Below, one piece after another: positions 1 through 55,600 of a stretch of 55,600 nucleotides of DNA. The notes under the pieces were generated by a model. The model was given only the letters and a program-made list of their open reading frames with translations. It searched no databases and was not told the origin of the DNA. Positions within the stretch are counted from its first letter, which is position 1; each line of letters begins with the position of its first letter. This DNA is from Paracoccaceae bacterium (GTDB lineage Bacteria; Pseudomonadota; Alphaproteobacteria; Rhodobacterales; Rhodobacteraceae). Position numbers and translations under genes: made by a program. The stretch spans positions 1 to 55,600 of the forward strand of contig JASJCC010000003.1 of the NCBI GenBank assembly GCA_030066175.1. Direction: 5' to 3'.

Positions 1-2832
1 GAGCCCGTCGTCGCCGTCCAGTGTGTCATCGCCAAACCCGCCAACAAGGGTGTCATTCCCCGCAGCCCCAAACAGCTGATCATTATCCGCACCGCCAACC
101 AAAACATCGGAGCCCGGAAGGCCGACAATCGTGTCGTTCCCAGCAAGACCTGAAATCGCTTCCGCGTTGATGGTGCCGGTTAGACTGTCATCTCCCGATG
201 TACCTTCGACACCGCCATCGACATCTCCGACCTGGTCCTCTGCGGCGTCGATTGCATCGTCGAGAGCTTGATCAGTGTAGTCGTCTACCACCGTATCCAT
301 CGCAGCGGATGTGCCAATCTGGACAGCCGCCTCGAGTTCAGGCGAAATCTGTTCCTGAGCGACGACGTTAATCTGAGCCAGGTCCGTTAGGAATTCGACA
401 TCCATCGCTCCGCTCGCGAGCGCAATATCAACCGCGCTGTTTGTTTGCGAGATAATCTCCGCGGCGCCGGCTGCTGTATTGTCGACTGCGGTCCCCGAAA
501 CGCCGGCGGAGACAGCAGAGGACTGCAGCAATTGTTCAATCTCCGTCGCACTGTTTAGATCGACGGGCCCCGTTGCAAGCAGGGCGGCGAACTCGGAGAA
601 GACCACGATTGAGGCTCCGTCAAAGCTAGGGGCTCCAGCCCCTTCTAAAACCGAGGCTGCTTGAGCAACGGTGTTCTGGACTTGCGTAAGTGCCGCCATG
701 AATGCCATGCCGTCTGCATCGTTTGCCAATGTGGCGGCGACTGGGTCCACATTCAAAAAGTCGATTGTTGGAGCCAATCCTAGGCCATCTCTGACCAACA
801 TTTCCGCATCTTCCTGCGTTTGCCCTTGATCGATCAGTTCGGCGACCAGCGTGGAGACAGACGTGATGGCCGATGATCCATTTGGTGCCCGGAGCTGTCC
901 TTGGAAGTCCAAGCCCGTCGAGATATCGATACCGCCCGTCAGAACCAAGGGGCCGACAGCGTCGGTCAAGACAAAGTTGCCTGAACTATCAGTGACCGTG
1001 CTGACCTCGCCAGGGTCCAGCACGCCGTTCTCGTTGGCATCTCCGAAGACTGTGGCACCAAGGATGTATCCATCGACAGCGACGCCCGTGGTGATCACAG
1101 GTCCATCGGCGCTCCCGTTGATGGTGATGGAAACGACTTGGTCATCCGTAAGGGAGTTATCACTGTCATCTGTAGCCGTGATGGTAAACGACAGCACCAA
1201 TTCCTCACCGTCCAAGAGGAAATCGAATGCCTCGCTACCCGAGTCGAACGACCAGCTGATCGTACCTGCCGTCCCGGTTGCATCTATAACCGGCCCTGCG
1301 TCGACGGAGAACATATCAAGAAACTGCGTGTCCGTTATCCCGCCGGTTCCACCGGATCCTGCGGTTGCGACTGATGCGACCGATACAGTCACAACATCAG
1401 TAAGATCCACGTCCGCGACGGACAGGCTTCCAGCCGCGCTCAACCCACTGTCGGTTTCCGTGAGGTCTGCACTACTGGTGTCACCAGATCCGACCGAAAT
1501 CTCTGGCGCATCGTTCGTGCCGATGAGCGTTATCGTGACGTCCTGGCTGGCGGTGCCGCCATTGCCATCGTCCACCGTCATCGTGAAGACCTGCGTGATG
1601 GTTTGGCCCGCAGCCAAGTCATCGAGCGCCCCGTCGGACACCTCGAACGTCCAGTCAATCTGGCCGACACCATCGCCGGTCGAGGCATCGCCGATCGCCG
1701 CAGTGAGCGTGCCGCGCACCGCGGTCGCCGCGAATGTGGCGCTGTCGATGGCAGACGACGCCGTCACGTTCACAGTGTGACCGTCCGTCAGGTCCACATC
1801 CTCAAATGCGATCGTACCGGTGGCGGACAACGTGTCCGTATTTTCACCCGGCGCATTGTCGGCAAGCTCCGTCACGCCGCCGGACGTCGGCGCCGAGGTG
1901 ATCACCGGCACGTCGTTCTGCCCGGTGACCGTTATCAAGAGCGTCGCCGTTGCTGTCCCGCCATTTCCGTCGGAAATCGTGTATTCGATGGTGGTCGTTC
2001 TGGTCTCGCCAATAGCTAGATCCTCAAAGTCAGACCCGGCGGCGAAGTCGTAGGACCCATCAGAATATACAATAAACGTTCCGCCGTTGGTGCCGAGAAT
2101 CGTGCTTCCGACGCCTGCAGCAACGCCGTTCACTGCCGAAACTATGAGCGCGTCGGAATCAGCATCGGTGTCATTAGCCAACAACCCAGCCGCAGCAGGA
2201 ATACTGACTGATCCGGCCTCGCTTACACTTCCGGTATCGTCGACGGCCACCGGGTCTGCGTTCGTCCCAGCGTTCTGAAAGACGAAGTCTTCGGCAGTCA
2301 ATTCTGATGACGACACACCGATTAGGGTTAAACGATCACTTCCGACCTGCAGGACAAAACCCACCGACGTGTCCTGCCCCACTGCAAAAACATCCGCCAG
2401 TGACGTCAGGCCAAGGTTGCGAAGCACGATCTTATCGACCGACCCTCCTGCGTGAAAATCCAATACGATGTCATGCTGTGAGCCGGCGGCGAAGACAAAT
2501 GTGTCGTCGCCACGCCCGCCGATCAAAGTATCGTCGCCGATGCCGCCCCGCAGAACGTCATCACCACGGCCGCCGACAATCAAATCGTCACCGCGCCCTC
2601 CAGCCAAGGTATCGTTGCCGCTGCCTCCCAACAGAGCGTCATCGCCCGTGCCACCGCGGAGAACGTCCTCGCCGGAACCTCCTAAGAGGATGTCATCCCC
2701 GGCGCCACCGCGCAGCGTGTCGTCGCCAGAACGCCCCAAAATCAAATCGTCGCCTGCGGCCCCGTGTATACTGTCGTCACTCGACGACCCAATCAGCACT
2801 TCGTTTTGATTCGTTCCGCTTTGATTAGGCAT
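1..2832 (-). CDS. Giant RTX/VCBS-repeat exoprotein, N-terminal 944 residues (3' end outside window)
   Basis: Reading the minus strand from an ATG at 2832 gives 944 codons without a stop, and the frame is still open at base 1, so the C-terminus is missing. A GGAG lies about 8 bases upstream of the ATG. Residues about 13-112 are glycine/aspartate nonapeptides of the RTX type (units such as GGSGNDTLAGG), the calcium-binding repeats of type I secreted proteins. Residues about 195-580 hold tandem VCBS/cadherin-like modules with recurrent V-x-D-x-D-L-T-D. A calcium-loop-like segment (D-A-N-E-N-G-V-L-D-P-G-E) follows near 595. RTX repeats resume near 875. There is no Sec signal peptide, as expected for a T1SS substrate, whose signal is C-terminal. 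Likely a surface or secreted adhesin-like protein. No transporter gene is seen nearby. RTX repeats at the N-terminus as well as further on are somewhat unusual. Confidence 0.85.
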   Translation of the reverse strand, partial: MPNQSGTNQNEVLIGSSSDDSIHGAAGDDLILGRSGDDTLRGGAGDDILLGGSGEDVLRGGTGDDALLGGSGNDTLAGGRGDDLIVGGRGDDVLRGGIGDDTLIGGRGDDTFVFAAGSQHDIVLDFHAGGSVDKIVLRNLGLTSLADVFAVGQDTSVGFVLQVGSDRLTLIGVSSSELTAEDFVFQNAGTNADPVAVDDTGSVSEAGSVSIPAAAGLLANDTDADSDALIVSAVNGVAAGVGSTILGTNGGTFIVYSDGSYDFAAGSDFEDLAIGETRTTTIEYTISDGNGGTATATLLITVTGQNDVPVITSAPTSGGVTELADNAPGENTDTLSATGTIAFEDVDLTDGHTVNVTASSAIDSATFAATAVRGTLTAAIGDASTGDGVGQIDWTFEVSDGALDDLAAGQTITQVFTMTVDDGNGGTASQDVTITLIGTNDAPEISVGSGDTSSADLTETDSGLSAAGSLSVADVDLTDVVTVSVASVATAGSGGTGGITDTQFLDMFSVDAGPVIDATGTAGTISWSFDSGSEAFDFLLDGEELVLSFTITATDDSDNSLTDDQVVSITINGSADGPVITTGVAVDGYILGATVFGDANENGVLDPGEVSTVTDSSGNFVLTDAVGPLVLTGGIDISTGLDFQGQLRAPNGSSAITSVSTLVAELIDQGQTQEDAEMLVRDGLGLAPTIDFLNVDPVAATLANDADGMAFMAALTQVQNTVAQAASVLEGAGAPSFDGASIVVFSEFAALLATGPVDLNSATEIEQLLQSSAVSAGVSGTAVDNTAAGAAEIISQTNSAVDIALASGAMDVEFLTDLAQINVVAQEQISPELEAAVQIGTSAAMDTVVDDYTDQALDDAIDAAEDQVGDVDGGVEGTSGDDSLTGTINAEAISGLAGNDTIVGLPGSDVLVGGADNDQLFGAAGNDTLVGGFGDDTLDGDDGL

Positions 2833-3273
2833 AAATGACTCCAAGGTTCGAGTGACAGAAGGCAGGTTGTTTTTGGCGTTGGACGCGCGTTCCGCACGTC
2901 GTCGATACGTGAACTTTGATAGGATTCGAGTTTTGGCGGTGATCGTTGGCCAATCGATTTACACGAGTAAAGGATTGCCATTCTGGTGGATGAACACGCG
3001 CTAACGCGGGAACCAATGTACTGAAACGCAACAATGCCACTCCCCACCTAACCAGATCAACGTACAACACAGAGCAACTTAGGCAGAACCCGCTAAAGAC
3101 GGTATGTTGCAGTGCTAGGGCGCCATCAATGAGCAACCTTTAGGAATTAACCCTCATTGTAAATACCCGGCCTAAGGGAATGCGGTGATGGTCGCAAAGG
3201 GCCTGAGCTATCCAGTTGTTGTGTGTTCTCTTTTTGTTCTATTACTGCTCGCCCAGACTCGAGGGTGCTGAAG
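2833..3273. other. Intergenic region between divergent genes
   Basis: About 440 bases upstream of both the RTX gene (minus) and the small two-repeat gene (plus). It must hold their promoters, but no convincing -35/-10 pair or palindrome was picked out. Reading frames inside it look like chance. Confidence 0.5.
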
Positions 3274-3618
3274 ATGCCGCAAACAGCCACGACTGAGCAT
3301 AAACCTATTTACACAGGCAACCCGTCCAACGACTATCATCGGCTTCTGGTGACCGAGAAGCAGTTGAATTTCGCTCGGGCTGTCGCACGGAAACTCGGGA
3401 CACTGCTTCCCTCAGATGCACAACGGGACCGGCGGGCTTTATCCGCATGGATCAGCGAGAACCAGGGCGGAGCTCGAGGCGGGCGACTCTCGCACTACCC
3501 GTCCTCGAAGCAAGTCGCCTTTGCCGAGCGTATCGCGCGTCTCAAGAGGCGCGATGTGCCCGAAGAATGCTTCCGCGATCGCGGTCTGATGTCGAAGTGG
3601 ATCGACCGCAATCGGTAG
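3274..3618 (+). CDS. Small basic protein with two internal K-Q repeats (hypothetical)
   Basis: A 114-residue basic protein of unknown function. The ATG at 3274 is preferred because the upstream in-frame extension looks unlike coding sequence. It consists of two copies of one unit. The first (about residues 27-64) has T-E-K-Q-L-N-F-A-R-x-V-A-R and ends L-S-A-W-I-S-E-N. The second (about 76-113) has S-S-K-Q-V-A-F-A-E-R-I-A-R and ends M-S-K-W-I-D-R-N. The K-Q-x-x-F-A-x-x-I-A pattern with a closing tryptophan helix recalls short helical modules in DNA-associated plasmid and phage proteins, but that is a resemblance only. Its stop lies 3 bases from the convergent MucR gene. Confidence 0.65.
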   Translation: MPQTATTEHKPIYTGNPSNDYHRLLVTEKQLNFARAVARKLGTLLPSDAQRDRRALSAWISENQGGARGGRLSHYPSSKQVAFAERIARLKRRDVPEECFRDRGLMSKWIDRNR

Positions 3619-3621
3619 GGA

Positions 3622-4089
3622 TCACTTCTTCTTCGCCGGCCGTCTCTTTGTTGCAGCGGGTTTACGGCCCAGCCCGATCTTTTTGGCGGTCTCAGCGCGC
3701 TGCTTGCTGTAGTTGGGGGCCACCATGGGATAGTCCTTGGAGAGACCCCAACGTTCCCGGTATTCCTCGGGCGACATATCAAACGCTGTGCGCAGATGCC
3801 GCTTGAGCGTCTTAAAGGACTTACCGTCTTCGAGACAGATGATCGCATCAGGTGTCACCGACGCGTCGATCGGCACCGCAGGCGTAGGGGGTGCTTCTGG
3901 CGCGGCCGCGCTGCCGCTGTCGCCAGATCCATCTGATAGCCCGCTGAGCGTGGCGTGAACGGAGCGGATCAGGTCCGGCAGCTCGGCTGACGCCATCTGG
4001 TTGCGGCCGGCATAGGCCGCCACGATTTCCGAGGCGAGCACCAAAACGTCGCCGCCGTTTGCGTCTTCGGGTACGTTGGTATCAGTCAT
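3622..4089 (-). CDS. mucR: MucR/Ros-family transcriptional regulator
   Basis: A 155-residue member of the Ros/MucR family, the zinc-finger regulators that repress exopolysaccharide, motility and virulence genes in alphaproteobacteria. The N-terminal half has the family helix (L-A-S-E-I-V-A-A-Y, then P-D-L-I-R-S-V-H-x-x-L), followed by an Ala/Pro linker. The finger region reads I-C-L-E-D-G-K-S-F-K-T-L-K-R-H-L, then P-E-E-Y-R-E-R-W-G-L and Y-x-x-x-R-A-E-x-A-K-K-I-G-L-G, and it ends in a lysine-rich tail. The second zinc-ligand cysteine of classical Ros is Asp here, which also occurs in other MucR homologues. The ATG at 4089 has AGGGA about 8 bases upstream and fits better than upstream starts. 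It may regulate the divergent RTX gene, but this is not shown. Confidence 0.88.
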   Translation of the reverse strand: MTDTNVPEDANGGDVLVLASEIVAAYAGRNQMASAELPDLIRSVHATLSGLSDGSGDSGSAAAPEAPPTPAVPIDASVTPDAIICLEDGKSFKTLKRHLRTAFDMSPEEYRERWGLSKDYPMVAPNYSKQRAETAKKIGLGRKPAATKRRPAKKK

Positions 4090-4309
4090 AAGTCTGTCCC
4101 TCATCGTTTTTATTGGTGGAACCTGGTACTGCAGCAAGTCACCGAATGCCAATCCAATTGTAGCGACTGACCTGGACTGGATTCCTCCCAAAAGCGACGC
4201 TAAGAGGGCAGCGGATTTAGGTCAGAATTTTTGACCTATAAGCTGATGGATTGGATGCCCCTCCTGCCGGTTCATAATTGAACTGGTTGAGAAAACGGAG
4301 GGATGAACC

Positions 4310-5332
4310 ATGCCAGAACTGCACATTGTAGGGGTCGATTTGGCCAAGCGGGTCTTTCAGGTCCACGGGGCGTGTAATGAGGGTTATGTGTTGTTTCGCA
4401 AGAAATTGACCCGAACACAGTTCGCGAAATTCCTCACTGAACTGCCGCCCTGTATCCTTGCAATGGAAGCCTGCTCCTCGGCGCACCATTGGGGACGCAG
4501 GGCTGAGGCCCTCGGTCACGAGGTTCGGCTCATCCCCGCCCTCTACGTCAAGCCCTTCGCCAAGCGACACAAGAACGATGCGATCGACGCGGAGGCCATC
4601 ACGGAAGCTGCAATCCGGCCGTCCATGAAGTTTGTCGCGGTCAAGACGACGGATCAGCAGGCCCAGGCGGTCATCTTCCGATCTCGCGAGCTTCTGCTTT
4701 GACAGCGAACCCAGCTGATCAACGCGCTTCGCGGACACCTCGCCGAATTTGGCGTGATCCTACCGGAGGCCCGCGCCACCATTCGCAAGATCGCGGCCCA
4801 ATGCGAAAGCTTGGACGACGGCCTTCCGCAGCCAGTGCGCGATATGGCGACACGGTTCGCACATCAGATCGAGGAGCTGACCGCCGAAATTGCCGCACTT
4901 GACCGCGACATCCGGCAAGGGGCCTTGCAAACCAAGGACTCCCTGCGGCTGCAGACCATGCCCGGCATCGGCCCGATTTCCGCGATGGCGATCCAGGCCT
5001 TCTGCCCTCCTGCAGGGGCCTTTGCCACCGGACGGGATTTCGCTGCGTGGCTGGGTCTGGTTCCGCGCCAAAACTCTACCGGCGGGAAGGAACGATTAGG
5101 ACGGATCACCAAGATGGGACAGCGCGATGTGCGCCGATTGCTCATCACCGGGGCCATGGCAGTGATCAGCGCAAGTGAAAGGAAAGGACGTTGCGACGAC
5201 CCCTGGCTCGCGAATATGCTGGAGAAGAAGCCGCGCATGGTGGCCGCGGTCGCTCTCGCCAATCGGATGGCGCGGCGGCTGTGGGCGATGATGACGACCA
5301 AGCGCGCCTACGAGATACCGGCCGCGGCCTAA
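4310..5332 (+). pseudogene. IS110-family transposase with one in-frame TGA
   Basis: One frame runs from the ATG at 4310 to the TAA at 5330-5332, about 340 codons, the normal IS110-family size. It is broken only by a TGA at 4700-4702. The N-terminal RuvC-like DEDD domain is clear: V-G-V-D-L-A-K-R-V-F-Q-V-H, then E-A-C-S-S-A-H-H-W, then K-N-D-A-I-D-A-E-A-I. The C-terminal transposase-20 domain holds M-P-G-I-G-P-I-S-A-M-A with the serine region, then F-A-A-W-L-G-L-V-P-R-Q. The stop sits in R-E-L-L-L-*-Q-R-T-Q-L-I-N-A-L, where relatives usually have arginine, so one C-to-T change (CGA to TGA) explains it. The two halves are otherwise undamaged, which suggests recent inactivation. A short downstream product could start at a GTG at 4754, but it would lack the catalytic domain. 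Confidence 0.9.
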
Positions 5333-5702
5333 GGGGCGGCGCTCGGAGGCCGGCAGGACTGTGAGGACGAAGGAGAGTTAAGGAACACGGATCGTCAAGA
5401 TCGACCCGGAACAGCCAGAATAATATCTTGGCCTCTCGAAGCCGCTAAGTTGTATTGGACCCGGATCGCATATCTCCATAAAGGCCCGCCGCCAGTGTCG
5501 CGGCACACCAGAGGCCGGACACCTGACTGCACCCGATCAGTGGTTCCAAGACCGACCGACGCGCAAACAGACCCGGGGCATCCACACCGATATTATGTTA
5601 ATTATTGGAAGAACAGCGCAAAAATTAGTTTCGCCTGTTCTCTGTTGACGGGGCCAGTTTGAGCGTGGCACCACTGCCGATTGTGTAAGGAGAAATTGGC
5701 CT
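5333..5702. other. Noncoding tail of the IS110 element, candidate bridge-RNA region
   Basis: About 370 bases without a credible gene between the transposase stop and the NYN gene. IS110-family elements carry a structured noncoding end that in studied members encodes the bridge RNA guiding recombination; in the IS1111 group it lies downstream of the gene. The upstream side here is short (about 120 bases to the MucR gene), so the downstream side is the likelier place. No inverted repeats or exact element boundary could be fixed by eye. The last 20 bases carry the ribosome-binding site of the next gene. Confidence 0.35.
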
Positions 5703-6698
5703 ATGACAGAGCCAAAAGGCATCCCCACGAAAGAACTGTCTATTCCTTCGACGGCAGTTTTCATCGATGGCGATTGGATTAGAGTTGCGGCGAGGCACCT
5801 CAGAATAGATGTGGATTTTTTGACACTGGCCGATCTTCTTCGGTCCTATTTTGGCAAAGATACAGAAACCCACTTCTTCGGCAGCGTTTTGCCAGGAGAC
5901 GAGAAAGCTGGAGGCCTTTTTGACAAGTTGAAATCCAATGGGGTCAAAGTTGAGGTTTTTGATCTCGTCGATAATGCGGACGGACGCTTGATCAGTAAAG
6001 GTCTCGATGTGGCGATGAGTCTGCGCGCCGCAACGCTCCCCACCTATTTCGATCGCGTCGCCATATTGTCTGGCGACAATGATTTTGTGCCTCTGTTCGA
6101 CCTCCTTCAAGGGAAAGGTATATCTACTGTTCTCATTTCTCTTCCAATAGTATCGGGGAAACTCCTACATTCCTCGGCGACCCATTTTATTAGCCTTGAA
6201 GATTTCCTTGGAAGGGCAAAAAGTCATAGTGCCGAGAATATACCGCCTCGACCTGCTAACCAACCGTTCGGTGATATGTATGTCGAGAAAGATGAGCATT
6301 TTGAGCCATACCTTCAACTCAGAGAGTTGTTTTTGGAATCCAACTATCAGATAGTTGTTATTGATCAATACATTGACTGGCAGATTTTCGAGATGATTAG
6401 GCTTACAAAAAAGGAGGTGAAAATATGCATTCTTACAAATCGAATTCAGGAACCAGATTATCAAGTAATGGTTGAAAAGCTGCGCCGCGAAGGTCGAATT
6501 CTCTGTTTGTATCGAACTCGAGACTTTCATGATCGATACCTCCGAGTTGATGATCAATGGTGGCATAGCGGACACTCATTCAAGGACTTGGGAACAGCCG
6601 ACTCACGACTAAGCATTGTCACCGATAAAGAATTCACTGAGAAGCTCGAAGCCCGCCAAGCAGATTCAATCCGGACTGCCATACAGCTTTGCACCTAA
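5703..6698 (+). CDS. NYN-domain (PIN-like) nuclease fused to a PLD-like C-terminal domain
   Basis: A 331-residue protein with AAGGAG 10 bases before its ATG. Residues about 17-165 form an NYN/LabA-like PIN-fold domain: A-V-F-I-D-G-D-W (D22, D24), then K-G-L-D-V-A-M-S-L (D102), then I-L-S-G-D-N-D-F (D125, D127). This is the acidic set expected of metal-dependent RNases. Residues about 195-320 resemble a phospholipase-D-like module: V-V-I-D-Q-Y-I-D near 218, and F-H-D-R-Y-L-R-V-D (275-283) followed by W-H-S-G-H-S-F-K-D-L-G. H-D-R replaces the H-K-D of true PLD enzymes and only one such motif is present. Known: NYN domains act in RNA cleavage, and PLD-like tails occur in defence and regulatory proteins. 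Inferred: a stand-alone RNase that may serve defence or stress. It stands alone between an IS element and an opposite-strand gene. Confidence 0.75.
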   Translation: MTEPKGIPTKELSIPSTAVFIDGDWIRVAARHLRIDVDFLTLADLLRSYFGKDTETHFFGSVLPGDEKAGGLFDKLKSNGVKVEVFDLVDNADGRLISKGLDVAMSLRAATLPTYFDRVAILSGDNDFVPLFDLLQGKGISTVLISLPIVSGKLLHSSATHFISLEDFLGRAKSHSAENIPPRPANQPFGDMYVEKDEHFEPYLQLRELFLESNYQIVVIDQYIDWQIFEMIRLTKKEVKICILTNRIQEPDYQVMVEKLRREGRILCLYRTRDFHDRYLRVDDQWWHSGHSFKDLGTADSRLSIVTDKEFTEKLEARQADSIRTAIQLCT

Positions 6699-6797
6699 CA
6701 CCCTGGATGTTCCCTCACGGTGATGTAGAAACTGATCAACCATGGGCGCGATCTGGGCAGTCCAGAGTCAGGTAACCCGCCGGCCAGATCGTTTGCC

Positions 6798-7778
6798 TTA
6801 CTCCTTCAAGAGACCCTGCAAAAAGTCATAGTCGTCTTGATTCTGAGGAACGACGCGATCATCTAGATACATTTCTCTTAGGTTGGATCTGCCAGCCTCG
6901 TTGTCCTGATATGCCGAGAGACGAAACCACTTTCCGGCCTCAGCATCACTTTGACGAACACCGCGACCATCTCGATACATTTCTCCTAGATTGGATTGGC
7001 CGGACGAGTCGCCCTGTTTCGCAGAGCGGTGAAACCATCTGAACGCCGCGAGGTAACTCTTAGAAACACCACGGCCATCTCGGTACATTTCTCCCAGGTT
7101 GGATTGGCCGGATGGGTTGCCCTGGCCTGCCGAGACACGAAACCATCTGACAGCCTCTGTATCACTTTGAGGAACCCCGAGACCACTCCGATACATTTCT
7201 CCCAGGTTGGATTGGCCATATCCGTTCCCCTGGTTCGCTGCTAGCCGAAAAAATTTGACGGCTTCGTCAACACTACGTGGAACGCCGTCGCCCTCTAGGT
7301 ATAGTGACCCGAGCATCACTTGAGCTTCAGCGAGACCCTGATTTGCAGCGAGATAATACCATTCCGCGGCTTCGATGTTTTTCCAAGTTAGGCCTTGGCC
7401 TCTATCCAGCTCGATCTCATTGCCGCGCGCGAATTGTTCCCATGCGCTAAGCGAGACTTCGGTCTGCCCTACTGCTTTCTCGCTCTCCGAATTTGCTACT
7501 TGGGTAGGCTCCGGATCACCTTGGGCTTCCGTAATGCTGTTGCGGGCATCAACGGGTTTCGGTGTTTCTGGAGCGATGGCATCTGGTGTGTCCATGCCGC
7601 TAAGGACATCTTCGACAAGATCGATGTAAATGCTCTTTCCCAGGTAGTACGTGCTAGTGACCGCGACCACTGCCGCCAGAACCAATAGACTGCGGTGTCT
7701 CCGAAAATATTCCATGAAAATCGAACCGCCGGTCAAAACGAAAACAACCGCTAGGAGGAGAATTTTCACTGAAACCAT
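6798..7778 (-). CDS. Sel1-like repeat protein with N-terminal membrane anchor
   Basis: A 326-residue protein. Residues about 4-24 (K-I-L-L-L-A-V-V-F-V-L-T-G-G) and 30-49 are hydrophobic and likely cross or anchor to the inner membrane. An acidic, proline-rich linker follows to about 120. From about 136 to 315 there are five 36-residue Sel1-like (TPR-related) repeats with consensus G-x-S-N-L-G-E-M-Y-R-x-G-x-G-V-x-x-S-x-x-E-A-x-x-W-F-R. The central repeats are almost identical at DNA level, which suggests recent expansion. The last is worn (L-R-E-M-Y-L-D-D-R-V-V). Sel1 repeats mediate protein-protein contacts in signalling and envelope complexes; the partner is unknown. Convergent with the NYN gene and divergent from the next pair. 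Confidence 0.8.
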   Translation of the reverse strand: MVSVKILLLAVVFVLTGGSIFMEYFRRHRSLLVLAAVVAVTSTYYLGKSIYIDLVEDVLSGMDTPDAIAPETPKPVDARNSITEAQGDPEPTQVANSESEKAVGQTEVSLSAWEQFARGNEIELDRGQGLTWKNIEAAEWYYLAANQGLAEAQVMLGSLYLEGDGVPRSVDEAVKFFRLAANQGNGYGQSNLGEMYRSGLGVPQSDTEAVRWFRVSAGQGNPSGQSNLGEMYRDGRGVSKSYLAAFRWFHRSAKQGDSSGQSNLGEMYRDGRGVRQSDAEAGKWFRLSAYQDNEAGRSNLREMYLDDRVVPQNQDDYDFLQGLLKE

Positions 7779-7833
7779 CTCTAGAACCTAAGCAAGTCGG
7801 TTTCGATCTTCCATCCCATTGACAACTGGCTGG

Positions 7834-7932
7834 AACGCAAATTTTTCTTCCATTCAAACGCCCGGCATTGGCCAAATCGACATTCGCCAGCTTCGTGCCG
7901 CGTAGCAAATCCGCCTTGGCCGTCGCGGCCAC
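7834..7932 (-). pseudogene. Possible remnant of a pentapeptide-repeat protein
   Basis: On the minus strand a stretch reads A-D-L-L-R-G-T-K-L-A-N-V-D-L-A-N-A-G-R-L, four successive pentapeptides of the A(D/N)LxX type. A stop lies just upstream (TAG) and the pattern is lost after about 30 residues. It is best seen as a scrap of a pentapeptide-repeat gene, or a chance run in an Ala/Leu-rich frame. Confidence 0.3.
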
Positions 7933-8063
7933 GCGAGCTGTTGCGCGCTATCGGATATTAGTCCAAAAAATTAGCAGAAGTGCGATTTTAGAGCACCTTG
8001 ATCCATTGGACACAAACGGTGATTTTTGCTGCCCTGACCCACCTGGGTGGAGATCAAGGACTC

Positions 8064-8096
8064 AGCGATGCCAAAACCTCGCGTTTTGGCATTGCT
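8064..8096. repeat. Imperfect 14-bp inverted repeat with 5-bp spacer
   Basis: AGCGATGCCAAAAC, spacer CTCGC, then GTTTTGGCATTGCT: the 14-base arms match except at one position. There is no T-run after it, so it is not a typical terminator. It lies about 125 bases upstream of the 8223 start and could be an operator or a recombinase-type site. Confidence 0.55.
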
Positions 8097-8222
8097 AAAT
8101 CCTTGGCATGAAGAGCTCTTTATGGGAATGTAACCAACATTCGCGTGGCTCTCTGGCTAATTTCCTCACGCCCCGCTGCAGCTGATCTCGTTCGGAGTAT
8201 TCAATTGGTACCTAGTTGGACA

Positions 8223-8774
8223 ATGGCCGGCGTGATTCCGCCCATCAGGCCAAGTGTACGTGGCCACGATCCGGACCGGTCGCCGTACGCAGTCAGTTTT
8301 CTGGAGACGATACAAAGATTCGCGTTCTCAGACGAACGTGCCCGAATTCTGTCTGGCTTACTGGACTACAGGACGGCATTGTACAGATCGGGAATCGTTG
8401 CCGGTTTTCAATGGCTTGACGGCAGCTTTCTAGAGAATATCGAGGACTTGGAATCACGTCCTCCTAACGACATCGATGTTGTCACATTCTTCGAGTTGCC
8501 GCCTGGACACACACAGGTATCGTTATTGACTGCACACGGTGCGTTGTTCGACCCGACGGAGACAAAGCGAAATTTTTCCGTGGACGCCTATCCATTCGTG
8601 CTAAACCAACCAATGACGGAAAGGATGGTACGACAAACCTCTTACTGGTACAGCATGTGGTCGCATCGCCGAAACGGTGTTTGGAAGGGCTTCGTTCAAG
8701 TCGACCTCAATCCTTCAACTGATGCCAGCAGCCGAACCATGCTGGACCAAATGATCACTGACGGATTTGTGTGA
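8223..8774 (+). CDS. DUF6932-like protein with minimal nucleotidyltransferase motif
   Basis: A 183-residue protein counted from the ATG at 8223; relatives begin near the I-P-P motif seen here at residues 5-7, so longer starts are unlikely. Residues 66-90 read D-G-S-F-L-E-N-...-R-P-P-N-D-I-D-V-V-T-F-F, the G-S plus D-x-D arrangement of minimal nucleotidyltransferases (pol beta fold), as in DUF6932 proteins. A further acidic strand may be V-D-L-N-P (about 170). Such small NTases transfer NMP groups or serve as toxin-antitoxin components, so an AMPylating or tRNA-modifying role is possible but not shown. The stop TGA shares its last base with the ATG of the next gene (TGATG), so the two are translationally coupled and probably act together. 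Confidence 0.65.
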   Translation: MAGVIPPIRPSVRGHDPDRSPYAVSFLETIQRFAFSDERARILSGLLDYRTALYRSGIVAGFQWLDGSFLENIEDLESRPPNDIDVVTFFELPPGHTQVSLLTAHGALFDPTETKRNFSVDAYPFVLNQPMTERMVRQTSYWYSMWSHRRNGVWKGFVQVDLNPSTDASSRTMLDQMITDGFV

Positions 8775-9664
8775 TGAGGACACTTCCGCACGACTTGCTA
8801 TTGTCCGAGATCGACGAAATCAAAAGAATCTTGGGTGCGTTGCCCAAAGATGCCGCTATCGAGCGGCTAGCTTTTGAGAAGCGCCTCGCCGCCGCGGAAG
8901 CCGAACTTGAACGCTTGCCTTCTCCGGAAGGCGCACGGGAAACTTTGCGATTGACCTTTCAAGGTACCCCTGTCGTCGCCGGCCACGGTATCTCTGCCAG
9001 ATTTGCAGGAAGCGCTTCAAGCGCGTTCGCTGACGCGTTCGCAGCAATTCTGGCTAGCAATCGAAAGTGGCCTGACAGACTCAAGCCGATCCCAAGCGCG
9101 GAACGCTATCCGCTGATGATTACTGGAATGGCTGTAGGGTCGTTCGGTTTCGAAATCGAGCTTCCAAAGAATGGAGAGCTCAACGGTGATGAGGATGGCG
9201 CCACGCATGCCATTGAAACATTAAAAGGCCTGTTGAGAGCATCAATCGAAGGTTCCGATCAGGAATTCAGAAGGGAAGCTGAACAGATTGACCAAAATGC
9301 GATCCGAAAATTAGTGAGATTCCTGAATGTAATTATAGAGCATAATGCCTGGTGTGGCTTAGAGTTTCGCGGTGATTATTTTAGATTTTCCGATGCTGAC
9401 CAAGTAAGTAAATCCAAATCTCGCCTTCAAACGATAACCACTATTTCGCGAGAAAAGCTACGCGTTTCTGTCTCTACTGCTGTATTGGCATCTGGCGCCC
9501 TGATTTTGGTGGGATTTCTGATTTATGGAGTTGGAACAGGCGACTTTAGCTCGTTCTCCGCAGTTTGGAGCACTGTATCTGTCGCGTATGGAGCAATTGC
9601 GGGCTACTACCTTAGAACAACTATTAGAGAAGCCAACAGCGACCAGGTGAGAAGAGAGGAATGA
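8774..9664 (+). CDS. Membrane-anchored partner of the NTase-like gene (hypothetical)
   Basis: A 296-residue protein that overlaps the upstream stop by one base. Residues about 8-50 form a charged helical segment, probably coiled coil (repeated E-I-D-E-I-K, L-A-A-A-E-A-E-L). Residues about 55-220 form a soluble alpha/beta domain with G-S-F-G-F-E-I-E-L and a later G-L-E-F-R-G-D-Y-F-R-F. Residues about 236-257 (V-L-A-S-G-A-L-I-L-V-G-F-L-I-Y-G-V) and 263-283 are two transmembrane helices near the C-terminus. No family was recognised. The coupling to a DUF6932-type NTase suggests a two-protein module (effector plus membrane tether, sensor or antitoxin). The AT content is higher than in the plasmid backbone. 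Confidence 0.65.
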   Translation: MRTLPHDLLLSEIDEIKRILGALPKDAAIERLAFEKRLAAAEAELERLPSPEGARETLRLTFQGTPVVAGHGISARFAGSASSAFADAFAAILASNRKWPDRLKPIPSAERYPLMITGMAVGSFGFEIELPKNGELNGDEDGATHAIETLKGLLRASIEGSDQEFRREAEQIDQNAIRKLVRFLNVIIEHNAWCGLEFRGDYFRFSDADQVSKSKSRLQTITTISREKLRVSVSTAVLASGALILVGFLIYGVGTGDFSSFSAVWSTVSVAYGAIAGYYLRTTIREANSDQVRREE

Positions 9665-9705
9665 AGGCAACTCCCTGAAATTGACGACTACGCGCTTTGA
9701 GCCGT

Positions 9706-9921
9706 CTAAGCGTAACCCCTCTTTGCCTTTCGTAAGTGCAACAGAAAGCGTGCGTCCTTGGCGTCGGCCTCGCTGTCGTACCAATCGGTGCGGGTCTGAC
9801 CGCCCTGCCCTACGCGACCCCATTCACGCACACGGCCCCAGTCGCCGAAGAGACCACGTACGATCTCCATCCTGTAGAACCGGTGAAGGTTGGCCTCGGG
9901 TTCTGTCCTGGTCAGATACAT
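9706..9921 (-). CDS. Minimal WGR-domain protein
   Basis: A 71-residue protein that is almost entirely one WGR domain. It contains F-Y-R-M-E-I-V-R-G-L-F-G-D-W-G-R-V-R-E-W-G-R-V-G, then D-S-E-A-D-A-K-D-A and a basic K-A-K-R-G-Y tail. WGR domains bind nucleic acid, usually as part of PARPs, MolR-like regulators or ligase-associated proteins. Stand-alone versions are common on alphaproteobacterial plasmids and have no settled function. The ATG at 9921 lies 5 bases after the recombinase stop, with a G-rich run as possible ribosome-binding site, so the two genes are co-transcribed. Confidence 0.8.
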   Translation of the reverse strand: MYLTRTEPEANLHRFYRMEIVRGLFGDWGRVREWGRVGQGGQTRTDWYDSEADAKDARFLLHLRKAKRGYA

Positions 9922-9926
9922 GCCCC

Positions 9927-10532
9927 CTACCCCCACATCCGTGATGCGATGTCCTGTTCTTCCTTGCCCACAGCGTCGGCATAGATCGCTGTGGTGCTGA
10001 GCTGAGCATGGCCCATCCATTTCTGCACCATGTTCAGAGGAATGCCGTTCACGGTGGCATTGATCCCGAATCCATGGCGCAGGCCCTTTGGGCTTCGATG
10101 CGGGGCATCCGGAATGCCAGCCTCGATCATCACGTCTTTGACGATCTGCCAGATGCGCACCCGTGTCAGCGGCCAGATTGGCGTGTTTGCCGGTTTGCGC
10201 GACTTCTGTGCTTCTCTGATCCCGAACGCTGTGTTGAGCGTGTCGAGATAGTCTGATGGCACGGGCACCGACCGAAACACGATCTTCTGTTCCCCTGAGG
10301 CATCCCTCCGCTTCTTAAGGCTTCGGAGCGTCACCGTACCCGCAGCCAGGTCGATCCGCGCCGGCGTGATCTCAACCAACTCAGACGGCCGGCACCCGGC
10401 GAAATGAAGTGTCTCGCAGAGCGTCCGATCACGGGCCGGCCGACGCCTTGCCTCGGCCAGGAACGCTGCTCTCTCCTCTTCATTGAGATAGAGGCGGTTT
10501 CCGTCACGGTCGTAGAGGGACATTTCGCTCAT
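9927..10532 (-). CDS. Short tyrosine recombinase lacking the N-terminal core-binding domain
   Basis: A 201-residue protein covering only the catalytic domain of the lambda-integrase family. The first catalytic Arg is in G-C-R-P-S-E-L; the box II region reads P-K-G-L-R-H-G-F-G, with Lys where most have His; then W-M-G-H-A-Q-L-S-T-T and the nucleophile in A-I-Y-A-D. Normal integrases are 300-400 residues with a SAM-like arm/core-binding domain, absent here. Other tyrosine recombinases of this short plasmid type are known, so it need not be a fragment. The start at 10532 gives M-S-E-M-S-L-Y-D-R-D-G-N-R-L. It is followed at once by the WGR gene and probably forms a two-gene unit. It may mobilise or resolve the neighbouring exported-protein island. 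Confidence 0.8.
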   Translation of the reverse strand: MSEMSLYDRDGNRLYLNEEERAAFLAEARRRPARDRTLCETLHFAGCRPSELVEITPARIDLAAGTVTLRSLKKRRDASGEQKIVFRSVPVPSDYLDTLNTAFGIREAQKSRKPANTPIWPLTRVRIWQIVKDVMIEAGIPDAPHRSPKGLRHGFGINATVNGIPLNMVQKWMGHAQLSTTAIYADAVGKEEQDIASRMWG

Positions 10533-10700
10533 ATTTAACAGTCTATCCGAAAACCGTTAAACCATGAACCGAAAATCAGCCCCCTACCCTATCGATCCAC
10601 AGGTCCCGGCGTCGGATTACTTAACACTATTGGCCGTTGTGTTAACGACCTCGGTAGTCCTAACCGTATGCAATAAGAGGAACAACATTCCAGCAAGAAA

Positions 10701-12101
10701 TCACGCCCATCTAACCTCGTCCGGAGTTGGGAAGGGAATTCTTATTGACGGCGAACATCGACAAGAGACTTCTGCTTCAACATGGACGCGAACTGTACAG
10801 CGTTGATTTCCGTTTCCCATTTCTTCAGTAGACGACGTGCGTTCGACTCGCAGTTTTACTCCCGAGAAGAAAGGCGCACAAACCATCTCAGAGGAGCAAT
10901 GACCACTTTCGCACCAAGCCTTGCCGTCGGACAGCAAACGGCCCATGGCGCTGTCTGACACTGAATCCCGAACCGCAATTGTTATTCGCGGACACGGGTT
11001 TGATGTTGGGCCGATGGCGTAAACAATATCGTAGAAGGTTTGAAGGCTTAGGTCGTCGTTACAGGTAACTCCCTCGCCCGTCGAGGTTGGTGGCGGAGTC
11101 GATCCAATAGGCGGAGGAACTCCGTTTGTCGCTGCAGCGTGATGACCTATGTAATGATGTGCCTTCACACCAAGTCCTAAAAGATCAAGCATGACGGGCG
11201 CCAATTTTATTGCAAGAATTGCCGGTCCGGATGCCCCAGCAGTGGCTGCTGCAGCCGCGACAATTGCCGCCATCCACGCGATCAACTTTAGCAATGCGAT
11301 GAGGTAGTCCTCAAATGCCATTTCGGCAAATACGTGCGCAATTGCCTCGCCGAAGATTGTCATGAGTTCAGTTATCAATATCAGATCAAATACCGCCGCC
11401 CAATCACCTACCGCGAGTAATTCTAGGAGTTCGCGGAGAAGTCTGCGATTCTGGGATTTCTTGAGGAAAGCATCCAACGCCCTTCGGATAGCTGCACGGG
11501 CGCCCTTAGCCATTGGGATAGGCAAGTGGACGGCACTACAAACGAGACCAATAATTTCGATGACGACGTCAACAACGAAAGCGGTCGCAACCAGTTCATC
11601 GTCATCAAAGTCTACAAGAACGTCGTCACCGCGGAACTGAAAAAAGCTTGCTGGTACTCCCGCCTCGACGGCGAAGTACGCGCCGTTAACATATGAGAAG
11701 AAAGGAGACAGCGCACGATCGTTTGCAATAATCAGCGGGGCGTCGAACACCGGCGTATCCATAGACTCCCTTACAAACTTGCGAAGCATGGGCTCCAAGT
11801 CTTGGAGTTCGCGCCGCCGCGCTGCGCGCCGGCCACTAGGCTTAAGAGCCCTATCGAGGACGGAATATGAACGCTCGATGGCAACACGCAGGAATTCATC
11901 ATCAACGGGAACGATAACGGTTGCGCCTTGAACCTTCGGATTTCCTAGCTCGGATACTATCTCATTGGCGTATTTTCCAATCGAGCGGACTAAATCTCCG
12001 TCAATGATCCGATCGTCGGGATCGACCGACGGATGACCTAACACTTGAGAACCTTTATTAGATTTCCTCTTTTTGCGCCGTTCACCTGTCTTCTTGGTCA
12101 T
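10701..12101 (-). CDS. Hypothetical protein with central hydrophobic helices and Cys-rich C-terminus
   Basis: A 466-residue protein; AAGGAAG 6-7 bases before the ATG supports the start. The N-terminus is very basic (K-K-T-G-E-R-R-K-K-R-K-S), with no signal peptide. Helical hydrophobic stretches occur at about 165-195, 237-262 and 272-320, the last a long Ala-rich run (A-A-I-V-A-A-A-A-A-T-A-G) that could form a membrane hairpin. After a Pro-rich linker (P-P-P-I-G-S-T-P-P-P) the C-terminal 120 residues hold about ten cysteines, including W-C-E-S-G-H-C and S-C-R-C, which suggests a disulfide- or metal-bearing domain. No family was recognised. A soluble N-part, hydrophobic hairpin and Cys-rich end recall secreted toxins or effector-like proteins, but this is speculation. 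Last gene of the minus-strand block. Confidence 0.65.
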   Translation of the reverse strand: MTKKTGERRKKRKSNKGSQVLGHPSVDPDDRIIDGDLVRSIGKYANEIVSELGNPKVQGATVIVPVDDEFLRVAIERSYSVLDRALKPSGRRAARRRELQDLEPMLRKFVRESMDTPVFDAPLIIANDRALSPFFSYVNGAYFAVEAGVPASFFQFRGDDVLVDFDDDELVATAFVVDVVIEIIGLVCSAVHLPIPMAKGARAAIRRALDAFLKKSQNRRLLRELLELLAVGDWAAVFDLILITELMTIFGEAIAHVFAEMAFEDYLIALLKLIAWMAAIVAAAAATAGASGPAILAIKLAPVMLDLLGLGVKAHHYIGHHAAATNGVPPPIGSTPPPTSTGEGVTCNDDLSLQTFYDIVYAIGPTSNPCPRITIAVRDSVSDSAMGRLLSDGKAWCESGHCSSEMVCAPFFSGVKLRVERTSSTEEMGNGNQRCTVRVHVEAEVSCRCSPSIRIPFPTPDEVRWA

Positions 12102-12678
12102 TAAAACTTCCTTTCGAATTGTCTCGGCCAGAATTCGGCCATTAGGATAAACTCCACTTCATTTATTACCTAATTAAAAGCTCGAGAGAATATTTTCATT
12201 GAACCGGTTATCCTGCAATGCGAGGTTAATTGAACGATATTACCCTCTCTTGGTCCGGAGTATTGGATTCATCAACTGCTAGTGAGAGGATCCTAACTGC
12301 AAAACCTTAAATCAGGCGCCGCGGAAGGGCGAATCTTCGCAATACAGAAAGGACATTCCGCATGGCACATCTTTACCGCGAAACCCATCCCTTGTTTGAT
12401 CGGTCAATCGTCAACATCGAACCCACGTTGTGGTCCTCATGTTTTGCAAAGCGAAGTGATTCCGAGTTGCCCTCACTGTACCAGTGTTGGTGACTTGCGG
12501 CAAATCTGCGCAATCATCCCTACTTTTAACACGTGGCGACCAACTATAGGCACGTTTTACACTATTACTAATTCTGTTTAGTCGGTATCCTAACTGAAAT
12601 TTGCGGCTTCCAAAATGTTCGCATCCCTTTTGAAAACACAAATTCTTCGGATCATGAACTAGATAATGTTTTCGATGC
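12102..12678. other. Intergenic region, AT-rich
   Basis: About 580 bases between two minus-strand genes. It must hold the promoter of the 12101 gene and the end of the 13596 transcript. No clear hairpin terminator or gene was found; the reading frames in it are not protein-like. Confidence 0.4.
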
Positions 12679-13596
12679 TCACTCGTAGAATATCGCGCGC
12701 GACTTCCGAAAAATCTCAATCGTATTCTCCAAGTCACTAAGAAATCTCTCCGGAACCGCAAAATGAGCTTGTAGAAAAAGCGGTCCAACTGCTCTATCAC
12801 CTTCAAAATCAAACTCCGAAGAAAATGGTAACTCCAAGGACAGCATGTCTAGCTCAAATAGATGTGTCTCAACATCTACAGGTGGAAGAAAAACAATTGT
12901 ATGTCTACCTCCCTGTATTCCAACAACATACAAAACGCGCGGCGACTCGGTAAACATGGCCAACTCATACTCGCCGTTAGTTATAAAAGCTATCTGCTCC
13001 TTGAACACCGCTCCTGCACGATCATTGAACTCGAGAAGGCGATATGCCACTTTTATTCCATCATCATGAACTTCGCGGACTTCACCATCCGTGGCGCCGC
13101 CGTCATAGGTTTCGTCGCCGAACAGCGCGGATACACGTGCGTGAGTGATCCTATTGAGCAACTCCGCCGGCGCACTGTTGAATATCGTCCACGTGCCGTC
13201 GAAACGCCATCGCTCGATAAAGGGAACAGTGACGAACGTCGCTTCTCCGCAGTGAAATGAAACATTGGGCTGCTCATTGATCACAATCAACTCAATGAAG
13301 GAAAAAATTTCATCAGGAAGAACCGGAACTGCATTAATGGCCGTAATTCCAGGCGGAGCGAAACAATCCTCTGGTGGTTGGGAAACTCTACGGCTAGGCC
13401 AACCCGAGTCGTCGCTATACCTCGGCAGTTCAGCACCGATTACGCCAGTTTCTAGGTCGACTTCGAAGCCAACTCCGAAACGGATGTCTTGAGGGTCAAA
13501 AAGTACCTGAGCAGGAACTTGAACCGGAAAAAATATCACTGCTAGTATTAATGCGTAAATCCACGTCAAAGAACCTAAATCATTTGTTATTCGCAT
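12679..13596 (-). CDS. Secreted/periplasmic hypothetical protein
   Basis: A 305-residue protein. The ATG at 13596 has GGAAAG 8 bases upstream. Residues 1-30 are a Sec signal peptide (W-I-Y-A-L-I-L-A-V-I-F-F-P-V-Q-V-P-A-Q), with cleavage likely after V-P-A-Q. The mature part is acidic and beta-rich (F-G-V-G-F-E-V-D-L-E-T-G, then V-L-Y-V-V-G-I-Q-G-G-R-H-T-I-V-F-L-P-P) and contains two Cys. No family was recognised. It starts 31 bases after the stop of the 13628-14842 gene and is probably in the same operon. Its role would be in the periplasm or outside the cell. Confidence 0.65.
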   Translation of the reverse strand: MRITNDLGSLTWIYALILAVIFFPVQVPAQVLFDPQDIRFGVGFEVDLETGVIGAELPRYSDDSGWPSRRVSQPPEDCFAPPGITAINAVPVLPDEIFSFIELIVINEQPNVSFHCGEATFVTVPFIERWRFDGTWTIFNSAPAELLNRITHARVSALFGDETYDGGATDGEVREVHDDGIKVAYRLLEFNDRAGAVFKEQIAFITNGEYELAMFTESPRVLYVVGIQGGRHTIVFLPPVDVETHLFELDMLSLELPFSSEFDFEGDRAVGPLFLQAHFAVPERFLSDLENTIEIFRKSRAIFYE

Positions 13597-13627
13597 ATTT
13601 CTTTCCAATCTGTAGAAATGGTAAATT

Positions 13628-14842
13628 TCATTTGAACCTCGACGTTCCCCAAGTCGGTTTTCCTGACATCAGTATCTGGAACGTATCAGTCTCAACTGAC
13701 CCATTGCTCGAATTAAGACGCAGTTTAAGGCGCCACGATAGACCAGCATCATCGTGTGACGAAAAAAGACGCAACCGAAACGAGTCTGCGCTACGAGGAG
13801 CGACAACGAATGAAGGCATTAGTCTGTGTCTTTGAACACCCTTCACATACGCCAAGTCAAAATGATAGGTCTCGATATACTGCGCGGGATCATCAATGTA
13901 CCCTTTGTAGCCGCCGATATCTTCAACATCGTATTCAATGTCTGTAATAATAATGTCGGAATCCGTCGTATTTCTTAACACGACCTCGAAGACAGGGTAG
14001 GGTATTGCCACGCAGTGCTTGAGCCACAATAGAAGGGCGGATGCTGCATCACGCCCCTCTTGCCCAGATTCATTGAGGACCAACCAATCAGATCGGCGGG
14101 GGAGTAGCTCGGCCGTCTTGTCCGGCCGACGTGTGTGGAAGTCTAGTGTTATTCGGGCAGAGTTGTTTTGAATATAGGGGAGAAGTGCCGCTCGATCCGT
14201 AAGTCGGGCATAAGCTTTTAGCCCGCGGCCAATGATTAGAGCGGATATCGCAGGCGTTGATGCCGCCTCATGTATCTCCGACATGCAAAGATCTTGGTCT
14301 GCGCGTTGAAACCAGCTGTGAGGCATCCGAAATGTCCGCAAACGCGGACCAGGGCTAAAACCAAAATCAACTTCTTCCGGATCCTCAATAAAAGTAGTGC
14401 GCGCTTCAGCGAGCCCGAAACTCACAATTTCTAGACCAGAGTTTGAGGGAGACGTAGACTGTGCATGTGCAGCCGCGAACGGCGACAGCATATGAAAAAT
14501 ACTAGCCGACGGATTGGGGAACACACGTTCTCCATCGACTCGGCGTGTAAGTTCCCAAACTGCGAATCCAATAATAGCAATATGCGCTAGGGCGGAAAGG
14601 GCAACCCAACGATAACGCATAGGTGTATGCCGAGATTCTCTAGGTGTCACGTTGAAACCAATCGACGCGGTCTCAGTCCGACGCGGCCACAATATTACGA
14701 TCGAAACGGCAGCGCTAACCCCAAGAACAATCAAGATATGTTCGGCAACAAAAGGTAAGATCGTGTTCAATGCTCCAGAGACCGTTGCAAGCGATGCAAA
14801 AAGACTTAGAACTGCTATAGCTGATTCAAGCGCGCTTTTCAC
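13628..14842 (-). CDS. Inner-membrane protein with large periplasmic domain (hypothetical)
   Basis: A 404-residue protein starting at a GTG (14840-14842) with GGAG about 10 bases upstream. Hydrophobic helices lie at about 8-30, 34-53 and 80-98. A further segment, S-P-F-A-A-A-H-A-Q-S (about 118-128), looks like a signal-peptidase site inside the protein. The remaining 270 residues form a soluble domain rich in beta strands (V-F-E-V-V-L-R-N-T-T-D-S-D-I-I-I-T-D-I-E-Y-D-V-E). No family was recognised. Its downstream neighbour is a secreted protein, so the pair may make an envelope complex. The start side faces a 500-base spacer, so this gene is probably the first of its transcript. Confidence 0.6.
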   Translation of the reverse strand: MKSALESAIAVLSLFASLATVSGALNTILPFVAEHILIVLGVSAAVSIVILWPRRTETASIGFNVTPRESRHTPMRYRWVALSALAHIAIIGFAVWELTRRVDGERVFPNPSASIFHMLSPFAAAHAQSTSPSNSGLEIVSFGLAEARTTFIEDPEEVDFGFSPGPRLRTFRMPHSWFQRADQDLCMSEIHEAASTPAISALIIGRGLKAYARLTDRAALLPYIQNNSARITLDFHTRRPDKTAELLPRRSDWLVLNESGQEGRDAASALLLWLKHCVAIPYPVFEVVLRNTTDSDIIITDIEYDVEDIGGYKGYIDDPAQYIETYHFDLAYVKGVQRHRLMPSFVVAPRSADSFRLRLFSSHDDAGLSWRLKLRLNSSNGSVETDTFQILMSGKPTWGTSRFK

Positions 14843-15355
14843 AGTTTTCGCTCCAACAAGTAAGCCTAGAATGCCGAATTATTGAGGTGGCGACAAGTTG
14901 CCTTGCCACGAGTTGCCGTCAAGAATTTCTAGGATTATATAGCTTGGTCGTACCATCTTACTCCATCGTAACTAAACTGGAGGACCGGATTCCTCCGACA
15001 CCTTAGCTCCAGATTTCTATTCCCCCGGAAGGCGAGTAAAATACGATGTGCGACCTTAGCACAGTCCCTTGTTTGTGTCACGATCTCGAAGCATCTTGAA
15101 CCAAGCCTGTGCACAACACACTACCAAGTCGATCAAAATGAGCATTGGCCGACGCGTTTTACAGTTACACCCATTCTGTTAACTCAGTGACTGAACTTGA
15201 CCGTAGGATTATGACCCGTGCGGGAAGCGCCCACTTGGTGCCTAATCTGATGGGCTTTTGAAAAGAAAAGGCAATTTCTTTTGAGGTGAGTGTTTAAAAT
15301 AGTCGACTGAAATTATAAACACGCAAGTAACACGCATGAACACGTAAAAAATGCG
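14843..15355. other. Intergenic region
   Basis: About 510 bases between two minus-strand genes, presumably with the promoter of the 14842 gene. No gene, repeat or terminator could be supported. Confidence 0.4.
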
Positions 15356-16129
15356 TTATTCAGTAGATACGATTACAGGAAGGGAGTTCGAATACCAGTC
15401 AATCAACTGAAACTCTTCATATTTTAAGTTCCTAGAATTAGTGGTCCCATGAGCTGCGGCCAAGAGTTCCGTAATATTATCTTGGTTTCTCAACCAAATT
15501 GAACGATCTACAGTCCATCCCCAATTTCCATCTACCTGCGCCGCAAGATCCTGGAAATCATCATAAGCTTGTTTAGTGGATCTAGGAGCGCTGATTACAC
15601 CTACAGAGTCATCGGTTAGACCATTGGTGAAGAGCACTGGCTGAATGCCGAGGTCAATTAGTTTACCAACAAGTTCCTCCGATAACTCGCTTGGGTTTGT
15701 TGCAGGCATTTCTGCCATCCGAATGCCAGTTTTTAGATTGGTATTCTCGAGCGCGTCGCTGTCAAAAAGCGAAAAGGCGATGTATTGGGCCCTTGCTCCG
15801 GTGTCGTACATATTGAACGACGTGTAATCGTACTCTTGGCCAGACGCCATGACCATAGCGTGATTCACCATTTTCCAGTCGCCATCCTCGTTTTCGGTTA
15901 TACCAGACACGGGCGCCGCGACATATGGGCCGTAGGTTGCTAGGCAGTTCTCAGGCGATCCCTTAAATGACAGGCAAGCCTGCGTAGCGACAGCGCTGAC
16001 ATCGTATTTGTAGCCAGCGTCGAGTGACATAATAGCCTCTTGCGAGGCCGCGGAGAAAAGAAGCGGCCCTGTTAGTATCAAGACTGCCCCGATGGTGGAC
16101 GTTGCCAATTTCGACGTTCTGTTCCGCAT
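15356..16129 (-). CDS. Secreted hypothetical protein
   Basis: A 257-residue protein with GGAAG just upstream of its ATG. It has a basic N-terminus and hydrophobic core (S-T-I-G-A-V-L-I-L-T-G-P-L-L-F-S-A-A-S-Q), a Sec signal peptide. The mature protein has two cysteines (A-C-L-S-F-K, E-N-C-L-A) that could form a disulfide, and an alpha/beta pattern with many Asn/Asp. No family was recognised. It begins 10 bases after the stop of the 116-residue-class membrane gene, so both belong to one transcript. Confidence 0.6.
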   Translation of the reverse strand: MRNRTSKLATSTIGAVLILTGPLLFSAASQEAIMSLDAGYKYDVSAVATQACLSFKGSPENCLATYGPYVAAPVSGITENEDGDWKMVNHAMVMASGQEYDYTSFNMYDTGARAQYIAFSLFDSDALENTNLKTGIRMAEMPATNPSELSEELVGKLIDLGIQPVLFTNGLTDDSVGVISAPRSTKQAYDDFQDLAAQVDGNWGWTVDRSIWLRNQDNITELLAAAHGTTNSRNLKYEEFQLIDWYSNSLPVIVSTE

Positions 16130-16139
16130 TTTCTTCCGC

Positions 16140-16472
16140 CTAAGTTACGATTTCTGCCAGCAGCGCTACCACAGCTGTCCCATACGCCGCCGTCGTTTTC
16201 AGGTAGTCAAACTCCTGGAACCTCGGTTTTCGGCCTACCAACCAACTAAAATACAGCACCAATAAGCACACGACCCCTATGACACACGGGTAAATGTATG
16301 GTTCATTCGCGATCGAGCGACTCAAAATAATGTTATAGTCTTTTACGAAAAAAATTAGGATTGCCGGTAGAAAGCCAACAAACGCAAGGGTATACCGGAC
16401 ACTTCGAGCATGGTTCGGATAAATTTTGCATCCGCCCTGTGCACGCGTTTCACAACTATCCTTGTCACACAT
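16140..16472 (-). CDS. Small membrane protein (hypothetical)
   Basis: A 110-residue protein from the ATG at 16472, which has AAGGA about 10 bases upstream; an ATG at 16481 is the alternative. Four cysteines lie in the N-terminal 20 residues (M-C-D-K-D-S-C-E-T-R-A-Q-G-G-C). Three hydrophobic helices follow: Y-T-L-A-F-V-G-F-L-P-A-I-L-I-F-F, Y-P-C-V-I-G-V-V-C-L-L-V-L-Y-F-S-W, and a C-terminal G-T-A-V-V-A-L-L-A-E-I-V. The function is unknown. It is co-transcribed with the secreted protein downstream (10-base gap). Confidence 0.55.
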   Translation of the reverse strand: MCDKDSCETRAQGGCKIYPNHARSVRYTLAFVGFLPAILIFFVKDYNIILSRSIANEPYIYPCVIGVVCLLVLYFSWLVGRKPRFQEFDYLKTTAAYGTAVVALLAEIVT

Positions 16473-16737
16473 GGCTTTCATCCTTAACAAGTTATTTAAT
16501 TATCAGTGCGCATTTTTGTTCGAAATCAATACCGCGATAGCAGATTCCTTAGCCTTTGACCAGAATCCTGTTGGGTTCGAGCGGCAACATAAGGATATGG
16601 AGAATCCTGCGCGACGAGCGCGAAACGGCGTACAGAACTCTGAAGTTTGGACGCCTTTTCCCGCTCTCCGTCAGGTTATGGCTTTCTTGAGCCGTACTTT
16701 GCACGATTATCCGTAGTGTTAAGCCGATTTGGGGCTT

Positions 16738-17457
16738 CTACGGTTGCCCCATTCTACCTCGGCACTCGGCGCTCTCTGTTGCCAGGTTTGCGCTTTCGGC
16801 CTCGGCCGCGCCCAATCTTGCCTTCAGCGTCGTAAGATTGGATTCCCAATCACTTTCGGTCTGAGGGATCTGAGAAAACTCAAGCCGCAGCCTGTTAAGT
16901 TCTTGGTAGTTAGGTTCGTATTGGGCCTGTACGGTTTCGAGATCCGTCTGAAGCGCGTACCTGGCTGCTTCACGATCCTCTGAACCCAGGTCGGCTTTGA
17001 TACCATCAATGGCGTCACGTTGTTCCAACACAGTGGCTTCAAGTTGGCTAATGCGATTGGCGAGATAATTTGAATGACTCGGCAGATTGCCAAGCTGTCT
17101 CTCAAGTTGCTGCACTTGACCCTCCATGTTTCTTCGCTCATCTGCCAGAAGTTTTTGCCTTGCATCAACACCATGAACTAGCGCACGGCATGAGTGGACA
17201 CTAAGGCCATCGATCTTTTGTTTAGCGTCAGCTGGCGCCCGGTCTTGAATAATCATCCATCCCAGGGCAACAATAGTTAAAACGAGTGATACCAGAAGAC
17301 CCGAAGACCATCTAAAAAGAGAGATAAACTGTTTTAATTTACCTTCAAATTTTTCAATTTCCCTTGAAATTTTTTTGTCGAAATCCCGAGATAACTCTTC
17401 TTTAAGCTCTATTAGGATTGGATCGAATTCATCCTCATTGCGATCTGCGTCACTCAT
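16738..17457 (-). CDS. Membrane-anchored coiled-coil protein (hypothetical)
   Basis: A 239-residue protein. The ATG at 17457 follows the previous stop by 10 bases and has AGGGGCG upstream, so the longer in-frame extension into the neighbouring gene is rejected. The N-terminal 45 residues are highly charged (D-R-N-E-D-E-F-D-P, K-K-I-S-R-E-I-E-K-F-E-G-K-L-K-Q). A transmembrane helix follows at about 54-72 (L-L-V-S-L-V-L-T-I-V-A-L-G-W-M-I-I). From about 95 to 235 it is almost continuous coiled coil (E-G-Q-V-Q-Q-L-E-R-Q-L, L-E-A-T-V-L-E-Q-R-D-A-I). The topology predicts a periplasmic coiled coil, like envelope tethers. Partner: probably the collar-like protein encoded just upstream. Confidence 0.65.
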   Translation of the reverse strand: MSDADRNEDEFDPILIELKEELSRDFDKKISREIEKFEGKLKQFISLFRWSSGLLVSLVLTIVALGWMIIQDRAPADAKQKIDGLSVHSCRALVHGVDARQKLLADERRNMEGQVQQLERQLGNLPSHSNYLANRISQLEATVLEQRDAIDGIKADLGSEDREAARYALQTDLETVQAQYEPNYQELNRLRLEFSQIPQTESDWESNLTTLKARLGAAEAESANLATESAECRGRMGQP

Positions 17458-17467
17458 GGGTTCGCCC

Positions 17468-17938
17468 CTATATCTTCTTACACCAGCGCAGAGCAATGTA
17501 CGGCGGCATGTTGTTATGAGGGCGTCCTCCGCCTTGAGAAGCAATCCGAAGATGTCCTGCTGAATGGTAGGCGTAGTCATTATTCATGCCGGCTTTTCCG
17601 CCGTCGCCACCCCATATTCCGCCATGATCATGAGAGGGCATCTCCTCGACGGTCAGTCGATGTGTCTCTGCCCCGCCGGTTGCACCAACTGAGTATTTCG
17701 CGCCAGCTCCCAAGATAAATCGGTCCCGGGCGTGATGAAAATCCTCCCACCCCGATGGGCACTCCGCCTGATCAAATGCCATGATAGCATTACGAGGCGT
17801 TTGGAATTCTCGAAGCCTTTCGATTTCTTGCTCCAACTCCTCAATCCTCTCCAAAACTCCTTCCGCACTGATTGACTGTGATAGGCACTCGCTTGAACCA
17901 AGAGCGGCGAATACAGCTCCCATTAAAATTGCGCGCAT
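17468..17938 (-). CDS. Exported protein with phage tail-collar-like domain
   Basis: A 156-residue protein; GGAGGG lies 5 bases before the ATG at 17938. Residues 1-22 are a signal peptide (I-L-M-G-A-V-F-A-A-L-G-S-S-E-C-L-S-Q), followed by a short coiled coil (R-I-E-E-L-E-Q-E-I-E-R-L). The C-terminal 100 residues resemble phage tail-collar or short-tail-fibre tips: C-P-S-G-W-E-D-F, R-F-I-L-G-A-G, G-A-T-G-G-A-E-T-H-R-L-T-V-E-E-M-P-S-H-D-H-G and, at the end, N-N-M-P-P-Y-I-A-L-R-W-C-K-K. In phages this fold forms trimeric receptor-binding tips. Here the signal peptide and absence of other tail genes point to a domesticated envelope protein. First gene of a two-gene unit with the coiled-coil protein. 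Confidence 0.75.
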   Translation of the reverse strand: MRAILMGAVFAALGSSECLSQSISAEGVLERIEELEQEIERLREFQTPRNAIMAFDQAECPSGWEDFHHARDRFILGAGAKYSVGATGGAETHRLTVEEMPSHDHGGIWGGDGGKAGMNNDYAYHSAGHLRIASQGGGRPHNNMPPYIALRWCKKI

Positions 17939-18374
17939 CGATCCCTCCAATAAGTTAGTAATTCCGTGTTCTTCGAGTTTATTTTGTGCAGGTATGTCAA
18001 TTGAATCTCTGAGTCGCGGATTTTTTTTACCCAACGCCGCAATCGATCTCAACACAGCTGACTTTCATGAAGGACCCACTCAGTTGCCCCTTTTTGCTGA
18101 TTGCCAGTTTATTCTAAGAAAACGAAAAATGCACGGCTACTGCATGCGACACACCCAGCGTCGTCAGCTTTTCGGGCTGGTTCCGTGGTGCAGTTCGCGC
18201 TCGTTGGATTTGGAGTTTCCCCTGGATTGATGGACGCCTTCTGACCGCAACGGAGAGGTGTTTCGATGCATGTTGCAGGGTGCCGCCTGTCCGATATTGC
18301 CGACGGTTCGAGCCATTTTACGGTCGGAGAGTGTTCGGTGCCAACGTCCTCGGAAGACATTTCAAGCCGCGTTG
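17939..18374. other. Intergenic region between the collar-like gene and the recombinase
   Basis: About 435 bases. The left end holds the promoter of the 17938 gene. No other gene or repeat was supported. The base composition rises in GC toward the recombinase. Confidence 0.4.
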
Positions 18375-19034
18375 TCAAAGCTCCATGTCGAAGAGTTCCT
18401 GCACCTCGATATCCTGTATGCCGAGATAGGTGAGCGTCTGGGCTTGGGAGGAGTGACCAAAGGCGTCCATTAGGAGCGGAATTGGGGCCTTGTTTTGAAC
18501 ACGCTGATGGTAGCCCCAAGTCTTCCGCATAGAGTGTGAGCCATAGTTGCCGCGCAAGCCGACCTCGCGACACCACTTCTTGATCAACCCATTGACCGCA
18601 CTGACAGTGAGGGCGCTGCCGCCGCGTGACGACAAGAACAACGGCACATCCTGCCTTGGATCTGGATGGACTTTCAGCCAGGCATCGATCGCGTCAATGA
18701 CCGCTTGATTCATGCGAACGCAGCGGTATTTTCCCGTCTTTGTCTGTTTGATCTCCAGCATGTCACCAGGCATCAGATAGTCTACCTGGCCGACCCGGAG
18801 TGAGAGGATCTCACCGGCGCGAAAGGCGGTGTTGATCCCGAAAGTGAAAAGGCAGAGATCGCGCGGGTTGCCAGCATATAACTTCTTGATACGCTTGATC
18901 GCTTTCAGATCGCGGATCGGCTCAACCTTGATCGAAGAGCCTCTTTTCGGGTGATTCTGGTTGCGCTTGAGGGGCTTAGCGTCCTGCGCCTCGGAGCCTA
19001 CGTTTTCCCCAAGTTTTCTAGTTATTCTTGCCAT
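18375..19034 (-). CDS. Short tyrosine recombinase/integrase
   Basis: A 219-residue catalytic-domain-only member of the phage integrase family. Catalytic elements: Arg in A-F-R-A-G-E-I-L, H-S-M-R-K-T-W-G (H-x-x-R), F-G-H-S-S-Q-A-Q-T, and the nucleophile in L-T-Y-L-G-I. The N-terminal 35 residues are basic and low-complexity and do not form a SAM-like core-binding domain. This type resembles small integrases of plasmids and integrative elements. It lies at the far edge of the exported-protein block, whose other edge carries a second short recombinase of different sequence. Confidence 0.82.
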   Translation of the reverse strand: MARITRKLGENVGSEAQDAKPLKRNQNHPKRGSSIKVEPIRDLKAIKRIKKLYAGNPRDLCLFTFGINTAFRAGEILSLRVGQVDYLMPGDMLEIKQTKTGKYRCVRMNQAVIDAIDAWLKVHPDPRQDVPLFLSSRGGSALTVSAVNGLIKKWCREVGLRGNYGSHSMRKTWGYHQRVQNKAPIPLLMDAFGHSSQAQTLTYLGIQDIEVQELFDMEL

Positions 19035-19897
19035 TACTTGACGATCTAATCTGGGAGAATCGATTCATCGGGCTCATGAGTTTCGTCTAACATGCTGATC
19101 AAGATGAGTTATCAAATTTCACCTTGCTTGCCAACTTTTTTCTAAAACTTGGGATAAGGAGTGAACATTGCGACGAAGTGCCGACATTCATGCAAGAACG
19201 CTGAATTCGGCAGAGGGCTATATCCAGCCGTTCGCCGCGCTCTATGGCAAGGTCGGGAAGGCGGACGAAGCCGACTGATGCCGATGCAGCGACATCGACC
19301 AGGTCGAGTTGACCTGACCACAGGATTTATCGCGGCGCTGCAGCACGGTTTCCTCGAAGCGGACGTTCTACGCCATTAATCCTGACCGGAGGAGTCAGAT
19401 AACCGGTTCGAGCCTACATCGGAGATGTAAAATCACTTCCGGGCGCGCTCGAAGCGTGATCATCGCCGCAACACCCAGAATATCGTCGCTACGGCGCGGC
19501 GGCTCAAACTGCCGTTCAGGCAAGTCGCAGCAATGGATCAGAGACGAAGTTGCATGGTGTGGACGCAGCGGACTTCTGGCGTTAATTGAGCAGATGCCTC
19601 TGATCGACCTGCAACCATGTCAAAAACTGGGCGGTTTCCATCATGCGGTGTTGGCGGATCCTGCTTCTGTTGAAGGCTCATCCTGGGCCGCGAACCAACG
19701 TCGGCTCGGGCGCCGGCGACGCCGATCGAAAGGACCTGGATTTCAAGGTTCTCTATTCGGGTTCAACGAAACCGATTGATTGACTGTCGAAACCGGACCT
19801 CTTTTCAGACGAACAACAGCTTCAGCCAGGCGAAAAAGTGGAGGAGGCCTGCTTGACCTGCTGTTCATTAGAGTTTCGGATTGGGCAAGGGAAATCA
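19035..19897. other. Gene-poor region, probably decayed sequence
   Basis: About 860 bases with only short frames in conflicting registers. A plus-strand run near 19180-19270 (T-L-N-S-A-E-G-Y-I-Q-P-F-A-A-L-Y-G-K-V) looks protein-like but stops quickly and was not assigned. It is best read as eroded coding or transposon sequence. Confidence 0.35.
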
Positions 19898-20467
19898 TTA
19901 ACGAGCACAAATTCCCTTAGCATCCGTTTCTTTAATGTGTACTTGCATTTGTGTTTTTGCAGGAGAAATAGATGAATTGATTTGCGCCTCCAATAACTCT
20001 TTGAATTTTAGAGAGTAGTGCGCCCAGCATTCAACGGATTTACGCGCAATTGAAACCAATATTTGGATTATGTCCCCTATATAAATACCATCCCGGCGCA
20101 AGGCATCATATAGACAATCAAGATCGAGATTTTTTTCAACGAAATCCGCCAACTCTTCAAAATCATTCAATTCTTCCTCCCACTCGTAGCGAAGCAAAAC
20201 TGTATCTACAACGCCTTCGGCAATCTCGTATCGAGCAAGGCTCGTCCAGTTCTCTGGCAAATACTTCTTTTGCAGACAATATGCAAATAGGTCAACAAAA
20301 CTTGAGAATATGAAATTTGACCTTGAATCCAGAAATGGGTTGCAGGTCCTTGATATGAGACCGAGAGACAGATCATTAAGGTACTCAGTAGCTGTTATGT
20401 CGGCCAACACACAAAACTCCGGCAATGAAATCGGAGTATCCATGATAGAGAAGGGATATTTCATCAT
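19898..20467 (-). CDS. Hypothetical acidic soluble protein
   Basis: A 189-residue protein starting M-M-K-Y-P-F; GAGG lies just upstream. It is AT-rich compared with the plasmid backbone, as often seen in acquired genes. The sequence is mostly helical and acidic (W-E-E-E-L-N-D-F-E-E-L-A-D-F-V-E-K-N-L-D-L-D), with several Cys. There is no signal peptide, membrane helix or known motif. It stands alone with large spacers on both sides. Real coding potential is supported by length and amino-acid composition only. Confidence 0.5.
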   Translation of the reverse strand: MMKYPFSIMDTPISLPEFCVLADITATEYLNDLSLGLISRTCNPFLDSRSNFIFSSFVDLFAYCLQKKYLPENWTSLARYEIAEGVVDTVLLRYEWEEELNDFEELADFVEKNLDLDCLYDALRRDGIYIGDIIQILVSIARKSVECWAHYSLKFKELLEAQINSSISPAKTQMQVHIKETDAKGICAR

Positions 20468-21254
20468 TGCCTCGAGTCAGTTATGAGTAGCGGTTCCCGA
20501 TTATCCTGCGTCTCCTTAAGATTTTCTGAAATTTGCCCAATTTCTTTGGAGGAACTGACCGATGGCTCTTCTCAGAATGCTAGGGGGTGCGCGAAGAAGG
20601 CCTTGTAGTTTGGATGTAGACCAGCGAGTGGTGTTGACAATCGAGCCCTCTGTCCATGAGTAAATCCGCTTTTTTTTGGGCCATTGCCGATAGCCGTTTC
20701 GATTTGAATCGCCAAAGACCACGTAAAGGGTGTGAAGGTCCAAGCGGTCGCGGGGTATGGTCTGCGGACACAGCCCGATGCGCCTTTAAACTCGAATTTT
20801 CTCAGTATCGTAAACCCTCACAGAGCGCGGCGACTTATAATAAAGTCCAAGCTGCACGCCGCCAAAAAGCGAGGCGGCCAACGCGCAGAATTTGGCGAAG
20901 GGAGCGATGCTAAATCGTGCGGGTTCCCAAATGCTTGCGTCAGAGTGGAGCCATCCGTCAAGGTGCGAGAGCTACTCCGCAAGTTTTGTTCGACATATCG
21001 TTGATGAGCACAACATCGGCTCATATCAACCGTATCAAATCAATTTCAGTCAATGAACATTGTATCAAACATAAAAATCGATTTGAAAGATTGCATAGAT
21101 ATTTATATATATACTGAGTTTATCCAATGTCACAAAATATCAAGTTCAGTCTTAAATTTTGGAGCGGAGTTGAGTGGAGTTTTCAGTTCTTGATATGCGC
21201 TTGGAAATTCCGACAGTTGGAAATCTTAAAAATTAAAATTCAATGTGGTACCGT
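20468..21254. other. AT-rich gene-poor region
   Basis: About 790 bases. Short opposing frames exist but none shows a recognisable domain. An ATG at 20561 with a good GGAGG encodes only about 33 residues. An AT tract occurs near 21095-21118. No promoter or repeat was confirmed. Confidence 0.35.
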
Positions 21255-21833
21255 AATGGCGAAGCGTGAAACCGCTTAAGATTGGTTCAGCACCAAAACT
21301 CGTTTGAGACTCTTGCGGTTTCCGCGCTGTCGCTCAACATTGAAACCAAACCGGAGAACTCTGGTTCAAGCCGGCTCTAATCGTGGGGGAGGGTGAAGCA
21401 CAGCGGATCAATGCTATTCCTGCCAACCACAGCCGACACGATGGTCAACGACCATTTTCTACACCTCACCAATGGCGTTGAAATTCGGCACGCGCTGATC
21501 TGGGAGCGCACAAGATGCTGCCTATCCCAGGATACTGCTCTCCGAGTATCTGCGAATCTGATGCTGGCTGGCATGGTGCTGGCGATGGGTTTCAGACTTG
21601 AGCACATTGTTGGCGTCTTTGATCACAGGATGCGCCGGTTTTGCCGGCGCATCGGTTGGTCGCTGACGATTACCGTCAGTCAACGTGACAGCGCTGACAC
21701 GAATTGCGTCGGTCCATGGGCCATCGACGATTGGGTTCGAAGCGCACCGCTCCAGCGATACGTCTTGTCGGCCAACTCTTCAGGCGCTTGTTTGAATGCG
21801 TCGTCGGAAATGGAGTTTTTTGCTGCAGCATAG
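21255..21833 (+). pseudogene. Decayed luxI homologue (N-acyl-homoserine lactone synthase)
   Basis: From 21393 a frame reads S-G-S-M-L-F-L-P-T-T-x-x-T-M-x-x-D-H-F-L-H-L, then I-W-E-R-T-R-C-C-L-S and G-V-F-D-H-R-M-R-R-F-C-R-R-I-G-W-S, clearly the C-terminal two thirds of a LuxI-type synthase. Upstream, in shifted frames, traces of the N-terminus remain: F-E-T-L-A, L-N-I-E-T-K, and F-K-P-A-L-I-V before a frame change near 21385. Start codon and N-terminal catalytic residues are lost. The invariant Arg in G-S-M-R-F-L-P (R70 in the intact copy) is Leu. The sequence is too different from the intact luxI at 24061 to be a recent duplicate. It should make no signal. Confidence 0.82.
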
Positions 21834-22044
21834 GGATCGGGCACAGACTACGCCACATCGACTGAACTGCTCGCTTCTGCCCTTCATACTCCAGTGGCTC
21901 TCGCCCGCTAACTTGCCCAGCGAGATTCCGCCGTACTATCGGCAAGCTATTGCCAGTTTTTGTTTGTCCAAATGTGGAGGTCAACCTTTTGTTAATCGGA
22001 GTTAATTAACGGTTATTCACCAAGGTCAATTCACGGAGAGACAG

Positions 22045-22263
22045 ATGCCTCGGAGCAAGCGAGAGCTCATGGAGTCCATTTACGTCGCGATCATGCAGGC
22101 TGACGCCAGAGGATTTGAGAATAGCGCTGCCGCCTTGCGGAATGTGCTGGACGAACTGAAACGACCCAAAATGCTGGACTGCAATCCAGTATCACTTCCT
22201 GCGACAACAGTGGTGGGACAACGAGCGGTTGACAGGCGTTCATATGCGATCTCACTCAGGTGA
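22045..22263 (+). CDS. Small hypothetical protein downstream of the luxI remnant
   Basis: A 72-residue frame; GGAGAG lies about 7 bases before the ATG. Residues 1-40 form a plausible amphipathic helical unit (R-E-L-M-E-S-I-Y-V-A-I-M-Q-A-D-A-R-G-F-E-N-S-A-A-A-L). The second half is less protein-like and may be read-on sequence. No family was recognised. It may once have been co-transcribed with the decayed luxI. Confidence 0.45.
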   Translation: MPRSKRELMESIYVAIMQADARGFENSAAALRNVLDELKRPKMLDCNPVSLPATTVVGQRAVDRRSYAISLR

Positions 22264-22471
22264 TGATTGCCGATCGCCCTGTCGACTGCTCACGGACGGC
22301 GCTGTCCATTAAGGGGAGCACAATAGCTCTAGCTGCGACAAGGCACACTCGGTGACTGGATCTCGAGCGCGCATCATTCCGCCTAAATCGCCGTGGGGCG
22401 AATATCGTGTACCTACCTGTAGGCTTACATACCCCAAGGCGGTTGCAGGTGACACTGACCTTCCCCCGCGC

Positions 22472-23374
22472 TTAGGGCCGGTTTGATCTGGAATCTTCCG
22501 GTTGGGTTTGAGTGTTGAGCGGCAGCGTGGAGACCGCAAGAGTCTCAAGCGCTGGCGCGGTGGTTTTCATCAGGAACTCCGTTGGTGAGAGGTATCCGAG
22601 CGCCGAGTGCGGGCGCTCGGTGTTGTAGTGATGGCGCCAGCGGCCGATCTCCTCGCGGGCATGACGCAGAGAGCGGAACCAGTGCAGGTTTAGGCATTCG
22701 TCGCGGAACTTGCCGTTGAAGCTTTCGACGAAGGCGTTGTGCACGGGTTTGCCGGGTTCGATGAACCGCAGGCGCACGCCGGACCGCTCGGACCAGTCGA
22801 ACATCGCCTTGCTGGTGCCTTCGGGTCCGTTATCGAGGATGATCTCCTGGGGCAGCCCGAACCGCAGAGCCAAGTCATCGAGGAAGCGGGCGACACGCGC
22901 CCCAGGGATCGATACATCCACGATCTGGCCGGGACAGAACCGGCTGTGAACGTCAACGATGTTGAGCACGCGAAACCTCCGGCAATCCGCCACCTGGTCG
23001 CCGACGAAATCCATCGACCACCGCTGCATGGGCCGCTCAGGCACCTGAGGAGCGATCCGGTCATGCCACGGCAGCTTCCGCCGCCTCTTGGCGCGGACCT
23101 GCAAGCCTTGCTCGGTGTAGAGCCGATAGGTGCGCTTGTGGTTCACGACCAGCCCTTCGCGCCGCAGCATCGCGTGTAGGCGCAGATAGCCGTAACGCCG
23201 GTTCTCCGACGCCAATTCTTTCATGCGCTTGATCGCAGCGGCGTCATCTTTGGGCAGAGGCCGGTACTGCTGCACCGATCGCGCCAGCCCAACGATCCGA
23301 CAGGCCCGGCGTTCGCTCAAGCCCATCTCGCTGATCAGATATCCCACAGCTTTGCGCTTGGCCATGGGTGTCAC
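22472..23374 (-). CDS. IS3-family transposase OrfB (DDE integrase domain)
   Basis: 300 residues. It has an N-terminal HTH-21-like region (Y-L-I-S-E-M-G-L-S-E-R-R-A-C-R-I-V-G-L), then N-R-R-Y-G-Y-L-R-L-H. The rve core shows S-M-D-F-V-G-D (first Asp), I-L-D-N-G-P-E (second Asp) and H-N-A-F-V-E-S-F-N-G-K-F-R-D-E (Glu), ending H-Y-N-T-E-R-P-H-S-A-L-G-Y. All three catalytic residues are present and the frame is intact. The GTG at 23374 overlaps the orfA stop, but the active product is expected from -1 frameshifting at A-AAA-AAC just before the orfA stop. Confidence 0.92.
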   Translation of the reverse strand: MTPMAKRKAVGYLISEMGLSERRACRIVGLARSVQQYRPLPKDDAAAIKRMKELASENRRYGYLRLHAMLRREGLVVNHKRTYRLYTEQGLQVRAKRRRKLPWHDRIAPQVPERPMQRWSMDFVGDQVADCRRFRVLNIVDVHSRFCPGQIVDVSIPGARVARFLDDLALRFGLPQEIILDNGPEGTSKAMFDWSERSGVRLRFIEPGKPVHNAFVESFNGKFRDECLNLHWFRSLRHAREEIGRWRHHYNTERPHSALGYLSPTEFLMKTTAPALETLAVSTLPLNTQTQPEDSRSNRP

Positions 23375-23637
23375 CAGTTTTTTGCCAGCAGTTCCTTCAT
23401 CGAGGTCATGTCCAGCATCTGATCCGCCACGATCCGCTTGAGCTTGGCGTTCTCCACCTCAAGCTCCCTCAGCCTTTTGGCCTCGGACGCATCCATGCCG
23501 CCATACTTCTTCCGCCAGCTATAGAACGTGGCCGAGCTAATGCCGTGACGGCGACAGATGTCATCCGTCTTGGCTCCGGCCTCGCTCTCCTTCAGCACGC
23601 CAATGATCTGTTCTTCTGTGAAACGCTTCCGCTTCAT
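23371..23637 (-). CDS. IS3-family transposase OrfA (HTH/leucine zipper)
   Basis: 88 residues from the ATG before K-R-K-R-F-T-E-E-Q-I-I-G. It has a helix-turn-helix (D-D-I-C-R-R-H-G-I-S-S-A-T-F-Y-S-W-R-K-K-Y-G-G-M) and a leucine-zipper-like helix (L-R-E-L-E-V-E-N-A-K-L-K-R-I-V-A-D). Its last codons, GCA AAA AAC TGG TGA, contain the heptamer A-AAA-AAC in the register used for programmed -1 slippage into orfB, which starts in the -1 frame. OrfA binds the element's ends and regulates transposition. Confidence 0.92.
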   Translation of the reverse strand: MKRKRFTEEQIIGVLKESEAGAKTDDICRRHGISSATFYSWRKKYGGMDASEAKRLRELEVENAKLKRIVADQMLDMTSMKELLAKNW

Positions 23638-23715
23638 CGGTCTTCCTCCTTCGTTCATTCAAAGGTGGAAAATTCCAGTTCGCAATGGCCCGGATATCGG
23701 GGAGAAGGTCAAAAA

Positions 23716-23823
23716 CACTACAACACCAAGCGGCCTCACAGCGCTTTGGGTTACCGGCCGCAGGCACCCAAAACCACCATCCCGATGGAAACTTGGCCGA
23801 TCATGCACCAACAATCGCACCGG
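23716..23823 (+). pseudogene. C-terminal fragment of a second IS3-family transposase
   Basis: Directly outside the right end of the complete IS3 element the plus strand reads H-Y-N-T-K-R-P-H-S-A-L-G-Y-R-P-Q-A-P-K-T-T, the conserved C-terminal signature of IS3-group OrfB, then a short tail ending M-H. The rest of that gene is absent. It is the stub of an older element that the newer one joined or interrupted. Confidence 0.8.
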
Positions 23824-24060
23824 ACCAGTCAGATCAGGCTACCCGCTTTCGCGTCTAACGGAAATTGTAGACCTCAGACTAATATGTCGAGACAAAATGT
23901 AGATTTCGCTATGTTTTTGACCGACCGCTAGATCAGAACTGGCACACAGGATTTGGAAATTCGAGATGATCATTATCAAATCTTTAATCCTGCGCACGGT
24001 GCTTTTCGCGTTTCTTAGTTAAGTTGAGGCAATTTCTTCTCGACATGTAGGAGAAGTGTC

Positions 24061-24678
24061 GTGATCAGGTACCTTTCGGCGGCCGATATCAATCAGGCAT
24101 CCACTGTCGTTCGAACTATGTTCGAGGACCGTGCCCAGCAATTCAGTCGCAGACTGAATTGGGATGTAAATGTAGACAAAACCGGAGCGGAGTTTGATCA
24201 ATATGACTCATTCAATCCCCTCTACGTGGTTTGGGTGAACCAGAACGGCACGCATGGTGGTTCAATGCGCTTTCTTCCAACTACGGGCCGTACCATGCTT
24301 GCGGAGCATTTCTCGCATCTTGTCGAAAGGCCATATGTTGACACGCGCATTTGGGAGTGCACCCGTTTTTGTATTTCTCCCGGTTCCAACTCCCGGGTTT
24401 CCGCAGCGTTATTGTTGGGAGGAATGCTACTGGGATTACATTACCGATGGTCGCACTCCATCGGGGTCTTTGATGCGCGAATGTTACGAGTCTACAAGCG
24501 TATTGGTTGGTCTCCAAGAGTAATCGGATCCGATGGCTCCGATCGCCGCTCAATCTGCGTTGGACTTTGGCGATTTGAGCCGGCACTGCTGCCGGTTTTG
24601 ACCGCAAATGCTAGGATTCCTGTGGAAGCTGCGCTCAAATGGCTAGAACCGTTGACGATATTAGATGCAGCTGCCTAA
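24061..24678 (+). CDS. luxI: N-acyl-homoserine lactone synthase, LuxI family
   Basis: Makes acyl-homoserine lactone signals from S-adenosylmethionine and acyl-ACP or acyl-CoA. 205 residues, the usual size; GTG start with AGGAG 8 bases upstream. All the invariant family residues are present: R24, F28, W34, D46, D49, R70 (in G-S-M-R-F-L-P-T-T-G), E99 and R102 (I-W-E-C-T-R-F-C). The C-terminal acyl-pocket part includes I-G-V-F-D-A-R-M-L-R-V-Y-K-R-I-G-W-S-P. The acyl chain length cannot be told from sequence by eye. No luxR gene is found within the window and no convincing lux box lies in the 130 bases upstream, so regulation is probably by a LuxR encoded elsewhere or has been lost after the IS3 insertion. 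Confidence 0.93.
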   Translation: MIRYLSAADINQASTVVRTMFEDRAQQFSRRLNWDVNVDKTGAEFDQYDSFNPLYVVWVNQNGTHGGSMRFLPTTGRTMLAEHFSHLVERPYVDTRIWECTRFCISPGSNSRVSAALLLGGMLLGLHYRWSHSIGVFDARMLRVYKRIGWSPRVIGSDGSDRRSICVGLWRFEPALLPVLTANARIPVEAALKWLEPLTILDAAA

Positions 24679-25592
24679 CTTTGCTGAGCGTCGGCCTGTA
24701 GAGTTGTGCGATTCCAGAAGGGAGCGCCACAAGGACCTCCGCAAAACTTCATTTCAGGCCGATGGGCAAGAGGGATACGGACCCTAGACGGTTACAACAT
24801 TTCGGCAGCTGAGTCCGCTCCATTTCATGTTTGTGCGCGGCGCAGCGAATGACGGAAAAGGCAGCGAGCGCCGAAAACCCTAGGTGCACGACCGGTGCCG
24901 GGCAACCTTCTGCGTCGCCGAAAAATGTCACTCTGTTGGTCAGAACACCAAGTCGAGTGCCGGGTGTGGTTTTCGCTGCGAGCGCATCAATCTGCATCGT
25001 CCGTAAACTGTGCCTTGACCGGTTGAACCACACGGCAGCCAGCAAAAAAAACGGGCAATCCCTCGGTGATACGGCATCGCGATCTCGACAAATGCACGGT
25101 CATCGTCGGCGCGAGCGCGTGCAGCGAGAACTCGCCAGTTCTGCAGTTCGCTGAGTCTATTGAATAATCGTCAAGATTTTGGGATTGGCAATACATGCTA
25201 GCATGTTTTGTTTTGAGCGCCTACTGAAGTCAACATAGGCTATGCGCCTTCGCACCAATCTGACTTTGCAACAGAATTGGCCCAATGCGGCCATTACGTG
25301 CGAGCGGCGGTGCTGCATTACGGCTTCACCATTCCTGCTGCTCAATTGCTAGAGTCGTGACATCAGCTGGATCTTTGAACCCTTCCCGCTAGTCACGTGG
25401 CTGCACAGGACAATCCGCCAGCGCATGGTTGCAGGGATTAGAAAAGGCACGTTTGGCGAATATCGTGCTCCTATCCGCAACTTCCGCTGCACTGACGCTT
25501 GGGCAAAAGAAATACCGCGCTTCAGCAAATGAGGCCCCCAAACGAACTCAGCACAACGGCCCAGAACTAGCGACAAAGCACCGGCAGCTTAG
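24679..25592. other. Gene-poor region between luxI and the RTX gene
   Basis: About 910 bases. Frames of 60-107 codons exist on both strands, but they overlap one another and none has a recognisable domain or a convincing start. Probably eroded sequence. No terminator was identified after luxI. Confidence 0.35.
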
Positions 25593-28172
25593 TCACAGAA
25601 TCTCTATTAGACCCGCCAGCATTTCTGATTCAATGCCTCCACTGAAGACCAGGGAATTGTCTTCGGAGAATGTAAGTGCGTAGTCATTGCCGAGCTGACT
25701 GCCGAAGGTTTGAATAATCTGGTCCCCATTGAGACTTCCTGCCCAAAGGTCGCCATCTAATTGCAAACGATCGACGGATGTCTTGAAGTCCGCGATCCGG
25801 TCGTGTCCGCTTTTGAAGACAAACGTATCAGCGAGTGTTCCACCGCGGAGAAAGTCGTTACCCGCTCCTCCAGCAAGCGTGTCGAGACCTTGACCTCCAT
25901 AGAGTGTATCGTTTCCGGACCCGCCTTCAATTAGATCATTGCCCGTGCCTCCGTAGACCTGATCGTGCCCACCGCCGCCATAATGGAAATCCGCCCCCTC
26001 GTTTCCGTACAGCGTATCGTCGTCATTGTCGCCGAAGAGTTGATCGATCCCCGAGCCGCCATAGAGCGCATCGCGTCCGGTCCCACCCCAAAGCCAGTCG
26101 GCACCCTGATTTCCGTATACCTCGTCGTCGTCGGCATCACCGTAGATCGAGTCAACTCCTGTGCCTCCCGACGCGTAGTCATCTCCATCACCGCCCATTA
26201 GTTTGTCGGCGCCTGAACTCCCATGGAGCCTGTCATTGCCACTGCCGCCAAAGAGTAAGTCCCAACCGCTGTGCCCAACCAAGAAGTCGTTTCCGCCGTC
26301 GCCGTTTAGCGAGTCAATACCCTCCCCGCCACGTAGGCTGTCACTACCAGACCCGCCATGCAGAGCATCTTCTCCCGAATTGCCGTAGATCTCATCGTTT
26401 CCGCTATTGCCGTACAACGAGTCGGCCCCTTTGCCGCCGCGAAGCATGTCGTTGCCATCACCGGCACTGAAGTTGTCGGCGCCAACTCCGCCATTGTATT
26501 CAGTGGAAGTGCCTTCTGAACCTTCAGAACTAGGATTGGGATTAGGATTGGGGTCTAAATTCGATTTTTCAAAAACAAAGCGGACCGTCTCAAAATCGTT
26601 GATGAATTCATACTCGAATGTCCCGTCGGCTTTGATTTCGACATCCACCTCGGCTACTACGGGTACTTCAAAAAGACGCCTAAACAAATAAAGATCTTTG
26701 TCAGGCATAGAGGCGGAGTTTTCGTTATAGAATTCTCTCCAGGCCGATGAATCCATTACGGTCCGAACCGACACGGCCGTCACCGAGCCTATCGAGGCCC
26801 AGTCCGAGATATCGTACTCCTGCACAAGCCGGCCGGAGCCGCTGGAACGATAGCCGTCAATGTCGGTCACACTTGAGAACAAGACATACCTGTCATCACC
26901 CTCGAAAGCATAGGAATTCACGGCGCCTGCACCGTCGCGCGTTTCCCAATTGTAGTAGGTCGCATTCCAGAGGCCTTGGTCGTCGAGGTTGCCTTCAAGC
27001 AAGCTCGTTCCGGGAAGGCTCTCCGCCATCAATTTCAGTACTTGGCCGCCATGGCTTAGGTCAGCATCATTCTCATCGTTTGCCCAATGCCACTTAACGC
27101 CGTCAGTCGGCCGTTGATAGGAGCTGGCATTGTGTTTCGGATCAACCGTCCCCCACAGCGCTAGGTCGTCATATCCCAATGAGACCAGTTGGCTAAACAC
27201 ATCTAGCGTGCCCGAACCTTGCCGCGCTCCAATGTCATTATTCTCAAGCCGGAACGGTTCGCGAAGGTCTAGAAGCTCTTCATAGCCCTTGCTAGGGCTG
27301 CCGACCCCCCAAGCCGAGGCGTACAGCTTCACATCGCCCCAGTTGTCGCCGAGCGCCTCTTTCCACGAGTTGAGTATTTCTTTTTCGAGACCATAGTCAA
27401 AACTCGACGCAGAGCCGACGAGGCCCGCGTGGCTGACCAGTTGATCAATGTGAGAAAGAACATCTGATTGATGTGCAAATTTCGATGCGCCTGTTTCATT
27501 GTCAGAGAATCCGTCCAAATTGTTTATTATAAGGTCATTTGAGAAGTGGTTAATGCCCATCTGAACGGCAATTTCGATTCCTGACAGCCCCTGAATGCCG
27601 GAGTGATTGGCGAACTCAACAAGCGCACGATGGGCGAGCGTGCCGTAACTCCAACCCCCATAGCCCATCCAATTTGTCTCGTTTCCAATCTCAAGAGTGA
27701 TCGTATTGCCGCCAGCGAGGAAGTCTATTGCGGTGTCATAATACCCGTCGCGCGCCGAAAGCCGGTCAAAGAAGGTCCGGATATCTCCAGTGAAGTCCTC
27801 CAAAGCGTCCCGTTGAGCATCAGTGATATCGCCGGGAATCGGCAACCCGCCGGCCTTGTGGAATCCGAATGTCGGAAGGATCATCGAAAAGTCGTGGTCG
27901 GTATCCAGCAGACTCCGCAATGTGTTTGTCAGACCTTTGTGGGAGGGTCCGATTAGGACATCGGGATTCATCAGATCGTATTGTCCCTGTCCGCTCTTGT
28001 TTTCCGCCATCGTTCCGCCCGGATAGCGCATGGCGCCCTCGAAATAGCCTTTGCTTTCCTGCTTGTGGTTCTTTAGGTCTGTGAATGCGGTGAAAATATC
28101 GCCAAAAGAACCAGCAGAGACCTGCGGTGCTCCATGAATGCTGCTGGCGACTGTTCCTAGTAGTTTTTTCAT
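25593..28172 (-). CDS. Secreted RTX protein with N-terminal glycoside-hydrolase-like domain
   Basis: 859 residues from the ATG at 28172 (AGAGG upstream); the longer frame from a TTG lacks a ribosome-binding site. Residues about 20-400 look like a clan GH-A-type TIM barrel: F-E-G-A-M-R-Y-P-G-G-T-M-A-E-N, then T-L-E-I-G-N-E-T-N-W (E165, candidate acid/base) and later W-G-T-V-D-P-K-H-N-A. Residues about 400-540 form a beta-rich module. A linker of N-P-N-P-N-P then S-S-E-G-S-E-G-T follows. About 22 RTX nonapeptides lie at about 565-780 (G-G-S-G-N-D-x-L-x type). The end (D-T-F-V-F-K-S-G-H-D-R-I-A-D-F, then a hydrophobic C-terminus L-A-G-L-I-E-I-L) is typical of type I secretion substrates. Likely a secreted polysaccharide-active enzyme; the substrate is unknown. 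Confidence 0.82.
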   Translation of the reverse strand: MKKLLGTVASSIHGAPQVSAGSFGDIFTAFTDLKNHKQESKGYFEGAMRYPGGTMAENKSGQGQYDLMNPDVLIGPSHKGLTNTLRSLLDTDHDFSMILPTFGFHKAGGLPIPGDITDAQRDALEDFTGDIRTFFDRLSARDGYYDTAIDFLAGGNTITLEIGNETNWMGYGGWSYGTLAHRALVEFANHSGIQGLSGIEIAVQMGINHFSNDLIINNLDGFSDNETGASKFAHQSDVLSHIDQLVSHAGLVGSASSFDYGLEKEILNSWKEALGDNWGDVKLYASAWGVGSPSKGYEELLDLREPFRLENNDIGARQGSGTLDVFSQLVSLGYDDLALWGTVDPKHNASSYQRPTDGVKWHWANDENDADLSHGGQVLKLMAESLPGTSLLEGNLDDQGLWNATYYNWETRDGAGAVNSYAFEGDDRYVLFSSVTDIDGYRSSGSGRLVQEYDISDWASIGSVTAVSVRTVMDSSAWREFYNENSASMPDKDLYLFRRLFEVPVVAEVDVEIKADGTFEYEFINDFETVRFVFEKSNLDPNPNPNPSSEGSEGTSTEYNGGVGADNFSAGDGNDMLRGGKGADSLYGNSGNDEIYGNSGEDALHGGSGSDSLRGGEGIDSLNGDGGNDFLVGHSGWDLLFGGSGNDRLHGSSGADKLMGGDGDDYASGGTGVDSIYGDADDDEVYGNQGADWLWGGTGRDALYGGSGIDQLFGDNDDDTLYGNEGADFHYGGGGHDQVYGGTGNDLIEGGSGNDTLYGGQGLDTLAGGAGNDFLRGGTLADTFVFKSGHDRIADFKTSVDRLQLDGDLWAGSLNGDQIIQTFGSQLGNDYALTFSEDNSLVFSGGIESEMLAGLIEIL

Positions 28173-28651
28173 CGTGACCTCTACAGCTCGACCTCTTCCG
28201 ACCGGATTTCCGATCCGGCGGAAAACTGTGCTGTTGGTCACATCACTTTTTGCTTTGGCGCTATATTGTTTGGAATTCGGCAGCTTGTTGAATATCAATT
28301 GGGATTTGATTTTTCTTTAATCTCTTAAATTTTGTTCATTTCAATATTCAGTCTTTTTTCTTGAAAATTCTTATTCAAAATTCAAAAAAATCGCAGATTC
28401 TCTGAAATACTTGATGAAGCGTGTGATTCACGGAAATTTCTGTGGGCTTCGGGCAAGGGTTAATATCAGTGATCCGGTAGATCATTTATCTCGACTGCCC
28501 CCCTCAGAGCCGAGGGGCTCGCCAACGAGTAGGGTTGGCAATCTCAAGTCGCCAAGGAGCGTTGAGCACCTTCTTATGCAAACGTTGGCTCTGTGGGGCC
28601 GCCAGCGCCGGTGGGAAAAGGCAGGTTGAGGTATTCTCCGGCCAGGGCATG

Positions 28652-29095
28652 GTGCGAGTTAATGCGATCCGAGAGGTACGCATTTCCGAGCAGACTCTCT
28701 ATCGCTGGCGTTAGCAGTATGGCGGGATAGGAACCAACCAACTGAAGGAACTAGAGCGCCTTAAGAGCGAGGTATCGAACGTGATCGGTCCGAGAGAGAC
28801 GCCGACCATTGAATGGCTGAACAAAGCTGTGTCACGCCTGATTCTCGATAGACTGATCCTGAACGAGGCCGCCCGGAGAGACTTCTAAGCCCCGCCCGCC
28901 GATGTGCTTGCGTGAGTCAGTTGCGGGGTCAGCTCCGAGGGACAGAGGGCGGACAAGCCGGATGTTTCGTTAGCATTGCCGACGCAGCGCCAGCTGCCGA
29001 GGTGCCGTGCCGACGAAGATCGTCGGGTCGCCGAGGTGGTCGAGCTTGCCCACCAGTATTGTGGCTATGGCTACCGTAGGATCGTGGGGCGCGAA
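28652..29095 (+). pseudogene. Remnant of an IS3-family orfA and orfB start
   Basis: The frame from 28652 reads V-R-I-S-E-Q-T-L-Y-R-W-R, stop (TAG), Q-Y-G-G-I-G-T-N-Q-L-K-E-L-E-R-L and later L-I-L-D-R-L-I-L-N-E-A-A-R-R-D-F, stop at 28886. This is an IS3-group OrfA with one nonsense codon and an altered middle. From about 28965 traces of OrfB follow (L-P-R-C-R-A-D-E-D-R-R-V-A-E-V-V-E-L-A, then Y-C-G-Y-G-Y-R-R-I-V-G), after which homology ends. Non-functional. Confidence 0.82.
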
Positions 29096-29337
29096 ACAAA
29101 GAGCGGAACAGTGGGCCCAGCCGCTAACTGGCTGTTATGGATTCTGTGTGAAACGTAAAAACGCGGACCGTCCTAATCCGCGAAGAACCACTTTCCCGCA
29201 GCAGCCGCGCACTCTCTCACCCCTGGCGCGGCTGCAGTTCATTTTATGGTAACCAACATCCGATAGGCAGTGCTGGCGAGCAGTCACTAAACCTATCAAC
29301 TGACCACCGAAACCGAAACCGAAACCAAAATAAGCAG

Positions 29338-29364
29338 TCATCGGCCGCCTAGGGCGGCCGATGA
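29338..29364. repeat. Perfect 12-bp inverted repeat, 3-base loop
   Basis: TCATCGGCCGCC-TAG-GGCGGCCGATGA. No T-run follows at once, so it is a hairpin of unclear role, possibly the transcript end of a lost element. Confidence 0.6.
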
Positions 29365-29429
29365 GGCATTAACCGATTTTCAATAGGGTGGAAGCGACCG
29401 ATTGGGAGCAGCCCAGTAACGAGTAACAG

Positions 29430-29468
29430 ACGCCGCGCCTCCCACTCCGGGGCGCGGCGTGTTTCGTT
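29430..29468 (+). terminator. GC-rich hairpin resembling a rho-independent terminator
   Basis: ACGCCGCGCC, an 11-base loop, then GGCGCGGCGT, followed by GTTTCGTT. The stem is perfect over 10 bp but the T-run is weak. No gene clearly ends just before it. Confidence 0.45.
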
Positions 29469-29552
29469 CGTAAAGCACGCAAGGCCGGACTGATCTTCAT
29501 CCTGCTCCATGGTGCGAGATCGCCGGTTTGAGACCGTGAATCTCGAGAATCT

Positions 29553-29668
29553 GTTGCATGTTCGGTGTCGGAGAATAGAGCGTCAAAGCTGCGTGATATG
29601 GTTAAATCCCAATGCGTTACGCCGAACATGCAACTGGGAACCAAACATGCAACTCAAGTTGCATGTTT
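29553..29668. repeat. Cluster of ACATGCAAC inverted repeats
   Basis: GTTGCATGTTCGG (29553-29565) pairs perfectly with CCGAACATGCAAC (29622-29634), 56 bases apart. Directly after, AAACATGCAACT-CA-AGTTGCATGTTT (29643-29668) is a perfect palindrome. The core ACATGCAAC thus occurs four times in 116 bases, two per strand. Such clustering suggests a binding site for a dimeric protein or a recombination site. Confidence 0.7.
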
Positions 29669-29719
29669 CAAAGCCCGATTGTGGCGCAATCCTCCAATTC
29701 CAGGACTTCTCACAGGGCC

Positions 29720-29745
29720 TGACCTTCCCCCGCAATTAGGGCCGG
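29720..29745. repeat. Orphan IS3-type terminal repeat
   Basis: The 26 bases starting TGACCTTCCCCCGC differ at only two positions (GC to AA) from the left end of the complete IS3 element at 22456. No transposase gene is attached. It is a leftover end, or a trace of excision or recombination between copies. Confidence 0.75.
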
Positions 29746-29933
29746 TACTGCATGGAACTCGGATGAATCGAACGCCCCTATTGCGGGCCGCAAGTGCCAA
29801 CTCTGGTGAACTCGACAGTTTGAAGTGAATAACCCTTGGAAATTCGGTGGGATGACCCATACGAGTAACACAATTTAAGAGCATCCCTGTCACCTTGTTC
29901 CACGGGTGATCATAATCAACGAGGGGATGAACC

Positions 29934-30803
29934 ATGCATGTGGGGATGCACAGCCACGGAAATTGGCAACAGCACGTTTTTAGCGGGCCTCCGAGCCGCG
30001 GAGAGCGCTTGGTGGCGCGGAATGACCAAAACAACGACGGAAAGCTCAGCACGGCAGAGCTGCAAGGCATCAAACTAGGACGCCGCATGAGCGTCGACAA
30101 GTTCGCACGCTTGGACCGCGATGACGATGGCATGCTTGAGGCCAGCGAGCTCAGCCGAAAGAAAGCTCGACGCATCGACGTACCCAGCTTGATGGAACAG
30201 GTGGTCGCGGCGCGCTTCGCTGACTACTTGGCTGCCAATTCCGAGCCGCAGGTGAAACCGGATGCATCCAAGGTAGCTGAGGCGGTTATTGCGCGGCTCG
30301 ATGGAGATGGTAGCGCCGGTCTTAATTCCGAGGAAATCGCGGGGACCCGCTTGGCAGAAAGACTCGGTTCAGGTTTCTATGAGTTGGACGGTGACAAGAA
30401 TGGCGCCCTCGACAAGCACGAGCTGACCTCCTTCATCTCCAAGGCATATCTCGGAGAGGCTGAGGCCCACTCGCAAGCCGTACCAGTAGTGGCCAATGAG
30501 GATTCCAAGTTGGAAGACGTTAAACCGACAGCTTCGGATGTGGTCAATCCAGACGTTTTTTGGGTTTCGACCGAAGCTACCGAACCTGTCGATCCGACAA
30601 TCCAAACGGAACCTGTCGAAGCTGCAGAGGCGCAATCCTCATCGGTGGCAGTCTCTGAGCCTTCATCTTCAGTGGCGTACGTCGATCAGATCCGTGCTTC
30701 GTTCGAGGCGGCGCTTGAGGTTCTCAAGAGCGGGGCAGACCAGAGATCGGCCTATGATGTCGTCCGCACGCTCTATGCAGAGGTGAGCGGGATAATCGGC
30801 TAG
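29934..30803 (+). CDS. EF-hand calcium-binding protein
   Basis: 289 residues with GAGGGG 7 bases before the ATG. Four EF-hand loops: D-Q-N-N-D-G-K-L-S-T-A-E-L, D-R-D-D-D-G-M-L-E-A-S-E-L, D-G-D-G-S-A-G-L-N-S-E-E-I and D-G-D-K-N-G-A-L-D-K-H-E-L. They are arranged as two pairs (about residues 30-75 and 120-170), so up to four Ca2+ ions could bind. There is no signal peptide; the N-terminus is His-rich (M-H-V-G-M-H-S-H-G-N). Residues 180-240 are an acidic Glu/Val/Ser linker and the C-terminal 50 residues are helical. A cytoplasmic calcium sensor or buffer is likely; a partner is not evident. It stands alone. Confidence 0.85.
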   Translation: MHVGMHSHGNWQQHVFSGPPSRGERLVARNDQNNDGKLSTAELQGIKLGRRMSVDKFARLDRDDDGMLEASELSRKKARRIDVPSLMEQVVAARFADYLAANSEPQVKPDASKVAEAVIARLDGDGSAGLNSEEIAGTRLAERLGSGFYELDGDKNGALDKHELTSFISKAYLGEAEAHSQAVPVVANEDSKLEDVKPTASDVVNPDVFWVSTEATEPVDPTIQTEPVEAAEAQSSSVAVSEPSSSVAYVDQIRASFEAALEVLKSGADQRSAYDVVRTLYAEVSGIIG

Positions 30804-31115
30804 GCGTAGACTAGCAGTCGCCGCACAGTTGGGTTGTTCGTCATCAAATATAGCGTTGCTTGATCGGTGAAATGTCCAGTTGGTGGGCCGCCCTTTGCAT
30901 GACCTTCCATGCGGCAGAACCGATCAAAGTCCGGTTTGGGCAAGCTGCCTTGCGGCGCCGAGTTGATTGACGATGGTCTCCTCGGGGCCGCTGGCAACGT
31001 CGCCACTCACATCAAAGCAGGAGACATTTCTGCAAGGCAGCCAAGGCCTTGGTGTGAATAGCTCGGTCGCAGGCTTAGGCTGCCTTATCTTACACTTGAC
31101 CAAGGATTGCGCAGC
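30804..31115. other. Intergenic region
   Basis: About 310 bases between the EF-hand gene and the integrase pseudogene. No gene, hairpin or repeat was supported. Confidence 0.4.
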
Positions 31116-32555
31116 ATGAGCAGTTTCAACTGGCGGCCCGACCTCAGTGACCCAGACATCCAGTGCGATCTTCCGCCCCGGGACGGCATCTATTTCAACC
31201 TGATCTCCTACTGCCGACATATTGGGCTGAGGAAGACCGAACCTGACACAGGAACATGGGTTGCCCGCGTCCGAAAAAAGGACGGCGGCTACAAGCAACA
31301 TGCTCTTGGCTATGCCTGGCTCAAAGGCGAGCCGATCCTCAGCTTCGACGACGCTCTTATCCGCGCAGAGGCATGATTTCAGACGGAGCCGGTTCGAGCG
31401 GTTGCCTCTGAGCCCTACCAGATCGGCTCAAAACGCTGCCTCAACATCTGCCCGATTGGCTCCGTCTATTCCGTGGGACACGCCTTGGCTGACTATCTCG
31501 ACTGGAAACGCATTGCCGCGACGCGATCGCATTTCGAGACGCTGGTCAGCCTGATCAATTATCATCTGGTTCCGCGCGTGTCGCAGATACCGGCTGAGGA
31601 TTTCAACGGCCGGCACTTCTACGACCTCGCCATGGATGTTATCGAGACGCCTCCCAAGATGGGGCAAAAGACGCCTGGCCCACGGGTGCCGATTCAACGT
31701 CTGTCAGAAGACGAACTGCGGCGTCGTAAGAAGACGCTGAACGCGTTGATCAGCATCCTGCGGGGAGCGTTCGATATTGCCTGGGAACGCGGTGCGCTCC
31801 ATACCGACAGACCCAAACGATGTCTGCGCCGGGTTCCGAAAGTGGACCGTCCACGCGTGATCTTTCTTGATCGCACCGAGTGCCGGTTGCTAATCGGTGC
31901 CTGTCATCCAGATCTCAAGACACTTGTCAGAGCGGCGCTCTACACAGGCTGCCGCGCGAATGAACTCATTCAGATGCGGGTTGGTGACGTCAGCGACCGG
32001 ATGAACTCCGTCTTTATCTCCTCGCCAAAAGGGCGGCGCAGCCGTCACGTATTCCTACCATCGGAGGGTGTCGTGTTTTTCCGTGCGTTGGCCAACGGGC
32101 GGCTGTCATCCGACCGGCTATTCCGAAAGGAAAATGGACGGATTTGGGGCGGCGAGTACAAGTCCTACTTCCAGGCGGCGCGCGGCCAAGCGAGGTTACC
32201 TGCCTCCCTGACCTTTCACAGGCTCCGCCACACCTATGCCAGCCAGCTCGTTCAATCGGGCGCATCGCTGATGATCGTCGCCGAGCAGTTGGGACATGCA
32301 AACACTCAAACGGTCAGCGCCACCTACGGGCACCTTGTGACGCAGCATCGGGAGTCCGAGATCGAGCGATGTTTCGAACCACTCGCCAGCCCGAATTCGC
32401 AGAAATTACCCGATTGTCTTGCAACAAAAGCCGAAAGCCCATCTGACCGAAGCGATCTACCCAGGTTCATTCATCGAGAGGTCACCTCGTGGCCGAGATC
32501 GAACTTTTCGCGCTTGTCCGGTCCACTTCTTCAGGAACTCCGGAATTCCCGGTAG
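31116..32555 (+). pseudogene. Phage-type tyrosine integrase with one in-frame TGA
   Basis: One frame of about 480 codons runs from an ATG at 31116 to the stop at 32553-32555, broken by TGA at 31374-31376 in A-E-A-*-F-Q-T-E-P. A tryptophan (TGG) or arginine is plausible there. The N-terminal part has an AP2-like arm domain (T-W-V-A-R-V-R-K-K-D-G-G-Y-K-Q-H-A-L-G-Y). The core-binding domain follows, then the catalytic domain with T-G-C-R-A-N-E-L (Arg), H-R-L-R-H-T-Y-A (H-x-x-R), L-G-H-A-N-T-Q-T and the nucleophile in S-A-T-Y-G-H-L. Downstream of the stop a GTG at 31473 could still give a 360-residue protein with core-binding and catalytic domains but no arm domain, so residual activity is possible. 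Confidence 0.82.
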
Positions 32556-32760
32556 GCCCTAGGCTTCGTCCCTTGAATTGATAAACCGGAAGACCTCGCG
32601 GTTTGGTACGCTTGGGAGGGATTTCTGCATTACTAGCGAAGCAGTTCTCTCTGAATACGTACCCGCCTGTTTGCGGTGGGTTAACCAATTTCGCGAAATA
32701 CTCTGACACCTTTCGTGGTCACGGGTCCGCCACCGCCCACATCAACCATGGCGGTCGGCG

Positions 32761-32976
32761 TTGCGAGTGTTTGGTTCAGCGCCAAGGGGTGCCATCAGGC
32801 CCCCTTGGCGATACCGGCAGAGGCCAAAACTGATCACCCCAGCACCTGCCAACGACAACCGGCCCCCGATACGCCTCGGGCGAGCACGCCTTTCAGTCAT
32901 GCTCGCTCTGGGTTTTCCGATCCTCGGGGTGAACCTACGGTCGATCTACATTCTGATCGAAGCTCTATTTGTTTGA
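32761..32976 (+). CDS. Small membrane protein with A-N-D-N-R-P-P motif (possibly partial)
   Basis: The frame ends with P-A-P-A-N-D-N-R-P-P-I-R-L-G-R-A-R-L and a single hydrophobic helix (V-M-L-A-L-G-F-P-I-L-G-V-N), then Y-I-L-I-E-A-L-F. The A-N-D-N-R-P-P motif recurs in alphaproteobacterial proteins, so this looks real, but the start is unclear (TTG at 32761, no good ribosome-binding site). It may be a C-terminal fragment. About 200 bases on either side hold nothing recognisable. Confidence 0.4.
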   Translation: MRVFGSAPRGAIRPPWRYRQRPKLITPAPANDNRPPIRLGRARLSVMLALGFPILGVNLRSIYILIEALFV

Positions 32977-33166
32977 GTTTCAGGTTAGGTTTCAGTCAGT
33001 TGATAGGTTTATTGGCTCGATGACCGATCCTTGCCGGCGATTGGATAACATTCGATTGAAACTTCGCCCATGATGTGCTGGTGTTTGGCTTCCGGCCGAA
33101 CACCCAATCCTCATATTTGTGGAATGCGCCGCTGCCTTGCAGACTAGCCAGTGATCGTTCTCGCTT

Positions 33167-33550
33167 TCAATTTCCGTACGCCTCAAACGCAAACGCGAAG
33201 TGATCACTCCCCGGTATCGCCGCGTACGGCGTTACGAGATCGGAAATTAGTTCGTGCTGAATCGATGGTTTGTCGAAATCAAAGTTCTTGAGTAAGCGAA
33301 ACAGGAGTCTGCGCCGCAGGGCACGCTCTTCCTCGGCAAGATAATCAAGCATCAACGTCTCCGGACCTGAGGACGGTTGCTGGGAGTATGATGCGAAACC
33401 GGAAAGAAAGTGTTTCGTGGCGCGCAGCGAGTCATGGCGACAAATTGGGATGCCACCACTGGGTGGCCCGACTTGACGGTCAGTGCATGACCGGCCTTTG
33501 GTCCATTGGGCTGGAACCTCCACTTGATAAATGGAACGGGTATTCGACAT
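33167..33550 (-). CDS. Hypothetical protein
   Basis: 127 residues from the ATG at 33550 (M-S-N-T-R-S-I-Y-Q-V-E-V); the upstream extension is less protein-like. The C-terminal half has plausible helical segments (L-D-Y-L-A-E-E-E-R-A-L-R-R-R-L-L-F-R-L-L) and ends D-H-F-A-F-A-F-E-A-Y-G-N. No family, signal peptide or membrane helix was recognised. Confidence 0.45.
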   Translation of the reverse strand: MSNTRSIYQVEVPAQWTKGRSCTDRQVGPPSGGIPICRHDSLRATKHFLSGFASYSQQPSSGPETLMLDYLAEEERALRRRLLFRLLKNFDFDKPSIQHELISDLVTPYAAIPGSDHFAFAFEAYGN

Positions 33551-34249
33551 TCCCTGCTGCCTAAGGCTAAAGCGGGAGGCCGTGCAGTACGGCGCTCCCG
33601 TCATGGCTGAGCATTCGTTGGCAATCACCAACCACCGCTCTGACCGGGCCGCACGATTGCGGTCATTGACGCGAACGCGGCGAACGGCCGATCTGTCCGC
33701 GACTCGGTCATTGTTGCCTTCTATCCCGCGGCAGCTTGCCTGAACGTCCGGTCTTGATTCTGCGTCGCGATGCGCCAGGATTCGAAAGGCGATGCTGCGG
33801 GTGCGAGGTCGGTGGAAGGAACAGGTCTGCAGAGGGCTCTGTCCGGGCCTTCGCCGCGCGTTTCAAGAACGTCCGCTGCTACAAGCATCCGCCGTTCGCT
33901 GACGCGTCATTCCTGTTCGATTCACCGTCGACTGGGTCCAAGTTCCTTCGGCGCGACACAATACCCCCCTATGCTTTGGCAAGGGCGAACCTGCCACGAC
34001 GAGTATACGCTACCAAGAGTGGCGGCGACGTTGGGACCAAACACACAGACTGCATGCTCCAAAGGTGGTTTGTTCCCCAAAGAAGTTAGGCGGGTTCATG
34101 ACACGAGCGTTCAATTCTGGCGCACATCAATTGCTCAATTAATTGGCACACCGAAGCCTAAGGGTGGTTTGAGCACTAGTGATTCAATAGGCTCCTAGGA
34201 GTGTCGTGCTCGCCGCCGGCATTTGTGTGATCAAAGGGTGCCCGCCGGC
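33551..34249. other. Gene-poor region before the first sensor kinase
   Basis: About 700 bases with short overlapping frames on the plus strand, none with a known domain. Presumably it holds the kinase promoter. No repeat or hairpin stood out. Confidence 0.35.
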
Positions 34250-36703
34250 ATGCAGAGACCGATCCAAATCTGCCTTACGCTTGTTGCTGTCGTTATCGCG
34301 ACCGTTTGGGGTGGAGTATTCGGGTTTCCTCCTAATGGCATTTCGACGTTTTGGCCTCCGAACGCCATTCTGTTTGCCTCAATCCTGAGCCTAAGTTCTC
34401 GTGACCGTTTGACGTGTTTGGTCCTCGCCTATCCCGCCTACCTGGGCGCAGAACTCTGGATTGGGTTTGATTTTGTCTCTTCTCTTGTCTTTTCAGGCGC
34501 CAATTGCCTCGCGGTTGGATTAGGATATGGAGTCATGCGGCTGCTCGGTGATGTACCGACCGGATTGCGGGACCTTCGTAGATTGCTATCGCTCTTCCTG
34601 GCCGTTTCCGCTGCGTCGGTTGTTGGCGGAATTATTGGCGCAGGTTGGGTCGCCATATCGGGTGGAGCGTTCGCTCAGACTGTCCTCAGGTGGGGGTTCG
34701 CGGACTTAATCGGGTATCTAGTCTTTGCGCCTGTGGTTTTGACGCTGTCGGATTGGGTTGGTTGGTCCCGCAAGTCGGGCACTCTCGAAAGAACGGAGGC
34801 GGCCGTTTCGACGGTGCTCGTGATCGTCCTGTCCCTCTTCGCATACGGCCCGCTTCACCCGTTCGGGGTCGATTTTCGAGGTATGCAATTTCTGCCGATC
34901 CCTGTGATCTTGTGGATGGCGCTTCGGTTGGGGCCCAAAGGTGCTGCTCTGAGTCTGTTGGCGGTTTCGTTCATTGCTCTTACCTACGCGATCAACGGGT
35001 TTGGTCCGTTTTCGGACCTCTCCCCGGAGAACAATGTCGCCTCTCTGCAGATCTTCATAACCTCTATTGTGATCGCAACCTTTTTGGTCGCGGTCCTTCT
35101 CCAAGAACGGGACAGTGCGCTCCGCCTGCTTTCGGAGAAGGACCAACAGGAAAAGGAGGCGCGCTACCGAGCACTCGTCGACCTGGCGACCGATGGGATC
35201 ATGATTTTCAACGTAGATGACGGTCGTTTCATCGAGGCCAACCCAAAATCGGCGCGGATCTTTGGGTATTCGACCGTGGATCTGCTCAACTCCATTGGTC
35301 CGGCTGATCTTAGTCCTGAATTCCAAACTGATGGCCGCCGTTCGGATGAGGCGTCACGCGACTATCTCATGCAGGCGTTGGAAGGAGAATTCCCGACATT
35401 CGAATGGATGCATCGCAATCGCGACGGCCAGAACATACCCTGCGAAATCGAGCTCGCACGATTTCCCGATCCGGAAAGGAACCTTGTCCGCGCCAGCATC
35501 ACCGACGTGACTGAAAGGAAAGAAGCCGAGGAGCGCCGCCGAGACCTCGAAGAACAACTGATGCAGTCGCAAAAGTTGGAAGCGGTCGGTCAGATGACCG
35601 GGGGTGTTGCCCATGATTTCAACAACTTGCTGAATGTCATCCTAGGCAATCTCGAACTGTTGCGGGACGAGACAATGGACGCCGAGAGCGTCAAGCTCAT
35701 CGATGCCGCGATCGGTGCCACCGCCAGGGGTGCCGACCTAACGAAGAACATGCTTAGCTTCGCGCGGCGCGCGGATCTGCATCCAACCAGATTGGATTTG
35801 TCGGACATAGTCCAACACATGGACAATTGGATTGCGCGCACGATCCCAGCGAGCATCCGAGTCGAGAAGTCTCTTGAAGCCGATCTTTGGCCAGTAGAAG
35901 CGGATCGGTCCACAACGGAAAGCGCGTTGCTCAACCTGATGATCAATGCGCGTGACGCGATCACCGATGGTGGTGTCATCACTCTAGAAACATCTAACGT
36001 TGTTCTCGATCATCCACTAGAGAGCGGTATTGGCGATGATCTGGACGCAGGACGCTACGCGTTGCTTGCTGTGAGCGATACAGGCGCGGGAATTCCCGAA
36101 GACAACATCCAGCACGCTTTTGAGCCATTCTACACGACAAAGGGCCTCGCTGAAGGAAGTGGGTTGGGACTCTCGATGGTCCACGGCTTCATGCGGCAGT
36201 CCGGAGGTGGCGCAAGAATCTACTCAGAGGTCGGCATTGGAACGACGGTCAAACTATACTTCCCGGCTTCGCGTAGTACTGAAGAAGAACGCGAAATAAC
36301 GGAACCGACTGGCGCCATCTCAAAACCTGATATCGAAGCGCGCATTCTGATCGCTGAAGATCAAGCGGATGTCCTCGACCTGCTCGTGCGTATACTAGAA
36401 AACGAAGGGCACACTGTGGTTCCTTCGCGAACCGGCGATCAGGCTCTAGGGTTGTTTAAGGCAGATCAGACTTTCGATCTTTTGGTCACCGACATCGTTA
36501 TGCCAGGTAGATTGCAGGGACCGGACCTGGCGAGAAGAATCAGAAGTATCAACTCATCTATCCCTGTGGTGTTCATGTCGGGCTATGCTCGGGAGGCGAC
36601 AATCCATGGCAACGGCCTGCGAGACTCCGACATCAGGTTGATGAAACCTGTCGCAAAGAAAGACTTGATTGCTGCGGTGCAAGAAGCCTTGTCCGCCCGT
36701 TAG
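34250..36703 (+). CDS. Hybrid sensor histidine kinase (MASE1-PAS-HisKA-HATPase-REC)
   Basis: 817 residues from the ATG at 34250; the AAAGGG upstream is slightly distant, and GTG 34238 is the alternative. Residues about 1-285 hold eight or so membrane helices of MASE1 type (F-W-P-P-N-A-I-L, then G-F-G-P-F). A PAS domain spans about 310-425. The HisKA box is G-G-V-A-H-D-F-N-N-L-L with His455. The HATPase has N-L-M-I-N-A-R-D-A (N-box), D-T-G-A-G-I-P and G-S-G-L-G-L-S-M. The C-terminal receiver has L-V-T-D-I-V-M-P-G with Asp748 as phosphoacceptor and K near M-K-P. All catalytic residues are present. It senses an unknown membrane-associated signal and signals by phosphorelay; no HPt or output regulator is adjacent. 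Confidence 0.9.
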   Translation: MQRPIQICLTLVAVVIATVWGGVFGFPPNGISTFWPPNAILFASILSLSSRDRLTCLVLAYPAYLGAELWIGFDFVSSLVFSGANCLAVGLGYGVMRLLGDVPTGLRDLRRLLSLFLAVSAASVVGGIIGAGWVAISGGAFAQTVLRWGFADLIGYLVFAPVVLTLSDWVGWSRKSGTLERTEAAVSTVLVIVLSLFAYGPLHPFGVDFRGMQFLPIPVILWMALRLGPKGAALSLLAVSFIALTYAINGFGPFSDLSPENNVASLQIFITSIVIATFLVAVLLQERDSALRLLSEKDQQEKEARYRALVDLATDGIMIFNVDDGRFIEANPKSARIFGYSTVDLLNSIGPADLSPEFQTDGRRSDEASRDYLMQALEGEFPTFEWMHRNRDGQNIPCEIELARFPDPERNLVRASITDVTERKEAEERRRDLEEQLMQSQKLEAVGQMTGGVAHDFNNLLNVILGNLELLRDETMDAESVKLIDAAIGATARGADLTKNMLSFARRADLHPTRLDLSDIVQHMDNWIARTIPASIRVEKSLEADLWPVEADRSTTESALLNLMINARDAITDGGVITLETSNVVLDHPLESGIGDDLDAGRYALLAVSDTGAGIPEDNIQHAFEPFYTTKGLAEGSGLGLSMVHGFMRQSGGGARIYSEVGIGTTVKLYFPASRSTEEEREITEPTGAISKPDIEARILIAEDQADVLDLLVRILENEGHTVVPSRTGDQALGLFKADQTFDLLVTDIVMPGRLQGPDLARRIRSINSSIPVVFMSGYAREATIHGNGLRDSDIRLMKPVAKKDLIAAVQEALSAR

Positions 36704-36908
36704 ACCGAAGCCACATCCCATTGTTGGCCCGCGGCACAGGCTCCCACAATCAAGATTTTTCTTCTCTGTTTGAGAGACCCGAGCGCAATTTCAGCACTAA
36801 TCGTGAATAAAAATCTTCGTATCAATTCAGTTGAGTTTGGCTATCCTGAATCAACCTTACAGCTGCCGTAGCAACAACCTCTCCCAATAACTGCAGGGCA
36901 ATCGTCGA

Positions 36909-38816
36909 ATGGATGAACAATTCGATCAACAACTACCCAGTGAATTCTTCGACACCTTTGGCCTCATGGTGTCCGCGACCAGCGAGGGACTTTGGGCATG
37001 GGACATCAAGGAGAACCGGCTCTTTTGGAGTGACCGCCTGCTGACCTTACTCGGCCTCGAGCGCGGAGCCCATGAGCGTCAGTTGGGTGACTTCTACGAG
37101 ATGGTGCATCCCGAGGATGTCGAGGCGGTACAGGCGGCGTTGGACGCGCATTTCAAGGACCGCGTTCCATACGAAATTGAATTTCGCATGTTGCATCGTG
37201 ACGGCCACGCGGTCCCGATCTTTTCTAGCGGTCACGCGAGCTGGGACAGCGCGGGCGAACTCGTCAAGATGGTCGGCTCGATCCGAAACCTCAGCGATCA
37301 AGAGAGCCTTCTGAGCACGCTCGAACGCGTCGAGCGGCTTGCGCATATCGGTCACTGGCACGTGAACCTGGATCCACCAAAGCTCTTCTGGTCGCCGGAG
37401 ACCTACCGGATCCATGGGTTCGAACCCGGGGAATTGGAACCCGACGTGGAGACTGCGATCAACTTCTACCACCCCGATGACCGGGACCTGATCCAGCGCG
37501 GGGTCGAAGGCGCGGCGATCGATGGCAAACCCTACGATGTGAAGGCACGGATTATTCATACCTCGGGCGAAGTACGCCACGTCCGGGCCTATGCCGAGGT
37601 GGAAAAGGATGTTTCCGGCAAGCCGGTCGCCTTTTTCGGGACTTTCCAGGACATCACCAAGGAGGTTCTGCAGGAGGAGCGGTTGCGCAAATCCAGCGAA
37701 CTTGAGGCGATCGGGCGCCTTGTGGGCGGGGTCGCCCATGACTTCAACAATTTGCTCAGCGTGATCTACGGCAATCTCGAACTGCTTGAGGACACGGAAA
37801 TTGACGCCGAACAGCGCCTTTACCTGAACGAGACCTTGAAGGCCGCAGAACGTGGCGCGTCGCTGACCCGGCAACTCTTGTCCTTCGGCCGCAAGGCGGT
37901 GCTGCAGCCCAAACCGCTGGAGGTCGCCGAAGCGCTTAACGAAGCGGAACGTATGATCCGGCGCGTACTGCCGGAAAACATCGACGTGTCGGTCGATGTC
38001 GGCGCCGTAGAGCTGGTCTTGGTGATCGATCCGGATCAGCTACAGTCCTCGCTTCTGAACCTCGCCATCAATGCGCGCGATGCGATGCCGAATGGTGGTC
38101 GGCTGGTCATCGAAAGCACGGTGCAGGAGATCGGACTCGATGATGTTCAGCTTGACGGCGAGGCACTGACCCCCGGTCGCTACTGCGCGATAAGCATGAC
38201 CGACACCGGCTTTGGGATGGCAGAATCTACCCGGCAGGAGGCGATCGTACCGTTCTTCACGACAAAGCCGGTGGGCGAAGGGTCGGGGCTTGGTTTGTCG
38301 ATGGTTCACGGCTTTGCACGCCAATCCGGCGGGGCACTGCGGATCTCCAGCGTGCCGGGAAGAGGCTCATCGGTGAGCCTACTTTTTCCGGTCCTACTGG
38401 AATCGACGACCATGGCAGTGGAAGGTTCTATGCCCGATCAGTCCGGCCACGTTGGTAGAATTCTCGTTGTGGAGGACGATCCCGCCGTGTTGCAGGTTAT
38501 CCGCACCCAGCTCGAAGCTGGCGGGCACAAGGTCGAGACGGCGTTCAATGGCGAAGAAGCGCTAACACGGATAGAGGCGGGCGCCGAATACGATCTGATC
38601 CTGACCGATGTGGTAATGACTGGGTCGCTGCAGGGCCCAGATCTAGCCAAAGCTGTGTTGCGGATGAAGCACGGCGTAAAGGTCATCTTCATGTCGGGCT
38701 ATCCCAAAGAGGCCGCGGTCGGTGGCAACGGGCTGCCGGGCGACATTGTACTTTTGCAAAAGCCTCTGAGGAAGGACCTGCTACTTGATGCTGTCCGGAC
38801 CGCAATTGGCGATTGA
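36909..38816 (+). CDS. Soluble hybrid histidine kinase (PAS-PAS-HisKA-HATPase-REC)
   Basis: 635 residues, no membrane helix. Two PAS domains with PAC tails: about 15-135 (G-L-W-A-W-D-I-K-E-N-R-L-F-W-S, H-P-E-D) and 145-260 (I-G-H-W-H-V-N-L, H-P-D-D-R-D-L). HisKA box G-G-V-A-H-D-F-N-N-L-L with His277. HATPase with N-L-A-I-N-A-R-D-A, D-T-G-F-G-M and G-S-G-L-G-L-S-M-V-H-G. Receiver at about 515-630 with L-I-L-T-D-V-V-M-T-G, Asp567. The kinase and receiver parts closely match those of the kinase 200 bases upstream, and both share the H-G-F-x-R-Q-S-G-G region, so they are probably paralogues that differ in their sensors. The GC content is higher than in the first kinase. Confidence 0.9.
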   Translation: MDEQFDQQLPSEFFDTFGLMVSATSEGLWAWDIKENRLFWSDRLLTLLGLERGAHERQLGDFYEMVHPEDVEAVQAALDAHFKDRVPYEIEFRMLHRDGHAVPIFSSGHASWDSAGELVKMVGSIRNLSDQESLLSTLERVERLAHIGHWHVNLDPPKLFWSPETYRIHGFEPGELEPDVETAINFYHPDDRDLIQRGVEGAAIDGKPYDVKARIIHTSGEVRHVRAYAEVEKDVSGKPVAFFGTFQDITKEVLQEERLRKSSELEAIGRLVGGVAHDFNNLLSVIYGNLELLEDTEIDAEQRLYLNETLKAAERGASLTRQLLSFGRKAVLQPKPLEVAEALNEAERMIRRVLPENIDVSVDVGAVELVLVIDPDQLQSSLLNLAINARDAMPNGGRLVIESTVQEIGLDDVQLDGEALTPGRYCAISMTDTGFGMAESTRQEAIVPFFTTKPVGEGSGLGLSMVHGFARQSGGALRISSVPGRGSSVSLLFPVLLESTTMAVEGSMPDQSGHVGRILVVEDDPAVLQVIRTQLEAGGHKVETAFNGEEALTRIEAGAEYDLILTDVVMTGSLQGPDLAKAVLRMKHGVKVIFMSGYPKEAAVGGNGLPGDIVLLQKPLRKDLLLDAVRTAIGD

Positions 38817-39320
38817 GAACCGGAAGTTGTTGCCTATTTGGACGGCTCTGCGGTGCACAACGAACATTGAGATCCTGTGTATCAGCGGACAGATTGGGCT
38901 CTCACCCGTCCTTCCCTGCGCCTTGCACGAATGGCGGGTCTCGGGGTGTTCAGCCATTCACTGCGCTTTAGGCGAACAGGTACTCAGCGGGACAATATTG
39001 CCATCGGGCGAACGGCGACTTCCGAACTTGGTCGAAAGAGCATCATCCTCGAGTTCTCCCATTTTATTTTGAGAATACTATTGCTGCGCGACTTAAAAAA
39101 ACCAGTGTTCGCTCGGTTAACGCACGTGTAAATTGATCATCTCTGCCGTCCGCAGCTAGGCCCGGCCATCGGCGCAAAACCGCAGCCCGAATTCAAGATT
39201 CAGCACCAGGCTTTGTCGCTCATTCCCGTTCATTAGATTTGTGCTTCGACGCGAGCCGGTAAATCTCTGGGTGATTCATGTATCATAGCTATATTCCACT
39301 GAATATTGAGAGAGGAAGAC
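38817..39320. other. Intergenic region
   Basis: About 500 bases after the second kinase. No terminator hairpin, gene or repeat was found. The last 80 bases hold the upstream region of the 39321 gene, with GAGGAAG as its ribosome-binding site. Confidence 0.4.
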
Positions 39321-40163
39321 ATGGCCGGTAGCGTAAGAACCGTGGAACGGTTTCCTGATGCAATTTCAGTCCGCATTATTCATCGGGGCAAGGAGTCCCG
39401 GGATAGCCCGAGGGAGGCCTTCTGGGACGACGTATTCTTCAAATTGCAGGCAGAAGGGCGTTTCGAATTAACTCAGATTAGCTTATTTGAGAATGCCTTT
39501 TGTCGAACGTTTTCGGACGATTTGCGACGCCATGCCCTTCGTTACTTTGACGAAAAAGATAGGGGTGACGAGAGGGAGGCTAGCGATATTGCTAGTAGAC
39601 AGTTAAGATTTGCATTTGATACTCGCATATCGGGGTATGGGAGCTTGGATTTATCTATAGATCTCGTTGGCGCCAACAATGCAATTTCTTTTTTCGACAA
39701 TAATTTCGAACTTTTCGAAGTATTCCTGAACTCCTACATTCCAAGGGGTTGCGAAATGGCGTTTGTTGATGCGGTTCAGGAAGTTCATGGACTTCCCTTG
39801 CGCCCTAGCATGGAAAAAATGGACTATGAAATCAAGGTCAATCCGGCAATTCCAATACTACTTGACGCCACCCCCGAAACTGTCGCTGAGCCTCGTACCC
39901 GCACGGCAACAAGTCGCGCCAGATGGGCATGGACACTCGCAAACTCATCATTGGTCGTTCCTGTATTGTTGGCGTTGGCGGTCTTATTGGTGGCGGTCGA
40001 GGTATTGATGGAAGAAAGGCAACTTGTCCACGAAGAGCGAGCGAAGCTCGCAAAACTGCAGTCAATGAGATTGGATTCACTGAACGATTTGCAAAAGCAA
40101 CTCCTTTTAACGCTGAGTAACTTCAAATCGCCGGGTCCTCAATCTTCGCCCCCGGTGCCTTAA
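39321..40163 (+). CDS. Hypothetical protein with C-terminal membrane helix and coiled coil
   Basis: 280 residues; the ATG at 39321 has GAGGAAG 5 bases upstream. Residues 1-200 form a soluble domain with alternating strands and helices (A-I-S-V-R-I-I-H-R-G-K-E-S near the start, W-D-D-V-F-F-K-L later). A single transmembrane helix lies at about 213-233 (V-V-P-V-L-L-A-L-A-V-L-L-V-A-V-E-V). After it comes a short charged coiled coil (E-E-R-A-K-L-A-K-L-Q-S). A tail-anchored or single-pass topology is likely. The middle is AT-rich compared with the downstream backbone, consistent with acquisition. No family was recognised. Confidence 0.6.
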   Translation: MAGSVRTVERFPDAISVRIIHRGKESRDSPREAFWDDVFFKLQAEGRFELTQISLFENAFCRTFSDDLRRHALRYFDEKDRGDEREASDIASRQLRFAFDTRISGYGSLDLSIDLVGANNAISFFDNNFELFEVFLNSYIPRGCEMAFVDAVQEVHGLPLRPSMEKMDYEIKVNPAIPILLDATPETVAEPRTRTATSRARWAWTLANSSLVVPVLLALAVLLVAVEVLMEERQLVHEERAKLAKLQSMRLDSLNDLQKQLLLTLSNFKSPGPQSSPPVP

Positions 40164-40857
40164 AGCACAGACACATACCAAATGTGCCAACCAACGCTCA
40201 AATTGTTTGAATAGTCAAAAGTCCCGGGCAGAACTGAAGAGACTCGCCACGTTTTTTCCGTGCCGATGGAAGCCGCACGTTCGCCGCACTGCATCCGATG
40301 ACGGCGTCGGGCTCGTTCCGGTCGATCGCCGCGCACAAATTGAACGGAAACTCACGTTGCTTGTATCGATTCATTGGACCCCTTTTGCTGCCCTTACGGA
40401 ATCTCCGTCTCCGTCTCTCGACCTGACGCCACGCAAGGACTAGCAGGTGATCCTGCGGCTCTCGTGCGGGATCGAGAATCCAGGAGGCACCGGGCTCTCC
40501 GCTCCGCTCTAAGCCCAGTGACCGTTCCCATCGGCTTATCCGCTGCCAGCCTCTGACGCCGGCGTCAACGGGCGAGCGCCGCGCGTGCCGCGCGTCGGCT
40601 GCGCAGGGGCTCCCGTGTCCTCGCCTTTGGCTGCGGGCCGCACCACGCCCCTACTCCGCCCCGTTGACCCCTGCCCCAGCGGCCGCAAGTCGGGCTTTGC
40701 CCTCGCCTGCTCTGCCCTCCGGAAGACGCGGGCGGGGTCTTCCGAATGTCAGAGACAGGAGAGGCCTTCGCCCAAAGGCGGAAAGCGGGCCTGGGCCGAG
40801 AGGTCATCATCAAACGAGCCCCGCACCGCTCCAACCACGAAGGAAAGGAGCCTGCAC
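40164..40857. other. Junction from AT-richer cargo to GC-rich backbone
   Basis: About 690 bases with no supported gene. From about 40500 the sequence becomes very GC-rich with C-rich runs (TGACCCCTGCCCC, 40673-40679 area), a style that recurs in the spacers before several backbone genes. It ends with AAGGAAAGGAG, the ribosome-binding site of the next gene. Confidence 0.45.
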
Positions 40858-41226
40858 ATGGGCCTCGATCAATACGCATACATCAATACCTCAGAAAGCG
40901 GAGAAGAGGGCGAAACCCCGAAGTTCGTCTGGCGGAAACACTCCAAGCTGCAAACCTTCGTGGAGACGCTCTACGAGAACCGCACCGGGCTCACGGCCTC
41001 CGAACTCAATTGCGGAGAGTTGCGGCTTGAGGCCAGCGACATCGAAAGTTTGGAACGGGCGGTGAAGGGAAGCGCCCTGCCCCATTGCGAGGGCGGGTTC
41101 TTCTATGGCCACCAGTTCCAAGACGAGCAGGCGGCGGAATACCGGGACTACGATCTGGAATTCTGCGCATGGGCGCGGGCCGAACTCGAGCAGGGGTCAA
41201 CCGTCTTCTACTCCTGTTGGTGGTGA
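40858..41226 (+). CDS. Conserved small plasmid protein of the GLDxYA type
   Basis: 122 residues starting M-G-L-D-Q-Y-A-Y-I-N, with a strong AAAGGAG before the ATG. The motif set (G-L-D-x-Y-A at the start, F-V-W-R-K-H-S-K-L-Q then C-G-E-L-R-L near the middle, and a C-terminal Y-Y/F-S-C-W-W) is a pattern known from phage and plasmid hypothetical proteins that begin G-L-D-M-Y and contain W-R-K-x-N/H. No enzymatic role is established. It is the first gene of the backbone run and is followed by a ParB-like gene 114 bases downstream. Confidence 0.7.
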   Translation: MGLDQYAYINTSESGEEGETPKFVWRKHSKLQTFVETLYENRTGLTASELNCGELRLEASDIESLERAVKGSALPHCEGGFFYGHQFQDEQAAEYRDYDLEFCAWARAELEQGSTVFYSCWW

Positions 41227-41339
41227 CCCCGGGGGCCGGTCGCAAGCCGGTCCCCTGCCCTCCCCTTCGAAACCAACCCAGCCGCCGGTCGCGATCCCGC
41301 GATCCGGGCGGGTAATCCAAATCTCAAAAGGACAAGACC

Positions 41340-43196
41340 TTGACCAAGCAACAGATCATCACCGCCGACACCACAATTCAGCATATCCCATTGGAAAGAC
41401 TGTATATTTCCGATCTGAACTCGCGCAAGACGGTCTCCGAGGCGCATATCAACAGCTTGGCCTCTAGCATCGAGCGTTTTGGCCTGATCCACAATCTCGC
41501 CGGTATTTTGGACGCAGACGGTAAGGTCGGGATCGTCGCGGGCGGATGCCGACTGCGGGCCATCCAGAAAATCGTCGAGCGCTCCGAGGGCCATCCCTTT
41601 GCGACCCTACCGGTGAAACTGGCGGCGGACGCGGCGGAGGCCGAGGATTGGGCCAGCGCGGAGAACGCCTCGCGGGAGGACATGACCCCCGCCGATGAAA
41701 TCCGCGCCTTCGGGCGGATGAAGGCGCGTGGCGCATCTGTGCCGGAGATTGCGCTGGCCTTCGCGGTCACAGAGGCGCGCGTCTACCAGCGGCTGGCGCT
41801 CGCCGGTCTGCCGGAGCCCGTGCTTGACGCGCTGGCGGCGGGCGAGATCAGTCTTGGGACGGCCAAGGCCTTCACGCTGTCGCAGGACGAGGCGCTCACG
41901 CTCGATATTCTGGGTCAGGTCAAAGGACAGGCCGTCTCAGAAGCGGCGATCAAAAACGCGCTGCATCCCGACGCGATCAAGGCCACGGACCGCCGCGCCC
42001 GGTTCGTCGGCGTCGAGGCCTACGAGGCCGAGGGCGGCGCGGTGACCCGGGATCTGTTCTCTGACGAAGTCTTCCTCGCCTGCCCTGCCCTGCTGGACCG
42101 GCTGTTCGAAGAAGAGCTGGAGGCCGCACGGGCCGGTCTGGTTGAAGGCGAAGGCTGGGGATGGGCCGAGGCCCGCAGCGAAGCCTGGCTCAACTACTAT
42201 GAGCTGGACCAGATGAAACTGGCTCGGCTCTACCCGGTGGAAGGCGATCTGACCGAAGAAGAGACGCAAGAATATGACGAACTCGCGGACCTCGCAAATG
42301 GCGGGGTGCTGGATGCGGGTGGCGAGGCGCGGCTCGCCGCGCTACAGGCGATCCTCGACGGGGAGTATTCCGAGGTTCAGAAGGCCCATTCAGGCTGCAT
42401 CCTGCTTGTGAACAGTTCCGGCGAGATCGAGGTCACCGCCGGGCTGGTCCGTGCCGAGGACAAGAAAGCGGCAATCGAGGCGGGTGTCCTGCAAGCGACG
42501 CAGGTGACCAAACCTGACGTCCCGAAATCCCCCTATTCCCAGAAGCTGGTCGCCGACATGCAGGCGATCCGGTTAGCGGCGGTGCAAGCCGCACTTCTGG
42601 CCAAACCGGAATTGGTTCTGGACCTGCTTGGGTTCGGTCTGTCGGAGGCGTCGGGCAGCTTCGAAAGTGTTTTCGGCATCCGGTTGGATCGCCCGGCCAA
42701 TGTTCCGAGCGTCGAGGTCGGCTTTGACCACGAACCGCGTCTCGACCACGGAACCGATCCGACCGCCTATTGGCAGAATGGAACACGGGTCGAGGACCTG
42801 TCTGAGGCTTTCGCCGTCTTCCGGGAGGATGGCAAGAAGGCGCGGAACGCCAAGATCACCGAAGCCATCGTCCGCACCCTGCCCTATCAGGCCGGTGGCG
42901 CGGAGTTCTTTGGCCTGATCGCGGAGGAAGCTGGGGCGGAAATCCGCAAGCACTGGACGCCGACGGCGGAGAATTTCTTCTCACGGGTGTCAGCGGGACA
43001 TCTTGTCGATTTGCATTGCGAATTCCTCGACTGCGATGCGCGTGATGAGCGCGTCACCGCCTTCGCCAAGCTCAAGAAAGCGGAGAAGGCCGAGAAGATG
43101 GAGAAGCTGGTGAGCGATGCCACGACCCAGAAACTCATGAAGCTGACCCCCGAGCAGAAGACCAAACTCGACACATGGGTGCCCGACTGCACCTGA
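41340..43196 (+). CDS. Large ParB/Spo0J-like plasmid protein
   Basis: 618 residues from a TTG; AAGGAC lies 8 bases upstream in the same context as other genes here that use ATG. The N-terminal ParB-like domain: I-P-L-E-R-L-Y-I-S-D-L-N-S-R-K, I-x-S-L-A-S-S-I-E-R-F-G-L, G-I-V-A-G-G-C-R-L-R-A-I, then E-N-A-S-R-E-D-M-T-P. An HTH follows (V-P-E-I-A-L-A-F-A-V-T-E-A-R-V-Y-Q-R-L). The long C-terminal half is unlike partition ParB and ends with I-R-K-H-W-T-P-T-A-E-N-F-F and a Lys/Glu-rich tail. Proteins of this type are common on Rhodobacterales plasmids; the function is unknown, with regulation or DNA binding likely. A paralogue starts at 53872. A strong terminator follows. Confidence 0.82.
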   Translation: MTKQQIITADTTIQHIPLERLYISDLNSRKTVSEAHINSLASSIERFGLIHNLAGILDADGKVGIVAGGCRLRAIQKIVERSEGHPFATLPVKLAADAAEAEDWASAENASREDMTPADEIRAFGRMKARGASVPEIALAFAVTEARVYQRLALAGLPEPVLDALAAGEISLGTAKAFTLSQDEALTLDILGQVKGQAVSEAAIKNALHPDAIKATDRRARFVGVEAYEAEGGAVTRDLFSDEVFLACPALLDRLFEEELEAARAGLVEGEGWGWAEARSEAWLNYYELDQMKLARLYPVEGDLTEEETQEYDELADLANGGVLDAGGEARLAALQAILDGEYSEVQKAHSGCILLVNSSGEIEVTAGLVRAEDKKAAIEAGVLQATQVTKPDVPKSPYSQKLVADMQAIRLAAVQAALLAKPELVLDLLGFGLSEASGSFESVFGIRLDRPANVPSVEVGFDHEPRLDHGTDPTAYWQNGTRVEDLSEAFAVFREDGKKARNAKITEAIVRTLPYQAGGAEFFGLIAEEAGAEIRKHWTPTAENFFSRVSAGHLVDLHCEFLDCDARDERVTAFAKLKKAEKAEKMEKLVSDATTQKLMKLTPEQKTKLDTWVPDCT

Positions 43197-43223
43197 CTGC
43201 TCCTTCGTGGGAGACCCAACTGG

Positions 43224-43246
43224 CCCCGCTTCGGCGGGGTTTTTCT
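43224..43246 (+). terminator. Rho-independent terminator after the ParB-like gene
   Basis: CCCCGC-TTCG-GCGGGG followed by TTTTTCTTG: a perfect 6-bp GC stem with a UUCG tetraloop and a T-run, 27 bases after the stop codon. Confidence 0.9.
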
Positions 43247-43346
43247 TGTTTTTGTTCAATCGACTTACGGCCCAAGAGATTTCCGGCGGCGGGGCAGAAG
43301 GCCGAGCCCCTCGCCCCGCCGCCGGACCGGCGCTATCCGCGCGGGA

Positions 43347-43364
43347 GCACCGCATGTGCGGTGC
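43347..43364. repeat. Perfect palindrome
   Basis: GCACCGCATGTGCGGTGC, 18 bases with dyad symmetry, in the spacer between the ParB-like terminator and the minus-strand DUF6429 gene. A possible operator or hairpin. Confidence 0.55.
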
Positions 43365-43450
43365 ATTGAAGTCGAAATCCACAGGGTACTCCGGTCGCTG
43401 AACGGCAGGTGAAATGCCAACAGAAACTTATGCTTAAGAGCCCTTGTTGG

Positions 43451-43678
43451 TCATTCTTTGCCGAATAGGTCTTCCAACGAACGTCTGGCCAGCTCCAATT
43501 CTCGCTCGGTCAGAACAAGGGATTTTGCCTGGTTTGCCGGGTTTTCGATCAGGCCTTTTGCATGAAGCCGGTCGGTGACCTCCCAATCAATCCCTTTCCA
43601 AACACGCGCATCGTCATGAAGTGTCGGGCTCAGAATGGCCAAGGCGGCGGCGTCCAGTTTGTCGGTATCGATATCCAT
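43451..43678 (-). CDS. DUF6429 family protein
   Basis: 75 residues from the ATG at 43678 (GGGACG upstream): M-D-I-D-T-D-K-L-D-A-A-A-L-A-I-L, W-K-G-I-D-W-E-V-T-D-R-L-H-A-K-G-L-I, N-P-A-N-Q-A-K-S-L-V-L-T, ending L-E-D-L-F-G-K-E. This fits the family pattern of a winged-helix-like fold with conserved D-R-L-H-x-K-G-L-I. The function is unknown. It is the only minus-strand gene in this part of the backbone. The longer upstream frame is rejected because it reads through unrelated GC-rich sequence. Confidence 0.8.
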   Translation of the reverse strand: MDIDTDKLDAAALAILSPTLHDDARVWKGIDWEVTDRLHAKGLIENPANQAKSLVLTERELELARRSLEDLFGKE

Positions 43679-44077
43679 GGTTTGCGTCCCACTTGAGCCC
43701 AGCATCAGCATTTGATGGCGAAACCGCTCTTCGCACAATGCCCCGGGTTTCGTGTCGTGCCTTGGGATGCATCCGATGGCCGCTACCAGCGAGGCGTTGG
43801 GTGTCGTCCGAGGTCGTCTACCTATCGATGCAAGCTCCACCATGATGCGGTGCGCTCGCAATGCCCCTTTTTTCGGCGTTGCAAGACATGCTGGTCGCAA
43901 GGTTCGACCCAAACACAAAGGGCGGGTGCCGGAATTTTCCCCTGCCCTGCCGGGCATTCCTCGCGGGGCAAAATTCAGGCCCCCTGCCCTTCTCCGCTTC
44001 GCTGCGCCTTCGGTGTGTTCAGGTCGTAGGCCCTTGCCCGTTGACCATCATTGCAACACCAGAAAAGGAGCACAGCA
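43679..44077. other. Divergent spacer
   Basis: About 400 GC-rich bases between the DUF6429 gene and the DUF736 gene. It contains a C-rich run (CCCCTGCCC) near 43978 and ends with AAAAGGAG before the next ATG. No gene was supported. Confidence 0.45.
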
Positions 44078-44416
44078 ATGACTACCAACTGCATCAAGTT
44101 CGACGGCACTGACATCGAGACCGCTAAGGGCGTCGGATCGATCTCCACCCTGACCTTCGACATCGATATCACCGTCGAGCCAATGACAAGCGACAACCCG
44201 ATGGCGCCCACCCATCGTGTCCTCGGACGCTCACCTCGCGGTCGTCTCGTCGAATGCGGCGGCATCTGGAAGAAGCAAAGCCGTGAGACCGGCGCGGACT
44301 ACTTCACGCTGACGATCCGCGATTATGGCTTCAACGCCAACCTCGGCAAGGCCGCACATCAGGACGACGCGTCGCTGCAGGCGGTGATCCCCTGGGGTCC
44401 GAAAGAGGCTGCATAG
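44078..44416 (+). CDS. DUF736 family protein
   Basis: 112 residues with AAAAGGAG 8 bases upstream. It has the DUF736 layout: an N-terminal strand pair, a middle with P-T-H-R-V-L-G-R-S-P-R-G-R-L-V-E, G-G-I-W-K-K-Q-S-R-E-T-G-A-D-Y-F-T-L-T-I, and an ending near A-V-I-P-W-G. These small proteins are frequent on alphaproteobacterial plasmids and conjugative elements, often beside replication or transfer genes; their role is unknown. A GC hairpin follows the stop. Confidence 0.72.
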   Translation: MTTNCIKFDGTDIETAKGVGSISTLTFDIDITVEPMTSDNPMAPTHRVLGRSPRGRLVECGGIWKKQSRETGADYFTLTIRDYGFNANLGKAAHQDDASLQAVIPWGPKEAA

Positions 44417-44423
44417 GCGGCCA

Positions 44424-44451
44424 AACGGGCGGCTGCGGCCGCCCGTTATTC
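44424..44451 (+). terminator. Hairpin after the DUF736 gene
   Basis: AACGGGCGGC-TGCG-GCCGCCCGTT, a perfect 10-bp stem, followed by ATT. The T-run is short, but place and strength suit a terminator separating this gene from the rep region. Confidence 0.7.
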
Positions 44452-44466
44452 GCGACCGCGTGCCAA

Positions 44467-44482
44467 GTTAACAGCTGTTAAC
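44467..44482. promoter_or_regulatory. parS: parS-type palindrome, copy 1
   Basis: GTTAACAGCTGTTAAC, a perfect 16-bp palindrome about 145 bases upstream of repA. It is identical to copies 2 and 3 and of the type bound by RepB in repABC plasmids. Confidence 0.9.
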
Positions 44483-44535
44483 ACCGCAGGTGTCGATACC
44501 CTCCGTTGTGCCAACTCTGGCGCCCTCGCACAAAT

Positions 44536-44544
44536 TGTGGATAA
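44536..44544 (-). promoter_or_regulatory. Perfect DnaA-box match
   Basis: TGTGGATAA, the complement of TTATCCACA, in the repA upstream region. A 9-base exact match to the classical DnaA box; a role in repA control or replication is inferred. Confidence 0.5.
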
Positions 44545-44589
44545 TTTTCTTGACTTAGAGGGGTGAATCGCGACCTAACGGAGTCAAGT

Positions 44590-44605
44590 TGCGCAAATAA
44601 GCGCA
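44590..44605. promoter_or_regulatory. Inverted repeat upstream of repA, candidate RepA operator
   Basis: TGCGC-AAATAA-GCGCA ends 22 bases before the repA ATG. In repABC systems RepA with RepB represses the operon by binding such operators. The assignment here is by position only. Confidence 0.5.
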
Positions 44606-44627
44606 TTCGAGCAGGAAAACGACAACC

Positions 44628-45809
44628 ATGTTCCAGACGGCGCCGATCCGTGCGGCTTCTCAATCCGACCTTACGCGGGAGATGTCCGACCGTCTACAGA
44701 CCGCGCTGACTACACATCTCGAGCAGGCCTACGCCCCGGACCAGCGCAAGTTTTTGAGACTATTCAGCGCAACAGAGACTGCCGATCTCTTGGGTGTGAC
44801 CGGTCAGTTCCTCCGGAAGTGTCATAGCGATGGCACCCTGCCAGAACCCGAAGTGATCCGAAACGGGCGTCGGTTCTACTCTGGCGAAGAGCTCTTTGCG
44901 GCGCGCCGACTTCTCGAAGGCGGCTCCCGCACGGCCGGGAAGTATCTGCCGGGCCGACGCGTCGATGACAAGTTACAAGTCATACAATTGATGAACTTCA
45001 AAGGCGGGTCTGCAAAGTCGACTTCGGCCATCCATCTCTGTCACTACTTGGCGCTCAACGGATACCGCGTGCTGGCAGTCGATCTCGACCCTCAGGGGAG
45101 CCTTACCGGGTTTTGCGGCATACAGACCGAGCTCGAATTCGATGGGGCCTCCATCTACGACGCTTTGCGCTACGACGATCCTCTGCCAATTCGGGAGGCG
45201 ATCGCCGACACCTATTTTCCAGGTCTTGACCTTGCCCCCGCGAAGCTTGTGCTGAGCGAATTCGAAACGGAAACTGCGGTGAACGCCGGGCGTGGCGTGG
45301 CTTTCTTTGAGCGCCTGAGCGCGGCCCTCGCCACGGTCGAAGACGACTATGACGTCGTCGTGATTGACAGTCCGCCCGCGCTCGGCTTTCTGACGCTGAC
45401 AGGTCTCTATGCAGCGACTTCCGTCATTGTCCCAATGACGCCCAGCATGCTCGATCTTGCTTCGACACAGCAGTTCATCGAGATGACCTCGGCCTACCTC
45501 GGCGTGATTGAAGAGACCGGCGTCCAACTCGATCATGACTTTTTTTCGTTTCTGATCACAAGGGACGATCCATCGGACATTCCGAGTCAGCAGATTGTCA
45601 GTCTGATGCGTGCGCTCTTCCAGGACCGTGTGGTCGGCGCGACGATGTTGCGTAGTACGGCAGTTGCAGATGCGGCGATGCTGAAGATGTCCATTTACGA
45701 AGTCGCGCGGGCGGAGATGACCCGTTCGACGTACGACCGCGCGCGCGGCAGCGTGGATGCGGTCGGGGCGGAGGTCGCGTCGATGATCCAGCGGGCATGG
45801 GGGCGGTAA
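44628..45809 (+). CDS. repA: Plasmid partition ATPase RepA (ParA family)
   Basis: 393 residues. The N-terminal 110 residues contain a winged-helix/MerR-like DNA-binding region (F-S-A-T-E-T-A-D-L-L-G-V-T-G-Q-F-L-R-K) used in autorepression. The deviant Walker A is F-K-G-G-S-A-K-S-T, where the usual G-V-G-K-S-T reads S-A-K-S-T. Walker A' follows as L-A-V-D-L-D-P-Q-G-S-L-T, Walker B as D-V-V-V-I-D-S-P-P-A-L. RepA segregates plasmid copies with RepB and parS, and with RepB represses the operon. The start at 44628 is the first ATG after the TGCGC inverted repeat. repB starts 2 bases after its stop. Confidence 0.93.
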   Translation: MFQTAPIRAASQSDLTREMSDRLQTALTTHLEQAYAPDQRKFLRLFSATETADLLGVTGQFLRKCHSDGTLPEPEVIRNGRRFYSGEELFAARRLLEGGSRTAGKYLPGRRVDDKLQVIQLMNFKGGSAKSTSAIHLCHYLALNGYRVLAVDLDPQGSLTGFCGIQTELEFDGASIYDALRYDDPLPIREAIADTYFPGLDLAPAKLVLSEFETETAVNAGRGVAFFERLSAALATVEDDYDVVVIDSPPALGFLTLTGLYAATSVIVPMTPSMLDLASTQQFIEMTSAYLGVIEETGVQLDHDFFSFLITRDDPSDIPSQQIVSLMRALFQDRVVGATMLRSTAVADAAMLKMSIYEVARAEMTRSTYDRARGSVDAVGAEVASMIQRAWGR

Positions 45810-45811
45810 TC

Positions 45812-46801
45812 ATGGCAATGGGCAAGAACAAGACCGGGATCATGGCCGCGATCACTGCGGCCACGGAAGCCGGGGCGGGGCCAACGGAAGCGCGGGAGCG
45901 AGCACAGCGAACTCTGCCCCGCGGTACGATCGGGTCTGTCCGAGCTGGGCTTGGGGGCATTCAGGATATCGATACATCTCTAGTGCTGTCGTGGGGCCCG
46001 AAAGACAGGCTCGATGTTGAGTTAACAGCTGTTAACACCGGTGATACATCCGAAACGATCCAGGAGCTTGTCAGTAGCATCCAATCCGCCGGTCAGCAGG
46101 TGCCAGTTTTGCTGCGGCCTGCGAAAGAGAAGGACGGACATTTTGAAGTGATCTACGGTCGGCGCCGGATCCTCGCGTGCCGCAAACTGGGCATGCCTGT
46201 CAAGGCCCTGATCCGGACCCTCGACGACACCGAAGCCTTGATGGCAAAAGGGCTGGAAAACGCCAGCCGCACGGAACTCAGCTATTACGAGCGTGCCCGA
46301 TTTGCCGAAGCGATCCTCGCGCAGGGCCATACCCGCGCCGAGGTCTGTCAAGCACTTGCCATCAGCAAGAACACGCTCTCGCAACTCGAGCGGATAACGC
46401 GTCTCGTACCGGCCGCCATCGGCGACGGGATCGGGGCGGCCCCCGGAGCGGGGCGCCCGAAATGGATGGCGCTTGCGGGCGCGTTCGAAAATAATCAGAT
46501 CGACGAAGTGCGTGCACTGAACGTGATCGATGCATGCCCGGCAGAGGCCGCCTCTGACGATCGGCTGGAGGCTGTCCTCAAAGACACTGTCCGTCGCGGA
46601 CCGCGTGAGCGCGCCGCAGATGGGCGGAGCCCGATACAAGGGGTGCAAATCAAGTCGGGCAAATCGTCGATCACGCTTTCGGTTGCCAAGGCCGGCGATC
46701 TGAAAGGCTTTGCGGAATGGCTGGATCGTCATCTTGACGGTCTGATCGCGGAATCCTTCGAACGATACCAGACAGAGCATCGCGCAGGTGAGGGCGGTTA
46801 A
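45812..46801 (+). CDS. repB: Plasmid partition protein RepB (ParB family)
   Basis: 329 residues starting M-A-M-G-K-N-K-T-G. ParB-type domain: T-I-Q-E-L-V-S-S-I-Q-S-A-G-Q-Q-V-P-V-L, F-E-V-I-Y-G-R-R-R-I-L-A-C, E-N-A-S-R-T-E-L-S-Y-Y-E-R-A-R-F. HTH: T-R-A-E-V-C-Q-A-L-A-I-S-K-N-T-L-S-Q-L. RepB binds parS and loads RepA. Unusually, one parS copy (46021-46036) lies inside this gene and codes for L-T-A-V-N. Another (46797-46812) spans its stop codon TAA at 46799-46801, so coding and binding functions are superimposed. It follows repA with 2 bases between. Confidence 0.93.
   Translation: MAMGKNKTGIMAAITAATEAGAGPTEARERAQRTLPRGTIGSVRAGLGGIQDIDTSLVLSWGPKDRLDVELTAVNTGDTSETIQELVSSIQSAGQQVPVLLRPAKEKDGHFEVIYGRRRILACRKLGMPVKALIRTLDDTEALMAKGLENASRTELSYYERARFAEAILAQGHTRAEVCQALAISKNTLSQLERITRLVPAAIGDGIGAAPGAGRPKWMALAGAFENNQIDEVRALNVIDACPAEAASDDRLEAVLKDTVRRGPRERAADGRSPIQGVQIKSGKSSITLSVAKAGDLKGFAEWLDRHLDGLIAESFERYQTEHRAGEGG
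46021..46036. promoter_or_regulatory. parS: parS-type palindrome, copy 2 (inside repB)
   Basis: GTTAACAGCTGTTAAC within the repB reading frame, identical to copies 1 and 3, about 210 bases into the gene. Confidence 0.9.
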
Positions 46802-46812
46802 CAGCTGTTAAC
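46797..46812. promoter_or_regulatory. parS: parS-type palindrome, copy 3 (over the repB stop)
   Basis: GTTAACAGCTGTTAAC; bases 46799-46801 of it are the repB stop codon. It marks the left edge of the repB-repC spacer. Confidence 0.9.
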
Positions 46813-46997
46813 CGTATGAGAGAGGCAACGAGCAGAAAGGAGGATGGCAGAAAAAGAAACCCCCGAAACCGAGGTCTCGAGGGCTGCAGCGCATGAAGCG
46901 CAACTTGTTTTGACACAACAACCTTAGCAGCCCGCGAATCACCAAACAATGAAAAACGTCCTCGGGCGAACAGGTTTTCTTTTCCTGCCGAACAAAG
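46813..46997 (-). ncRNA. Probable antisense ctRNA (inc-alpha) region between repB and repC
   Basis: In repABC plasmids a small antisense RNA is made from this spacer on the opposite strand and limits RepC translation. Here the 185-base spacer, read on the minus strand, ends in CCTCG-GTTT-CGGGG followed by GTTTCTTTTTC (about 46845-46874), a good terminator, preceded by stem-forming sequence. The exact start and promoter were not settled. The position is typical; the RNA itself is inferred. Confidence 0.6.
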
Positions 46998-48350
46998 ATG
47001 GAACATTTGGAGAGGGCTCCGGGTGGAGCAACCGCGAAATTCGCTTTGCGGGACGATAGAGGTTTGCCTGGACCTAGCGGATGGCGCAAAGCGACCGCTG
47101 GCCTCGCACGGGCAGAGCGCCTAGCAGAAGCGGGTCTGTCTGCAGGCGTCCCGAAATCGCGGGCATTCGTGGCCGTCAAGCGCATTGGCACGCATGTCGG
47201 CCTGAAGGCCGGCGATTTGATGCTCCTGGACACGCTAGGGGCGTTCACTCAAACACAGGACTGGGAGCAGGGCAGGCGGCCTATTGTTTGGGCCTCCAAC
47301 GCCTATCTCATGGAACAGACCGGCTTTTCTCTGTCCGCGCTCAAGCGCCACGCACGGCGTCTGGCGGAAGCGGGCGTCATCGCCTTCAAGGACAGCCCCA
47401 ACGGCAAGCGATGGGGCAAGAGGGATGAGGACGGCATAATCATCGAGGCTTACGGCTTCGATCTGTCTCCGCTTGCGGCCCGCGCCGAGGAGTTCGAGCA
47501 GCTCCAAGCAGAATTGCAAGCCGAACGCGAGCTCTGCCAGTTCCTGAAGCGCCAGATCACGGTCTCGCGGCGGATGATCCGGGCGCGGCTCGAGGCGGCG
47601 TTGAGCGGGGCGCTGAGGGGCCCCTGGGCGCAGCTGCAAGAGGTCTTCGAGGAGCTTCTCGGCAAGCTGCCGCGGCGCATCGTAGCCTCGCAGACGCTGG
47701 ACCGGCTTCTGGGCTGGTTCAACGATCTCCAGGAGCGCGTGGAAGCGGCTTTTCTCAAGGCCACGCGTCCGGCCGAGCCTGCGGAAAAACAGTCTCTAAC
47801 GCAGGGAGAAACGACCGAGAAGACTCGAAAAATGAACCCCACGGAGGTCAATTCTGAACCCGATATACAAATTACAAACCATCCTGATCCTGTAATTAGT
47901 AATCGCTCAGAAAATGAGCAAGCGGCGGGCGTGTTGGGAGACCCCGAACCGGGGGCTCCGATTGAGAGGCCAGCTGAAGATGAGCCGCAAACGGAGGCCA
48001 AACCGCGCGGTGTCGCGCTGGACGTGTCGACAATCATGCAGGCCTGTCCGGAATTCGCGACCTGGGCGCGGGATCTGGACGGATATTTGAAGGATTGGGG
48101 CGATGTCTACAGGGTCGCCGGTCGTCTCAGACCGATGATCGGCGTATCGGAACAGGCTTGGGCAGCGGCGCAAGAGGGTCTGGGTAAACAGGCCGCGACG
48201 GCAGCGATGGTTCTCGTTTTCGACAAGCATGCAAAGGGCGAAGTAGCGTCCCCGGGCGGGTATCTGCGCGGTATGGTCGAGAAGGCCGTGGCAGGGGAGT
48301 TGCATCTCGAGCGCAGCATCTATGGCCGGCTGAGCGGGCAGGCAGCGTGA
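46998..48350 (+). CDS. repC: Replication initiator RepC
   Basis: 450 residues starting M-E-H-L-E-R-A, close to the usual RepC length. N-terminal initiator region: F-V-A-V-K-R-I-G-T-H-V-G-L-K-A-G-D-L-M-L-L-D-T-L, then W-A-S-N-A-Y-L-M-E-Q-T-G-F-S-L-S-A-L-K-R-H, a winged-helix DNA-binding part. A coiled coil follows (E-E-F-E-Q-L-Q-A-E-L-Q-A-E). An AT-rich coding stretch at about 47830-47920 probably holds the origin. The C-terminal domain has C-P-E-F-A-T-W-A-R, D-W-G-D-V-Y-R-V-A-G-R-L-R-P-M and G-Y-L-R-G-M-V-E-K-A. It initiates replication of its own plasmid in cis. Its translation is expected to be controlled by the upstream ctRNA. Confidence 0.93.
   Translation: MEHLERAPGGATAKFALRDDRGLPGPSGWRKATAGLARAERLAEAGLSAGVPKSRAFVAVKRIGTHVGLKAGDLMLLDTLGAFTQTQDWEQGRRPIVWASNAYLMEQTGFSLSALKRHARRLAEAGVIAFKDSPNGKRWGKRDEDGIIIEAYGFDLSPLAARAEEFEQLQAELQAERELCQFLKRQITVSRRMIRARLEAALSGALRGPWAQLQEVFEELLGKLPRRIVASQTLDRLLGWFNDLQERVEAAFLKATRPAEPAEKQSLTQGETTEKTRKMNPTEVNSEPDIQITNHPDPVISNRSENEQAAGVLGDPEPGAPIERPAEDEPQTEAKPRGVALDVSTIMQACPEFATWARDLDGYLKDWGDVYRVAGRLRPMIGVSEQAWAAAQEGLGKQAATAAMVLVFDKHAKGEVASPGGYLRGMVEKAVAGELHLERSIYGRLSGQAA
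47825..47920. promoter_or_regulatory. oriV: AT-rich tract inside repC, candidate oriV
   Basis: Within GC-rich repC this stretch is markedly AT-rich (for example TATACAAATTACAAACC and TGTAATTAGTAATC), and the protein there is a low-complexity linker. In characterised repABC plasmids the origin lies in such a tract inside repC. Confidence 0.6.
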
Positions 48351-48371
48351 GGATGTTGATCGAACATGGGT

Positions 48372-48390
48372 GTTGGCATATATTGCCAAC
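48372..48390. promoter_or_regulatory. Palindromic operator of the parDE operon
   Basis: GTTGGCA-TATAT-TGCCAAC, perfect 7-base arms, 15 bases before the parD ATG and overlapping the likely promoter (TATAT as part of a -10). Typical place for autoregulation by the antitoxin. Confidence 0.7.
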
Positions 48391-48405
48391 GAGGAGACTT
48401 GCATC

Positions 48406-48663
48406 ATGGTGACACGCAACGTTGTTCTGACGGACACCCAGGATCAGCTGGTTCAGGCGCTGGTGGCCTCCGGTCGGTACCAGAACGTCAGCGAAGCCAT
48501 GCGTGCCGGTTTGCGTTTGCTGGAGCAGGAAGAGGCGCAGCTCGCCGGAATACGCGAGGGTCTGCTTGAAGGTCTGGCGCAGGCCAAGGCTGGCGATCTT
48601 GCCGAGGGGAGCGGCGACGATGCCATTCGTCGCGCATTCGCGAAAGCGCGCGCGGCCTCATGA
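48406..48663 (+). CDS. parD: ParD-type antitoxin (ribbon-helix-helix)
   Basis: 85 residues; GAGGAG 9 bases upstream of the ATG at 48406. N-terminal RHH fold: V-T-R-N-V-V-L-T-D-T-Q-D-Q-L-V-Q-A-L-V-A-S-G-R-Y-Q-N-V-S-E-A-M-R-A-G-L-R-L-L, matching CopG/ParD antitoxins. The acidic, Ala-rich C-terminal tail would wrap the toxin. Binds and neutralises ParE and represses the operon at the palindrome just upstream. Its stop TGA overlaps the toxin ATG (ATGA). Confidence 0.9.
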   Translation: MVTRNVVLTDTQDQLVQALVASGRYQNVSEAMRAGLRLLEQEEAQLAGIREGLLEGLAQAKAGDLAEGSGDDAIRRAFAKARAAS

Positions 48664-48995
48664 ACCGATCTCTGCGGCTGACGCGCCGCGCCGAAGCCAG
48701 CCTTGTCGAGATTGCCAGATGGACGATCGAGAATTTCGGCCTCGGGCAGGCCGAGCTTTACGAAGCTGAGCTGCTCAACCGTTGCGACGCGATCCTGAAC
48801 GGCCAGGCGCACAGCCGGAGCTGTGCCGTTCTGGTGGATGACGCGGACGACTTGCGGTTCGTCAGGGCAGGGGAGCATTTCCTGGTGTTTATGGATCGGC
48901 CCGATGAAGTCGTCATCGTCGACATTCTGCATTCCCGCAGCGATCTGCCCCGCCATGTCGCCGCACTGAATGCGCTCAAGAACAAAGGTTCCTGA
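48660..48995 (+). CDS. parE: ParE-type toxin (RelE/ParE superfamily)
   Basis: 111 residues beginning M-N-R-S-L-R-L-T-R-R-A-E-A-S-L-V-E-I-A-R-W-T. It has the ParE pattern: A-x-x-D/S-L-x-E-I, then Y-E-A-E-L-L-N-R-C, R-F-V-R-A-G-E-H-F-L-V-F (the usual Y-R is F-V here), D-E-V-V-I-V-D-I-L-H-S-R-S-D-L-P-R-H. ParE toxins poison DNA gyrase. With the antitoxin it kills or stops plasmid-free daughters. The four-base overlap with parD gives translational coupling. Confidence 0.9.
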   Translation: MNRSLRLTRRAEASLVEIARWTIENFGLGQAELYEAELLNRCDAILNGQAHSRSCAVLVDDADDLRFVRAGEHFLVFMDRPDEVVIVDILHSRSDLPRHVAALNALKNKGS

Positions 48996-49002
48996 CCCGC
49001 GG

Positions 49003-50121
49003 CTAGAGCCCTGCGGCCTTCGTCAAGTTCACCCGGAACCGGTCGCGGCGACGCTGATAGCGCCGGGTCATCTCTGCCGAAGAATGTCCGAGCTGCTTCT
49101 GGACGTAGCGTTCGTCGACTTCGGCGGAACTGGCGAGTCCGGCCCGCAGCGAATGACCCGAGAATAGGGCGAGGCGGTCTTTCTCTGGCAGCTCCGAGCG
49201 GATCCCGGATTTCAGGACGGTGGTTTTGATGAGGCGGGCGACGTGTTTGTCCGACAGTCGGGCCTCGAGGGCGCGTTTGCCGTCGCGGGAGGCGCGCACG
49301 AACACCGGCCCGAAGTCGATCTTCGCAAAGTGCTGCCATTGCTCGAGGGCATGGACGGGACAGGTCTTGTCGGACGATCCGCGACCGATCTCGACCTCGC
49401 GCCAGCCCGTCTTGGCGTTCAGTGTCAGCACCGCACCATCATCGATGATCTCGACCCAACCGCCGCTGTCAGGGGTGTCGTCCTTGCTGACATCGAGGCT
49501 GACGATTTCGCTTCGTCGCAACCCGCCAGCATATCCCAGGAGCAGAATCGCCCGGTCCCTGAGCCCGCGCAGGTCGTAGGGCAGGGTGGCGACCATGGCC
49601 AAAATATCCTCAGGTAAGATCGCTTCCTTCTGGGCAGGTGGCCTAGCATGTTTGCGCTTGATCCCGGCCAGCACGGTGGCGATGTGCCGATCCTTGCGAT
49701 CGAGCGCAAAGCCGCGCTGCGCGTAGTTCCAGGCGAGACCGGACAGACGTCGATCAATCGTGCTTACGGAGAGGGCAGGGGACCCATTTGTCGGTGCGGC
49801 CAGGTCGGTCAAGTAGAGGCCGATCATCTCTGGCGACGGGGGCATGGGCTCGGTTCCTTTCATCCGACACCAACGGACGAAATGCTTCCAGTCAGCGGCA
49901 TAGGCCTTGTTCGTGTTCTCGGCCGTTGAGGCCACGGCGTAATCGCGGGCGCTTTCAACAAGGCGGTCGAGCGCGCCGGAGCCGACCACGTTGGAGGGCA
50001 GGGCGATCGCGCCACCCTCCGCAGGTTCTCTCTCGTCGAGTTCTTGTTCGTTTGCCGTATCTAGAGATGCTGAGCTCGATTTCTCGTGCTCTGAGGGCTG
50101 GTTTTCGGGTGTGTCACTCAT
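49003..50121 (-). CDS. Tyrosine recombinase, XerC/D-like, probable plasmid resolvase
   Basis: 372 residues, full-length. The N-terminal 55 residues are acidic and Ser-rich. SAM-like core-binding domain at about 60-160 (A-E-N-T-N-K-A-Y-A-A-D-W-K-H-F-V-R-W-C). Catalytic set: Arg in G-G-L-R-R-S-E-I, H-S-L-R-A-G-L (H-x-x-R), L-G-H-S-S-A-E-M-T, and the nucleophile in R-R-Y-Q-R-R. This type is common on alphaproteobacterial plasmids, where it resolves multimers. An inverted repeat with 12-bp arms and a 7-bp spacer (50142-50172) lies 20 bases before the start codon and is the likely target. It converges on parDE. Confidence 0.87.
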   Translation of the reverse strand: MSDTPENQPSEHEKSSSASLDTANEQELDEREPAEGGAIALPSNVVGSGALDRLVESARDYAVASTAENTNKAYAADWKHFVRWCRMKGTEPMPPSPEMIGLYLTDLAAPTNGSPALSVSTIDRRLSGLAWNYAQRGFALDRKDRHIATVLAGIKRKHARPPAQKEAILPEDILAMVATLPYDLRGLRDRAILLLGYAGGLRRSEIVSLDVSKDDTPDSGGWVEIIDDGAVLTLNAKTGWREVEIGRGSSDKTCPVHALEQWQHFAKIDFGPVFVRASRDGKRALEARLSDKHVARLIKTTVLKSGIRSELPEKDRLALFSGHSLRAGLASSAEVDERYVQKQLGHSSAEMTRRYQRRRDRFRVNLTKAAGL

Positions 50122-50141
50122 GCTTCCCAGCTTATCTCAAA

Positions 50142-50172
50142 TATGTCCGATAAGACAACATTATTGGACATA
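50142..50172. promoter_or_regulatory. 12-7-12 inverted repeat, candidate recombinase core site
   Basis: TATGTCCGATAA, spacer GACAACA, TTATTGGACATA: the arms match at 11 of 12 positions. The architecture (two arms around a 6-8 base asymmetric centre) is that of dif/lox-like tyrosine-recombinase sites. It lies between the recombinase and the divergent DUF1403 gene. An operator role is the alternative. Confidence 0.65.
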
Positions 50173-50247
50173 AAGGGGAGCTGCAGGGTGGGGCGGTTTC
50201 TACACTATATGGTAGGCAAAAGCGCCGCATTGCGATAGTGTTGTGGC

Positions 50248-51126
50248 ATGACATATGCCCGTGGCGACTTCGAAACCTTAGCCCGGATGCCGTCCTGGGT
50301 CACCTCTGCACGGCCCGAAACCCTTGAAGATGTGGCGTTTTTGTCGGGGGCTGCACTCAACCACCTGCATCTTGTGCTTCAGCACGACGAGGTCCCCCAA
50401 GGCTTATTGCGTGTGCGCCTGGCGCTGCGCGCGGCCGAGGCTTGCGTGGCGTTCTCGAGTCGGCCGGAAAGAATAGCGGAGTTGCGCGACGCGATCGCGT
50501 TCCTGCAGCCGGGCGACAGTCCCGGTCCGGCAGGCGAGATCTACGTGACGTGGCGGCGGGCGATCGAGCGCCCGATCTCGGCCAAGGCATTGGCTCGGGC
50601 ATTGCCTGACGTCGAGGCAGAGCAGATCGAAATGTGGCTCGACACGGGGCTGGGGGCTCCGGTTGCGCGCGCAGCGTTGGTGCTGCAGGCGGTTCTCGAG
50701 GATCGGCCGCGGGATCCCACCGCGGCATTGATCCTGGCGGATGCTGCGCTGGCCCAGGCGCTCGGCCGGAACCATGTCGTGCCGCTTTTTTCGCTCGGTC
50801 TCAAGCGCGGCGATTTGCGGAAGACGGGCGAAGACCTGCGGCTGGCCTGCCATCGGGGAGTTGTCGCGGCCCTGGCCGTAGCGATGCGCGAGGTGACTGA
50901 TCTGTCGCGAAGTGTGGCTCGGCTGAGGGAAATTGCACCCAAGCTGAGGGCAAGGGGCGCGGACGAAGCTATCGCGTTGTTCCTGACCCGGGACGCGTTG
51001 GCACCGGCGGCGCTCACCTCGTTGCGATCCGATCGCGCCGCGCGACGGTTCTGTGACCGGCTGGTTGATCTGGGCGTGGTGCGCGAGTTGACTGGCCGAG
51101 CCACTTTCCGGCTTTACGGGGTCTGA
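50248..51126 (+). CDS. DUF1403 family protein
   Basis: 292 residues beginning M-T-Y-A-R-G-D-F-E-T-L-A-R-M-P-S-W-V. Mostly helical, with the family's pattern F-L-S-G-A-A-L-N-H-L, V-P-Q-G-L-L-R-V-R-L-A-L-R-A-A-E-A-C, R-P-R-D-P-T-A-A-L-I-L-A-D-A-A-L-A, S-D-R-A-A-R-R-F-C-D-R-L-V-D-L-G. It is plasmid-borne and of unknown function. Its stop lies 2 bases before the scpB-like ATG, and the DUF1403-ScpB pairing suggests a shared role in plasmid chromatin or segregation. Confidence 0.82.
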   Translation: MTYARGDFETLARMPSWVTSARPETLEDVAFLSGAALNHLHLVLQHDEVPQGLLRVRLALRAAEACVAFSSRPERIAELRDAIAFLQPGDSPGPAGEIYVTWRRAIERPISAKALARALPDVEAEQIEMWLDTGLGAPVARAALVLQAVLEDRPRDPTAALILADAALAQALGRNHVVPLFSLGLKRGDLRKTGEDLRLACHRGVVAALAVAMREVTDLSRSVARLREIAPKLRARGADEAIALFLTRDALAPAALTSLRSDRAARRFCDRLVDLGVVRELTGRATFRLYGV

Positions 51127-51128
51127 GG

Positions 51129-51731
51129 ATGGCCAAGGATCATGCAGATCAGGCGCTGGACCGCGAACTGGACGACCTGCCACCAGAGCTGCGCTGGCGT
51201 GAATGGCTGCGCCGGATCGAGGCGGTGCTGTTCGCATCCGCTTCGCCGATTCCGAGTGAAGACCTTGCCCGCGTGGTGGGGCAGGGGGTCTCGGTCGATC
51301 TCATCATCGAGGACCTTGCCGCTGATCTTGAAGGACGCTCGTTTGAATTGGCTAAGGTTGCAGGTGGTTGGATGCTGCGCACCCGGCCGGCCTATGCACC
51401 AGCAATCCGGGCGGCCGCCGATGTCGGAGAGCAGGACCTTGATCTGCGCGAATACGACGTCGCGGTGCTCGCCGCCATCGCGTACCACCAGCCGATCACC
51501 CGGGACGGCTTGAAGGACATTTTCGGCAAGGAGATCAGTCGCGACCTGATCGGACGGTTGCATGCGCGGGGGCTGATCGGGACCGGACCGCGGTCGCCCC
51601 GGCGTGGGGCGCCCTACACTTATGTGACGACGGATCAGTTCCTCGTGGCCTTCGACCTGGAGTCGCTCCAGGACCTGCCGGACCGTGAACAGCTGGAGGA
51701 TGCAGGTGTTATGTCCGCAACCGGGACGTAA
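51129..51731 (+). CDS. scpB: Plasmid ScpB-like segregation and condensation protein
   Basis: 200 residues. Two winged-helix units of ScpB: R-R-I-E-A-V-L-F-A-S-A-S-P-I-P-S-E-D-L-A-R-V-V-G, then A-G-G-W-M-L-R-T-R, then A-V-L-A-A-I-A-Y-H-Q-P-I-T-R-D-G-L-K-D-I-F-G and L-H-A-R-G-L-I-G-T-G-P-R-S-P-R-R-G-A-P-Y-T-Y. Chromosomal ScpB bridges SMC and ScpA. No smc or scpA is present here, so it may use host SMC or act in plasmid maintenance alone. Confidence 0.87.
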   Translation: MAKDHADQALDRELDDLPPELRWREWLRRIEAVLFASASPIPSEDLARVVGQGVSVDLIIEDLAADLEGRSFELAKVAGGWMLRTRPAYAPAIRAAADVGEQDLDLREYDVAVLAAIAYHQPITRDGLKDIFGKEISRDLIGRLHARGLIGTGPRSPRRGAPYTYVTTDQFLVAFDLESLQDLPDREQLEDAGVMSATGT

Positions 51732-51744
51732 GCCCGCCCCCAGC

Positions 51745-51995
51745 TTGTAGACGATCAGATGGTATGCCCCTACGCGCATCGTCAACGCTGACCATCATGG
51801 GTCGGCTTTGTCGACTAGCACCCGGATTGCTTCGGTGCTCACGCCCTCGACATCTTCGACCGACCAGACGGTGACATCAATCTCCGCGGCCAGCCGATCG
51901 GCGGACAACGCGGCGTGTTGTTGCAAACCGAGTGTTCTTCGGAACTCAACCGAGCGGCGTTCGCATTGTGATTTGAATCCGCGACGAAACGGCAC
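51745..51995 (-). pseudogene. N-terminal fragment of an ImmA/IrrE-type protein
   Basis: From a GTG near 51995 the minus strand reads P-F-R-R-G-F-K-S-Q-C-E-R-R-S, H-A-A-L-S-A-D-R-L-A-A-E-I-D-V-T-V-W-S, then A-D-P, a TGA (51795-51797), W-S-A-L-T and Y-H-L-I-V-Y. This is the start of ImmA/IrrE-family metallopeptidases that accompany XRE regulators. After Y-H-L-I-V-Y the homology ends near the scpB stop, so the zinc-binding H-E-x-x-H part is missing. Non-functional. Confidence 0.72.
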
Positions 51996-52326
51996 CTAGT
52001 GTCCCCTCGCCACCACTTCTTCCTCGAACTGACGGGCGGCCTGGGTGATCAGCTCCGCCAACGGGGGCCCCTATCGTGAACGCTGTCTTGAATTCACGCG
52101 CCGCCGGCTGACCAGACTTCCTCCGATAAGAAGTCAACAGGGTCCCCGTTGGTGTGCCCTAAAAAAGTGAAGGCTGGCCTTCGGTCCTGTCGGATTCGGA
52201 GAAGGTGGGAAAGAAGTCTGGCGGTTTTCCGGCCGGGGCCTGTCCCCACCGCGGGGCCGCCTCCCGAGACCCTTCTCTGATCCGCGCACGGCTGCCGTGC
52301 GCTCCCTCAGATATCGGAGAACACCC
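51996..52326. other. Spacer with an upstream gene remnant and the ArdC leader
   Basis: On the minus strand the last 20 codons of another gene (A-E-L-I-T-Q-A-A-R-Q-F-E-E-E-V-V-A-R-G-H, stop) precede the ImmA fragment, probably the regulator partner. The plus-strand right half is a GC-rich leader with self-complementary runs (GGGGCC, GGCCGG) leading to the ArdC gene. Confidence 0.55.
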
Positions 52327-53247
52327 ATGGCCAGATCCAAACCGAAATTCGATGCCGCGGCATCGATTACCGACGAACTCGTCAAGATCATCGACCGGGG
52401 TGTGCTGCCCTGGCGCAAACCCTGGACCCTGGGCGGCAGCGCGGTGCCGCTAAGGCAGACCGGCGAGCCCTACCAGGGCATCAACAACTTCCTCTTGACC
52501 ATGCGCACGCTGATGGCCGGATACACCTCGCCCTACTGGATGACGCTCAGGCAGGCGAATGCCATGGAGGCGAAGGTCATCAAGGGCTCGAAATCCTCCG
52601 TCGTCGTCTACTACGGCACCGCCGAGCGCGACCACAAGGCGACCGGCGATGACGACGAGGCGGATACCGACGACGCCAAAGCCATCCCCTTCATGAAATC
52701 CTACCGGGTCTTCAACGCCGATCAGATCGAGGGGCTCGATGCCCGGTTCCATCCAGAACCACCATCGGAAGAGGTCTATCCCGAACGCGCGCCGATCCCG
52801 CACATGCAGGCCTTCTTCGAGGCCATCGGTGCCGTGGTCAGCTTCTCGGGACGTGAGGCCTGCTACGTCCCGGCCCTCGACAAGATCTACATGCCGCCGA
52901 TCGAGCTCTTCGAGGACCCGCGGAATTTCTACGCGGTCTGGGGTCACGAGCTTGGCCACTGGACGAAACCCCGGCACCGGCTGAACCGCAGCTACGGCGA
53001 CGCGCGGTTCGGCAACACCGCCTATGCCCGCGAGGAGATCGTGGCCGAGCTCTGCACGGTCTTCCTCGGGCAGAAGCTCGGGTTCTCCACGCATACGCTG
53101 GAGCTGAGCGCGGCCTATCTCGACAACTGGCTGCGCGTGCTCCGGTCCGACAAGCGGGCGATCTTCAAACATGCGGCGGACGCGCAGCGCGCCTGCGACT
53201 ATCTCGTCGCCGCGTCGGACGCGGGGCAGGGCGAGCAAGCTGCCTGA
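52327..53247 (+). CDS. ardC: ArdC-type antirestriction/ssDNA-binding protein with zincin domain
   Basis: 306 residues. ArdC-N domain: residues about 10-135 with I-T-D-E-L-V-K-I-I-D-R-G-V-L-P-W-R-K-P-W, Y-Q-G-I-N-N-F-L-L, S-P-Y-W-M-T-L-R-Q-A and a K-G-S-K-S-S-V-V-V-Y-Y strand. The metallopeptidase-like domain follows with H-E-L-G-H-W (zinc H-E-x-x-H) and, downstream, A-R-E-E-I-V-A-E-L as the third ligand region. ArdC proteins protect entering plasmid DNA from host restriction and bind ssDNA. A complete, intact gene. Followed by the DUF3768 gene after 90 bases. Confidence 0.92.
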   Translation: MARSKPKFDAAASITDELVKIIDRGVLPWRKPWTLGGSAVPLRQTGEPYQGINNFLLTMRTLMAGYTSPYWMTLRQANAMEAKVIKGSKSSVVVYYGTAERDHKATGDDDEADTDDAKAIPFMKSYRVFNADQIEGLDARFHPEPPSEEVYPERAPIPHMQAFFEAIGAVVSFSGREACYVPALDKIYMPPIELFEDPRNFYAVWGHELGHWTKPRHRLNRSYGDARFGNTAYAREEIVAELCTVFLGQKLGFSTHTLELSAAYLDNWLRVLRSDKRAIFKHAADAQRACDYLVAASDAGQGEQAA

Positions 53248-53336
53248 CGCGGTGTCCCGTTCCGGCGGACCCGGCGCCGAAAGAGAAAGAGGGCCTTGGG
53301 TCGGATGGTTTCCAAACATCCGGAAAGGACAGACCC

Positions 53337-53726
53337 ATGTTCCACACCGATCCCGCAGAGCCTCTTTCGCCCGACTCGGGCGTCATCGCCGCCCAGAACG
53401 ATGCGTTCCGCAGGCTCGCCTGCCTCGGCATCGCGCCCGATCAGCCGATCCAGGGCCGCCTCCATGTCACCCGCTCGCTTATGGAGGCGGGCGACGGATT
53501 CGTCGACGAGGCGGTGAAAGCGACGGGCGAATTCGGCACCTTCGCGCCCGAGAATGATCCCGCCGGCTGGCACGATTTCGGGGCGGTGACGATCCGCGGC
53601 GAGACCGTGTTCTGGAAACTGGACCTCTATGAGGCCGACTCCGATTTCCGCTACGGCGCCGAGGCGCCCGACAATCCCGACACCACCATGCGGGTCCTCA
53701 CGATCATGATGGCGCGCGACTGGTAA
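53337..53726 (+). CDS. DUF3768 family protein
   Basis: 129 residues beginning M-F-H-T-D-P-A-E-P, with AAAGGACAGACCC before the ATG. The family pattern is clear: I-A-A-Q-N-D-A-F-R, L-H-V-T-R-S-L (centre), F-V-D-E-A-V-K-A-T-G-E-F-G-T-F, N-D-P-A-G-W-H-D-F-G-A-V, F-W-K-L-D-L-Y-E, then T-M-R-V-L-T-I-M-M-A-R-D-W at the end. Small acidic plasmid protein of unknown function, usually next to ArdC and ParB-like genes as here. Confidence 0.85.
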   Translation: MFHTDPAEPLSPDSGVIAAQNDAFRRLACLGIAPDQPIQGRLHVTRSLMEAGDGFVDEAVKATGEFGTFAPENDPAGWHDFGAVTIRGETVFWKLDLYEADSDFRYGAEAPDNPDTTMRVLTIMMARDW

Positions 53727-53752
53727 GGGCAGGCAAAGCCTCCCGAGCAGTG

Positions 53753-53792
53753 AAGGGCCCGCTGACCCCGGAAGAGGGAAAGCGGGCCTTTT
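53753..53792 (+). terminator. Terminator after the DUF3768 gene
   Basis: GGCCCGCT, a 17-base loop, AGCGGGCC then TTTT. The 8-bp stem starts 29 bases after the stop and separates the gene from the next ParB-like gene. Confidence 0.8.
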
Positions 53793-53871
53793 GTCGGGTT
53801 GGTCCCCGACCTCGGGGATCGGTCAGGCGGTGCCGCCGCACGGGCCAAACCCTCTTAAAGAAGGACAGACC

Positions 53872-55600
53872 ATGACCCAAGCCCTCAAACCCGTTTCCGT
53901 CGCCATCGGCGATCTCGTGGCCCATCCGGCCAATGTGCGCGCCAGGTCTCCGGAGACTTACGCCTCCGAGAACATCGCGCATCTCAAGGCCAGCATCGCC
54001 GTCCTCGGCCTCCTGCAGCCGCTCCTGGTCCAGAAGATCGACGACAAGTTCGGTGTCCTCGCCGGCGGCCGTCGCCATGCGGCGCTTCAGGAACTTGTTT
54101 CCGACAAATCCGCCAAGGGCTTCACCAGGAGCACGAAGATCGACTGCCGGCTCGTGCCGGACGATTGCGACGTGACCACCGCGCTCTCGCTCGTCGAAAA
54201 CATCACCCAGGAACCCATGGGGGCGATCGACGAGTTCGAGGCCTTCGCCCGGATGATGGAGGTCGACGGCCAGACGCTCGAGACCATCGCCAAGACCTTC
54301 GGCACGAGTGTCGCGGCCGTGAAGGGCCGGCTTCGCTACGGGCTCATCCATCCCGATATCCGCGACGCGGCGCGCGCCAAGTCAATCACCCTTGATGTGA
54401 TGAAGGCCTTCGCCGATCACCCAAGCCAGGCGGTGCAAAGGGAGGTCTTCGAGGCGCTCACCAAGGAGGGCAGCTACCTGCAGGCTTATGCGGTGCGGCA
54501 GGCGCTGAAGTCCCGCGGCGTGCAGATCAGCGACGACATCGGGGCCTTCGTCTGCGAGGAGTACAAGGCGCGCGGCGGCGCGATCGCGGCTGATCTCCTG
54601 GAAGAACACTCGGTCCTCGAAGACGCGGGGCTCGTCGAGACGATCCTGCTCGAGAAACTGACCGCTGCCGCGGAAAAAGAGCGTGCGCGGATGGGCTTCG
54701 CATGGGCCGAGGCGGTGGTCCGCTACGACTACGCGGCGATGGTCGACCACGGCCGGGTCTATCCTGGTCCGGTCGAGCCCGACGCGAAGGGCCGGACGCG
54801 CCTCGACAAGATCACCAGCGAACTCGAAAAGCTCGAGCGCGAGATGGAGGACGAGAGCCTCGAGGAAGACGCCTACGAGGCGCTCTACGAGCGGGTCGAC
54901 GCGCTAGAAGCCGAGGCTCGCGACCTGCAGGAAGCCTACAGCGCCGAGGATCTCGCCCGCTCCGGCGTGATCGCGTCTTGGTCGAACGGGCAGGTGACCC
55001 TGCATATCGGCCTCGTGCGTCCAGAGGACCGATCCGAGAATTCCGGCAAGGCGCCGAGCGCATCCGGCGACACGGGGCCCAAGGACAGCGCCGTATTTGT
55101 CTACCCGGCTTCGCTGACCGACGATCTCAAGACTGAGCGAGCGATGGCGCTCGGTGCCGCCATGGCGCTGCATCCCGAGGCCACGCTCGACCTGACGCTC
55201 TTCAAGCTCGTCACCGACGTGCTGGGCCATGGCATGAGTGCGACGCACGCGATCAAGGTCGATGCCCGCAAGGAATATCGCACCCACGCCAAGATCGACG
55301 AGATCGATGGCACCTCGCTCGAGCAGGTGGCGGAACTCCACGACGCGCTCGATCTCTCCTGGGCGGACGAGGCGAAGTCGCCTGCCGATCAGTTCGCGGC
55401 CTTCCGAACGCTCGACGCCGGAGAGAAAGCGAAACTTGTCGCCTATGCGACGGCAGCAACGACGCAATCTTGCTTCGCCCGAAATCCGCAAGGCGACAGT
55501 CTGATGCATGCCTTCGAGATCGAGGTCATGTCCGACATCCGCGCGCACTGGACGCCGAACGCGGCGCTCTTCAACCGCTTCAAGAAGGCCTGGCTCCTGA
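53872..55600 (+). CDS. ParB/Spo0J-like plasmid protein, 3' end outside window
   Basis: 576 codons visible, open at the window end. ATG at 53872 with AAGGAC about 8 bases upstream. ParB-like domain: A-I-G-D-L-V-A-H-P-A-N-V-R, A-H-L-K-A-S-I-A-V-L-G-L-L-Q-P-L, G-V-L-A-G-G-R-R-H-A-A-L, E-N-I-T-Q-E-P-M. An HTH follows (I-A-K-T-F-G-T-S-V-A-A-V-K-G-R-L). A coiled coil lies at about 305-360. The last visible part, I-R-A-H-W-T-P-N-A-A-L-F, matches the C-terminal motif of the protein at 41340, so they are paralogues of one plasmid family distinct from RepB. DNA binding and regulation are likely roles. Confidence 0.85.
   Translation, partial: MTQALKPVSVAIGDLVAHPANVRARSPETYASENIAHLKASIAVLGLLQPLLVQKIDDKFGVLAGGRRHAALQELVSDKSAKGFTRSTKIDCRLVPDDCDVTTALSLVENITQEPMGAIDEFEAFARMMEVDGQTLETIAKTFGTSVAAVKGRLRYGLIHPDIRDAARAKSITLDVMKAFADHPSQAVQREVFEALTKEGSYLQAYAVRQALKSRGVQISDDIGAFVCEEYKARGGAIAADLLEEHSVLEDAGLVETILLEKLTAAAEKERARMGFAWAEAVVRYDYAAMVDHGRVYPGPVEPDAKGRTRLDKITSELEKLEREMEDESLEEDAYEALYERVDALEAEARDLQEAYSAEDLARSGVIASWSNGQVTLHIGLVRPEDRSENSGKAPSASGDTGPKDSAVFVYPASLTDDLKTERAMALGAAMALHPEATLDLTLFKLVTDVLGHGMSATHAIKVDARKEYRTHAKIDEIDGTSLEQVAELHDALDLSWADEAKSPADQFAAFRTLDAGEKAKLVAYATAATTQSCFARNPQGDSLMHAFEIEVMSDIRAHWTPNAALFNRFKKAWLL

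Follow-up and report, generated by a model that had tools for sequence, protein, structure and literature searches.

Introduction

Like the site described here, the XerCD sites dif, cer and psi consist of palindromic arms round a short asymmetric centre (11-6-11 in dif), and cer and psi are accompanied by an accessory sequence at a fixed spacing. The Cre/loxP system of the phage-plasmid P1 resembles the present locus in other respects, as a single plasmid-borne tyrosine recombinase has its site (13-8-13 in loxP) adjoining the gene and dimer resolution is its likely role. A different association is found in the 'res site hunters' of the Tn402/Tn5053 type, TniABQ transposons that settle beside a resolution site and whose known targets are the res sites of serine resolvases. 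Such res-hunting elements are dealt with in PMC7765201.

IntA, a tyrosine recombinase on the RepABC plasmids of Rhizobium etli CFN42, recombines attA and attD both in vivo and in vitro (Hernandez-Tamayo et al. 2016, PMC4928290). These att sites are 23 bp long and consist of two palindromic arms round a divergent centre, TCCGATAAGCATTACTTATCGGA (PMC4928290), and, according to PMC4928290 and, for earlier work, PMC3224233, IntA joins and separates p42a and p42d, fusion being its documented role. Famint11 and Famint18, the latter from plant-associated bacteria, were described as putative plasmid resolvases with a suspected part in dimer resolution (Van Houdt et al. 2012, PMC3414803); no site was known for either, and a resolution function received no additional support in that study (PMC3414803). 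As plasmid tyrosine recombinases they can be likened, by description alone, to the enzyme considered below.

Here, we analysed a 55,600-nt stretch of a Paracoccaceae bacterium contig (hereafter, the window) in which a preliminary description had proposed an unreported recombination site next to a plasmid tyrosine recombinase gene, and followed this element through related plasmids.

An inverted repeat upstream of the recombinase gene

The features of the locus, in window coordinates, are as follows.

44628..48350, plus strand: repABC replication and partition operon (neighbour)
48400..48663, plus strand: ParD-type antitoxin (neighbour)
48660..48995, plus strand: ParE-type toxin (neighbour)
49003..50121, minus strand: tyrosine recombinase, 372 aa, with catalytic R202, K237, H323xxR326, H346 and Y355 (Pfam PF00589; alignment)
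50142..50172, no strand: putative core recombination site, 12-7-12 (sequence; kept in relatives; natural crossover point)
50142..50153, no strand: recombinase-proximal arm TATGTCCGATAA (sequence; arm conservation mean 1.69 bits in 42 non-redundant loci)
50154..50160, no strand: 7-bp asymmetric centre GACAACA (TGTTGTC in recombinase orientation; family consensus GTTTGCA)
50161..50172, no strand: DUF1403-proximal arm TTATTGGACATA (sequence; A/G arm asymmetry in 39/42 loci)
50173..50247, no strand: fixed-length region from the site to the DUF1403 start, candidate accessory or regulatory sequence (75 bp in 51/59 loci)
50192..50226, no strand: second inverted repeat GGCGGTTT-N19-AAAGCGCC (found only beside the site in 80 loci; invariant positions)
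50248..51126, plus strand: DUF1403 protein, all-helical, with a weakly Fic-like predicted fold (PF07183, 1.5e-86; model)
51129..51731, plus strand: plasmid ScpB-like protein of the SMC-Scp subunit family (PF04079, 1.2e-35)

Direct reading of positions 50142-50172 bears out the geometry originally proposed: the 31-bp element TATGTCCGATAA-GACAACA-TTATTGGACATA has two 12-base arms matching at 11 of 12 positions (the right arm reads TATGTCCAATAA as its reverse complement) and an asymmetric 7-base centre. It lies, as had been stated, 20 bp before the start codon of the recombinase (ORF 49003-50121, start at 50121 on the minus strand), and the order repABC, ParDE, recombinase, site is likewise the one claimed. 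In 4000 random sequences of the same dinucleotide make-up and of 126 bp, the length of the intergenic region between recombinase and DUF1403, not a single 12-7-12 inverted repeat with one mismatch or fewer arose; the full window contains three such repeats, the core site included. The other two, at 8065-8095 and 29430-29460, are strong inverted repeats with a 7-base loop and are probably hairpins or terminators. When the window was searched without mismatches, either arm occurred once, and a half-site match at 35798 was dropped as being at chance level. The genome to which the window belongs has one copy each of the site and the recombinase; a search of it for a second site yielded none, the sole other match having three mismatches, which equals the control count.

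The catalytic set R...K...HxxR...H/W...Y of the recombinase is complete: in an alignment of 22 sequences, with relatives down to 59% identity, R202, K237, R326, H346 and Y355 are invariant and H323 is nearly so. Among solved structures, those closest to it in sequence are archaeal Xer, XerD and Cre, and each of these matches is weak. The match to Cre has an E-value of only 6e-4, the 12-7-12 geometry differs from that of loxP, and Cre/loxP lacks the repABC/ScpB linkage; the scores for XerC and XerD are 48 and 43 bits against equivalog cut-offs of 335 and 330, and, in contrast to XerCD/dif, the recombinase is plasmid-encoded here. A further, different tyrosine integrase gene (PF00589) occupies positions 31473-32555 of the window, and a 901-aa protein with twelve matches to RTX calcium-binding nonapeptide repeats is encoded at 25593-28298.

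On the opposite flank of the site, divergent from the recombinase, lies the DUF1403-ScpB operon, which, together with the second inverted repeat at 50192-50226, had been absent from the preliminary description. The idea that DUF1403 is a diverged ScpA kleisin was unsupported, as its model is all-helical with weak Fic-like matches (E 0.014, TM 0.44). Our literature search found no mention of DUF1403 and no paper linking ScpB with repABC plasmids.

Conservation of the site and its relation to the IntA att sites

Related recombinases were expected to carry the same 31-base pattern upstream, the site proposal being open to refutation by homologues devoid of a conserved inverted repeat. The homologues keep it: most of 80 related loci in genome contigs have TATGTCCAATAA-GTTTGCA-TTATCGGACATA at the equivalent place, and, among those without a match, several are contigs ending near the recombinase and a few have TniABQ genes there. 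Searching plasmids for the pattern returned 478 places in 460 records, about one per plasmid, from Rhodobacterales, Agrobacterium, Rhizobium and Sinorhizobium; the octopine Ti plasmid pTi15955, for instance, carries AACGTCCGATAA-TCTTGCA-TTATCGGACGTA. Non-mobilizable plasmids make up 222 of the 460 carriers, and identical sites are present on three plasmids of a single strain.

Over 42 non-redundant loci, mean conservation is 1.69 bits in the arms, 1.33 in the centre (mostly TTGC) and 0.52 in the recombinase-side flank. Even the single arm mismatch is kept, with A on the DUF1403 side and G on the recombinase side in 39/42 loci, and the window is alone among the 42 in having T at the fourth base of TTGC, which makes its centre atypical. 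In distant relatives, both arms have changed together, with symmetric compensating substitutions, GACC/GGTC in Bradyrhizobium (AACGACCGATAA/TTATCGGTCGTT) and GGTAA/TTACC in A. vitis (TATGTCCGGTAA/TTACCGGACATA).

The site had been thought unreported. This does not wholly hold for the site as a type, which is represented by the 23-bp attA/attD of IntA with the same core arms and a 7-bp centre; for the present recombinase family, our literature search found no description of a site. The pattern search recovered the reported att site on p42d exactly (5743-5765) and its p42a partner at 2595-2617, with one difference in the centre, beside the p42a integrase. The IntA att sites have 8-bp core arms TCCGATAA/TTATCGGA and the window reads TCCGATAA-GACAACA-TTATTGGA, with one arm substitution; in both systems, the site lies upstream of the gene. 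Since recombination at the IntA att sites was shown in vivo and in vitro, and the core arms and centre length are the same, the site type has an experimental precedent. IntA, taken as the p42a integrase beside the site, and the window recombinase are nevertheless only 29% identical over about 330 residues and differ in gene neighbourhood, which argues against orthology. Arms conserved over 12 bp, a TTGC-containing centre, the 75-bp partner region, DUF1403 and ScpB set the present system apart, and none of the last three was found beside the p42a integrase. It forms a variant of its own, more widely distributed, whose arms are longer and whose partner region is fixed.

A fixed 75-bp region on the DUF1403 side

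The distance from the site to the DUF1403 start is 75 bp in 51/59 loci and 76 bp in four; while the length of this stretch is fixed, its sequence has strongly diverged between loci. Within it lies the second inverted repeat, whose family form, GGCG(C/G)TTT-N19-AAACCGCC, adjoins the site in 45 of the 80 loci searched, without a further occurrence in any of them; in the window, its centre is about five helical turns from that of the core site. The distance to the recombinase, in contrast, is variable, with VapBC (in pTi15955 and relatives) or a TniABQ element sometimes in between, and a Yoonia plasmid carries a second site with DUF1403 and ScpB yet without an adjoining recombinase. The rigid unit is therefore the site, the 75 bp and DUF1403-ScpB. 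The placement beside the recombinase is accordingly true of the window, but structurally the site belongs to the DUF1403 side. Probably the 75-bp segment, with its second inverted repeat, serves both the site and the DUF1403-ScpB operon as an accessory and regulatory region. Among the elements described here, the rigid partner region with its locus-unique repeat, the linkage to DUF1403 and a plasmid ScpB, and the TniABQ transposons described below, whether placed beside the site or bearing the module themselves, are new.

Natural crossovers within the site

In many plasmid pairs, 0.3-6 kb of near-identical DNA stops inside the 31 bp, and locus pairs that are near-identical on one flank usually differ on the other, with the change-point in the site. 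Five loci (L016, L017, L018, L020 and L023) have 2.5-6.1 kb in common at >99.8% on the recombinase side, their left sides being strongly diverged from the site on; reciprocally, L062 and L068 have 4.9 kb in common on the DUF1403 side. Among the near-identical block ends within 2 kb, 21 of 76 fall in a 41-bp window at the site against 0.78 expected, although these pairs come from only eight clusters of loci and are non-independent, so that the binomial figure overstates the case. Near-identity begins 5 bp outside the site in the cluster of L021, L028 and L058, and a second peak of block ends, at +1290, corresponds to a transposon end.

Linkage across the site is lost. In a Mantel analysis of 50 loci, ScpB and DUF1403 distances correlate at 0.85-0.90 and DUF1403 and recombinase distances at 0.02; in the window, the start codons of the latter two genes are 126 bp apart. 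Left-arm bases track the left flank (0.29 and 0.37 versus 0.06), and centre bases 12-13 track both flanks (0.24 and 0.18). With centre base 18 and the outer part of the right arm, only the right flank is tracked, and weakly. This pattern places the exchange in or at the edges of the 7-bp centre, as expected of a tyrosine recombinase. Taken with the conserved repeat, these crossovers strongly support the original reading of the element as a core site of a tyrosine recombinase next to the recombinase gene; that the linked enzyme is the catalyst, and that it cleaves at these positions, is what we infer.

TniABQ transposons beside the site

In seven loci (L026, L043, L045, L059, L060, L082 and L084), the start of a TniABQ element lies 26 or 27 bp to the right of the site, counted from the edge facing the recombinase, with differing bases in between, and in one further locus the distance is 50 bp. 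A second TniABQ end with a matching 5-bp target duplication was not picked up by our script. This placement at a fixed short distance resembles the res hunting of Tn402-like elements, as if the site or its complex were the target, which here, unlike in Tn402/Tn5053, would be a tyrosine-recombinase site 26-27 bp off. In Pseudosulfitobacter pseudonitzschiae, the module lies inside an element with ends TGTCGCATTT/AAATGCGACA and the order TniA-TniB-TniQ-ScpB-DUF1403-site-tyrosine recombinase, a whole-module transposon seen in L085 and W02 (NZ_CP087067.1, about 90957-97578), and the same transposon right end lies at +1291 in many loci. A sequence that at first resembled a second site type, CATGAACGTAAT-AATATC-AATACGTTAGTG (L003, L024, L026, L031 and L032), turned out to be where an inserted TniABQ element ends. 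One of these loci, L024 from Shimia biformata, has the recombinase, TniABQ and repABC on a chromosome-sized contig of 3.1 Mb, which suggests an integrated plasmid.

Cointegrates

Two natural cointegrates, NZ_CP087085.1 and NZ_CP086905.1, come from different Pseudosulfitobacter strains, and each joins a 110-kb to an 87-kb plasmid (L088-L113). Their junctions differ, both lying inside the same shared 5.3-kb segment, and fit homologous recombination. They were rejected as direct proof of site-specific fusion: W01 joins elsewhere in the 5.3-kb segment, and in W03 the site is enclosed by a converted tract that starts 109-186 bp to its left and extends to 48 bp beyond its core start on the right. 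NZ_CP086905 (P. pseudonitzschiae, 197,667 bp) has two identical direct sites that divide it into arcs of 87,101 and 110,566 bp, the sizes of the free plasmids. That it was sequenced in fused form despite the two direct sites counts against efficient resolution.

Discussion

Very probably, in our view, the adjacent tyrosine recombinase exchanges strands at the 31-bp element, which would be its core site, and so resolves or fuses RepABC plasmids. Two protomers of the enzyme would bind each site, with strand exchange inside the 7-bp centre or at its edges; with one site per circular RepABC plasmid, dimers and cointegrates would be resolved, and by the reverse reaction plasmids with compatible sites would be fused. 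Over time, the DUF1403-ScpB side of one plasmid could thus be swapped with the recombinase-rep side of another. The 75-bp segment and its second inverted repeat would act as the accessory or regulatory region, and TniABQ transposons may use the site both as a target and as their own resolution module. For DUF1403 and ScpB, a part in accessory or topological control is our guess. Going further, the site, the second inverted repeat, DUF1403 and ScpB might form one topologically controlled complex whose ScpB-like member makes use of the host condensin and so couples recombination to chromosome organization, and which serves as a general exchange joint where RepABC plasmids of Alphaproteobacteria swap replication modules with cargo; we regard this as speculative and rather improbable.

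That the repeat is solely an operator, at which a dimeric regulator (perhaps the recombinase, DUF1403 or ScpB) controls divergent promoters while exchanges arise by homologous recombination, seems highly unlikely to us. The position between divergent genes, the fixed 75-bp spacing to DUF1403, which is typical of a promoter element, and the homologous appearance of the P. pseudonitzschiae cointegrates are in its favour; however, near-identity stops inside the 31 bp in eight clusters with the flanking homologous genes largely spared, linkage is lost only across the site, the site remains when VapBC or TniABQ parts it from the recombinase, and its core is the same in type as a proven att site. 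An operator role may exist in addition to recombination. Still less probable is the action of the host XerCD, rather than the linked plasmid recombinase, at a dif- or cer-like site: although XerCD is normally present in the host and 12-7-12 is near the 11-6-11 of dif, the site and the recombinase gene co-occur, lineages whose recombinases have diverged most have different arms, and the equivalent R. etli site is served by the linked IntA.

Two other explanations concern what the system is for. The module could primarily be the resolution system of a TniABQ transposon, with the plasmid-backbone copies as remnants, as the whole-module element between TGTCGCATTT and AAATGCGACA in P. pseudonitzschiae and the shared right end at +1291 would suggest; yet the window and most loci are without Tni genes or ends and have the module directly beside repABC or toxin-antitoxin genes, and we hold this origin to be unlikely. 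Somewhat better placed, albeit still doubtful, is the proposal that the main selected function is not dimer resolution but plasmid fusion for co-transfer (conduction), as proposed for IntA. The core is the same as that of the IntA att sites through which p42a and p42d are fused, flanks are freely exchanged between plasmids, and three plasmids of one strain have identical sites; on the other hand, the site is kept by non-conjugative plasmids (nearly half of the carriers being non-mobilizable), and one site per plasmid suits resolution. Given the single site per plasmid, the linkage to rep and toxin-antitoxin genes and the plasmid-coded enzyme, we infer that dimer and cointegrate resolution is the likeliest selected role, plasmid fusion being the other face of the same reaction. 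The initial assignment to a multimer-resolution system agrees with the gene order, whereas the sequence data themselves record exchange between plasmids, and two cointegrates persist.

In Rhodobacterales and Rhizobiales, the large plasmids are mainly RepABC replicons, Ti and symbiotic plasmids among them, and it was left undecided in 2012 if the tyrosine recombinases of these replicons act as resolvases (PMC3414803). With a defined 31-bp site, the question can be put to a direct test, and plasmids able to fuse or to exchange modules can be predicted. A further question, posed by the attached ScpB, is whether condensin and plasmid recombination are linked. Moreover, as linkage is lost across the site, the two halves of a plasmid seem to reassort freely there, in which case a plasmid phylogeny built on one side of the site would not describe the other.
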